From positions 1-33,547 of the forward strand of contig JANINJ010000057.1 of the NCBI GenBank assembly GCA_024508855.1: DNA of 33,547 nucleotides. The letters are read 5' to 3'. Origin of the DNA: Xanthobacteraceae bacterium (GTDB lineage Bacteria > Pseudomonadota > Alphaproteobacteria > Rhizobiales > Xanthobacteraceae). This document shows, piece after piece, positions 1 through 33,547 of this stretch (its first letter is position 1; each line of letters opens with the position of its first letter). The translations under genes were made by a program, and so were the position numbers. Under the pieces are notes generated by a model. The model was not told the DNA's origin, did not search any database, and saw only the letters and a list, made by a program, of their open reading frames with translations.

Positions 1-1900
1 CCAGCGTGCGTCCGCCCTCGCGCTGGAGCAGCGCAATGAAATGCGCGGAACGCTTTTCGAGCAGGTCCGCGGCACGCGTGAGGCATGTGGCGCGTTCTGC
101 GGCAGGGGTCTCGCTCCACGCCCGGAAACCGGCGCGTGCAGCGGCGATGGCGCGGGCTGCATCGTCCGGCGTCGCGTCGGTCACCTCGCCGATGACGGTC
201 GTGAGATCGATCGGAGTGACGACTTGGCGCGACGGCCAGGCAATCGCATGGCCGTCGATCAGCGGCATTGCCGTAATGAGCGTATCTTCTTTTGTGACGG
301 CCGATGTCAGGGAGTGCAGCGCGGCTCGTTCGCCGAATTCGATGCCGCGGGAGTTGAACCGCTGTGGTCGATAAAGATCGCGCGGCAGCGGAATGTGTGG
401 GTGTCGTGCGTGAGCGGCATCGCCGATGATGTCGGCCGGCCGCCGCAACAGCGTTTCGACCGGTACGGTCTTGTCGGCGGCGACGGCGACGAAGGACGAG
501 TTGGCGCCGTTCTCCAGCAAGCGGCGCACCAGATAGGCGAGCAGGTCACGATGACTGCCGACCGGTGCGTAGGTCCGGCATGCCAATGTCGGACGGTCTT
601 CGACAAGCTTTGCGTAGAGCGCTTCGCCCATGCCGTGGAGGCGCTGAAATTCGAAGCCGTCTTCGTTGTCGGCCAGTTCGAGAATCGAAGCCACCGTGAA
701 CGCGTTGTGGGTGGCGAATTGCGGAAACAGGCGCGGACGCAAGTCCAGCAGCTTGCGTGCGCAGGCGATATAGTTGAGGTCCGTCATCGCCTTGCGGGTG
801 AACACCGGATAATCGTCCAGCCCGCGTTCCTGCGCGCGCTTGATCTCGGTGTCCCAGTAGGCGCCCTTGACGAGGCGCACCATCATCCGGCGATCGAGAC
901 GGTAGGCGAGAGCATCGACGTAGTCGATCACCGCGTCAGCACGCTTCTGATACGCTTGGATCGCGAGACCGAAGCCGTCCCATCCGTTCAGCGACGGATC
1001 GCTGAACACGGCGGCAATGACATCGAGCGACAGTTCAAGGCGGTCCGCTTCCTCCGCATCCACCGTGAAATTGAGGTCGAAGCCCTTGGCTTGTCGCGCG
1101 AGATCGCGCAGCACGGGGACCATCTCGCGCATCACCCGCGCGCTGCTGACGGCTTCGAAGCGCGGATGCAGCGCCGATAGTTTTACGGATATGCCGGGCC
1201 GATCCGGCAGCGCCTTGTTGTCGGCGGTGCGGCCGATGGTGTCGATGGCGGCGGCATAGGCTCTGCGATAGCGCTCGGCGTCGGCGGCGGTACGCGCGCC
1301 TTCGCCCAGCATGTCGAACGAATAGCGCGGCTGTCGTGCCGAATGACGTTGCACGCGGTCGAGCGCGGCCTCGATGGTCTCTCCGAGCACGAAATGGCTG
1401 CCCATCAGCCGCATCGCCTGACGCGTCGCCGCGCGCACCGCGGGCGCGCCAAGACGCCGCGTCAATCGCCCGATGGTTCCCTGCGGCGTCTCGCCGGGCT
1501 GAACCACGCGCGCCGCGGTGCCGAGCGCCCACGCCGAGGCGTTGACGAGGAAGACGCTGGAGCGCGTTTCGTGGTGGATGAAATCGCCCTGGCCGAGTTT
1601 GTCCTCGATGAAGCGGTCGGCGGTGTGCGCATCGGGCACGCGCAACAGCGCTTCCGCCAGCACCATCAGCGCCAGACCTTCCTTCGTCGACAGCGCGAAC
1701 TCGCGCAGCAAATCGTCGACACCGCCGAAGCGGTCGTCGTCGGCGCGAATGGCGTCGATCAGACCTGCCGCCACCTGCCGGATACGGCGATCCCGATCCG
1801 GTGTGACCTCGTTCAGCGCCAGCAATCGGTCTGCGATGGCTGCATCGTCGGGTGCATAGGGCGCGATGAAGTGCGGGATGTCGGCGACGGGCGATGACAC
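1..1900 (-). CDS. putA: Bifunctional proline dehydrogenase / P5C dehydrogenase PutA (partial, N-terminal part)
   Basis: PutA oxidises proline to pyrroline-5-carboxylate on FAD and then to glutamate with NAD+. The reading frame runs off the left edge, so about 633 codons are visible. I chose the GTG at 1900 because AGGAGG lies five bases upstream and no better ATG is present. The N-terminus goes straight into the helical arm and PRODH barrel, with no ribbon-helix-helix DNA-binding domain, so this is not the autoregulatory E. coli type. PRODH signatures are clear: RLVKGAYWDTEIKRAQ near residue 338 and YAPVGSH followed by YLVRRLLENGANSSFV around residues 435-465. The last ~100 codons enter the aldehyde dehydrogenase domain, where FIALLQREGGRTL matches its N-terminal helix; the catalytic Cys lies outside the window. 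It is divergent from the Lrp-family gene at 2015, the usual arrangement for PutR activation. Confidence 0.95.
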   Translation of the reverse strand, partial: MSSPVADIPHFIAPYAPDDAAIADRLLALNEVTPDRDRRIRQVAAGLIDAIRADDDRFGGVDDLLREFALSTKEGLALMVLAEALLRVPDAHTADRFIEDKLGQGDFIHHETRSSVFLVNASAWALGTAARVVQPGETPQGTIGRLTRRLGAPAVRAATRQAMRLMGSHFVLGETIEAALDRVQRHSARQPRYSFDMLGEGARTAADAERYRRAYAAAIDTIGRTADNKALPDRPGISVKLSALHPRFEAVSSARVMREMVPVLRDLARQAKGFDLNFTVDAEEADRLELSLDVIAAVFSDPSLNGWDGFGLAIQAYQKRADAVIDYVDALAYRLDRRMMVRLVKGAYWDTEIKRAQERGLDDYPVFTRKAMTDLNYIACARKLLDLRPRLFPQFATHNAFTVASILELADNEDGFEFQRLHGMGEALYAKLVEDRPTLACRTYAPVGSHRDLLAYLVRRLLENGANSSFVAVAADKTVPVETLLRRPADIIGDAAHARHPHIPLPRDLYRPQRFNSRGIEFGERAALHSLTSAVTKEDTLITAMPLIDGHAIAWPSRQVVTPIDLTTVIGEVTDATPDDAARAIAAARAGFRAWSETPAAERATCLTRAADLLEKRSAHFIALLQREGGRTL

Positions 1901-1980
1901 GGGAGCCTCCTGTGGCTTTCTCCAAAATAGTCCGCACTTCGCCGTAGTTCGATGGACAAATTCACGATATTTACCTATAT

Positions 1981-2012
1981 TAATCGGATAATTATGCATT
2001 TATTCGGATAAT
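1981..2012. promoter_or_regulatory. Direct repeats in the putA-putR intergenic region, candidate PutR operator
   Basis: Two near-identical 12-mers, TAATCGGATAAT at 1981-1992 and TATTCGGATAAT at 2001-2012, start exactly 20 bases apart, about two helical turns. They lie in an AT-rich stretch within an otherwise GC-rich region. The second copy ends two bases before the putR start codon. Lrp-family regulators bind as multimers to helically phased sites, so this is a good candidate for PutR binding. That assignment is inferred from spacing and position. Confidence 0.5.
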
Positions 2013-2014
2013 AT

Positions 2015-2476
2015 ATGGATATCGACAAAACGGACCGGAAAATACTCGAAATCCTTCAGGCTGATGGCCGTATCGCCAATGTTGAACTGGCGGAGCGTGT
2101 CGGCCTGTCGCCGACCTCCATCGGGGAGCGGCTGAAGCGCCTGCAGCGGGACGGTTTCGTCGAGGGGTATGGCGCGCGCCTCGATCCGCACCGTCTCGGG
2201 CTCGGGCTTCTAGTGTTCGTCGAGGTGCTGCTCGACAAGACCACGCCGGATGTCTTCGACCGCTTCGCCAAGGCCGTGCGGCTGGCGCCGGAAGTGCTCG
2301 AATGCCACATGGTTGCCGGCGGCTTCGATTATCTGGTGAAGGCGCGCGTTGCCGACATGGCGGCATATCGGCGGTTTCTCGGAGAGACGCTGCTGGCGCT
2401 GCCTGGTGTGCGCGAAACGCGAACCTATGCGGTGATGGAAGAAGTCAAACGCGATGCGCCGCTGCCGATCGGTTGA
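2015..2476 (+). CDS. putR: Lrp/AsnC-family regulator, probable PutR (proline-responsive activator of putA)
   Basis: The 153-residue protein has the standard Lrp/AsnC layout. An N-terminal winged helix-turn-helix spans residues 4-50 (DRKILEILQADGR, then ELAERVGLSPTSIGERLKRL), followed by the RAM ligand-binding/oligomerisation domain at about 65-145 with the GGFDYLVKARV segment. In alphaproteobacteria a divergent Lrp-type gene beside putA is normally PutR, which activates putA in response to proline and represses itself. The ATG at 2015 has no evident Shine-Dalgarno sequence, and the putative operator repeats reach almost to the start, which fits tight autoregulation. The name rests on position plus family. 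Confidence 0.85.
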   Translation: MDIDKTDRKILEILQADGRIANVELAERVGLSPTSIGERLKRLQRDGFVEGYGARLDPHRLGLGLLVFVEVLLDKTTPDVFDRFAKAVRLAPEVLECHMVAGGFDYLVKARVADMAAYRRFLGETLLALPGVRETRTYAVMEEVKRDAPLPIG

Positions 2477-2493
2477 GCGCCGCCGTGCGGCGC
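2477..2493 (+). terminator. Possible weak terminator hairpin after putR
   Basis: A 7-bp GC stem (GCGCCGC / GCGGCGC) with a 3-base loop begins immediately after the putR stop codon. No T-run follows, so it may act as an mRNA 3'-end stabiliser or attenuating hairpin more than as a classical terminator. Confidence 0.35.
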
Positions 2494-2591
2494 AGATGCG
2501 ATCACTTTCCACATCTGCGCCAGAGCGCGACCTTGGCTTCGCAGAATTGTCGCGTTAGCGTCCGGCGAATTTCGTGGAGCCATAGTGAATC

Positions 2592-3248
2592 ATGAGCGCA
2601 GCGATCGAACCCGTACAACGCCGACGCAGTCGTGCGGTGTCGTGCGGGATGGGATTTTTTCTGATGATCGCGGGTTCCGCCGTGCCGGCGTATGCCGCGC
2701 AATTGAGCGCGCCGATCGCTCAGCTTTACACGTCGGTGTCGATCTATCCGCCGACGGCAAGTGCGATGACGGTGTGCTACGGGTTTGGTTGCCGTCGCCG
2801 GCAAATGATTACGTTCAGTGCTGCGGATCGCCGTGCGTTGACGCAAATTCTCGGCTCCGGCCGCGGCTCCGCGGCGGCGGAACGCGCTGCCGTGCAGAGG
2901 GCTGTGGTGTGGTTCGACCGCCGGCTCGGTCCCCTGATAGGCACCAGCAAACGTGTTGCCCGCGCCGATTTCCGTGCCCGCGACGATCAGCACAACTTCG
3001 ACTGCTGGGATACGACGCGGAACACGACGAGCCTGCTACTGGTACTGCAGGACTGGAATTTGCTGAAGCACCACACCGTCGGCGATCCGCATTATCGCGG
3101 CAACGTCATGGCGCTACAGACGCCGCACAACACCGCGGTGCTGGTCGACCGGGCGAACCATATGGAATGGGTCGTCGATCTATGGCCGCGCGGCTACGGT
3201 GAAAAGCCGGACGTGATGCCTGTGCAGAAGTGGGTGAAAGAGGATTGA
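2592..3248 (+). CDS. Exported protein of unknown function
   Basis: I do not recognise a characterised family. The 218-residue product begins with an Arg-rich n-region, then a hydrophobic segment (GFFLMIAGSAVPAYA, residues 20-34) ending in AYA/A, which fits a Sec signal peptide cleaved near residue 35. The mature part has two Cys in CYGFGC (about residues 62-67) and one in FDCWDTTRNTTSLLLVL (about 137-153). A His-rich LKHHTVGDPHYRGN follows, then WVVDLWPRGYG. The Cys and His/Asp pattern with a WVVD strand recalls transglutaminase-like periplasmic proteins, but this is only a resemblance. It is preceded by putR with a 115-base gap and is probably a separate unit. An internal ATG at 2649 would keep the signal peptide with a shorter n-region. 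Confidence 0.75.
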   Translation: MSAAIEPVQRRRSRAVSCGMGFFLMIAGSAVPAYAAQLSAPIAQLYTSVSIYPPTASAMTVCYGFGCRRRQMITFSAADRRALTQILGSGRGSAAAERAAVQRAVVWFDRRLGPLIGTSKRVARADFRARDDQHNFDCWDTTRNTTSLLLVLQDWNLLKHHTVGDPHYRGNVMALQTPHNTAVLVDRANHMEWVVDLWPRGYGEKPDVMPVQKWVKED

Positions 3249-3279
3249 AACGCGACGATCGCTGTCGGTCGAACGTCGC

Positions 3280-3338
3280 TTGAACTCTAAGAGGTCGTGG
3301 TCCGGAATGCGTCGCCCCGGACCACGCCATGAGTTCAA
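3280..3338. terminator. Long bidirectional hairpin between convergent genes
   Basis: There are nested inverted repeats. An inner 9-bp stem pairs GTGGTCCGG at 3297-3305 with CCGGACCAC at 3317-3325 around an 11-base loop. An outer 8-bp stem pairs TTGAACTC at 3280-3287 with GAGTTCAA at 3331-3338. The right outer arm overlaps the stop codon of the cold-shock gene. It sits where the plus-strand exported-protein gene and the minus-strand cold-shock gene converge, so it can serve both as a terminator or mRNA end. A long U-tract is absent on either side. Confidence 0.6.
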
Positions 3339-3535
3339 ACCTTCAAATTCTCAGCCGAGGTCTTTCCGCGATTGGCGACTTCTTCGAACTCAACCGTTTG
3401 TCCTTCATTCAGCGTCGACAAGCCTGCCTTCTCGACCGCCGAGATATGAACGAACACGTCCTTCCCGCCAGTGCTGGGCTGGATGAATCCATAGCCCTTG
3501 GTCGGGTTGAACCACTTCACAGTGCCTTTAGCCAT
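3335..3535 (-). CDS. cspA: Cold-shock protein (CspA family)
   Basis: The 66-residue product is a single cold-shock domain, an OB-fold RNA/ssDNA chaperone. RNP1 appears as KGYGFIQP (residues 13-20) and RNP2 as VFVHIS (27-32); the opening [10 protein letters not shown] is diagnostic. The frame stays open upstream, but the ATG at 3535 matches the family start exactly and has GGAG at a suitable distance (GCGGAGACTACGTA before ATG). The unspaced upstream sequence has no cold-shock similarity and is taken as leader. It is monocistronic and ends in the strong hairpin at 3280-3338. Confidence 0.96.
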
Positions 3536-3867
3536 TACGTAGTCTCCGCAGGATGAAAACGATAACAAACGGTCGGTCCCCGGAAACCGGCTGCTCCGAC
3601 GGCGCACACGATACGCGGAATATAACGTTCTTGATAGCCCCAACGATGACGCGGTGACCTGGACGCTTTCCACGCGCGTTCGGCGGGGGCATCGGCATCG
3701 CCTCGATGGCACCGTCCGGTGTGCGGTGCGGAAGCGCAAGTTCTCGAAATCAAAACAGTTTCAGCGTTATCCGAGGGCAGGGAAGGCTGCTGTTGCGGGT
3801 TCTCCAACAGAACATCCCGGCCGCACCAGGCGTCCGGGATTTCTGCGGTGACCCACGAAAGTTCCAA
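3536..3867 (-). other. 332-base leader/intergenic region upstream of cspA
   Basis: No convincing coding sequence: the open frames here have poor composition and no recognisable domain. Reading the minus strand, a TATATT hexamer (3624-3619) could be a -10 element, which would give cspA a leader of roughly 75 bases; no good -35 stands at the expected distance. Bacterial csp mRNAs commonly carry structured, temperature-sensitive leaders, so this is a sensible place for one, but no specific fold was established. The distal part toward 3867 is the 3' flank of the small exported-protein gene. Confidence 0.4.
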
Positions 3868-4113
3868 TCAGTAACAGACGTTCACGGTGCGCAAGCGATA
3901 GCCATAGGGCGTCATGATGCGACGGGTGACGTAGCAGCCGTCGTTGTAGAGACCGACATAACCGACGCCGAAAGCGGGGCCATAGTAGCCGTGGAAGTGA
4001 TGATAATGGCCGCCCCAGCCGCCCTTCCAGCCGGCCGATGCAGCGGTGGGGGCTAGCGCGATAGCGCCGAGGGAAGCAGCAGCGGCAATTCCAACAACAA
4101 ATTTTCGAAGCAT
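3868..4113 (-). CDS. Small exported Gly/His/Tyr-rich protein
   Basis: The 81-residue product has a clean Sec signal peptide: MLRK, a hydrophobic core rich in Ala/Val/Ile, and cleavage after the ASA of TAASA (about residue 27). The mature ~54 residues are rich in Gly, His and Tyr (GGWGGHYHHFHGYYG) and end in a Cys-containing YVTRRIMTPYGYRLRTVNVCY-like tail with a second Cys in NDGC. Such proteins are common and uncharacterised in Bradyrhizobium relatives. The His cluster suggests metal binding or surface association, which is inference. AAGGAAA precedes the ATG by about eight bases. It follows the cyclase gene on the same strand after 159 bases. Confidence 0.8.
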   Translation of the reverse strand: MLRKFVVGIAAAASLGAIALAPTAASAGWKGGWGGHYHHFHGYYGPAFGVGYVGLYNDGCYVTRRIMTPYGYRLRTVNVCY

Positions 4114-4272
4114 GACACGTTTCCTTCACTGATGCGCTCGAAGCGCGGTTGCTCGGATGATCCGATCACCCATCGGTCGCATCGCTGAAAAACCCGGTTC
4201 ACACGGTCTGGAATCTTTTTTGGAAATGATTGCTGCATGAATGAACGTTCAGGCGCGTCATTGAGCGATGAC

Positions 4273-6009
4273 TCAGGCCGGCATTACCGCGCGATCCACC
4301 AGCTTCGCCAGCATCGCCGATTTTACGACCACGCGAATTCGTATCGGCTCGACGCGCCCACGGATCGAAACGTCTTCGACCGGCAATGCATCGTCCGGCA
4401 GCGCGGCGCGCTGGCGAACTTCATCCGATACGATGGTCTCGCATGCGAGCACCTTCGTCATGTCCTGCAGGCGTGCGGCGACGTTCACCGAATCTCCGAG
4501 CGCAGTGAACACCATGTGATCGCGATTGCCGATATCGCCGATGATGACCTCGCCGGCATGGATGCCGATGCCGAAACGGATCGGTTCGCGCCCTTCATGC
4601 GCGAGAAACTGGTTGAGATCGTCAACGTTGGCGGCGATCCGCGCCGCGGCTTTCAGCGCCTGACGGCATGCGGTGCGCGGATCGCTCTGCAATCCAAACA
4701 ACGCCAACTGTCCATCGCCATAGAGCTGGTTCGGCTGTCCGCCGGATGCGATGACGGCCTCGGATACGACGTCGAGAAACTGATTGACGACATAAACGGT
4801 ATCGAACGGGAGTAGCCGCTCCGCGAGCTTGGTCGAGCCGCGCATGTCGACAAACATGCTGACGAGATAGCGCTCCTGTCCGATGCGTGTGGGGCTTGCA
4901 GTGCGCAGCGCTGCCGCGGAGACCTGCGGCTGGAACATCTGCACGAACGAGATGTCCGACGTCGGATACAACTGGCACGCCAGACGGATCGCCGGATCGT
5001 CGCCGGAGCCGACACGTTCGAGCACGAAGGCCTCGCGTTTTGACGGCTCGGGCAGCGCAGTGGCATCGCCGACGATGCGGATGCGGCAGGTCGAGCACCG
5101 CGCCCGGCCACCGCAGACGGCGGCGTGCGGGATATTGTTGCGGATACTTGCCTCCAGCACGCTCAATCCGATCGGCACCCGGACCGTCTTGCCGTCGCCA
5201 TAGGTCAAGGCGATCAGGCCGCCGCGGCGCTCGCGGAGACGGCGGATGCCGCGCCCGACGAACATCAATCCGATCAGCGCCAGATAGCCGGCGATGAACA
5301 GGAACAGGATTTGATTCAGCACGACGGTCTGCGCCGCCGTCTCGACATGCGGCGGCACCAGTTCGCGGGCCTGCCATTGCGGCGATGCGCTCAACTGCGC
5401 CACGGTGCGGCCCGCCTGATAGACGCCGAGCATCGCCAGCGCCGGTAGCAGGACGGCAATAGCCAGCAGGATCGGCGCGGTGCTTCTGAAGAAGGATTTC
5501 AGCCGCAGCCAGAAATAGAGCCCCATGCAGCCATGGATCCACGAGACCAGCATGGCGATGTACATCACCCATAACAGGTCGATCCGGGCGACCCAGTAGA
5601 CATAGAGCGCCTGCGGATACAGTTTCTCGGAGCCGAACAGGGTCTGCGCGACGCGGATGCCGATGATGTGGAACGCGACCAGCAGCGGAACGCTGAGGCC
5701 AAGCACAAGCTGCATCGGCTCGAACGATCGCCAGCGCATATCGTGCCGCTCATAGAGCGCCCAGATGCCCAGCGCGGTGTGAATGGTCGCGGCACCGTAG
5801 AAGACGATCGTGACCGGCAGGAATTGCCAGAAATTGGCATGGTAATTGACGCCGGCCGCCAGCGCATCGAGCGAGATATTGCCGAGCGCATGGTTGAGGA
5901 AATGGCTGGTGAGGTAGGCGAACAGGACGAGTCCGCAGGCCAGGCGCACCTGGCGAATGCCGATGGCCCGGCGGGATTTTGCGAAGGTTGAGAGGAAAGC
6001 GGCGGTCAT
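4273..6009 (-). CDS. Membrane class III nucleotide cyclase with heme-b anchor and [2Fe-2S] ferredoxin domain (CyaC type)
   Basis: This 578-residue three-part protein probably makes cAMP under redox control. Residues 20-255 hold about six membrane helices related to succinate dehydrogenase cytochrome b, with His at 36, 40, 77, 114 and 159 as candidate heme ligands. Residues 263-360 are a plant-type [2Fe-2S] ferredoxin domain with Cys 299, 305, 308 and 345 (C-x5-C-x2-C...C). Residues 380-560 are the class III catalytic domain: metal-binding Asp388 (FVDMRGST) and Asp432 (YGDG), and the transition-state pair Asn509/Arg513 (GDSVNVAARL). The adenine-selecting Lys usually found before GD is Gln428 here. 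The same architecture is known in Sinorhizobium meliloti CyaC, described as a quinone-responsive diheme cyclase. The start at 6009 gives a short basic n-region before the first helix. Confidence 0.9.
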   Translation of the reverse strand: MTAAFLSTFAKSRRAIGIRQVRLACGLVLFAYLTSHFLNHALGNISLDALAAGVNYHANFWQFLPVTIVFYGAATIHTALGIWALYERHDMRWRSFEPMQLVLGLSVPLLVAFHIIGIRVAQTLFGSEKLYPQALYVYWVARIDLLWVMYIAMLVSWIHGCMGLYFWLRLKSFFRSTAPILLAIAVLLPALAMLGVYQAGRTVAQLSASPQWQARELVPPHVETAAQTVVLNQILFLFIAGYLALIGLMFVGRGIRRLRERRGGLIALTYGDGKTVRVPIGLSVLEASIRNNIPHAAVCGGRARCSTCRIRIVGDATALPEPSKREAFVLERVGSGDDPAIRLACQLYPTSDISFVQMFQPQVSAAALRTASPTRIGQERYLVSMFVDMRGSTKLAERLLPFDTVYVVNQFLDVVSEAVIASGGQPNQLYGDGQLALFGLQSDPRTACRQALKAAARIAANVDDLNQFLAHEGREPIRFGIGIHAGEVIIGDIGNRDHMVFTALGDSVNVAARLQDMTKVLACETIVSDEVRQRAALPDDALPVEDVSIRGRVEPIRIRVVVKSAMLAKLVDRAVMPA

Positions 6010-6300
6010 GCAGTCCTGTTATCCACCACAAGGCGGTTGAGCGGCAAGGCCCGTCGCAATAAGTCGATGCCGCACCGATGGTCGTGGAAGGGGATTTGTC
6101 ATTCGCTACCCACCTGGGCGCAAGGCGAGCGGCCCCACATATCAGGACACATTCCGGTGACGAATTATTCCCCGATGCGTCGATGCGGACCGGGTGTTGC
6201 CACGATTGACAGCCTCGCCGGAGTGGGAAACAAAGCGGTTTCCGATTGACCGAGCAACGCCTGAAGGGCCTGCATCGATGCGCGCTTCGACGGCCTGCCG

Positions 6301-7905
6301 ATGACGATCGCCCCATCCGACAAGACGCATCCGCAACGGCTGCCCCGGCGGCAGTTCTATGCCATCGCCGCCGTGCTGGCGCTGATGACGGTGCTGCGCA
6401 TGATCTATGCCGCCCGCATCGATCTGCGCACCGACGAGGCCTATTACTGGACCTGGTCGAAAGAGAACGTGCTGTCGTTCCTCGACCATCCGCCGATGAT
6501 CGCGTGGTTCATCCGCTTCGGCACGGCGATCTTCGGCGACACCAATTTCGGCGCACGCTTCGCCTGCCTGCTTGCGATGCTGGCGAGCCAGTTCATCCTC
6601 GCCGATATCGTCCGCCGCGTGACCCGCGATATCCGCGCTGTCGTTCTCGCGCTGCTGATGCTCGATGCGGCGGTCTATTACGGGCTGCTGATGGCCAAGC
6701 TCGCGCCCGACGTCGCGTTGATCCCGTTCGCGCTCGCCATGGTGTGGTCGCTGGTCCGGGTCGCGGAAACTGACGACGGGCGCTGGTGGCTCCTTGCTGG
6801 CGTGTTCGGCGGGCTGGCGTTGCTGTCGAAATTCACCGCCGTAATGCTGGCGCCCGCCGTCTTCGCCTTCATCATCGTGCCGGACTGGCGTCGGCGCTGG
6901 CTGCTGAGCCCGTATCCGTGGCTTGCCGCGCTGATCGCCATCGCGATCTTTTCGCCGGTGCTGATCTGGAACGGCATGCACGACTGGGCTTCGTTCAAAT
7001 TCCAGTTCGTTCGTGCCGCGGTTACGCATCATCTCTCAATCGCCCGTTTCGGAGAATTTCTCGGCCTGCAGTTCAGTCTGGTGGGGCCGGTGCTGTTTCC
7101 AGTGACTCTTTCAGGCGTCGCGATGATGACGTGGCGCGGTGTTCGGCGGCGCGACGGCGTGAGTATCCTCCTTGCCACCTGCGTCGCGGTGCCGTTCCTC
7201 TATTTCCTCTGGCGCTCGCTGACGCTGCGGATCGGCGACACCTGGCCAATGTTCATGTGGCCGATCGGCTTCGCGGCTGCCGCGGTCAATCTCGCCTGGA
7301 TGATCCGGCAGACGTCGATGGCGAAGCTGGCGCGATCGTCGGTGCGCTGGGCCGGCATTGCGGTGGTGTCGGGCATCGCGATCGTGATCCTGACATTCTA
7401 TTATTACGTGTTCAGCACTTCGCCGCTGCTCGGCAGGCTCGATCCCGGTGGCGCCGAAGCAGGCTACGAACAGGTCGCGGCGCGCGCGCAGGAAGAGATG
7501 GCGAAGACCGGTGCGACCTGGATCGCGACGATGGACTATCGCACCTATGCGGAGCTGCGCTGGTGGCTGAAGGATCGCGTGCCGGTAATCCAGATCAACG
7601 AGCGCGGGCGGTTCATCGGCTTCAAGGACCCCGGCATGGATCTGATCCGTGGCCACACGGGCCTCTACGTCGCGCGCAAATCCGACGAAAACAATCCGCT
7701 GTGGTCGGCGACATCCGCCGTGCGGCAGCCGCTCGGCGAAGTGACGCGAACCTGGCGCGGCATCACGATGGATACCTATGTGCTGCAGAAGGTGACGAAC
7801 TGGACGCCAGACCTGACGCCGGTGCCCGACGCGCCGCTCTTCCGCGTGCATCCGGTTGCGGAGAATGCGCGGGTTGTCATGCTCGCTCGCGCTACCTCGG
7901 AGTGA
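6301..7905 (+). CDS. GT39-family (ArnT/PMT-like) polyprenyl-phosphate sugar glycosyltransferase
   Basis: The 534-residue integral membrane protein is a GT-C type transferase that would move a sugar from a polyprenyl-phosphate donor to a periplasmic acceptor (lipid or glycan). After a first helix (20-38), the periplasmic loop carries the family signature: acidic pair Asp45-Glu46 in TDEAYYWTW, then SFLDHPPMIAW (Asp62). About ten further helices follow to residue ~370, and the C-terminal ~150 residues are a soluble periplasmic domain. No Shine-Dalgarno sequence is evident at 6301; the frame has no better start. It stands alone, so the acceptor cannot be told from context. The 291 bases upstream show no gene. 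Confidence 0.88.
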   Translation: MTIAPSDKTHPQRLPRRQFYAIAAVLALMTVLRMIYAARIDLRTDEAYYWTWSKENVLSFLDHPPMIAWFIRFGTAIFGDTNFGARFACLLAMLASQFILADIVRRVTRDIRAVVLALLMLDAAVYYGLLMAKLAPDVALIPFALAMVWSLVRVAETDDGRWWLLAGVFGGLALLSKFTAVMLAPAVFAFIIVPDWRRRWLLSPYPWLAALIAIAIFSPVLIWNGMHDWASFKFQFVRAAVTHHLSIARFGEFLGLQFSLVGPVLFPVTLSGVAMMTWRGVRRRDGVSILLATCVAVPFLYFLWRSLTLRIGDTWPMFMWPIGFAAAAVNLAWMIRQTSMAKLARSSVRWAGIAVVSGIAIVILTFYYYVFSTSPLLGRLDPGGAEAGYEQVAARAQEEMAKTGATWIATMDYRTYAELRWWLKDRVPVIQINERGRFIGFKDPGMDLIRGHTGLYVARKSDENNPLWSATSAVRQPLGEVTRTWRGITMDTYVLQKVTNWTPDLTPVPDAPLFRVHPVAENARVVMLARATSE

Positions 7906-7919
7906 GATCGGAATTTACG

Positions 7920-7952
7920 GCGTCATGGCTGGATTTGTTCTAGCCATGACGC
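7920..7952 (+). terminator. Hairpin downstream of the GT39 gene
   Basis: An 11-bp perfect inverted repeat, GCGTCATGGCT at 7920-7930 and AGCCATGACGC at 7942-7952, surrounds an 11-base loop and is followed by ATCTTCTC. It lies 15 bases after the stop codon and is a plausible terminator. Its sequence resembles the outer part of the REP-like element at 12433, so it may be a decayed repeat used as a transcript end. Confidence 0.55.
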
Positions 7953-7985
7953 ATCTTCTCCCGTTCCAGCCTGACTGCTCCACTG

Positions 7986-8127
7986 CGTCGTCCCTGCGAA
8001 AGCAGGGACCCATACGCCGTGTCGTTGATGTTTCAGATAACACTTCCGCCGGGATGAATCGGACGAACCGCCGGGCCATCACCATTCACGCTCTGGGATA
8101 TGGGTCCCTGCTTTCGCAGGGACGACG
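7986..8127. repeat. BIME-like pair of inverted REP hairpins (29-bp perfect arms)
   Basis: The arms at 7986-8014 and 8099-8127 are perfect reverse complements over 29 bases, separated by 84 bases. Each arm is itself a hairpin: GTCCCTGC and GCAGGGAC pair around a GAAA tetraloop (7990-8009 in the left arm). Two imperfect palindromes in inverted orientation is the layout of a BIME. Hairpins of this type are frequent between genes in Bradyrhizobium relatives. It sits between the GT39 gene and the 3' end of ycjF. No coding potential is seen inside. Confidence 0.85.
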
Positions 8128-8147
8128 ATTTAACTTCTGTTGAAGTC

Positions 8148-9182
8148 TTACGTCTCCTCATCCCGCTTGCGCAGCAGGTCTTTCGCGAGATCGCCGAGCA
8201 CGGGGCGTGGCAGGGCGTTGAACGGCAGCGGGCGTGTGACGTCGATGGCGGCGAGGCCGAGCCGTGCGGTGAGTAGGCCGTTGAGAATGCCTTCGCCGAG
8301 CCGGTGCGACAGCTTTGCCGCGACGCCGTGGCCCAGCATCTGCTGGATCAGGCTGTCGCTTGCGGCGACGCCGCCGGTAATGGCGAGGTGGGCGATGGTA
8401 TGGCGCATCAGCCGGATCATGCCGAGGGCGCCGGGCCGGCCGCCATAGAGCAGCGCCAGTTGCCGCACCAGCCGCAGCGCAGCGGCGAGCACAAAGGCGA
8501 CATCGATCAAGGCGCGCGGGCTGATCGCGGTGACGATAGAGACGCGCTGCGCGGCGACGGAGACCAGCCGTCGCGCTTCCGCATCGAGCGGCGCCATCAA
8601 TTCGCGCTCGGCCAACCGCACCATGTCGGCGCCGTCGATGATGTCATCGGCGTGGCTGCGCAACGTGGCTCGCGCCTTGGCGAGGCGGGGATTCTGATGC
8701 GCGAGTTTCACCAATTCGCGAACGATGCTGTCGGCGTCGGCGCGATTGTCGCTGACGATCACCTCGGCGGCACGCGCGTGCAGCTTCTCGATGGTGGCGA
8801 GCCGCACCAGCCCGAACGCTTCGCGCCCGATGATGACGACGAGCGCCAGCAGCGCCACCAGCGCCAGCAGCGCGCCGAACCAACCCAGCCCTTCGCTGCG
8901 GGCGAACAGATCCTCGATCAGATGGGCGACGCCCAATCCGGTTCCGAGCAGCACCAGCCCGCCGACGGCGCCCCAGAATGCGGTGCCCCACCACGAGCGG
9001 CGCTTCGGCGCAAGGACGGCTTCTTCGAGCGCAACCGGCACCAACGAAGGGTCCGGATCCGGCGTGATCTGGATGGTGCCGTGCGCAAGACGGCTGCCGC
9101 CGTCATCGGCGTCCCGCACGGTGACGCGCGGATCGTCCAATCTGAACGCCTCGGGGCGGCGATGGTTGGATCGCTCGCTCAT
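8148..9182 (-). CDS. ycjF: YcjF/TIGR01620-family membrane protein (DUF697)
   Basis: The 344-residue product has a hydrophilic N-terminus, two adjacent transmembrane helices (about 67-90 and 98-118: WGAVGGLVLLGTGLGVAHLI and WFGALLALVALLALVVIIG), and a long helical C-terminal DUF697 domain (about 190-330) with glycine-containing helices. This is the usual YcjF arrangement. The protein is an inner-membrane partner of unknown function, coexpressed with the GTPase YcjX in proteobacteria and often linked to envelope stress. Its ATG overlaps the end of the ycjX frame by four bases, indicating translational coupling. It ends 20 bases from the BIME at 7986-8127. Confidence 0.92.
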   Translation of the reverse strand: MSERSNHRRPEAFRLDDPRVTVRDADDGGSRLAHGTIQITPDPDPSLVPVALEEAVLAPKRRSWWGTAFWGAVGGLVLLGTGLGVAHLIEDLFARSEGLGWFGALLALVALLALVVIIGREAFGLVRLATIEKLHARAAEVIVSDNRADADSIVRELVKLAHQNPRLAKARATLRSHADDIIDGADMVRLAERELMAPLDAEARRLVSVAAQRVSIVTAISPRALIDVAFVLAAALRLVRQLALLYGGRPGALGMIRLMRHTIAHLAITGGVAASDSLIQQMLGHGVAAKLSHRLGEGILNGLLTARLGLAAIDVTRPLPFNALPRPVLGDLAKDLLRKRDEET

Positions 9183-10645
9183 TGCAGTTTGTCTCCGATC
9201 AGGAATTGGAGGGCGCGGTCGAGGCGGATGTGAGGCAATGCCGGCCCGTCAGCGGCGGTGCGGTCGAGTTGCGGCGGGCGGAAACGGAGGAAGCGGTAGT
9301 CGGCATCCTCCCGGGTCGCAGTGAGGCCGCGGAACGACTGGCCGTTCTTGAACAATGCATCGAGATCGGTCGGCAGGTCGCCGGGGAAGGTGGCGATTTC
9401 GGTGTTGCCGTCGAAGGTCTCGCCGCCGGCGCTTTCGCCGGCCAGCGGCGTGCCGAGGATCGAGGGCAGGCGTTCGCGGCCGCGCTGCACTTCGGCCTCG
9501 CGGGTGGCGCGCACCGCGGCCAGCGCCACCACGTCGATGGTTGCGCCGGTTGCAGCCGCGCGTGCAGCGGCGCGATCCACCATGCGGCGAAGAATGGCCT
9601 CGAGGCGGTCGTGGCTGGAGCGGTGCAGGTGGTCGGCCTTGGTGGCGGCGAACAGGATGCGGTCGATGCGCGGCCGGAACAGTGCGCTCCACAGATTGCC
9701 GCGGCCGATGTTGAAGCAATCCATGATGCCGGCCAGCGCGGCTTCGAGATCGTGCAGCGCGGCCGGCCCGGCATTGAACGCGGCCAGCGCATCGACCAGT
9801 ACGATCTGGCGATCCAGCCGCGAGAAATGATCGCGGAAGAACGGCCGCACCACGATGGATTTGTAGGCCTCATAACGTCGCCGCATCATCGCCCACAGCG
9901 AGCCATCCGGCGCGGTGCCGTCAGGCGGCACATCGAGCGGCGCGAAGGTGAGGGCGGGTGAGCCGGCGAGACTGCCCGGCATCAGGAAGCGCCCCGGCGG
10001 CAGCAGGCTCATGGCGAAGCGCTCGTTGCGGCAGGCGCGCAGATAGTCGGTGAAGAGTTTTGCCGCGGTCAGCGTCGCCTGCTCGTCCTCGCGGCCCGCG
10101 GGAGTGAGCGAGGCGATGAACTGCAGCCATTCAGTCGCGAGTTGCGCGCGCGGCTCCTGCCGGGCCAGCGCCAGGCTTTCCGCGGACCATTGCTCGTAGC
10201 TCTTGTCCAGCAGCGGCAGGTCGAGCAACCATTCGCCGGGATAATCGACGATATCGATAGTGAGCTTGCGATCCGCGCCGTTTTGCCGCTGGTACTCGAC
10301 GGCGAGGCGAAGCTCGCTGATGTCGGTGGTGGATTCCGGCCAGCGCCGCTCGTCGATCAGGGTGCGGACGTGGCCTTCGTAGTCGAAACGCGGCACCGCG
10401 TCGTCCGGCTGCGGCTCGAGCCGCGCGCTGCCGATGCGGCCGCCTGCGAGCGGCTCGAAGATCGGGAAACGGCCGCCGCGCAGCAGTCCATGCACCAGCG
10501 CGGTAATGAAGACCGTCTTGCCGGCGCGTGACAGGCCGGTGACGCCAAGCCGTACGGTCGGATTGAACAGGTTTTCGCCGAACTCCAGCAGCGCGCGCGC
10601 CGACAGACGGGCCTCTTCGACGATTTCGGAAAAACCAGATGCCAT
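9179..10645 (-). CDS. ycjX: YcjX-family P-loop GTPase
   Basis: The 488-residue product belongs to the YcjX family (DUF463), cytosolic P-loop NTPases with GDP/GTP-dependent conformations. The Walker A motif is GLSRAGKTVF at residues 37-46; hydrophobic strand VDYPGEWLLDLPLL near 132-145 gives the switch II-like DxPGEW, and ILFAATKADHLH near 330-341 is the NKxD-equivalent (TKAD) for guanine. The family hallmark of a conserved central insertion (RFLMPGSL...PALTFAPL) is present. It is the first gene of a two-gene operon with ycjF. No convincing ribosome binding site precedes the ATG at 10645, but it is the first start and gives the family's length. Confidence 0.93.
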   Translation of the reverse strand: MASGFSEIVEEARLSARALLEFGENLFNPTVRLGVTGLSRAGKTVFITALVHGLLRGGRFPIFEPLAGGRIGSARLEPQPDDAVPRFDYEGHVRTLIDERRWPESTTDISELRLAVEYQRQNGADRKLTIDIVDYPGEWLLDLPLLDKSYEQWSAESLALARQEPRAQLATEWLQFIASLTPAGREDEQATLTAAKLFTDYLRACRNERFAMSLLPPGRFLMPGSLAGSPALTFAPLDVPPDGTAPDGSLWAMMRRRYEAYKSIVVRPFFRDHFSRLDRQIVLVDALAAFNAGPAALHDLEAALAGIMDCFNIGRGNLWSALFRPRIDRILFAATKADHLHRSSHDRLEAILRRMVDRAAARAAATGATIDVVALAAVRATREAEVQRGRERLPSILGTPLAGESAGGETFDGNTEIATFPGDLPTDLDALFKNGQSFRGLTATREDADYRFLRFRPPQLDRTAADGPALPHIRLDRALQFLIGDKLQ

Positions 10646-10844
10646 GCCGGGATGGGGTCAATCGATTGCGTGAAAGGAGGCGTGCCGCGAACTATCGAAA
10701 AATGGCTATTATCTGAGCAAATTCAAGCTTCATGTTTCGGCCGGATTTATCGGCGAAGAGTGCGGCGGTGGCTTGATCGATGGATCAGGTGCGCTAGCTT
10801 AGTCTTCGACGAACTGTTACCCCTGCCGCTGTTCCGGACGCTTC

Positions 10845-11540
10845 ATGACGATCTTCAGGCTCAAGCAACTTGCCGCAAGTTCTGCCCATGCCGCCGCCGG
10901 TGCGGTACGGTGGAATTACGATCGTGCCGAACTGATCGCCGACGGCATCGTGCACGGCCTCGGCGTGACCGGCGGGCTGATCGCTGCCACGGTGTTGATC
11001 GTGCTGACAGGCGTCTTCGCGTCGACGCCGGAGATCGTGTCGGTATCGATATACGCTGCGGGTCTGCTGGCGATGCTCGGCTTCTCGGCGGCCTATAACC
11101 TGTGGCCGGTGTCGCCGCGGAAGTGGTGGCTGCGCCGCTTCGATCATTCGGCAATCTATGTACTGATCGCCGCGACGTATACGCCGATCATGATGCAGAT
11201 GAACGATCGCGTGTTTGCCATCGCGCTGCTGAGCGGTGTCTGGTGTGTCGCCATCGTCGGCATCCTGCTCAAGCTGTTCCTGCCGGGCCGCTTCGACCGG
11301 CTGTCGCTCGGGTTGTATCTGGCGATGGGCTGGAGCGGCGTGCTGGCCTACGATTCGGTGGTGAGCTCGCTGCCGAAGCTGACGCTGTGGTTCATCGCCG
11401 CCGGCGGCGCGCTCTATACGTTAGGGGTGATATTCCATACCTGGCGTCGGCTGCGTTTCCAGAATGCGATCTGGCACACGTTCGTCTTGCTCGGAGCCGC
11501 ATGTCACTATACGGCTGTACTCGATCTCGTATTGACCTGA
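10845..11540 (+). CDS. trhA: Hemolysin III / TrhA (PAQR-family) membrane protein
   Basis: The 231-residue protein has seven predicted membrane helices and the PAQR signatures: ELIADGIVHGLG at about 28-39, the DHSAIYVLIAATYTPI block near 99-114, and WHTFVLLGAACHY near the C-terminus, giving the Asp/His set that in this superfamily forms a metal site. Bacterial members are annotated as hemolysin III; the B. subtilis type is linked to membrane fluidity homeostasis, so a role in lipid order is more likely than haemolysis. The ATG at 10845 follows only a weak GGAC. The 199 bases upstream separate it from divergent ycjX and show no gene. Confidence 0.9.
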   Translation: MTIFRLKQLAASSAHAAAGAVRWNYDRAELIADGIVHGLGVTGGLIAATVLIVLTGVFASTPEIVSVSIYAAGLLAMLGFSAAYNLWPVSPRKWWLRRFDHSAIYVLIAATYTPIMMQMNDRVFAIALLSGVWCVAIVGILLKLFLPGRFDRLSLGLYLAMGWSGVLAYDSVVSSLPKLTLWFIAAGGALYTLGVIFHTWRRLRFQNAIWHTFVLLGAACHYTAVLDLVLT

Positions 11541-11604
11541 TCGTTACACGGGCGTTCTCGACGAGAACGTGTCGCAGCAAGAATCCGAAAGAGGGAGCGT
11601 CGCC

Positions 11605-12402
11605 ATGCAAGTCGCCGGGAAAACCGTGGTTGTCACCGGAGGCGCCAACGGTATCGGCGAAGCGCTCTGCAAGGCCTTCCATCGTGCCGGCGCAGCCAAG
11701 GTGATCGTGGCCGATCTCGACCACGCGCGCGCCGAGAAGGTCGCGGCCGCGGTGGGCGGTGCGGCGTTCAAATGCGACGTCGGGCAGGAGCGCGACATCC
11801 GCCACGTCATTGAGGTGACCGAGAAGGACTTCGGGCCGATCGCATTGTTCTGCTCCAATGCCGGCATCGGTGGCGGCTTCGATCCGCTCTCGGAGAATGC
11901 CGGCGGCGCATCGGACGAGCCGTGGTCGCGGAGCTGGGCCATTCACGTCATGGCGCATGTCTATGCCGCGCGCCACCTGGTGCCGCTGATGAAGAAGCGC
12001 GGCGGCGGTTATTTCCTCAACACCATCTCTGCCGCGGGATTGCTGTCGCAGGTCGGCAGCCCGGCCTATTCGACCACCAAGCATGCTGCGATCGGCTTTG
12101 CGGAGAGCCTTGCGATCTCGCACAAGGCGCACGGTATTGGCGTCTCGATCCTGTGCCCGCAGGGCGTTGATACCAACATGCTGCGCTCGATCCCGAAGGG
12201 CCCGCAATCCGGCGATGGCGACCTCGCGCCGGAACAGGTCGCTGAAGATGCGCTCAAGGGCATCGAACAGGAAACGTTCCTGATCCTGCCGCATCCGCAG
12301 GTGCTGGGCTACATGCGCAAGAAGACCGAGAACTACGATCGCTGGATCGGCGGCATGGCAAAGATCCAGGCGAAGATGCGCGAGACGTTTGCAAAATCCT
12401 GA
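11605..12402 (+). CDS. Short-chain dehydrogenase/reductase (classical SDR)
   Basis: The 265-residue NAD(P)-dependent oxidoreductase has the Rossmann motif TGGANGIG (residues 11-18), ADLDHAR after strand 2 (Asp at the end favours NAD), SNAG in place of NNAG (84-87), catalytic Ser142 and Tyr155-x3-Lys159 (PAYSTTKHAA). The C-terminal segment is helical and may extend the substrate pocket. The frame opens at 11569, but ATG 11605 follows GAGGGAG at the right distance and begins with the typical VAGKTVVVTGG. Substrate unknown. It is separated from trhA by 64 bases and could be cotranscribed with it. A REP-like element lies downstream. Confidence 0.9.
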   Translation: MQVAGKTVVVTGGANGIGEALCKAFHRAGAAKVIVADLDHARAEKVAAAVGGAAFKCDVGQERDIRHVIEVTEKDFGPIALFCSNAGIGGGFDPLSENAGGASDEPWSRSWAIHVMAHVYAARHLVPLMKKRGGGYFLNTISAAGLLSQVGSPAYSTTKHAAIGFAESLAISHKAHGIGVSILCPQGVDTNMLRSIPKGPQSGDGDLAPEQVAEDALKGIEQETFLILPHPQVLGYMRKKTENYDRWIGGMAKIQAKMRETFAKS

Positions 12403-12432
12403 CGGGCACCTTCAGACGATCTACCCTCCACA

Positions 12433-12520
12433 CGTCATGGCCGGGCTTCGTCCCGGCCATCCACGTCTTTTCTGAGGGGCTGTAAACGTGTGGATGCCCG
12501 CGACAAGCGCGGGCATGACG
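12433..12520. repeat. REP/BIME-like double hairpin
   Basis: Two hairpins face each other. ATGGCCGGG at 12437-12445 pairs with CCCGGCCAT at 12452-12460, and ATGCCCGCG at 12494-12502 pairs with CGCGGGCAT at 12508-12516. The outer ends CGTCATG (12433-12439) and CATGACG (12514-12520) are reverse complements, and CATCCAC / GTGGATG flank the middle. It lies between the convergent SDR and molybdoenzyme genes and may also serve as a transcript end. The arms differ in sequence from the 7986-8127 element, so this is another repeat class. Confidence 0.75.
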
Positions 12521-12529
12521 GCTATCGGA

Positions 12530-14842
12530 TCAGCGCTCCGCTACCACCGGCGGATCGAAGGCCTGGATCGGCGGCAGGTTGCCGGTGAAGCGCTCGACCT
12601 GAACCGCGGTCAGCTGCCCGGTGCAGCCTTGCGCGAGACGCGAGGTACCGGCGTCGCGCGTGAGCACGTTGGGGTTGCCGTGCACGCACAGCGGCTTGTC
12701 GTCCTCGGGATCTTCGGGATCGTACCATGCGCCGGTCGGAAGCTGCAGCACGCCGGGCCGGACCTGTTCGGTGAGGACAACCGCGGCGAGGCAGGCGCCG
12801 CGGGCGTTGAACAGCTTGATGATGTCGCCATCCTTGATGCCGCGCGCTGCGGCATCGGCGGGGTGCATGCGCGCGACTTCGCGGCCGCGATGCTTCATCG
12901 CGGTGGAGTGGCCGCCGAAGTCGAACTGGCTGTGCAACCGCGTCGCCGGCTGGTTGGCGACCAATTGCAGCGGGTGCGTGTCGTTGACGGCGTCGGCGGG
13001 CGGCATCCATGTCGGATGACCGGGGCAATCGTCGTAGCCGAAGTCCGCGATGGTCTGCGAAAAGATCTCGATCTTGCCGCTCGGCGTCGGCAGCGGATGC
13101 GCGTCGGGATCGTTACGAAAGGCGCGCAGGATGCCGCCATCGTGCGGCAATTGCGGCAGCTTCAATTCACCGCGGCGCCAGAACTCCTCGAAGTCCGGTG
13201 CATCAAGGCCCTTGGCGGCGAGCGCATCCTGCGTGGTCTTGTAGAGATGGCGCAGCCATTGCTCGCTGCTGCGGCCTTCGGTGAAGGCCTCGCCGTGGCC
13301 GGCACGTGCCGCAAGTTCCGAGAAGATCGCGTAGTCGTCGCGCGCCTGTCCATGCGGCTCGGCGAGCTTCTGCATCGCGACCATCAATGGATCGGTCGGC
13401 GCGCCGCCGATGTCGTCGCGCTCCAAGGTCATCGTCGCGGGCAGCACGATGTCGGCGTGGCGCGCGGTTGCGGTCCAGCCGATCTCATGCACGACCAGCG
13501 TGTCGAGCTGCGCGAAGGCTTCGCGCAGGCGATTGAGGTCCTGATGATGGTGGAACGGATTGCCGCCGGCCCAGTACACCAGCTTGATATCGGGATAGGT
13601 GAGCTGCTGGCCGTTGTAGTCGAACGGCGCGCCGGGGTTGAGCAGCATGTCCGCGATGCGCGCGACCGGGATGAAGTCCTTCACCGGATTCGTACCTTGC
13701 GGAAACGCTGCGATCGGAATCGCGTTCATGCGCCGGCCGTAGTTGGCGATGGCGCCGAGCGCGTAGTTGTAGCCGCCGCCGGGCAGGCCGAACTGGCCGA
13801 GCACCGCCGCGAGCACTGCGCCCATCCACACCGGTTGCTCGCCGTGCTCGGCGCGCTGCAGGGAATGCGACACCACCACCAGCACGCGCTTGCCCGGCAG
13901 CCGTCGCGCCAGCGCTTCGATTTCCTTCGCCGGAATGCCGACAATCTCCGCAGCCCATGCGGCATCTTTGGGTTGGCCGTCGCTGACGCCCATCAGATAG
14001 TCTTCGAACTGCGGCCAGCCCGTGCAGCGGGTAGCGAGAAAGTCGCGATCGTGCGTGCCGTCCCTGACCAGCGTATGCGCGAGCGCGAGCATCAGCGCGG
14101 TGTCGGTGCCGGGCTTGATCGGCAGCCACTCGTCGTTCACCTCGTCCGGCAAATCGGTCTGCAGCGGGCTGATCAGCACAAACTGCGCGCCGCGCTTGCT
14201 TGCCGCCACCATGTCCGGGTGTTCGGTATGGCGGCTGATGCCGCCGGCCGCGATACGCGAATTCTTCGTAGCCATGCCACCGAAGGCGAGCACGATGTCG
14301 GTGTGGTTGACGATATCGTCCCAGCTCACGTTGCGCCGCGAGACGTCGTCATAGCCGCCGAGGACGTGCGGCAGGATCACCATTGATGCGCCGGCGCTGT
14401 AGCTATTCACCGACCGCACATAGCCGCCCATCGCGATGTTGAGGAAGCGATGCATCTGGCTTTGCGCGTGGTTGAAGCGACCGGCGCTGGCCCAGCCATA
14501 GGAGCCGCCGAAGATGGCGCGAGGGCCGTGATTGTCGCGCACGCGCACGAGTTCGGCGGCGAGCAGATCGAGCACCTGCTCCCATTCCATCGGCACGAAT
14601 TCGTCGCGGCCGCGCCGCGAATCCTTGCCGGGGCCGCGCTCCAGCCAGCCGCGCCGCACCATCGGCTGCGTCACGCGCGCCTTGTGGCTCAGCGCTTCGG
14701 GAAAATTGTCGAGGATCGGATTCGGATCTGGATCGTTGGGATGCGGACGGACCACCAGTTTGTCCTTTACCCATTGTCCGGTAAAGGCGCCCCAGTGCGA
14801 GCTGTGCGGCTTGGCCGGTGCTGCCGCTGTGGTGTCCGTCAT
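12530..14842 (-). CDS. bisC: BisC/TorZ-type molybdopterin oxidoreductase (DMSO reductase family)
   Basis: The 770-residue molybdoenzyme most resembles biotin sulfoxide reductase, which reduces S- or N-oxides with a bis-MGD cofactor. The N-terminal HSSHWGAFTG and the Mo-ligand serine in GGSYGWASAGRFNHAQSQ (Ser about residue 119) are typical; there is no N-terminal [4Fe-4S] Cys motif and no Tat signal, so it is probably cytoplasmic. MGD-binding segments include FGGMATKNSRIA, WAGGNPFHHHQDLNRL and the C-terminal LQLVANQPATRLHSQ domain. A start at 14887 is possible but would overlap the upstream gene; ATG 14842 leaves a 28-base gap and places HSSHWGAF at the usual distance. It is the last gene of a minus-strand run with a ThDP decarboxylase-like gene. 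Confidence 0.88.
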   Translation of the reverse strand: MTDTTAAAPAKPHSSHWGAFTGQWVKDKLVVRPHPNDPDPNPILDNFPEALSHKARVTQPMVRRGWLERGPGKDSRRGRDEFVPMEWEQVLDLLAAELVRVRDNHGPRAIFGGSYGWASAGRFNHAQSQMHRFLNIAMGGYVRSVNSYSAGASMVILPHVLGGYDDVSRRNVSWDDIVNHTDIVLAFGGMATKNSRIAAGGISRHTEHPDMVAASKRGAQFVLISPLQTDLPDEVNDEWLPIKPGTDTALMLALAHTLVRDGTHDRDFLATRCTGWPQFEDYLMGVSDGQPKDAAWAAEIVGIPAKEIEALARRLPGKRVLVVVSHSLQRAEHGEQPVWMGAVLAAVLGQFGLPGGGYNYALGAIANYGRRMNAIPIAAFPQGTNPVKDFIPVARIADMLLNPGAPFDYNGQQLTYPDIKLVYWAGGNPFHHHQDLNRLREAFAQLDTLVVHEIGWTATARHADIVLPATMTLERDDIGGAPTDPLMVAMQKLAEPHGQARDDYAIFSELAARAGHGEAFTEGRSSEQWLRHLYKTTQDALAAKGLDAPDFEEFWRRGELKLPQLPHDGGILRAFRNDPDAHPLPTPSGKIEIFSQTIADFGYDDCPGHPTWMPPADAVNDTHPLQLVANQPATRLHSQFDFGGHSTAMKHRGREVARMHPADAAARGIKDGDIIKLFNARGACLAAVVLTEQVRPGVLQLPTGAWYDPEDPEDDKPLCVHGNPNVLTRDAGTSRLAQGCTGQLTAVQVERFTGNLPPIQAFDPPVVAER

Positions 14843-14870
14843 AGCCAGCGTTCCCGTCTTGTTTTTTGAT

Positions 14871-16496
14871 CTAGTGCTTCTGTCCATACAGGATCGGGAC
14901 CGCTGAATCCACGATCACCTCGATGAGATTCGTTCCAGAGTTCGCAAAGGCGCGAGTCAAGGCCGGCGCGAGTTCCGCGGATTTGCTGACGCGCACAGCG
15001 TTGCAGCCCATGCCGTTTGCGATTTTGACGAAATCGATGTCGGGCAGGTCGAGACCGGGAACATTGCGCACCTGCATCACCTGGCTGAACGAGCGCATCG
15101 CGCCGTAGCCGGAATTGTTGATGACGACGACGGTGAGCGGCAGCTTGCGTTGTGCCGCAGTCCATAGCGCCTGGATCGAATACATCGCCGAGCCGTCGCC
15201 GATCAGGCAGACGACGGGGCGCTTGGGTGCACCGAGTGCGACGCCGACCGAGGCCGGCATGGCATAGCCGAGGCCGCCGCTGGCCATGGTGTAGAAACTA
15301 TCCTGTCCGCGCATCGGCAGATATTTTTGCATCAACGGGCGATGCGACGGCGCTTCCTCCACCAGTGCGGCATCGGCCGGCATGGTGGTGGCGAGAACGT
15401 GCAGAAGGTATTCGGCAGGGATCGGATCGGCCGCGGCCGGCGGCGGAGGCAGCACGCGTCCCTTCGGAGCCGCGCGTTTCGGCGCCGGCAGCAGATCGAG
15501 CAGCGTGGCGAGGGCGGGCTTCATCGTTGCGATGATGCTGGTGCCGAGCGGCGCAACCGCAGCGGCAGTCGGGTCGTCGGTGATCTGGAAGATCGTCGTG
15601 CCGCCGTCGAAGATCGCAGCGTGGCCTTCGACATGGAAGGTGAAGACGGGTGCGCCGATCACCACGACTAGGTCATGCTCGCGCAGCGCATCGGAGAGTT
15701 GCGCGGGCGAGGCGTGAAGGAAGCCGGCGAACTGCGGATGCTGTTCCGGAAAGCTGCATCGTGCCGAAAACGGGCTGACCCAGACTGCGGCGCGGCTCTT
15801 CTCTGCGACTTGCACCATCAGGTCGACAGCCGCCGCGCGATCGACGTCGGGGCCAACGATAAGCGCGGGGTTCTTGCTCTTGGAGAGGGCATTCGCCAGC
15901 GTCTGCATCGCGTCCATGTCGGGACCGATCTCGCGGCTGACATTGCGGGCTTCGATGCTCGAGGTTTGATGCGTCCAGTCATCGATCGGCACCGAGACGA
16001 AAGTCGGTCCGCACGGTGGCTGCATGGCGACGTAATAGGCGCGGGCGATGGCGGCGGGAACATCTTCGGCACGCGCGGGCTCGACGCTGAACTTGACGTA
16101 GGGCCGTGGAAATTCCGAGGCGCGCTCGGCATAGAGAAACGCCTGCAGAGGGAGGATGCTGCGGGCCTGCTGCCCGGCGGTGATGACCATCGGTGTTTGA
16201 TTACGATGCGCGGTGTAGATGGTGCCGAGCGCGTTGCCGACGCCGGCGGCCGAATGCAGGTTGACGAAAGCGGCGTTGCGCGTCGCCTGGGCGTAGCCGT
16301 CCGCCATGGCGACGACGGAAGATTCCTGCAGGCCCAGCACGTAATCGATGTCGTCGGGCCAGTCGCTAAGGAAGGGCAGTTCGGTCGAGCCGGGATTGCC
16401 GAATACTTTGGCGATGCTAAAGGCGCGGAGCAGATCGAGGGTGGCCTGCTTGACGGTGACGGTTTTGCTGCTGGTCTTGTTCTTGGTGCGCGACAC
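14871..16496 (-). CDS. ThDP-dependent decarboxylase of the benzoylformate decarboxylase (MdlC) type
   Basis: The 541-residue enzyme matches benzoylformate decarboxylase along its length. The active-site set is complete: Ser37 in GNPGSTELPFL, cofactor-activating Glu58 (GLQESS), His81 (NLHSAAG) and His288 (PVFTFHVEG), equivalent to Ser26, Glu47, His70 and His281 of the Pseudomonas enzyme. The ThDP/Mg motif GDGSAMYSIQALWTAAQ starts at 433, followed by NNSGYGAMRSF. It would decarboxylate an aromatic or branched 2-oxo acid, or carboligate aldehydes; the substrate is not deducible. No other mandelate-pathway gene is nearby, so the name mdlC is withheld. It lies 89 bases after the dehydratase gene and 28 bases before bisC, all on one strand. 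Confidence 0.9.
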   Translation of the reverse strand: MSRTKNKTSSKTVTVKQATLDLLRAFSIAKVFGNPGSTELPFLSDWPDDIDYVLGLQESSVVAMADGYAQATRNAAFVNLHSAAGVGNALGTIYTAHRNQTPMVITAGQQARSILPLQAFLYAERASEFPRPYVKFSVEPARAEDVPAAIARAYYVAMQPPCGPTFVSVPIDDWTHQTSSIEARNVSREIGPDMDAMQTLANALSKSKNPALIVGPDVDRAAAVDLMVQVAEKSRAAVWVSPFSARCSFPEQHPQFAGFLHASPAQLSDALREHDLVVVIGAPVFTFHVEGHAAIFDGGTTIFQITDDPTAAAVAPLGTSIIATMKPALATLLDLLPAPKRAAPKGRVLPPPPAAADPIPAEYLLHVLATTMPADAALVEEAPSHRPLMQKYLPMRGQDSFYTMASGGLGYAMPASVGVALGAPKRPVVCLIGDGSAMYSIQALWTAAQRKLPLTVVVINNSGYGAMRSFSQVMQVRNVPGLDLPDIDFVKIANGMGCNAVRVSKSAELAPALTRAFANSGTNLIEVIVDSAVPILYGQKH

Positions 16497-16585
16497 GCTT
16501 GTTTCCCCGCGACGTTGGATGGCGGCGGCAATCTACGCCGCTACACCACGCGATGCGAGGGTTTGTCCCGGAAAAATCCGGGGCG

Positions 16586-17443
16586 TCACCAGGCCGCGGT
16601 GCCTTTCATGGTCGGCACGCCTTCCGAATTGGCCATCCACACATCGAGCCCGGCCGTGGTTTCGTTGGCGTTCACGCTGAACTCGCTGCCTTCGAACAGC
16701 GGCTGCACGCCGCGATAGCTGAATTTCTTCGGGGCTGTGCCACCATGGAGCTTGGCCGCGAATTCCACCAGCAGGGCCGCCTGCATGGGGCCATGGAAGA
16801 TCAGGCCGGGATAGCCCTCGACCTTGGTGACATAGTCGCGGTCGTAGTGGATGCGGTGGCCGTTGAAAGTGAGGGCGGAGTATCGGAACAGCAGCACCGG
16901 ATCGGAAATATGGCTTTCGCGATGCTTTGCGGCCGGCGGCGCTGCTGCCGGCTTGGCGGGCGTGGCGTTCTGGCCGCCGGTCGCAACGTCGCGATAGACG
17001 ATGTCCTGCCGCTCGCGAATGGCAACGCCGCGCGATGTGGTGATTTCATGATTGACCGACACGAAGCACAGCGTGCCGGTGCTGCCGGTCTTCACCGTGA
17101 CATCGGCGATGCGTGACGACCGCGTGGCCTCGTCGCCGACGCGAAGCGGTTCGAGAAATTCGAGCTCGCCACCCGCCCACATGCGGCGCGGCAGCGGCAC
17201 CGGCGGCAGGAAGCCGCCGCGGGTCGGATGGCCGTCGGGACCGAGCATCGACATCGGATAGACCGGCTGCGCCAGGCACCAGTGCACCGTGAACGGCGCG
17301 GCGTCGCCTGTCTTCGGCGTGCCGATGTCGAGAAACAGCGTGGCGCGCAGGCCCTTCACCAGTTGTGCGGTGACGATGTCCGAGGCTTCCTCGGTGCGGC
17401 CGATCCATTGCCGCAGATGATCGAGATCGAGTTTGTCAGTCAT
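16586..17443 (-). CDS. FAS1/MaoC-type acyl-CoA dehydratase (mesaconyl-C4-CoA hydratase-like, HTD2 family)
   Basis: The 285-residue double-hotdog hydratase has an N-terminal FAS1-like dehydratase half (residues 1-150) and a C-terminal MaoC-like half carrying the catalytic signature FNGHRIHYDRDYV, then YPGLIFHGPMQAALL (about 195-230). Related enzymes hydrate mesaconyl-C4-CoA or other enoyl-CoA/ACP substrates. An Ala/Pro linker (residues ~163-178) joins the halves. The frame extends upstream to 17557, but that part lies in a REP-like repeat; the ATG at 17443 begins MTDKLDLDHLRQWIG, the normal family start. It sits between a P450 gene (181 bases upstream, with the repeat between) and the ThDP decarboxylase, suggesting a shared pathway. 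Confidence 0.88.
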   Translation of the reverse strand: MTDKLDLDHLRQWIGRTEEASDIVTAQLVKGLRATLFLDIGTPKTGDAAPFTVHWCLAQPVYPMSMLGPDGHPTRGGFLPPVPLPRRMWAGGELEFLEPLRVGDEATRSSRIADVTVKTGSTGTLCFVSVNHEITTSRGVAIRERQDIVYRDVATGGQNATPAKPAAAPPAAKHRESHISDPVLLFRYSALTFNGHRIHYDRDYVTKVEGYPGLIFHGPMQAALLVEFAAKLHGGTAPKKFSYRGVQPLFEGSEFSVNANETTAGLDVWMANSEGVPTMKGTAAW

Positions 17444-17456
17444 GTTTTGCCTTTGA

Positions 17457-17535
17457 CATGTCACTGCCGGGCTTGCCCCCCGGCGATCCATCATTTTCAG
17501 GAAGATGGATGCGCGGATCAAGTCCGCGCATGATA
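17457..17535. repeat. REP/BIME-like double hairpin between P450 and dehydratase genes
   Basis: One hairpin is GCCGGG (17466-17471) with CCCGGC (17478-17483). The other is a 9-bp stem, ATGCGCGGA at 17509-17517 and TCCGCGCAT at 17523-17531, with a 5-base loop. GATCCATC and GATGGATG lie between them as inverted flanks. The layout matches the element at 12433-12520. It splits the P450 gene from the rest of the minus-strand run and may reduce readthrough or stabilise upstream mRNA. Confidence 0.7.
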
Positions 17536-17624
17536 ATGGGTAATTCCCGGGTAGCATCGCCTACAGGATCGCGAATGTCACGACGTGAACGCTTTGCGCT
17601 TCGGTGAGCAGGAGAATTCCGTTT

Positions 17625-18896
17625 TCAGGAAATTCGAACCGGCAACTCTTCGTAGCCCTTCACGAAGCTCGAATATACCCGCTTCGGCTCGCCGACGACT
17701 TCGATGTTCTCGAAGCGCTGCAGCATCTCTTCCCACAGGATGCGAAGCTGCAATTCGGCCAGCCGCATGCCGACGCAGCGGTGGATGCCGAAGCCAAACG
17801 ACATGTGGATCTTCGGGCGCGCGCGATCGATGATGAATTCATCGGGACGGTCGATCACCTCGTCGTCGCGGTTGCCAGAGACGTACCACATCACGACGCG
17901 ATCGCCCTTCTTGATCGTCTTGCCGCCGATCTCGGTGTCCTGGAGTGCGGTGCGGCGCATGTGTGCCAGCGGCGTCTGCCAGCGGATCACCTCGGGCACC
18001 ATCGATTCGATCAGCGCCGGATTGGCGCGCAGCTTGCGATACTCTTCCGGAAACTCGTTCAGGGCCAGCACCGAGCCGGTCATGGAATTGCGGGTGGTGT
18101 CGTTGCCGCCGACAATGAGCAGGATGAGGTTGCCCATCAGGTTGTCACGATCCATGTAACGGGTGGCATCGCTATGCGCCATCATCGACAGCAGATCGTT
18201 GCGCGGCTCCGCATTGACCCGTTCGTTCCAGAGCTTGCTGAAATAGGCAGCGCATTCGTTCAGCTCGTCGCGGCGTTGCTGTTCGGATTCGACCACCATG
18301 CTCTTCGGCAACGCTGTCGAGACATCCGACCACCGTGTGAGTTTCTGACGATCCTCCCACGGGAAATCGAACAGGGTGGCGAGCATCTGTGTGGTGAGAT
18401 TGATCGACACGCGTGAAACGAAATCGAAAGTCTCGTTGCGCGGCAATTCGTCGAGCAACTGGCAGGTCCGCTTGCGGATCAGCTTGGCGAGTTCGTCGAG
18501 GTGGTTCGGCGTGAACATCGGCATCACGGTCTTGCGCTGCGGCATGTGTCGCGGCTCGTCCATGGCGATGAAACTCGGCCAGTCGTAACCGTCCGCGACG
18601 TCGCGGATGGAGATTCCGCCCAGCCGGACATCCGAGGAGAAGATGCCGTGGCTGGTATCGACATGCATGATGTCGTTGTACTTGGTGACCGACCAATATG
18701 GCTCGATCGGCGCATTGGTGCAGTAGTGCACCGGGCATTCGTTGCGCAGTCGCTCGAAGTAGGGCCACAGCGTGTCGTTGCGGAACAGGCGCGGCGCACC
18801 GGGATGGAAGTCCTCGATCGGCATCGAATAGGCTTCTTCGCGCGCAGCCTGCTGAAGCGCGGCCTTCGCGGGTTCGATCGTGCGGTGGATATTCAT
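17625..18896 (-). CDS. Cytochrome P450, CYP153-like terminal (omega) hydroxylase
   Basis: The 423-residue soluble P450 has the full set of motifs: I-helix LLIVGGNDTTRNSM (residues 259-272), ExxR as EVIRW (302-306), and the heme loop FGFGIHRCVG with Cys374. Segments such as WQTPLAHMRR, GDRVVMWYVSGNRD and RLAELQLRILWEEML are strongly reminiscent of CYP153, alkane/fatty-acid terminal hydroxylases, so I place it in or near that family. CYP153 operons usually include a ferredoxin and a ferredoxin reductase; neither is nearby, so electrons must come from elsewhere. It is first in a minus-strand run with the dehydratase, ThDP and molybdoenzyme genes. Hydrophobic substrate is likely; identity unknown. 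Confidence 0.92.
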   Translation of the reverse strand: MNIHRTIEPAKAALQQAAREEAYSMPIEDFHPGAPRLFRNDTLWPYFERLRNECPVHYCTNAPIEPYWSVTKYNDIMHVDTSHGIFSSDVRLGGISIRDVADGYDWPSFIAMDEPRHMPQRKTVMPMFTPNHLDELAKLIRKRTCQLLDELPRNETFDFVSRVSINLTTQMLATLFDFPWEDRQKLTRWSDVSTALPKSMVVESEQQRRDELNECAAYFSKLWNERVNAEPRNDLLSMMAHSDATRYMDRDNLMGNLILLIVGGNDTTRNSMTGSVLALNEFPEEYRKLRANPALIESMVPEVIRWQTPLAHMRRTALQDTEIGGKTIKKGDRVVMWYVSGNRDDEVIDRPDEFIIDRARPKIHMSFGFGIHRCVGMRLAELQLRILWEEMLQRFENIEVVGEPKRVYSSFVKGYEELPVRIS

Positions 18897-19156
18897 TGCC
18901 TGTCGATCCTGATGGTTGTTGCGGGGTACGACGTTACGAGGGCGCGATCCGGAAATGCTTGAGGGTCAGCGGCATAGTCCGAATATACTTGCGTCTATGC
19001 GCCGTCGGCCGGAATTTTCTGCGATGGTCGATATCCTCAAACGGCGGCGTCGGATTGACGTACCGCAGGTCTACGGCAAAATACCACGGCACAGCGAATA
19101 TCAAAAGTTGATTAACCTGTATCCGGCAACCTCCGGCATGTTTTTGGGGGTTGAAA

Positions 19157-20638
19157 ATGCACTTGTTCCGACGGTCGCGGGAGCTTGCCGCGCAAGCACT
19201 GGCGCTGACCAAATCGCAGGCGATGATCGAGTTCGATCCCGATGGGCTCATCCTGACCGCGAACCAGAATTTCCTCAATGCCGTCGGCTATCGCCTGGAC
19301 GATATCCAGGGCAAGCATCACGGCATGTTCGTCGAACCCCAGATGCGCGATGGCGGGGAGTATCGCGAGTTCTGGGCGGCGTTGCGCCGCGGTGAACACC
19401 AGGCTGGTGAATTCAGGCGCATCGCCAAGGGCGACCGCGAAATCTGGATTCAGGCGTCCTACAATCCGTTGCTCGGCGCCGGCGGCAAGCCGTTCAAGAT
19501 CGTCAAGGTTGCTACCGATATCACCGCGCAGAAGCTGAAGAACTTCGAATACGAAGGACAGATCAAGGCGATCCGGAAGTCGCAGGCAGTGATCCATTTC
19601 ACGCCGGACGGCGGCATTCTCGAAGCCAACGATAATTTCCTGAAGGCGCTCGGCTACGACCTGCCAGAAATCCAGGGCAAGCATCACAGCATGTTTGTCG
19701 CGCCGGAGGAACGCGACAGCCCGGCCTACCGTGCGTTCTGGGATTCGCTGCGGCGAGGTCAATATCAGGCCGCCGAATACAAGCGGATCGGCAAGAACGG
19801 CAAGACAGTCTGGATTCAGGCATCCTACAACCCGATCCCGGACAGCAACGGCAAGATCTACAAGGTGGTCAAGTTCGCCACCGACGTCACCGCGCAGGTC
19901 GAGGATCGGCTGCGGCGTAGCGAGACGCAAATCAGTATCGACAGGGATCTCGGACAAATTACGCAGGCAATGACGCAGACAACCGCTCAGGTCTCCTCCG
20001 CGGCAAGCGCATCGACCCAGACGTCCTCGAATATGCAGGCGGTGGCGTCCGGCGCGGAAGAACTGGCGGCGTCGGTCGGCGAGATCAGCCGGCAAGCGTC
20101 GGATGCGCTGACGATTTCGATGCAGGCGGTGACGCAGGCCAATGAAACCGGCTCCATCGTCGCAGGCATGGCCGCGTCCGCGCAGCGCATTGGAGACGTG
20201 GTGAAACTCATCAACAGCATCGCGGACCAGACCAACCTGCTGGCGCTCAACGCGACCATCGAGGCGGCGCGTGCCGGTGAAGCGGGACGGGGCTTTGCGG
20301 TGGTCGCGTCGGAAGTCAAAAGCCTGGCGGCGCAGACTGCCAAGGCGACCGACGATATCAGCGCGCAGATCGCCGAGGTTCAGGAAACCACAACCAGCGC
20401 TGTCGGTGTCATCGAGGCCATCACCCAGACGATCTCGCGGGTGAACGAGATTTCCGCCGCCATTGCGGCCTCGGTTGAACAGCAGGCCGCCGTGACGCAG
20501 AGCATGTCGGCCAACATGCAGGTCGCCGCGAAAGGCGTCACCGAAGTGAACGCCAGCCTCAACGAGATCGCCGGTTCGGCGAAATCGGTCGACGAGGCCA
20601 CGCGCAAGGTGAAGGAAGCGTCTCGCGCGCTCGCCTGA
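19157..20638 (+). CDS. Soluble methyl-accepting chemotaxis protein with two tandem PAS domains (BdlA-like layout)
   Basis: The 493-residue chemoreceptor lacks membrane helices. PAS1 spans about residues 20-130 and PAS2 about 142-255. They are close copies: each has PDG.IL.AN.NFL.A.GY, then IQGKHH.MFV, an RG(E/Q)(H/Y)QA segment and IWIQASYNP. The rest (270-493) is the MCP signalling coiled coil with the hairpin tip [17 protein letters not shown] and [13 protein letters not shown]. There is no C-terminal CheR/CheB pentapeptide. PAS-PAS-MCP soluble receptors such as P. aeruginosa BdlA sense redox or metabolic state. ATG 19157 follows GGGGGT; an in-frame TTG lies at 19151. TTGACG (19055-19060) and CAAAAT (19077-19082), 16 bases apart, could be its promoter. 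Confidence 0.93.
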
Positions 20639-20757
20639 GTTTCATTCGTAACGGCTCTTCTCCGGCCCGCCGACCCGTGGCATGGTTGACGGCAGAACAT
20701 GGTGTGATGCGGGCCGTTCCGGCGTCCGGTCCGCCGGAGGTGAGGAGACGTTTGACG

Positions 20758-21927
20758 ATGATTGCCAATGCGCGGCCGTTTAATTTCGATCTCGGCGAAA
20801 CGGCGGATGCCATCCGCGACACGGTCCGGGATTTCTCGGCGAATGAAATCGCGCCGCGTGCCGAGGAGATCGACAAGACCAACCAGTTTCCCCGCGATCT
20901 CTGGCCGAAGATCGGCGCGCTCGGGCTGCACGGTATTACCGTCGAGGAGGAATACGGTGGGGCAGGGCTCGGCTATCTCGAGCATTGCATCGCCATGGAG
21001 GAAATCTCCCGCGCCTCCGCCTCGGTCGGCCTGTCCTACGGTGCGCACTCCAATCTTTGCGTCAACCAGATCCGGCGCAACGGCAACGAGGCGCAGAAGC
21101 AAAAGTATCTGCCGAGGCTGATTTCCGGCGAGGACGTCGGCGCGCTGGCGATGTCAGAACCGGGTGCCGGGTCGGACGTGGTGTCGATGAAGACCCGCGC
21201 CGACAAGAAGGGCGACCGCTACGTCCTCAACGGCAACAAGATGTGGATCACCAATGGCCCGATTGCGGAGACGCTGGTGGTCTATGCCAAGACCGATCCC
21301 AACGGCGGCCCGCGCGGCATTACTGCCTTCATCATCGAGAAGGGCATGAAGGGATTTTCGACTGCGCAGAAGCTCGACAAGCTCGGGATGCGCGGCTCCG
21401 ATACCGGCGAACTGGTGTTTCAGGATTGCGAAGTACCGGAGGAGAATGTGCTGGGCGAGGTCGGGCGCGGCGTCAACGTGCTGATGTCGGGGCTCGATTA
21501 CGAGCGCGCGGTGCTCGCGGCCGGACCGCTCGGCATCATGCAGGCCTGTCTCGACGTGGCGATGCCCTATGTGCATGAACGCAAGCAGTTCGGCCAGCCG
21601 ATCGGCACCTTCCAGCTCGTGCAGGGCAAGATCGCGGACATGCACGTCACCATGAATGCTTGCCGTGCCTATGTCTACGCAGTGGCCAAGGCCTGCGATC
21701 GCGGCGAGACCACGCGCGAAGATTCCGCCGGCGCAATTTTGTATGCCGCGGAAAAAGCCACCCAGTGTGCGCTCGATGCCATCCAATTGCTCGGCGGCAA
21801 TGGTTACATCAACGACTATCCGACCGGCCGCCTGCTGCGCGACGCCAAACTCTACGAGATCGGCGCTGGCACCAGCGAAATCCGCCGCATGCTGATCGGG
21901 CGCGAGTTGTTCGACAAGACGGCCTGA
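20758..21927 (+). CDS. ivd: Acyl-CoA dehydrogenase, isovaleryl-CoA dehydrogenase type
   Basis: The 389-residue FAD enzyme desaturates short branched acyl-CoAs, passing electrons to [23 protein letters not shown] and [17 protein letters not shown] form the FAD/acyl-CoA domain; [21 protein letters not shown] and [35 protein letters not shown]-type C-terminal signatures are present. The base is placed at the isovaleryl-type position in [13 protein letters not shown], equivalent to Glu254 of human IVD, not at the usual C-terminal Glu position. ATG 20758 is preceded by GAGGTGAGGAGA. Neighbours of the leucine pathway (MCC subunits, HMG-CoA lyase) are not in the window after it, and the next gene is convergent, so it may serve a different branched acyl-CoA. 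Confidence 0.88.
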
Positions 21928-21957
21928 GCGCTACGGTCTTGCAGAGGAGGTCGCGGG

Positions 21958-23676
21958 TTATTTGTGCCCGCGCCATTTGCGCTCGGCGTTATCCCACGCC
22001 TCGAGCGCCTGCAGATCGGGCACCCAGGCGAGCCCCGTCTTGCCATCGGATGAAATCGCCTCGGGCGTGACGACCACATCCACCAGCGCCGGCCGGTTGG
22101 CGAAGGCGCGGTCGAGCGCGCCCGCAAGATCTTCGGGTCTTTCGACACGCTCGCCGTGCATGCCGAAGGCGCGAGCCATGGCGGCGTGATCGGAGAACTG
22201 CAGGCGGGTGCCCACCACCTTGCCGTGGGTCACGGTCTGATCGTGGACTTCGATCTGCCAGGCGCCGTTGTTGGCGACCACGATCACCACCGGCGCCTTG
22301 TGCCGTACCGCGGTGTCGATCTCGATGGCATTGAAGCCGAATGCGCCGTCGCCGGTGGCGACCACCACCTTCTTGTCGGGAAACGCAAGGCTGGCGGCGA
22401 TGCCATAAGGCACGCCGACGCCGATGCAGCCGAACGGGCCGGGATCGAGCATGATCGGAGCCGAGAGTCCGACGCGGCCGAAGGCGAGGAAATCGCCGCC
22501 GTCGTTGATGACGATCGATTCGTCATCGAGACGGTCCTGGATCGCGGACAGTACCTTGTTCGGATGCAGGCGGCCGTCGCTGCCCTCCGGCGAAGCCGCC
22601 ATCGTCTTGCGCAGCTTGGCGGCCCGTTCTTCGTGGCCGGATCGCAGCTTCTCGGCCCAGGATCGATCGACGGCCGAGACGCGATTGCCAGCCGCCGCGA
22701 CGATTGCGGACAGCGTCGCAATCGGGGAGGCTGCAATCTCGACCGCGCCGCGGCGGTTGTCGCGCAACTCGCCGGGGACGTCGCCGATTCGAACGAATTT
22801 GGCGTCGCCGAAGACGGCCGGCGATCCGAAGGCGAGTTGAAAATCCAGTCTGCGCCCGACCGTCAGCACGACGTCGGCGTCGCTCATCACCGCGCCGCGC
22901 ATCGCCGCCACCACGGAAGGGTGGCGATCCGGAACCAGACCGCGGCTCTCGCCGGTATCGAGATAGACGGCGCCGAGCTTGTCGAGCAGTTGCACGAGTT
23001 CGGCGCCGGCGCCTTTTGCACCTCGTCCCGAGATCACCAGCACACGCTTCGCCGACCATAGCACGTCGACTGCACGCGTTACCTGCGCGGGGTCCGGCAG
23101 CGTCAAGGCACGAGGCCGCGGCGCAATGTGCTCTTCGAGTTGTAGTGCCTTGGGAATCTCCGCGCGCAATGTATCGGTTGGAAAATCCAGATAGGCGGGG
23201 CCAGGCTCACCGGATTCGCCGGTGGCACGTGCGATCGCCTCGTCGAGTTCGGCGAGCACCAGCGAAGGTTCGCGAACGGTGCGGGCATAACGGGTAATGC
23301 TCGACAGCAGGCGCGTGTGGTCCACGTCCTGCAGTCCGCCGCGATTTTCCTGAGGCCGCGGTGGCACCCCAGACAGTACCAATACCGGCGCGCGTGAAAC
23401 GTGGGCGTTGGCGATTCCGGTCATGGCGTTGGTAACTCCCGGGCCCGCCGTCACCAGCGCGACGCCGAATTGTCCGGTCAGTTCGGCGTGCGCCTGCGCC
23501 ATGTGCACGGCCGCCCGTTCGTCGCGAACGTCGATGATGCGGATGCCTTCGGCGTCGAGCCGCATCCAGATCGGCATGATGTGGCCGCCGCACAGGGCGA
23601 ACACCCGATCGACGCCGCGCGCCTTGAGCACCCGCGCTATACATCCGGCAACGCTATCGGCGGAAAGTTGCATCAT
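21958..23676 (-). CDS. ThDP-dependent acetolactate synthase / 2-hydroxyacyl-CoA lyase-like enzyme
   Basis: The 572-residue enzyme has the three ThDP-fold domains. The activating Glu53 sits in DVRDERAAVHMA, and the central domain carries VLVISGRGAKGAG. The ThDP motif GDGAFGFNAIEIDTAVRH with ANNGAWQIE follows a NDGGDF...LDPGPFGCIGVGVPYGIA segment that looks more like ILVBL/HACL2 2-hydroxyacyl-CoA lyases and glyoxylate carboligase relatives than biosynthetic IlvB. No small regulatory subunit is adjacent. I chose ATG 23676, preceded by AAGG; the frame's first ATG at 23712 lies inside a perfect palindrome, so is unlikely. It is divergent from an acyl-CoA ligase, which suits cleavage of a 2-hydroxyacyl-CoA made by that ligase; this is inference. 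Confidence 0.85.
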   Translation of the reverse strand: MMQLSADSVAGCIARVLKARGVDRVFALCGGHIMPIWMRLDAEGIRIIDVRDERAAVHMAQAHAELTGQFGVALVTAGPGVTNAMTGIANAHVSRAPVLVLSGVPPRPQENRGGLQDVDHTRLLSSITRYARTVREPSLVLAELDEAIARATGESGEPGPAYLDFPTDTLRAEIPKALQLEEHIAPRPRALTLPDPAQVTRAVDVLWSAKRVLVISGRGAKGAGAELVQLLDKLGAVYLDTGESRGLVPDRHPSVVAAMRGAVMSDADVVLTVGRRLDFQLAFGSPAVFGDAKFVRIGDVPGELRDNRRGAVEIAASPIATLSAIVAAAGNRVSAVDRSWAEKLRSGHEERAAKLRKTMAASPEGSDGRLHPNKVLSAIQDRLDDESIVINDGGDFLAFGRVGLSAPIMLDPGPFGCIGVGVPYGIAASLAFPDKKVVVATGDGAFGFNAIEIDTAVRHKAPVVIVVANNGAWQIEVHDQTVTHGKVVGTRLQFSDHAAMARAFGMHGERVERPEDLAGALDRAFANRPALVDVVVTPEAISSDGKTGLAWVPDLQALEAWDNAERKWRGHK

Positions 23677-23706
23677 GATGGGCCCTTGCTTGAAGTCGAA
23701 CGCCGG

Positions 23707-23722
23707 GTACATTTAAATGTAC
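23707..23722. promoter_or_regulatory. 16-bp perfect palindrome, candidate operator of the divergent ThDP/ligase genes
   Basis: GTACATTTAAATGTAC is a perfect dyad located 31 bases upstream of the ThDP gene start and 41 bases upstream of the ligase start. It is AT-rich in a GC-rich neighbourhood. Size and symmetry suit a TetR-, GntR/FadR- or MarR-type dimer, as commonly controls acyl-CoA catabolic genes. No regulator gene of that kind is encoded in the window, so the protein is unknown. Confidence 0.6.
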
Positions 23723-23762
23723 AAGCGCTCGGGTTGTCGACCCCAATTGCCGGGAGATCTGT

Positions 23763-25307
23763 ATGACGCCGCTATTGACGATGGGCGAGATGCTGTCGGT
23801 CAATGCTTCCCTCTACCCGGATAAAGTCGGCGCCCGCGATCTCCATCGTTCGATGACGTTCCCTGCTTGGAACAGCCGTGCGTGTCGGCTTGCCAACGGC
23901 CTGCTCGGTCTCGGTCTTGCGAAGGGCGACCGCGTTGCGGTGCTGGCTTATAACTGCGTCGAGTGGATGGAGATTTACGCGGCGACGGCCAAAGCGGGAC
24001 TTATCGCCGTGCCGATTAATTTCCGCCTGATCGGCGCGGAGGTCCGCTACATTCTCGAGGACTGTGGTGCGCGCGCGCTGATCGTGCAGGAAGCGCTGCT
24101 GCCGAGCATTGAAGATATCCGTACCGGCCTCGCAGTCCCCGATGCGAATGTCGTTCATCTCGGCGGCCACGTGCCGCCGGGGGCTACCGGTTACGAGGAT
24201 TTGCTGGCGAAGGCTGCGGACACCGAGCCAAATGTTGCGGTCGCGCCTGAAGATACCTGGGTGCTGATGTACACCTCAGGTACCACCGGCAATCCGAAAG
24301 GCGCGATGCGCAGCCACGGTAGTCAGGCGCTGCTCAATTTCACGACGCTGCTCGATATGCAGTTCGACCGCGACGATACCTGTCTGCTGGTCATGCCGAT
24401 GTGTCATGCGAATTCGCTCAACTTCGCGTCGTCATTTTCCTATGTCGGCGCCACATGCGTCGTCTACGACGTCAAGAGTTTCGATCCCGAGCATCTGTAT
24501 CGCACACTGTCGGATACCGGCGCCTCGTTTACCTCGCTTGTACCCACGCACTACATCATGATGCTCGGCCTCGAAGCGTCCGTGAAGGCACGCTATTCGG
24601 TGGACAATGTTCGAAAGCTGCTGGTGTCGTCTGCGCCCGCCCGGCGCGATACCAAGCTCGCCATCATGGAAGCGTTCAGGAACTCGCAATTGCTGGAATT
24701 GTATGGGTCGACTGAGCAAGGATGGGCGACCTTGCTGCGCCCGTCCGAGCAATTGACCAAGCTGGGCTCGGTCGGCAGGGAATTCACCGGCTCGGGGCGG
24801 ATCAAGCTCTTGGACGAACATCGCCGCGAAGTACCGGAAGGCGAGGTCGGCGAGCTGTATTCCCGCACGCCGTGGTGCTTTCAGGGCTACTGGAATCTTC
24901 CGGAGAAGACGGCGCAAGCCTTCCATGGACCGTGGCTCTCTGTCGGAGACATGGCGCGCCGCGACGCGGACGGCTTCTACACGCTGGTCGATCGCAAGAA
25001 TAACATGATCATTTCCGGTGGCGAAAACATCTATCCGTCCGAAATCGAAAACCTGCTGGGCGGACACCCCAAAGTGCGGGACGTTGCCGTGGTCGGCAGG
25101 CCTGACCCGCGCTGGGGCGAGGCCGTTCATGCAGTCATCGTGCTGCGCGATGGCGAAGCCGCCAGCGAGAGCGATCTCGCGGAGTGGTGTGCGGGACGGT
25201 TGGCCGGCTACAAGCGGCCGAAATCATTCTCTTTCATTGCAGACAACGACATGCCTCGCACTGCCACGGGCAAGATCCTGCATCGCGAGCTGAAGAAGCG
25301 GCTCTGA
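23763..25307 (+). CDS. AMP-forming acyl-CoA synthetase (ANL superfamily)
   Basis: The 514-residue ligase activates a carboxylic acid to its CoA thioester via acyl-AMP. Motifs in order are the P-loop-like YTSGTTGNPKGAMRSH (A3) near residue 169, LYGSTEQG (A5) near 317, WLSVGDMARRDADGFYTLVDRKNNMIISGGENIYPSEIE (A7-A8, hinge) near 394-433, and the catalytic Lys in PRTATGKILHREL (A10) near the C-terminus. The substrate pocket cannot be read by eye; medium-chain, aromatic and branched acids are all possible. ATG 23763 has GGGAGA five bases upstream. It is divergent from the ThDP lyase-like gene, sharing the palindrome at 23707-23722. Confidence 0.93.
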   Translation: MTPLLTMGEMLSVNASLYPDKVGARDLHRSMTFPAWNSRACRLANGLLGLGLAKGDRVAVLAYNCVEWMEIYAATAKAGLIAVPINFRLIGAEVRYILEDCGARALIVQEALLPSIEDIRTGLAVPDANVVHLGGHVPPGATGYEDLLAKAADTEPNVAVAPEDTWVLMYTSGTTGNPKGAMRSHGSQALLNFTTLLDMQFDRDDTCLLVMPMCHANSLNFASSFSYVGATCVVYDVKSFDPEHLYRTLSDTGASFTSLVPTHYIMMLGLEASVKARYSVDNVRKLLVSSAPARRDTKLAIMEAFRNSQLLELYGSTEQGWATLLRPSEQLTKLGSVGREFTGSGRIKLLDEHRREVPEGEVGELYSRTPWCFQGYWNLPEKTAQAFHGPWLSVGDMARRDADGFYTLVDRKNNMIISGGENIYPSEIENLLGGHPKVRDVAVVGRPDPRWGEAVHAVIVLRDGEAASESDLAEWCAGRLAGYKRPKSFSFIADNDMPRTATGKILHRELKKRL

Positions 25308-25366
25308 AAGCTTGCTGCAATCGAAGAGAGCTTTGATCGTGAACCGCCTCGACGCCGCGGCGACGA

Positions 25367-26176
25367 TCAGGGCTCCATGTGGTTGCTCTTCGCGACCCAC
25401 ACGCGCACGTCCGCGAGCACCTGCGGCAGCACGGCATTGACTTCCTGCACGGTCATTCCCGCCTTGATGCGCGGATCGTAGAGGATGTTGAGGATGTACT
25501 GGTCGTAGATATCGAAGAACCCCATCTGCACGTCGTCGTTGAACATCGTCCACGGCACCGAGGCGGTATCATTAATCGGCCCGAGCGACTGCAGAAGTTC
25601 CTCGTAAGCGCAGTCGTAGAAAATGAAGTCGCCATTGTCGACCGTGAGAAAGATGTCGGAATGCTGGATTTCGAACTTATCGTTCTTGCGGAAGCCTGAC
25701 AGACATTGCGGATCGAGCGAGGTGCGGATCTCGCGGGCGCGCTCGCGGCCGTAGGCCTTGGCTATGGCGCGGTCGAAATCGCGGTCGCGCACCAGATTGA
25801 CGGTGACGTTGGCGGCTTCGGGGTTCGCTGCCATCGCGATGTCGAGATGCTGAACGCGACGGCCGATATCGGCGACGATCGACGCGATCTGGTTCTTGCG
25901 CACGCCGTGCTTGCCGTCGGCGAACACACGGACTGGTCCGTCGTATTTGCGGATGCGGTCGACCCGGCCGGCTAGATGATATTCCGCGCCGAAGGCCGTT
26001 TTCAGAAAACCTTCGACGATCTGGCTGTCGGTGAAGGTCTTCTGCTCGGCGCGCTGGCGCGACACGACGCCGGGAATATCAGGCGAAGCCGGAGCGGTTC
26101 CCGTCGCGAGCGCGAAGACGCACACGACTGTCGCGAGCGTTCGCAACGCGCCGCGAAAGGGACATCGAAACCGCAT
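25367..26176 (-). CDS. Exported DUF2927-family protein
   Basis: The product is 269 residues if read from ATG 26176, which places a good Sec signal peptide at the start (MRFRCPFRGALRTLATVVCV region, with cleavage after APAS). The frame opens earlier at 26272 but that extension has no signal features. The mature protein matches DUF2927: VEGFLKTAFGAEYH, RKYDGPVRVFADG, then LDPQCLSGFRKN and DFIFYDCAYEELLQSLGPIND with two Cys, and a C-terminal DIYDQYILNILYDPRIKAGMT. Function in the family is unknown; the conserved Cys pair and export suggest a periplasmic or secreted role. It follows the L,D-transpeptidase gene on the same strand after 108 bases. Confidence 0.85.
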   Translation of the reverse strand: MRFRCPFRGALRTLATVVCVFALATGTAPASPDIPGVVSRQRAEQKTFTDSQIVEGFLKTAFGAEYHLAGRVDRIRKYDGPVRVFADGKHGVRKNQIASIVADIGRRVQHLDIAMAANPEAANVTVNLVRDRDFDRAIAKAYGRERAREIRTSLDPQCLSGFRKNDKFEIQHSDIFLTVDNGDFIFYDCAYEELLQSLGPINDTASVPWTMFNDDVQMGFFDIYDQYILNILYDPRIKAGMTVQEVNAVLPQVLADVRVWVAKSNHMEP

Positions 26177-26284
26177 GATGGTCCGCGCTTTGCCCAGTGG
26201 GTCCTCGATCGGGACCGGAACGGGAAAATTCCGTATGGTCCTAAGGATCGCGCAATACCGGACTGTCCGCAATCCGCAGACCGA

Positions 26285-26860
26285 TCAGTTCTTCACGATC
26301 ACCGTGGTGCCGACCGAGACGCGGTTGTACAGATCGGTGACGTCCTCGTTGGTCATGCGGAAGCAGCCGGACGAGACGGCCTGGCCGATCGTCTCCGGTT
26401 CGTTGGAACCGTGGATGCGGTACAGCGTGGAGCCGAGATAGAGTGCGCGGGCGCCGAGCGGATTCTCGATGCCGCCTTTCATGTGGCGCGGCAGGTCGGG
26501 CCGGCGGGCCAGCATCTGTTTCGGCGGCGTCCAGCTCGGCCATTCCTTCTTTGCGGTAATGCGGTGTACGCCGCCCCAGCGGAAGCCATCGCGGCCGACG
26601 CCGATGCCATACCGCAGCGCCTGGCCGCCGGGCTGCACCAGATAGAGCCGACGCTCCCTGGTGTTTACGATAATTGTGCCGGGCGCATAGCTGCCGGCGA
26701 AATTCACTGTCGTGCGCGGAATCGGGCTCGCGCCCCCGCTGAACGGAAACCTGAAATCGGGATTCATGATCGTCCGGGTGTCGACATCTTCCGCCGACGC
26801 GTTGCCGACCGTGGCCATCAAGGCCACCGCTGCGATCAGGACACCAAAGCCAAGCCTCAT
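26285..26860 (-). CDS. L,D-transpeptidase (YkuD / ErfK-YbiS family)
   Basis: The 191-residue periplasmic enzyme forms or edits peptidoglycan 3-3 crosslinks or anchors lipoprotein. ATG 26860 follows GGGGG at the right distance and starts a signal peptide (MRLGFGVLIAAVALM, cleaved after NASA near residue 22). The YkuD domain shows TIIVNTRERRLYLV, GIGVGRDGFRWGGVHRIT and the catalytic block HGSNEPETIG followed by SSGCFRMTNEDVTDLYNRV with the nucleophilic Cys. A longer frame to 27052 exists but would bury the signal peptide, so it is rejected. Proteins of this size are numerous in rhizobia. It is divergent from a ThDP enzyme gene. Confidence 0.92.
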   Translation of the reverse strand: MRLGFGVLIAAVALMATVGNASAEDVDTRTIMNPDFRFPFSGGASPIPRTTVNFAGSYAPGTIIVNTRERRLYLVQPGGQALRYGIGVGRDGFRWGGVHRITAKKEWPSWTPPKQMLARRPDLPRHMKGGIENPLGARALYLGSTLYRIHGSNEPETIGQAVSSGCFRMTNEDVTDLYNRVSVGTTVIVKN

Positions 26861-27114
26861 CAGAACCCCCGCAAAATTCGATTGCGTCATGAGGAAGGCC
26901 ATAATTTGCCTGATTTCGCAACCCACGGCCGCGTGAAAGCCGAATTTCGGAGGGCCGGCGTTGCCGAAAAGTACCGATCTGCCAGATCGAACCGCTAGCC
27001 GGGATGGCAGCAATGCGCGGCGCCCTAAACCTTTGACGGAGCCAGCGAACAATGGTTGATCGGTTCAAGGCTCAAATTCACGGTTCAAGAAACGTCACAA
27101 ACGGGAGTGCAAGG

Positions 27115-28659
27115 ATGAACGGCGCGGAAAGTCTGGTGCGGACATTGGTCGCAGGTAACGTCAATGTCTGTTTCGCCAATCCTGGAACGTCGGAAATGCA
27201 CTTTGTCGCGGCGCTGGACCGCGTCGAGGGCATGCGCTGCGTGCTCGGCCTGTTCGAGGGCGTGGTGACGGGTGCGGCCGACGGATATTTCCGCATGCGC
27301 GGCACGCCGGCATCGACCCTGCTGCATCTCGGTCCCGGCCTCGCCAACGGCCTGGCCAACCTGCACAACGCCAAGAAGGCGCATTCCGGCATCGTCAACA
27401 TCGTCGGCCAGCATGCCAGCTATCACATCGAATACAACGCGCCGCTGACCTCGGATATCGAGGGATTGGCGCGGCCGATGTCGGCGTGGGTGCACACCTC
27501 GCCGGACGCCAAATCCGTCGCCAGGGACGGTGCAGCAGCGATTGCAGCCGCTCGCGGCGCGCCGCCGCAGATCGCGACGCTGATCCTGCCGGCGGACACC
27601 GCATGGAACGAAGCCGCCGGCATCGCGCAGGTGCCTGCCGAGGAGCAACGCGCCGGCTACTCGGCGCAGGCCGTGGAAACTGCCGCGCGCGTGCTGCACG
27701 GCGGCGAGCAGACGCTACTGCTGTTGACCGGCAATGCACTCACCGAGAAGGGACTGGCGCTGGCCGCACAGATTTCCGGCAAGACCGGCTGCAAGGTGAT
27801 GGGCCAGACCTATAATCCGCGCATGGCGCGCGGGCGCGGGCGGTTCTCCATCGACCGCATTCCGTATGTGATCGAACAGGCACTGCCGATCCTGAGGGAC
27901 TTCCGCCACATCATTCTGGTGGAGGCCAACGATCCGGTGGCGTTCTTCGCCTATCCGAATAAGCCAAGCCTGCTGAAGCCCCCCGGCTGCGAAGTACATC
28001 GCATGACGGAGAGCGGCGACAATTCCGTCGCGGCATTGGAAGCGCTGGCATCGGCACTCGGCGCGAAGCCGCAGGATGCCAAGCTGCAGAAGCATGTCGA
28101 GATCGCCAAACCGACCGGCGCATTGACCCACGCATCGGTGGCGCAAGCCATCGCGATGGCGATTCCGGAAAATGCGATCGTGGTAGATGAATCGATCACC
28201 ACCGGGCGTGGCTTCTTTCCGCCGACCGCAGCGGCGGCGCCGCACGACTGGCTGCAGAACATGGGCGGTTCGATCGGCTTCTCGACGCCGGTAGCGACCG
28301 GCGCCGCGGTGGCATGTCCGGATCGCAAGGTGATCTGCATGGTGGGCGACGGCAGCGCGATGTACACGCTGCAGTCGCTGTGGACTCAGGCCCGTGAAGG
28401 GTTGGATGTCACCACCATCGTGTTCGCCAATCGCACCTACCAGATCCTGCGCGGCGAATTTGACGGCGTCGGGGCCGGCGAGCCGGGCCAGCGCGCTCTC
28501 GATATGCTGAGCATCGACCGTCCGACGCTGGACTGGGTTTCGCTCGCCAAGGGCATGGATGTCGCTGGCCGTTCAGTGAGCAGCGCAGACGACTTCAACA
28601 AGGCTCTCGAAGAAGCCAACGCGCAAAAGGGCCCGCGACTGATCGAAGTGCAGATGTAA
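27115..28659 (+). CDS. ThDP-dependent acetolactate synthase-like enzyme
   Basis: The 514-residue enzyme is a third, distinct ThDP-fold protein. FANPGTSEMHFVAAL opens it, the activating Glu48 lies in LGLFEGVVTGAADGY, and the ThDP/Mg motif is GDGSAMYTLQSLWTQARE with ANRTYQILRGEF. The segment GSIGFSTPVATGAAVACPDRKVICMVGDG is like that of uncharacterised 'acetolactate synthase large subunit' proteins in Bradyrhizobium. It is shorter than true IlvB, and no IlvH partner is adjacent, so branched-chain biosynthesis is unlikely. The frame opens at 27052, but ATG 27115 has GGAG eight bases upstream. A GC stem at 28674-28702 follows the stop. Substrate unknown. Confidence 0.86.
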   Translation: MNGAESLVRTLVAGNVNVCFANPGTSEMHFVAALDRVEGMRCVLGLFEGVVTGAADGYFRMRGTPASTLLHLGPGLANGLANLHNAKKAHSGIVNIVGQHASYHIEYNAPLTSDIEGLARPMSAWVHTSPDAKSVARDGAAAIAAARGAPPQIATLILPADTAWNEAAGIAQVPAEEQRAGYSAQAVETAARVLHGGEQTLLLLTGNALTEKGLALAAQISGKTGCKVMGQTYNPRMARGRGRFSIDRIPYVIEQALPILRDFRHIILVEANDPVAFFAYPNKPSLLKPPGCEVHRMTESGDNSVAALEALASALGAKPQDAKLQKHVEIAKPTGALTHASVAQAIAMAIPENAIVVDESITTGRGFFPPTAAAAPHDWLQNMGGSIGFSTPVATGAAVACPDRKVICMVGDGSAMYTLQSLWTQAREGLDVTTIVFANRTYQILRGEFDGVGAGEPGQRALDMLSIDRPTLDWVSLAKGMDVAGRSVSSADDFNKALEEANAQKGPRLIEVQM

Positions 28660-28673
28660 AGTGAAGGTCGTGA

Positions 28674-28702
28674 CGGGCGCGCAGGATGCCGAAGCGCGCC
28701 CG
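28674..28702. terminator. Hairpin between convergent genes
   Basis: CGGGCGCGC at 28674-28682 pairs with GCGCGCCCG at 28694-28702 around an 11-base loop. It starts 14 bases after the stop codon of the ThDP gene and lies just before the stop of the convergent exported-protein gene. A very stable stem, followed by CGCTGTCTGACGTTT. Confidence 0.6.
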
Positions 28703-28715
28703 CGCTGTCTGACGT

Positions 28716-29150
28716 TTAGCGCAGTGAGATGGCAAGTCCGCTGAGATCGGCATTGACCATCAGCCCGGTCTGCCGGCCCTGCATCGTCAGCACCGCGCCT
28801 TTCTCATTGCTCAGCACAATGGCGTTGACGCCGCGGCCGACTGCGGCGCCTGCGCCCGCTGCGCCATACACGCCCGCAACATCGGAAGGCCGGCGGATAT
28901 TGCTGACGGTTCCCGACAGATAAGTCTGCGATGCGCCGAACACGAGGCCTGCGCTGAGCCCGCCGATCGACAGCGGATATCGGCGGCCGTGGAACGTCAG
29001 CGTGCCGCTGCCGCCGGATGCGCCGATAAACCAGCCGCCCTTGATTACCGAAATCCGGATAGTGCCGCTGTCGGCATAGGCCGCCGACAGGCTGAAACTC
29101 ATCGCAGTAACCAGGGCAACAACGGTCCAGCAGAGTCGAAGCGCGCGCAT
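28716..29150 (-). CDS. Small exported glycine-rich protein, function unknown
   Basis: The 144-residue product has a Sec signal peptide (residues 1-26, ending AAYA/D) and a mature domain dominated by short Gly/Ser/Val strands: GGWFIGASGGSGTLTF, YPLSIGGLSAGLVFGAS, then GVYGAAGAGAAVGRGVNAIVLSN and GRQTGLMVNADLSGLAISL. This looks like a small all-beta barrel. I have seen similar anonymous proteins in Bradyrhizobium relatives but cannot assign a named family with confidence. There are no Cys in the mature part. It is convergent with the ThDP gene and lies 110 bases beyond the 53-residue membrane protein gene on the same strand. Confidence 0.75.
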   Translation of the reverse strand: MRALRLCWTVVALVTAMSFSLSAAYADSGTIRISVIKGGWFIGASGGSGTLTFHGRRYPLSIGGLSAGLVFGASQTYLSGTVSNIRRPSDVAGVYGAAGAGAAVGRGVNAIVLSNEKGAVLTMQGRQTGLMVNADLSGLAISLR

Positions 29151-29260
29151 GGAATGATCCTTTGGAAGGCCGAGACGCCCGGTTCGGGCGGGCGATCATC
29201 AAGAGAGTCGCGCCCGTGGGTCAATACCCCCGGTGCCGTAAGTCGGAATGGTGCTGGGGA

Positions 29261-29422
29261 TCAGCGCGGCGCCGTCACCTGCGCATCTGCAAGATGGGTC
29301 TTGGCAGCGTGCGGTGTCTCCGGCCGCCATTGCAATCCCGCCGACCATTGCGCCGCGCTCAGGAAAACGAGTGCCGCAACCGAAACAGCGGGAAGACGCC
29401 AGGCATCGCGAACGTCGCGCAT
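29261..29422 (-). CDS. Predicted 53-residue single-span membrane protein
   Basis: A short open frame with an excellent start: GGAGG five bases before ATG 29422. The product begins MRDVRDAWRLPAV, has one hydrophobic helix (SVAALVFLSAAQWSAGL, residues 14-30), then a polar tail ending in VTAPR. Basic residues before the helix predict N-in topology, or an uncleaved signal anchor. Nothing in the sequence suggests a function. It could be cotranscribed with the downstream exported Gly-rich protein. Confidence 0.6.
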   Translation of the reverse strand: MRDVRDAWRLPAVSVAALVFLSAAQWSAGLQWRPETPHAAKTHLADAQVTAPR

Positions 29423-29501
29423 ATGAACCTCCAGGGCCGCACTTCGTTACCGAAGCCTGAACGTTTATGGTTAACGCCGGGTAAACGGGCAGGAGATTGC
29501 A

Positions 29502-29867
29502 ATGGATGTGCGGGCGGCGCTTCAGCGCCATTGGGAAGCTTCGGACCAAAGCAATTTCGAGGTTGAGCACGAAATCTATCGCCAGGATGCCGTGCTCGAT
29601 TATCCGCAATCGGGAGAACGAATTCGTGGGCGGAAAAACATTCAAGAGAGCCGAACTGTCCAGCCGAACAGGAAGCGGTTTGCCATCCGGCGAATAGTGG
29701 GCAGCGGTGATCTCTGGGTTACGGAATACGTGCTGACCTACGATGGCATCCCGTCTTACGTGGTGAGCATCATGGAATTTCGGGAAGGATTGGTGGCTCA
29801 CGAAACCCAATATTTCTCAGATCACTTCGATCCCTCGCCGTCGCGGGCGCATCTGGTTGAACGCTGA
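29502..29867 (+). CDS. NTF2-like (SnoaL-type) domain protein
   Basis: The 121-residue product is a single NTF2-like cone fold. An N-terminal helix (VRAALQRHWEASDQS) is followed by a conserved-type YRQDAVLDYPQSGERIRGRKNIQE segment, the beta sheet strands RFAIRRIVGSGDLWVTEYVLTYDG and SYVVSIMEFREGLVAHETQYFSDHF. Members include small isomerases, cyclases and orphan ligand-binding proteins; the ETQYFSD end is typical of uncharacterised SnoaL-like proteins. AGGAG stands eight bases before ATG 29502. It is divergent from the 53-residue gene and is probably monocistronic. Confidence 0.85.
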   Translation: MDVRAALQRHWEASDQSNFEVEHEIYRQDAVLDYPQSGERIRGRKNIQESRTVQPNRKRFAIRRIVGSGDLWVTEYVLTYDGIPSYVVSIMEFREGLVAHETQYFSDHFDPSPSRAHLVER

Positions 29868-30279
29868 ACGCGCAGAAGCGTCGAACGCCGATCGCTCTTC
29901 GTATGCAGCAGCTTATCGATTCATCTCGACTGCATTCTCGGCATTGGAACGATCGTCCTTGAGATCTCGCCTCGTTTTGTCTGCGCGCATTTGCGTAGTG
30001 ATCCCGCAGTGCTGCACGTTGATGCACTTCGGGAACTCGTGTGGCGGAGATGATCATGCGTCGCACAACGATATTGAGTGCTTCGCGGCAAGGCTCGTGA
30101 GCGGGAGCGCTTGCAATGCTGTCCGTTTGACGATTAGTATCTCTCAACAAATATCGGCATCACAAGAATGCCAGCGGCGCTATTGCGTCGTTTAAGATGT
30201 CCAGTGGAGGCGCGCCGGATGCGAGAGCAACACTCGAGCTGTCCCGTCGGTCGATTGGCTTAGTCTGGTAGCGGACGTC
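29868..30279. other. 412-base region without a recognisable gene, upstream of the Rieske gene
   Basis: Both strands have open frames here, but they overlap each other, have no ribosome binding sites and resemble no family. The composition is less GC-rich than the neighbouring catabolic genes. TTGACG at 30127-30132 with an AT-rich AATATC at 30150-30155 (17-base spacer) could be a weak promoter for the downstream Rieske/PQQ pair. No tRNA or clear RNA hairpin was found; a non-coding RNA or a decayed gene is possible. Confidence 0.4.
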
Positions 30280-30936
30280 ATGTCTTCGCGAGACGATCGG
30301 GCCGGATCATTCCCACAAAATTTTATGAAAAGCGGTCAGTCTGCGGACGATCAGACAAGCGCTGACCGCAGGATGCTACTGCTGTCTCTCGCCGCCGGCG
30401 CATGCGTGATCGCGTCATGCAATGCTTTCGCCGATGACGAAGACGAGCCCGGAAGCGACGAGCGACCGAAGAAGGCCGATATCCTGGTATTTTCTGAAGG
30501 CGATCAGGCCGGGAAAATCATCAAGCCCGACGATTTAAAGCTTGGAGGACCTCCGGTCCACGCATGGCCGATGGATCCGAAGACGAAGGTGGTTCGCAAA
30601 GGCTCACGTCTCAATGAAATCCTGGTCGTGAAGCTGGACCCTTCCGAGCTGGATGATTCAACAAAGTCGCGTGCCGCCGATGGCATCGTTGCATATTCGA
30701 TTATCTGCGCACATGCCGGGTGTCCCGTGAATGCATGGGTCAAGGAAGCGAACGGCGACAAGAACGTCTTCAAATGCCTTTGCCATAACTCGGAATACGA
30801 TCCGCGCAAGGCGGCGGAGGTTGTGTTCGGTCCGGCTCCGCGTCCGCTTCCAGCCCTTCCGATTGTTGCCGAGAACGGCTCGCTTGTCGTTGTCGCTCCG
30901 TTTATCGGGCATGTCGGAATCAAACAGCCCGGCTGA
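30280..30936 (+). CDS. Exported Rieske [2Fe-2S] protein, probable Tat substrate
   Basis: The 218-residue protein is a high-potential-type Rieske electron carrier. Ligand box 1 is CAHAGC (Cys143, His145, Cys148) and box 2 is CLCHNS (Cys166, Cys168, His169, Ser171). By homology to bc1 Rieske proteins the ligands are Cys143, His145, Cys166 and His169, with Cys148-Cys168 as disulfide; Asn170 replaces the usual Gly. The N-terminus has a twin-arginine DRRMLLLSLAAG at 29-40 and a possible lipobox IASC at 44-47. A fragment VFGPAPRPLPALPI matches the Rieske proline loop. No ribosome site is obvious at 30280 or at the alternative ATG 30325. It precedes the PQQ dehydrogenase by 67 bases, so it may be its electron acceptor. 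GC is low (29/60 at 30301-30360, 28/60 at 30481-30540). Confidence 0.9.
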   Translation: MSSRDDRAGSFPQNFMKSGQSADDQTSADRRMLLLSLAAGACVIASCNAFADDEDEPGSDERPKKADILVFSEGDQAGKIIKPDDLKLGGPPVHAWPMDPKTKVVRKGSRLNEILVVKLDPSELDDSTKSRAADGIVAYSIICAHAGCPVNAWVKEANGDKNVFKCLCHNSEYDPRKAAEVVFGPAPRPLPALPIVAENGSLVVVAPFIGHVGIKQPG

Positions 30937-31003
30937 CAGCCGAAATCACGAGATCGATTTGGAGTTCGCATGAAATAACACGTTCAAAGGGAGGTAAGCG
31001 CCT

Positions 31004-32734
31004 ATGACGACGATCCGAAGTCTGTTGTCGATGTTCGTTGCATCCACGTGTTTGATGCCGGTAGTCGCAACCGCGGGGCCAATCGAGAACTACAGTCCCG
31101 TTACCGCCGAGCGTCTCGCGAATCCCGAACCCGCAAACTGGATGCTCTATCGCCGTACATATGACGGCCAGGGCTTCAGTCCGCTCGATCAGATCAACGC
31201 CGCGAATGTCGGCGACCTCGTGCCGGTCTGGACGTTCTCCACCGGCGTTATCGAAGGACATGAAGCGCCGCCGATCGTCAATAACGGCGTGATGTTCGTG
31301 TCGACCCCGACGAACCAGGTGATCGCGCTCAACGCCAGGACCGGCGAGGAATACTGGCGGTACAAGCGGCAGCTTCCGGAAGATCTTTTTCAGCTTCATC
31401 CGACCAACCGCGGCGTCGGCCTTTGGCAGGACAAACTTTATCTCGCGACGACCGACGATCATCTGGTCGCGCTGGATGCCAAGACCGGCAAGGTGGTGTG
31501 GGACAAGAAGGTCCAGGATTACAAGAAGGGCCAGTACATGACGCTGATGCCGTTGATCGTCGACGGCAAGGTTTACGTCGGTGGCTCTGGCGGCGAGTTC
31601 GGGGTCCGGGGTTATATCGTCGCGTACGATGCCAATGACGGCAAGGAACTGTGGCGCACCTTTACAATTCCCGGCGAAGGCGAGCCCGGCCACGACACGT
31701 GGAGCGGCGACGACTGGAAATCCGGCGGCGGTCCGGCCTGGATGACCGGCACTTATGACAAGGATACCAAGACCATCTATTGGGGTACGGGCAACGCCGC
31801 GCCGTGGCCGGGCGGGGCGCACCCCGGCGACAATCTCTACACGAGTTCAGTGCTCGCGCTTGATCCCGAGACCGGCAAGATCAAGGCCTATCATCAGTAT
31901 CACCAGAACGACTCGTGGGACTGGGACGAAGTCGATGCGCCCATGCTCATCGATCTGCAACGTGATGGCCGATCGTTCAAGAGTCTGATCCATCCGGGGC
32001 GCGACGCCATCTTCTGGGTGCTGGAGCGCAAGCCGGACGCGATCAACTACGTCGCCGGATGGCCGTTCGTGTATACGAATGTCTGGAAGGGAATCGAGCC
32101 GGAGACCGGTCGTCCGACAGTCGACCCCGAGCACAAGCCCGTTCTCGGCAAGCGGATCGAATTCTGCCCATCGCTATGGGGCGGCAAGGACTGGCCATCA
32201 GCCGCCTACAGCCAGAAGACAAAGCTCGTCTACGTGCCAGCCAATGAAAACTTCTGTGGCGGCTTTACCGGCGAGAAGGTGCCGAAGGTGCCGGGTCAGC
32301 TTTGGCTTGGGACCAAGGCAGAAGATATCGGTCTCACCGTTCGTCCGGGTGCCGATCACTTCGGCGAATTGCAGGCGTGGGATCCTGCGACCGGAAAGAA
32401 GGCCTGGTCGCATAATTTCCCGAAATCGCAGCTCTTCGCTTCGGTAACGGCGACTGCCGGCGATCTGGTATTTGTCGGCGGCACCAACGACCGTAACTTC
32501 CATGCGTTCGATGCGAAGACGGGCAAGCTTCTGTGGCAACAGAAGACCAATTCCGGCATCGTCGGCATGCCGGTTGCCTATGAGGTCGATGGAACGGAAT
32601 ACATTGCCGTCCAGTCCGGTTGGGGCGTCGACGCGCAGCGCATTCAGGACGCGCTTGCGGGCGACAACGTTGGCATCGAAAGCAACGTGCCGCAGGGCGG
32701 AGTGGTCTGGGTCTTTGCGCTGAAGAAGAAATGA
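31004..32734 (+). CDS. Periplasmic PQQ-dependent alcohol dehydrogenase, lanthanide-type signature
   Basis: The 576-residue quinoprotein has a Sec signal peptide (cleaved after VATA, residue ~24) and the eight-bladed propeller repeats (WTFSTGVIEGHEAPPIV, LALDPETGKIKAY, AFDAKTGKLLWQ). Metal/PQQ residues by homology are Glu198 in GGEFGVRG, Asn264 in GTGNAAPW, catalytic Asp306 in SWDWDEV, Arg333 and Trp246. Asp308, two residues past the catalytic Asp, is the feature found in XoxF- and PedH-type lanthanide enzymes. The vicinal Cys-Cys of methanol dehydrogenases is absent (QLHPTNRG at 130-137). There is no C-terminal cytochrome c domain or CxxCH. AGGGAGG precedes the ATG by nine bases. Electron acceptor: probably the adjacent Rieske protein, since no cytochrome c gene is present. 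Confidence 0.92.
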   Translation: MTTIRSLLSMFVASTCLMPVVATAGPIENYSPVTAERLANPEPANWMLYRRTYDGQGFSPLDQINAANVGDLVPVWTFSTGVIEGHEAPPIVNNGVMFVSTPTNQVIALNARTGEEYWRYKRQLPEDLFQLHPTNRGVGLWQDKLYLATTDDHLVALDAKTGKVVWDKKVQDYKKGQYMTLMPLIVDGKVYVGGSGGEFGVRGYIVAYDANDGKELWRTFTIPGEGEPGHDTWSGDDWKSGGGPAWMTGTYDKDTKTIYWGTGNAAPWPGGAHPGDNLYTSSVLALDPETGKIKAYHQYHQNDSWDWDEVDAPMLIDLQRDGRSFKSLIHPGRDAIFWVLERKPDAINYVAGWPFVYTNVWKGIEPETGRPTVDPEHKPVLGKRIEFCPSLWGGKDWPSAAYSQKTKLVYVPANENFCGGFTGEKVPKVPGQLWLGTKAEDIGLTVRPGADHFGELQAWDPATGKKAWSHNFPKSQLFASVTATAGDLVFVGGTNDRNFHAFDAKTGKLLWQQKTNSGIVGMPVAYEVDGTEYIAVQSGWGVDAQRIQDALAGDNVGIESNVPQGGVVWVFALKKK

Positions 32735-32741
32735 CATCACG

Positions 32742-32772
32742 CGTGCGGCCGTTCCGATCGAGCGGCCGCACG
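32742..32772 (+). terminator. Hairpin after the PQQ dehydrogenase gene
   Basis: A 10-bp perfect stem, CGTGCGGCCG at 32742-32751 and CGGCCGCACG at 32763-32772, with an 11-base loop, begins eight bases after the stop codon. It is followed by AACGTCCTC, so the T-tract is weak. Confidence 0.6.
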
Positions 32773-32860
32773 AACGTCCTCTAGCCGTGCCCCCGGGACG
32801 CCTTGGGAACAGACCGCGGATGTTATCGCGGGCAACGGCGAGGACGTGATGTCGGCGGGT

Positions 32861-33046
32861 CTATTCTTGGCCCGACAGTTCGCCCGACGCGATCAGCTTC
32901 TCAAGTTCATCGGCACGTTCGTCGTGCATGCTGGCGAGCCGCGCGAAGGACTCGCGCTTTGCCTCGTTCGTCGCGAGTCTGCTGATGAGACGGCATTCTT
33001 CGGCCTCTCTACGCAGGCGTTCTACCCAGTTCTGAGTGTCTTTCAT
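32861..33046 (-). CDS. Small charged helical protein, function unknown
   Basis: The 61-residue product is almost entirely charged helix (WVERLRREAEECRLISRLATNEAKRESFARLASMHDERADELEKL), likely a short coiled coil, with one Cys. Uncharacterised proteins of this kind are common in Bradyrhizobium relatives. The upstream membrane-protein gene ends eight bases before its ATG (33046), so the two form an operon. No strong ribosome site is visible and translation may depend on coupling. Confidence 0.7.
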   Translation of the reverse strand: MKDTQNWVERLRREAEECRLISRLATNEAKRESFARLASMHDERADELEKLIASGELSGQE

Positions 33047-33054
33047 GGAAGAGC

Positions 33055-33333
33055 CTACGCTGATGGAGGACTATCGGCCGCTTCGGCCGGCACGACCAGT
33101 ATTGAGACGACAAGAGCAAAAATGATTATTCCAGCGGTCCAAAATAATATCTGGAGCAACGGCGGCAAGGCGATGCTGAGATAGACCGGCCAGATCGCGG
33201 CCCAGACCGGAGCTTTCAAGTATGTCAGCGCGCAGCTCGCGGGTGCCGCGCATATGTCATATCGCAAGGGAATCTGCGCACCGAACGTAACAAGGCCGAT
33301 TAGAACGTATGCGTATGTCAGCGGCCTTAGCAT
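33055..33333 (-). CDS. Small membrane protein, function unknown
   Basis: The 92-residue product has two or three hydrophobic segments: LTYAYVLIGLVTFGAQI (about 4-20), ALTYLKAPVWAAIWPVYL (about 35-52) and LLQILFWTAGIIIFALVVSIL (about 59-79). Two Cys (CAAPASC, about 28-34) lie in the loop between the first two. AAAGGA precedes ATG 33333 at a normal distance. It is followed at once by the small helical protein gene. I recognise no family. Confidence 0.7.
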   Translation of the reverse strand: MLRPLTYAYVLIGLVTFGAQIPLRYDICAAPASCALTYLKAPVWAAIWPVYLSIALPPLLQILFWTAGIIIFALVVSILVVPAEAADSPPSA

Positions 33334-33493
33334 CTTCTAATCCTTTCCCGGCGTCGAGAGCGATTCCCTGCGCCGGCGCAATTAATTGGCATGAATAAAT
33401 TTTGCGGAGTCTGACAACTGACGTGCCATATCCCGCATCCGTTGGCCGAAAAGCGGCGGCACGGAATTCTGAAAAGTCGCGGAAACTAATTGA

Positions 33494-33547
33494 TGGTGGG
33501 CGCACAAGGGATCGAACCTTGGACCTCTCCCGTGTGAAGGGAACGCT
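33494..33547 (-). tRNA. tRNA-Val(CAC), partial 3' portion at the right edge
   Basis: Read on the minus strand, the sequence gives an anticodon arm (5-bp stem including one U-G pair, loop TTCACAC with anticodon CAC), a variable region, the T arm CAAGG-TTCGATC-CCTTG, the acceptor 3' strand TGCGCCC, discriminator A and an encoded CCA at 33496-33494. The D arm and 5' acceptor lie beyond the window. Anticodon CAC reads Val GTG codons. Confidence 0.9.

Follow-up and report, generated by a model that had tools for sequence, protein, structure and literature searches.

PQQ alcohol dehydrogenases of the methanol/ethanol family are thought to require cytochrome c. The locus described here raises the question of whether a Rieske protein could take the place of that cytochrome. 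The window, by which we mean the whole stretch of DNA analysed, is an entire contig of 33,547 bases that ends 0.8 kb past the PQQ gene, so that the downstream context lies outside view. A Rieske ORF (30280–30936, + strand, 218 aa) is followed after 67 bases by a PQQ dehydrogenase ORF (31004–32734, + strand, 576 aa), which is preceded by a likely ribosome-binding site, GGAGGT, read from the sequence (30990–30995, + strand). The earlier note had reported this pair and its spacing, with four cluster ligands and the disulfide cysteine, and all of these are confirmed by the sequence. An ARAGORN scan of the window and of locus L179 gave no tRNA.

The upstream gene encodes an exported, Tat-type Rieske [2Fe-2S] protein resembling that of Thermus. 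It matches PF00355 (Pfam, 34.3 bits; cut-off 20.3), its best solved relative is the Thermus thermophilus Rieske protein (1nyk, E 1.9e-39), which is also the top fold match, and a structure model was available. An arsenite oxidase complex with cytochrome c552 also appears among the fold matches. The CxHxxC and CxCH boxes are both present: box I, CAHAGC (30706–30723, + strand), holds ligands C143 and H145 and the disulfide cysteine C148, and box II, CLCHNSEY (30775–30798, + strand), holds ligands C166 and H169, the disulfide cysteine C168, and S171 and Y173. Of the 121 distinct Rieske ORFs compared as relatives, 119 retain the full set of six residues, i.e., the four ligands and the C148/C168 pair. 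The box II Ser never varies among these 119 complete relatives, of which 79 have Tyr and 40 have Phe at the Tyr position; in bc1 Rieske proteins, this Ser and Tyr are established to raise the potential. The model is fair (mean 69), with most of residues 61–140 above 80, and predicts a helix at 24–39 and a core from about residue 60; confidence drops to 53–59 at residues 141–160, which include box I.

Is this a known kind of Rieske subunit? The earlier note had proposed that the protein hands electrons to bc1 or a terminal carrier, and the bc1 route finds no support here: the protein scores 39 bits against TIGR01416 (proteobacterial bc1 Rieske subunit; cut-off 97.4), and two ordinary bc1-type Rieske genes, scoring 246 and 213, lie elsewhere in the genome. 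We set aside an arsenite oxidase subunit because the protein is below the TIGR02694 cut-off (45.6 versus 95.65 bits) and its neighbour is a PQQ dehydrogenase, not AioA. An oxygenase ferredoxin was set aside as well, there being no oxygenase among the listed products of seven annotated stretches with the pair. Chance adjacency of the two genes was also considered and set aside.

The downstream gene belongs to the methanol/ethanol family (TIGR03075, 620 bits; cut-off 480), and the tree places it in a Rieske-linked clade, probably PQQ-ADH type 6a. By alignment, and by pairing with the best solved relative, LHPTNRG (L131–G137, 31394–31414, + strand; H132 at 31397–31399) occupies the site where Cys-Cys is expected, and the enzyme thus lacks the neighbouring cysteines typical of PQQ alcohol dehydrogenases that use cytochrome c. 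In the alignment, none of the 33 Rieske-linked enzymes has an adjacent Cys-Cys pair near PQQ, versus 52 of 53 others, and all 33 have [LFM]-H at this site. The Rieske-paired PQQ enzyme of Deinococcus aetherius retains Cys-Cys, which indicates that loss of the disulfide is not needed for pairing. From the alignment columns, E198 (31595–31597, + strand) and N264 (31793–31795, + strand) are predicted metal ligands, the role that these residues have in relatives. The catalytic D306 is followed two residues on by D308, the extra Asp of lanthanide-type enzymes (31919–31927, + strand); the corresponding motif is WDWDE in 30 of the 33 Rieske-linked enzymes and WDWA[AG] in the other three. Because the second Asp is present, the window enzyme is probably lanthanide-dependent. 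Its structure model was poor (mean pLDDT 53) and was left out of the analysis. The genome also contains pqqE, for PQQ synthesis.

We then asked how widely the pairing is conserved. In three overlapping surveys (family, class, and phylum), 41 genomes had a Rieske match and the PQQ gene was adjacent in 40 (28 of 28 in the family, nine more in the class, and three more in the phylum). The lone exception (L175) was an arsenite oxidase, whose neighbour scores 1267 bits as AioA. Together with plasmid records, these 40 genomes bear out the pairing well beyond the one strain for which the earlier note had described it. Named records with the pair come from Bradyrhizobium, Roseomonas, Paracoccus, Methylobacterium, Azoarcus, Alteromonas, and Deinococcus; the chromosome surveys covered the window's phylum, and taxa other than Bradyrhizobium were named via plasmid records. 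The profile scan of named genomes returned only Bradyrhizobium (80 loci kept of 161), in which the PQQ gene was beside the Rieske gene in 78 loci and missing from two (L143 and L150). Conversely, a Rieske gene lay within 1.5 kb of 51 of the 52 Bradyrhizobium-type PQQ matches examined, the other being a partial copy (L303). A reciprocal search with the PQQ protein at E 1e-125 returned 11 of 385 genomes, precisely the set given by the Rieske search. Among 398 genomes of the phylum, the 12 paired PQQ enzymes were also the 12 top-scoring PQQ matches (at least 50% identity), the next match fell to 42%, and no Rieske gene was found beside the 18 lower-scoring matches fetched. Gene order varies by lineage (Rieske–PQQ, PQQ–Rieske, PQQ–small–Rieske) with the partnership kept, and the pair is tandemly duplicated as a unit in L298 and L299. 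The small proteins that adjoin some of the pairs matched nothing in Pfam (five scanned) or in NCBIfam (three of the five). On two plasmids, one from Thermus and one from Meiothermus, near relatives of the Rieske gene adjoin other genes.

In the tree, the PQQ enzymes linked to a Rieske gene group as a single clade with 100/100 support. Across 13 genomes, Rieske distances track PQQ distances more closely than XoxF-like enzymes account for (partial r 0.73, 0 of 5000 permutations). The earlier note had taken the low GC of the Rieske gene as a sign that the pair may have been acquired together. The Rieske gene does show a clear drop in GC, and the PQQ gene a slight one, both overall (0.568 and 0.600, against 0.634 for window bases 1–29000) and at third positions (0.615 and 0.753; two other window genes have 0.785 and 0.741). 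The Rieske gene is absent from the seven other genomes of the same genus drawn for the survey and the window PQQ gene nests among those of a large sister genus, which makes it plausible that the two were acquired together; alternatively, relatives may have lost the Rieske gene.

Is a cytochrome c at hand? Only two ORFs in the window that are complete and at least 50 aa long contain CxxCH, and in both third-position GC falls below second-position GC, which is not the pattern of real genes there; we found no plausible cytochrome c gene, dedicated or as a fused haem domain, up to the contig end. The absence of a nearby cytochrome c, as first noted, holds for the window, but in Bradyrhizobium 39 of the 78 named pair loci have a XoxG-type cytochrome in the fetched stretch, typically ~ 8 kb from the pair and next to a separate XoxF-like gene. 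A CxxCH ORF lies within 1.5 kb of two of the 33 Rieske-linked enzymes versus 26 of 35 others, plus three with fused haem. In a second set, just 9 of 18 non-linked PQQ enzymes had such an ORF, so a missing cytochrome neighbour is not peculiar to the linked clade. The annotated plasmid stretches with the pair, seven in all, list no cytochrome genes of any kind. The window's genome also encodes cytochrome-linked PQQ enzymes, so that the real acceptor could be a cytochrome whose gene lies elsewhere.

Several other explanations were weighed. The two proteins might act in one pathway in which the PQQ enzyme reduces cytochrome c and the Rieske protein serves in sensing, assembly, or protection. The Cys-Cys of the Deinococcus pair and the cytochrome genes adjoining other PQQ enzymes in the window's genome would fit this, but the full ligands and Ser in 119 of 121 relatives indicate a working redox centre and cytochrome neighbours are rare in the linked clade; we consider it unlikely. 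The Rieske protein might instead mainly serve a neighbouring molybdenum aldehyde dehydrogenase (2Fe-2S and Mo subunits), with the PQQ enzyme using an unlinked cytochrome c. A Mo subunit gene is nearby in 76 of the 78 named Bradyrhizobium loci with the pair and in 17 of 21 family flanks, and single-strand runs read Rieske–PQQ–small–2Fe-2S–Mo (L170) and Rieske–PQQ–2Fe-2S–Mo (Roseomonas). In class and phylum flanks, however, the Mo gene occurs in 3 of 12 (L169, at 3 kb, is too short to judge) and the PQQ gene in 12 of 12. In addition, the close Mo homologue in the window's genome is at the end of another contig (C42), where its neighbours are a cytochrome c and a PQQ enzyme with Cys-Cys. This makes the explanation quite improbable. 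The end of C42 showed no overlap with the window's end, and that the two adjoin is thus only a possibility.

A spare or exchangeable bc1 subunit, lying beside the PQQ gene through co-regulation only, would account for the common Rieske fold and ligands, and exchangeable bc1 Rieske subunits are known. The score below the bc1-family cut-off, the two proper bc1-type genes elsewhere, and co-divergence with the PQQ enzyme make it very unlikely. We give still less weight to the idea that the genes are neighbours simply because a methanol gene cluster moves between genomes, the two proteins being functionally unrelated: the Bradyrhizobium pair is often near gfa, FrmA-type, XoxG, and XoxF-like genes, but the pair also occurs in other classes and another phylum with varied gene orders and different neighbours, and this reading seems scarcely credible.

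We therefore favour a dedicated periplasmic redox couple, which we regard as likely from sequence comparisons, in which the Rieske protein accepts electrons from the PQQ enzyme and feeds c-type cytochromes. The conserved pairing and the missing Cys-Cys are compatible with the earlier proposal that the Rieske protein takes electrons from PQQH2. What the sequences show is the genes, their motifs, the conserved pairing, the single clade, and the co-divergence; the electron transfer, its direction, the final acceptor, the substrate, and the metal are inferred. The Rieske protein would be folded and cluster-loaded in the cytoplasm and then exported by Tat. The PQQ enzyme would oxidise an alcohol to the aldehyde, and the [2Fe-2S] protein would reoxidise the reduced PQQ one electron per step and, by analogy with the arsenite oxidase Rieske subunit, reduce a general periplasmic c-type cytochrome leading to an oxidase. 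The His-containing motif in place of Cys-Cys is plausibly one element of a changed electron exit, directed at the Rieske cluster and no longer at cytochrome c. If the pair has a molybdenum aldehyde dehydrogenase or AldA beside it, the aldehyde would probably be oxidised on to the acid.

A more far-reaching scenario, which we hold tentatively and think slightly less probable than not, is that this is the first quinoprotein–Rieske couple, its clade having swapped cytochrome c for Rieske. The Rieske partner would have come first, with Cys-Cys kept as in Deinococcus, and the disulfide would then have been lost, with His in its place as part of a new electron exit; in loci that carry the Mo enzyme, one Rieske protein would take up the electrons released from the alcohol and from the aldehyde, in a haem-free alcohol-to-acid module. 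If the proposed couple is real, an uncharacterised, widespread enzyme type, common in Bradyrhizobium and largely composed of predicted lanthanide users, would acquire a partner that can be put to the test. Nature would also have supplied an experiment on what the disulfide ring close to PQQ does, with a Rieske protein and the ring in one lineage and a Rieske protein without it in another.

How does this compare with known systems? The window PQQ enzyme shares its clade in the tree with the Rieske-linked genes L320 and L323 on a plasmid of Methylobacterium aquaticum 22A, in which PQQ-ADH type 6a comprises Adh4 (Maq22A_1p32165) and Adh6 (Maq22A_1p30675) and is termed uncharacterised in print (PMC7356819). 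L320 and L323 would correspond to Adh6 and Adh4, respectively, a correspondence drawn only from residue 301 (Ala or Asp) and approximate map position. In the section consulted on this strain, growth on methanol or ethanol is reported when the remaining enzyme is XoxF1 or ExaF but goes unmentioned when it is Adh4 or Adh6, the likely homologues, which counts against the proposed couple. The passages on type 6a do not contain the word Rieske, and we came across no paper that describes such a partner. A Rieske-serviced PQQ clade suggests a so far undescribed route for electrons out of alcohols.

XoxF/XoxG, MxaF/cytochrome cL, ExaA/ExaB, and PedE and PedH/PedF share with the window enzyme the PQQ propeller family, the metal-site residues, and the periplasmic address. 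As published, these systems have Cys-Cys near PQQ, a motif linked in print to electron transfer to cytochrome c, and a dedicated cytochrome c; the Rieske-linked clade, in contrast, has the His-containing motif and a Rieske protein.

Arsenite oxidase AioAB, a periplasmic oxidoreductase, releases its electrons through a Rieske subunit, which hands them on to cytochrome c. The catalytic partner there is a molybdenum enzyme, whereas at this locus it is a quinoprotein, and the window Rieske protein is closer in sequence and fold to the Thermus type than to the AioAB subunit. With 1nyk and the bc1 Rieske subunits it has the fold and cluster motifs in common; it differs from them in falling below the bc1 family cut-off and in having a PQQ enzyme as its partner.

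The pairing of a Rieske gene with a PQQ dehydrogenase gene noted from the sequence is real. The gene for a 218-residue Rieske protein (30280-30936, + strand) is followed, 67 bases on, by that for a 576-residue PQQ dehydrogenase (31004-32734, + strand). The Rieske protein scored above the Pfam Rieske cut-off, carries two cluster boxes with 4/4 ligands and both disulfide cysteines, and is nearest to Thermus thermophilus Rieske 1nyk both by sequence (E 1.9e-39) and by predicted fold. Its N-terminus, with an RR-containing segment ahead of a hydrophobic one, looks like a Tat signal; a loose pattern found RR upstream in 118 of 119 complete Rieske relatives. The dehydrogenase clearly belongs to the methanol/ethanol PQQ family (620 bits against a cut-off of 480), and the same genome encodes four further enzymes over that cut-off as well as pqqE. 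These reading frames and family matches bear out the earlier note on the position and ligands of the Rieske gene. Its observation that no cytochrome c lies near the pair also held: we found no plausible one in the window, which is a whole contig ending soon after the PQQ gene. By eye, the contig seemingly ends inside a tRNA-like stretch (33490-33547, - strand), in which ARAGORN reports no tRNA.

The chief test named in that note was whether the pairing extends beyond this strain, and it does: across three overlapping samples, 40 of the 41 distinct genomes with a Rieske match had the pair. In the family sample, the Rieske gene was found in 28 of 296 genomes (E 1e-20) and adjoined a PQQ gene at all 28 loci, with the PQQ gene directly downstream in 27, on the strand of the Rieske gene, and upstream only in locus L029. 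None of the seven other genomes of the window's genus in this sample had the Rieske gene. A Rieske profile matched 11 of 385 class genomes (E 1e-15), all 11 beside such a PQQ gene and nine of them new relative to the family sample. It also matched 13 of 398 phylum genomes (E 1e-12), 12 of them paired (nine already in the family set, three new). The weakest phylum match (E 4e-14) adjoins the arsenite oxidase large subunit and is therefore AioB. Searching with the PQQ protein returned the same 11/385 class genomes at E 1e-125. In the phylum sample, 47 of 398 genomes passed E 1e-95; the top 12 (at least 50% identity) were the 12 paired genomes, the next match dropped to 42%, and a Rieske gene lay within 1.6 kb of none of the 18 lower matches fetched as loci. 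G105 has an 84% fragment with a stop.

A scan of named genomes, from which 80 of 161 loci were kept, every one from Bradyrhizobium, gave a Rieske gene with an adjoining PQQ gene at 78 of 80. The two loci without one (L143 and L150) are second Rieske copies in strains also listed with a normal pair (L140 and L095). In a large sister genus, the PQQ gene was found in 92 of 107 genomes at E 1e-150 (some also in the family sample); at 50 loci examined, 51 of 52 PQQ matches had a Rieske gene within 1.5 kb, the remaining match being a partial copy. L298 and L299 each carry a tandem duplication of the whole pair. At L293, the PQQ gene has Rieske copies on both sides, the upstream one damaged and the downstream one complete, and its start resembles a different subclade; this looks like recombination between two pairs.

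Sixteen plasmid records had a Rieske match. We examined 10, along with another stretch from the Methylobacterium record; the others were five Thermus records and a second one from P. yeei. The PQQ gene lay beside the Rieske gene in 8 of the 10 (Roseomonas marmotae, Deinococcus aetherius, Paracoccus yeei, P. alcaliphilus, Paracoccus sp. Arc7-R13, Alteromonas macleodii, Azoarcus sp. KH32C and, twice, Methylobacterium aquaticum 22A), and by coordinates the two genes are side by side in the second P. yeei record. One Thermus and one Meiothermus record lacked the PQQ neighbour; there (L314, L319) the gene adjoining the related Rieske gene is of the TauE/SafE sulfite-exporter type. Searching the same plasmids for PQQ genes (E 1e-100) gave 26 records, of which the nine with at least 43% identity were exactly the pair records; none of the remaining 17 (39-42%) had a Rieske match. 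Gene order was Rieske-PQQ, PQQ-Rieske or PQQ-small protein-Rieske, and a partnership that outlasts order reversal argues for a functional tie rather than simple linkage.

The linked enzymes also differ in sequence near PQQ. We aligned 86 PQQ dehydrogenases, 33 Rieske-linked (including that of the window) and 53 non-linked. Adjacent Cys-Cys was present in 52 of the 53 non-linked enzymes, the exception being the distant L180 (~24% identity), and in none of the 33 linked ones, in which, instead, Leu, Phe or Met precedes a His shared by all (33/33). A pattern search of the named Bradyrhizobium loci found Cys-Cys in 0/77 further linked enzymes and in 40/40 non-linked enzymes in the same stretches. 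A lanthanide-type Asp-x-Asp is present in 30 of the 33 linked enzymes, that of the window among them. According to the title of a 2009 paper by Mennenga and colleagues, the disulfide ring is reportedly linked to electron transfer to cytochrome c. Three papers, PMC12997753 and PMC8546591 among them, cite this work on the ring. Counting any ORF of at least 60 residues, so that false ORFs may be included, a CxxCH ORF lay within 1.5 kb of 2/33 linked enzymes versus 26/35 others, and of 2/77 versus 40/40 in the named Bradyrhizobium loci; three more of the 35 have their own haem motif. Only 9 of 18 non-linked phylum matches have such an ORF within that distance, so an absent cytochrome neighbour is not diagnostic by itself.

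The earlier note had the Rieske protein accept electrons from PQQH2 and pass them to bc1 or a terminal carrier. The hand-off to bc1 is unsupported, and the protein is not an ordinary bc1 subunit: it scored 39 bits in the TIGR bc1 Rieske family against a cut-off of 97.4, and the genome has two true bc1-type Rieske genes, both on other contigs. Most likely, electrons pass from the PQQ enzyme through the Rieske protein to a general c-type cytochrome: the PQQ enzyme would oxidise an alcohol, the Rieske protein would take electrons one by one from reduced PQQ, and the cytochrome would receive them. With PQQ at about +0.1 V and Rieske centres with Ser/Tyr hydrogen bonds at about +0.15 to +0.3 V, the first transfer would be downhill and a return to the quinone pool would not. 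Rieske ORFs were recovered from 131 of 133 loci scanned (121 distinct, 119 complete; the incomplete ones are the upstream copy at L293 and L302). All complete ORFs have the Ser; at the Tyr position, 79 carry Tyr and 40 carry Phe. The window protein has both Ser and Tyr.

The genes around the pair are in keeping with oxidation of an alcohol through to the acid. A Tat-type molybdenum dehydrogenase (large and 2Fe-2S subunits) is within reach at 76 of the 78 pair loci from named Bradyrhizobium and, in Roseomonas and at L170, belongs to a single run that includes the pair; AldA-type genes accompany the pair in Paracoccus, Azoarcus and L174. Not every locus has the molybdenum gene: among 12 flanks from the class and phylum samples it was seen in 3, and one of the 12 was too short to judge. 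The window's genome has an 81% homologue on another contig, near whose end a Cys-Cys PQQ enzyme, a cytochrome c, the 2Fe-2S subunit and this Mo subunit stand in a row (C42, 315728-321735; L179). In one subclade, a small secreted protein lies beside the PQQ and Rieske genes, or between them, at eight loci (L165, L168, L170, L049, L293, L295-L297), found with a small HMM made from four of them; it had no match in Pfam (three scanned) or NCBIfam (two scanned). A second, unrelated one comes directly after the PQQ gene at L169 and at L171, and L323 contains a stretch similar to it.

In a tree of 72 sequences (the 86 minus 13 near-duplicates and L180), the 26 Rieske-linked enzymes formed a single clade (100/100) with one label change. 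A second tree of 49 (40 picked from the 86 and nine from plasmids) again placed 26 enzymes with the His-containing motif in a single clade (100/100), with the Rieske-paired Deinococcus enzyme as its sister (99/96). This enzyme, from another phylum, retains Cys-Cys and is the main exception to the motif rule; this one sequence suggests that the enzymes gained the Rieske partner first and lost the disulfide later. After the Deinococcus pair (L315) come a gene for a binding protein that weakly resembles MoxJ, with a score under the cut-off, and ABC transporter genes. Across 13 genomes picked for having all three proteins, Rieske and PQQ distances correlated at r 0.86, and at r 0.73 with XoxF-like enzyme distances removed (0/5000 permutations as high).

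In the accessible portions of the openly licensed literature, on type 6a enzymes included, we found no description of the Rieske-PQQ pairing. Two 'PQQ-ADH type 6a' genes of M. aquaticum 22A, Adh4 and Adh6, are called not characterised in the available part of PMC7356819, and according to the part available of PMC5784242, one of the two has Ala at position 301 and is repressed by La3+. The two Rieske-linked PQQ genes on the M. aquaticum 22A plasmid have Ala and Asp at position 301; our reading is that these are Adh6 and Adh4, respectively, matched by residue and rough position only. A 2025 Bradyrhizobium study (PMC12628762), in the portion available, covers the xoxF regions of two strains and counts three 'xoxF homologs' in one and two in the other; the word Rieske is absent from its main text. 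From gene order in relatives, our guess is that one 'xoxF homolog' in each of these strains is the Rieske-linked enzyme.
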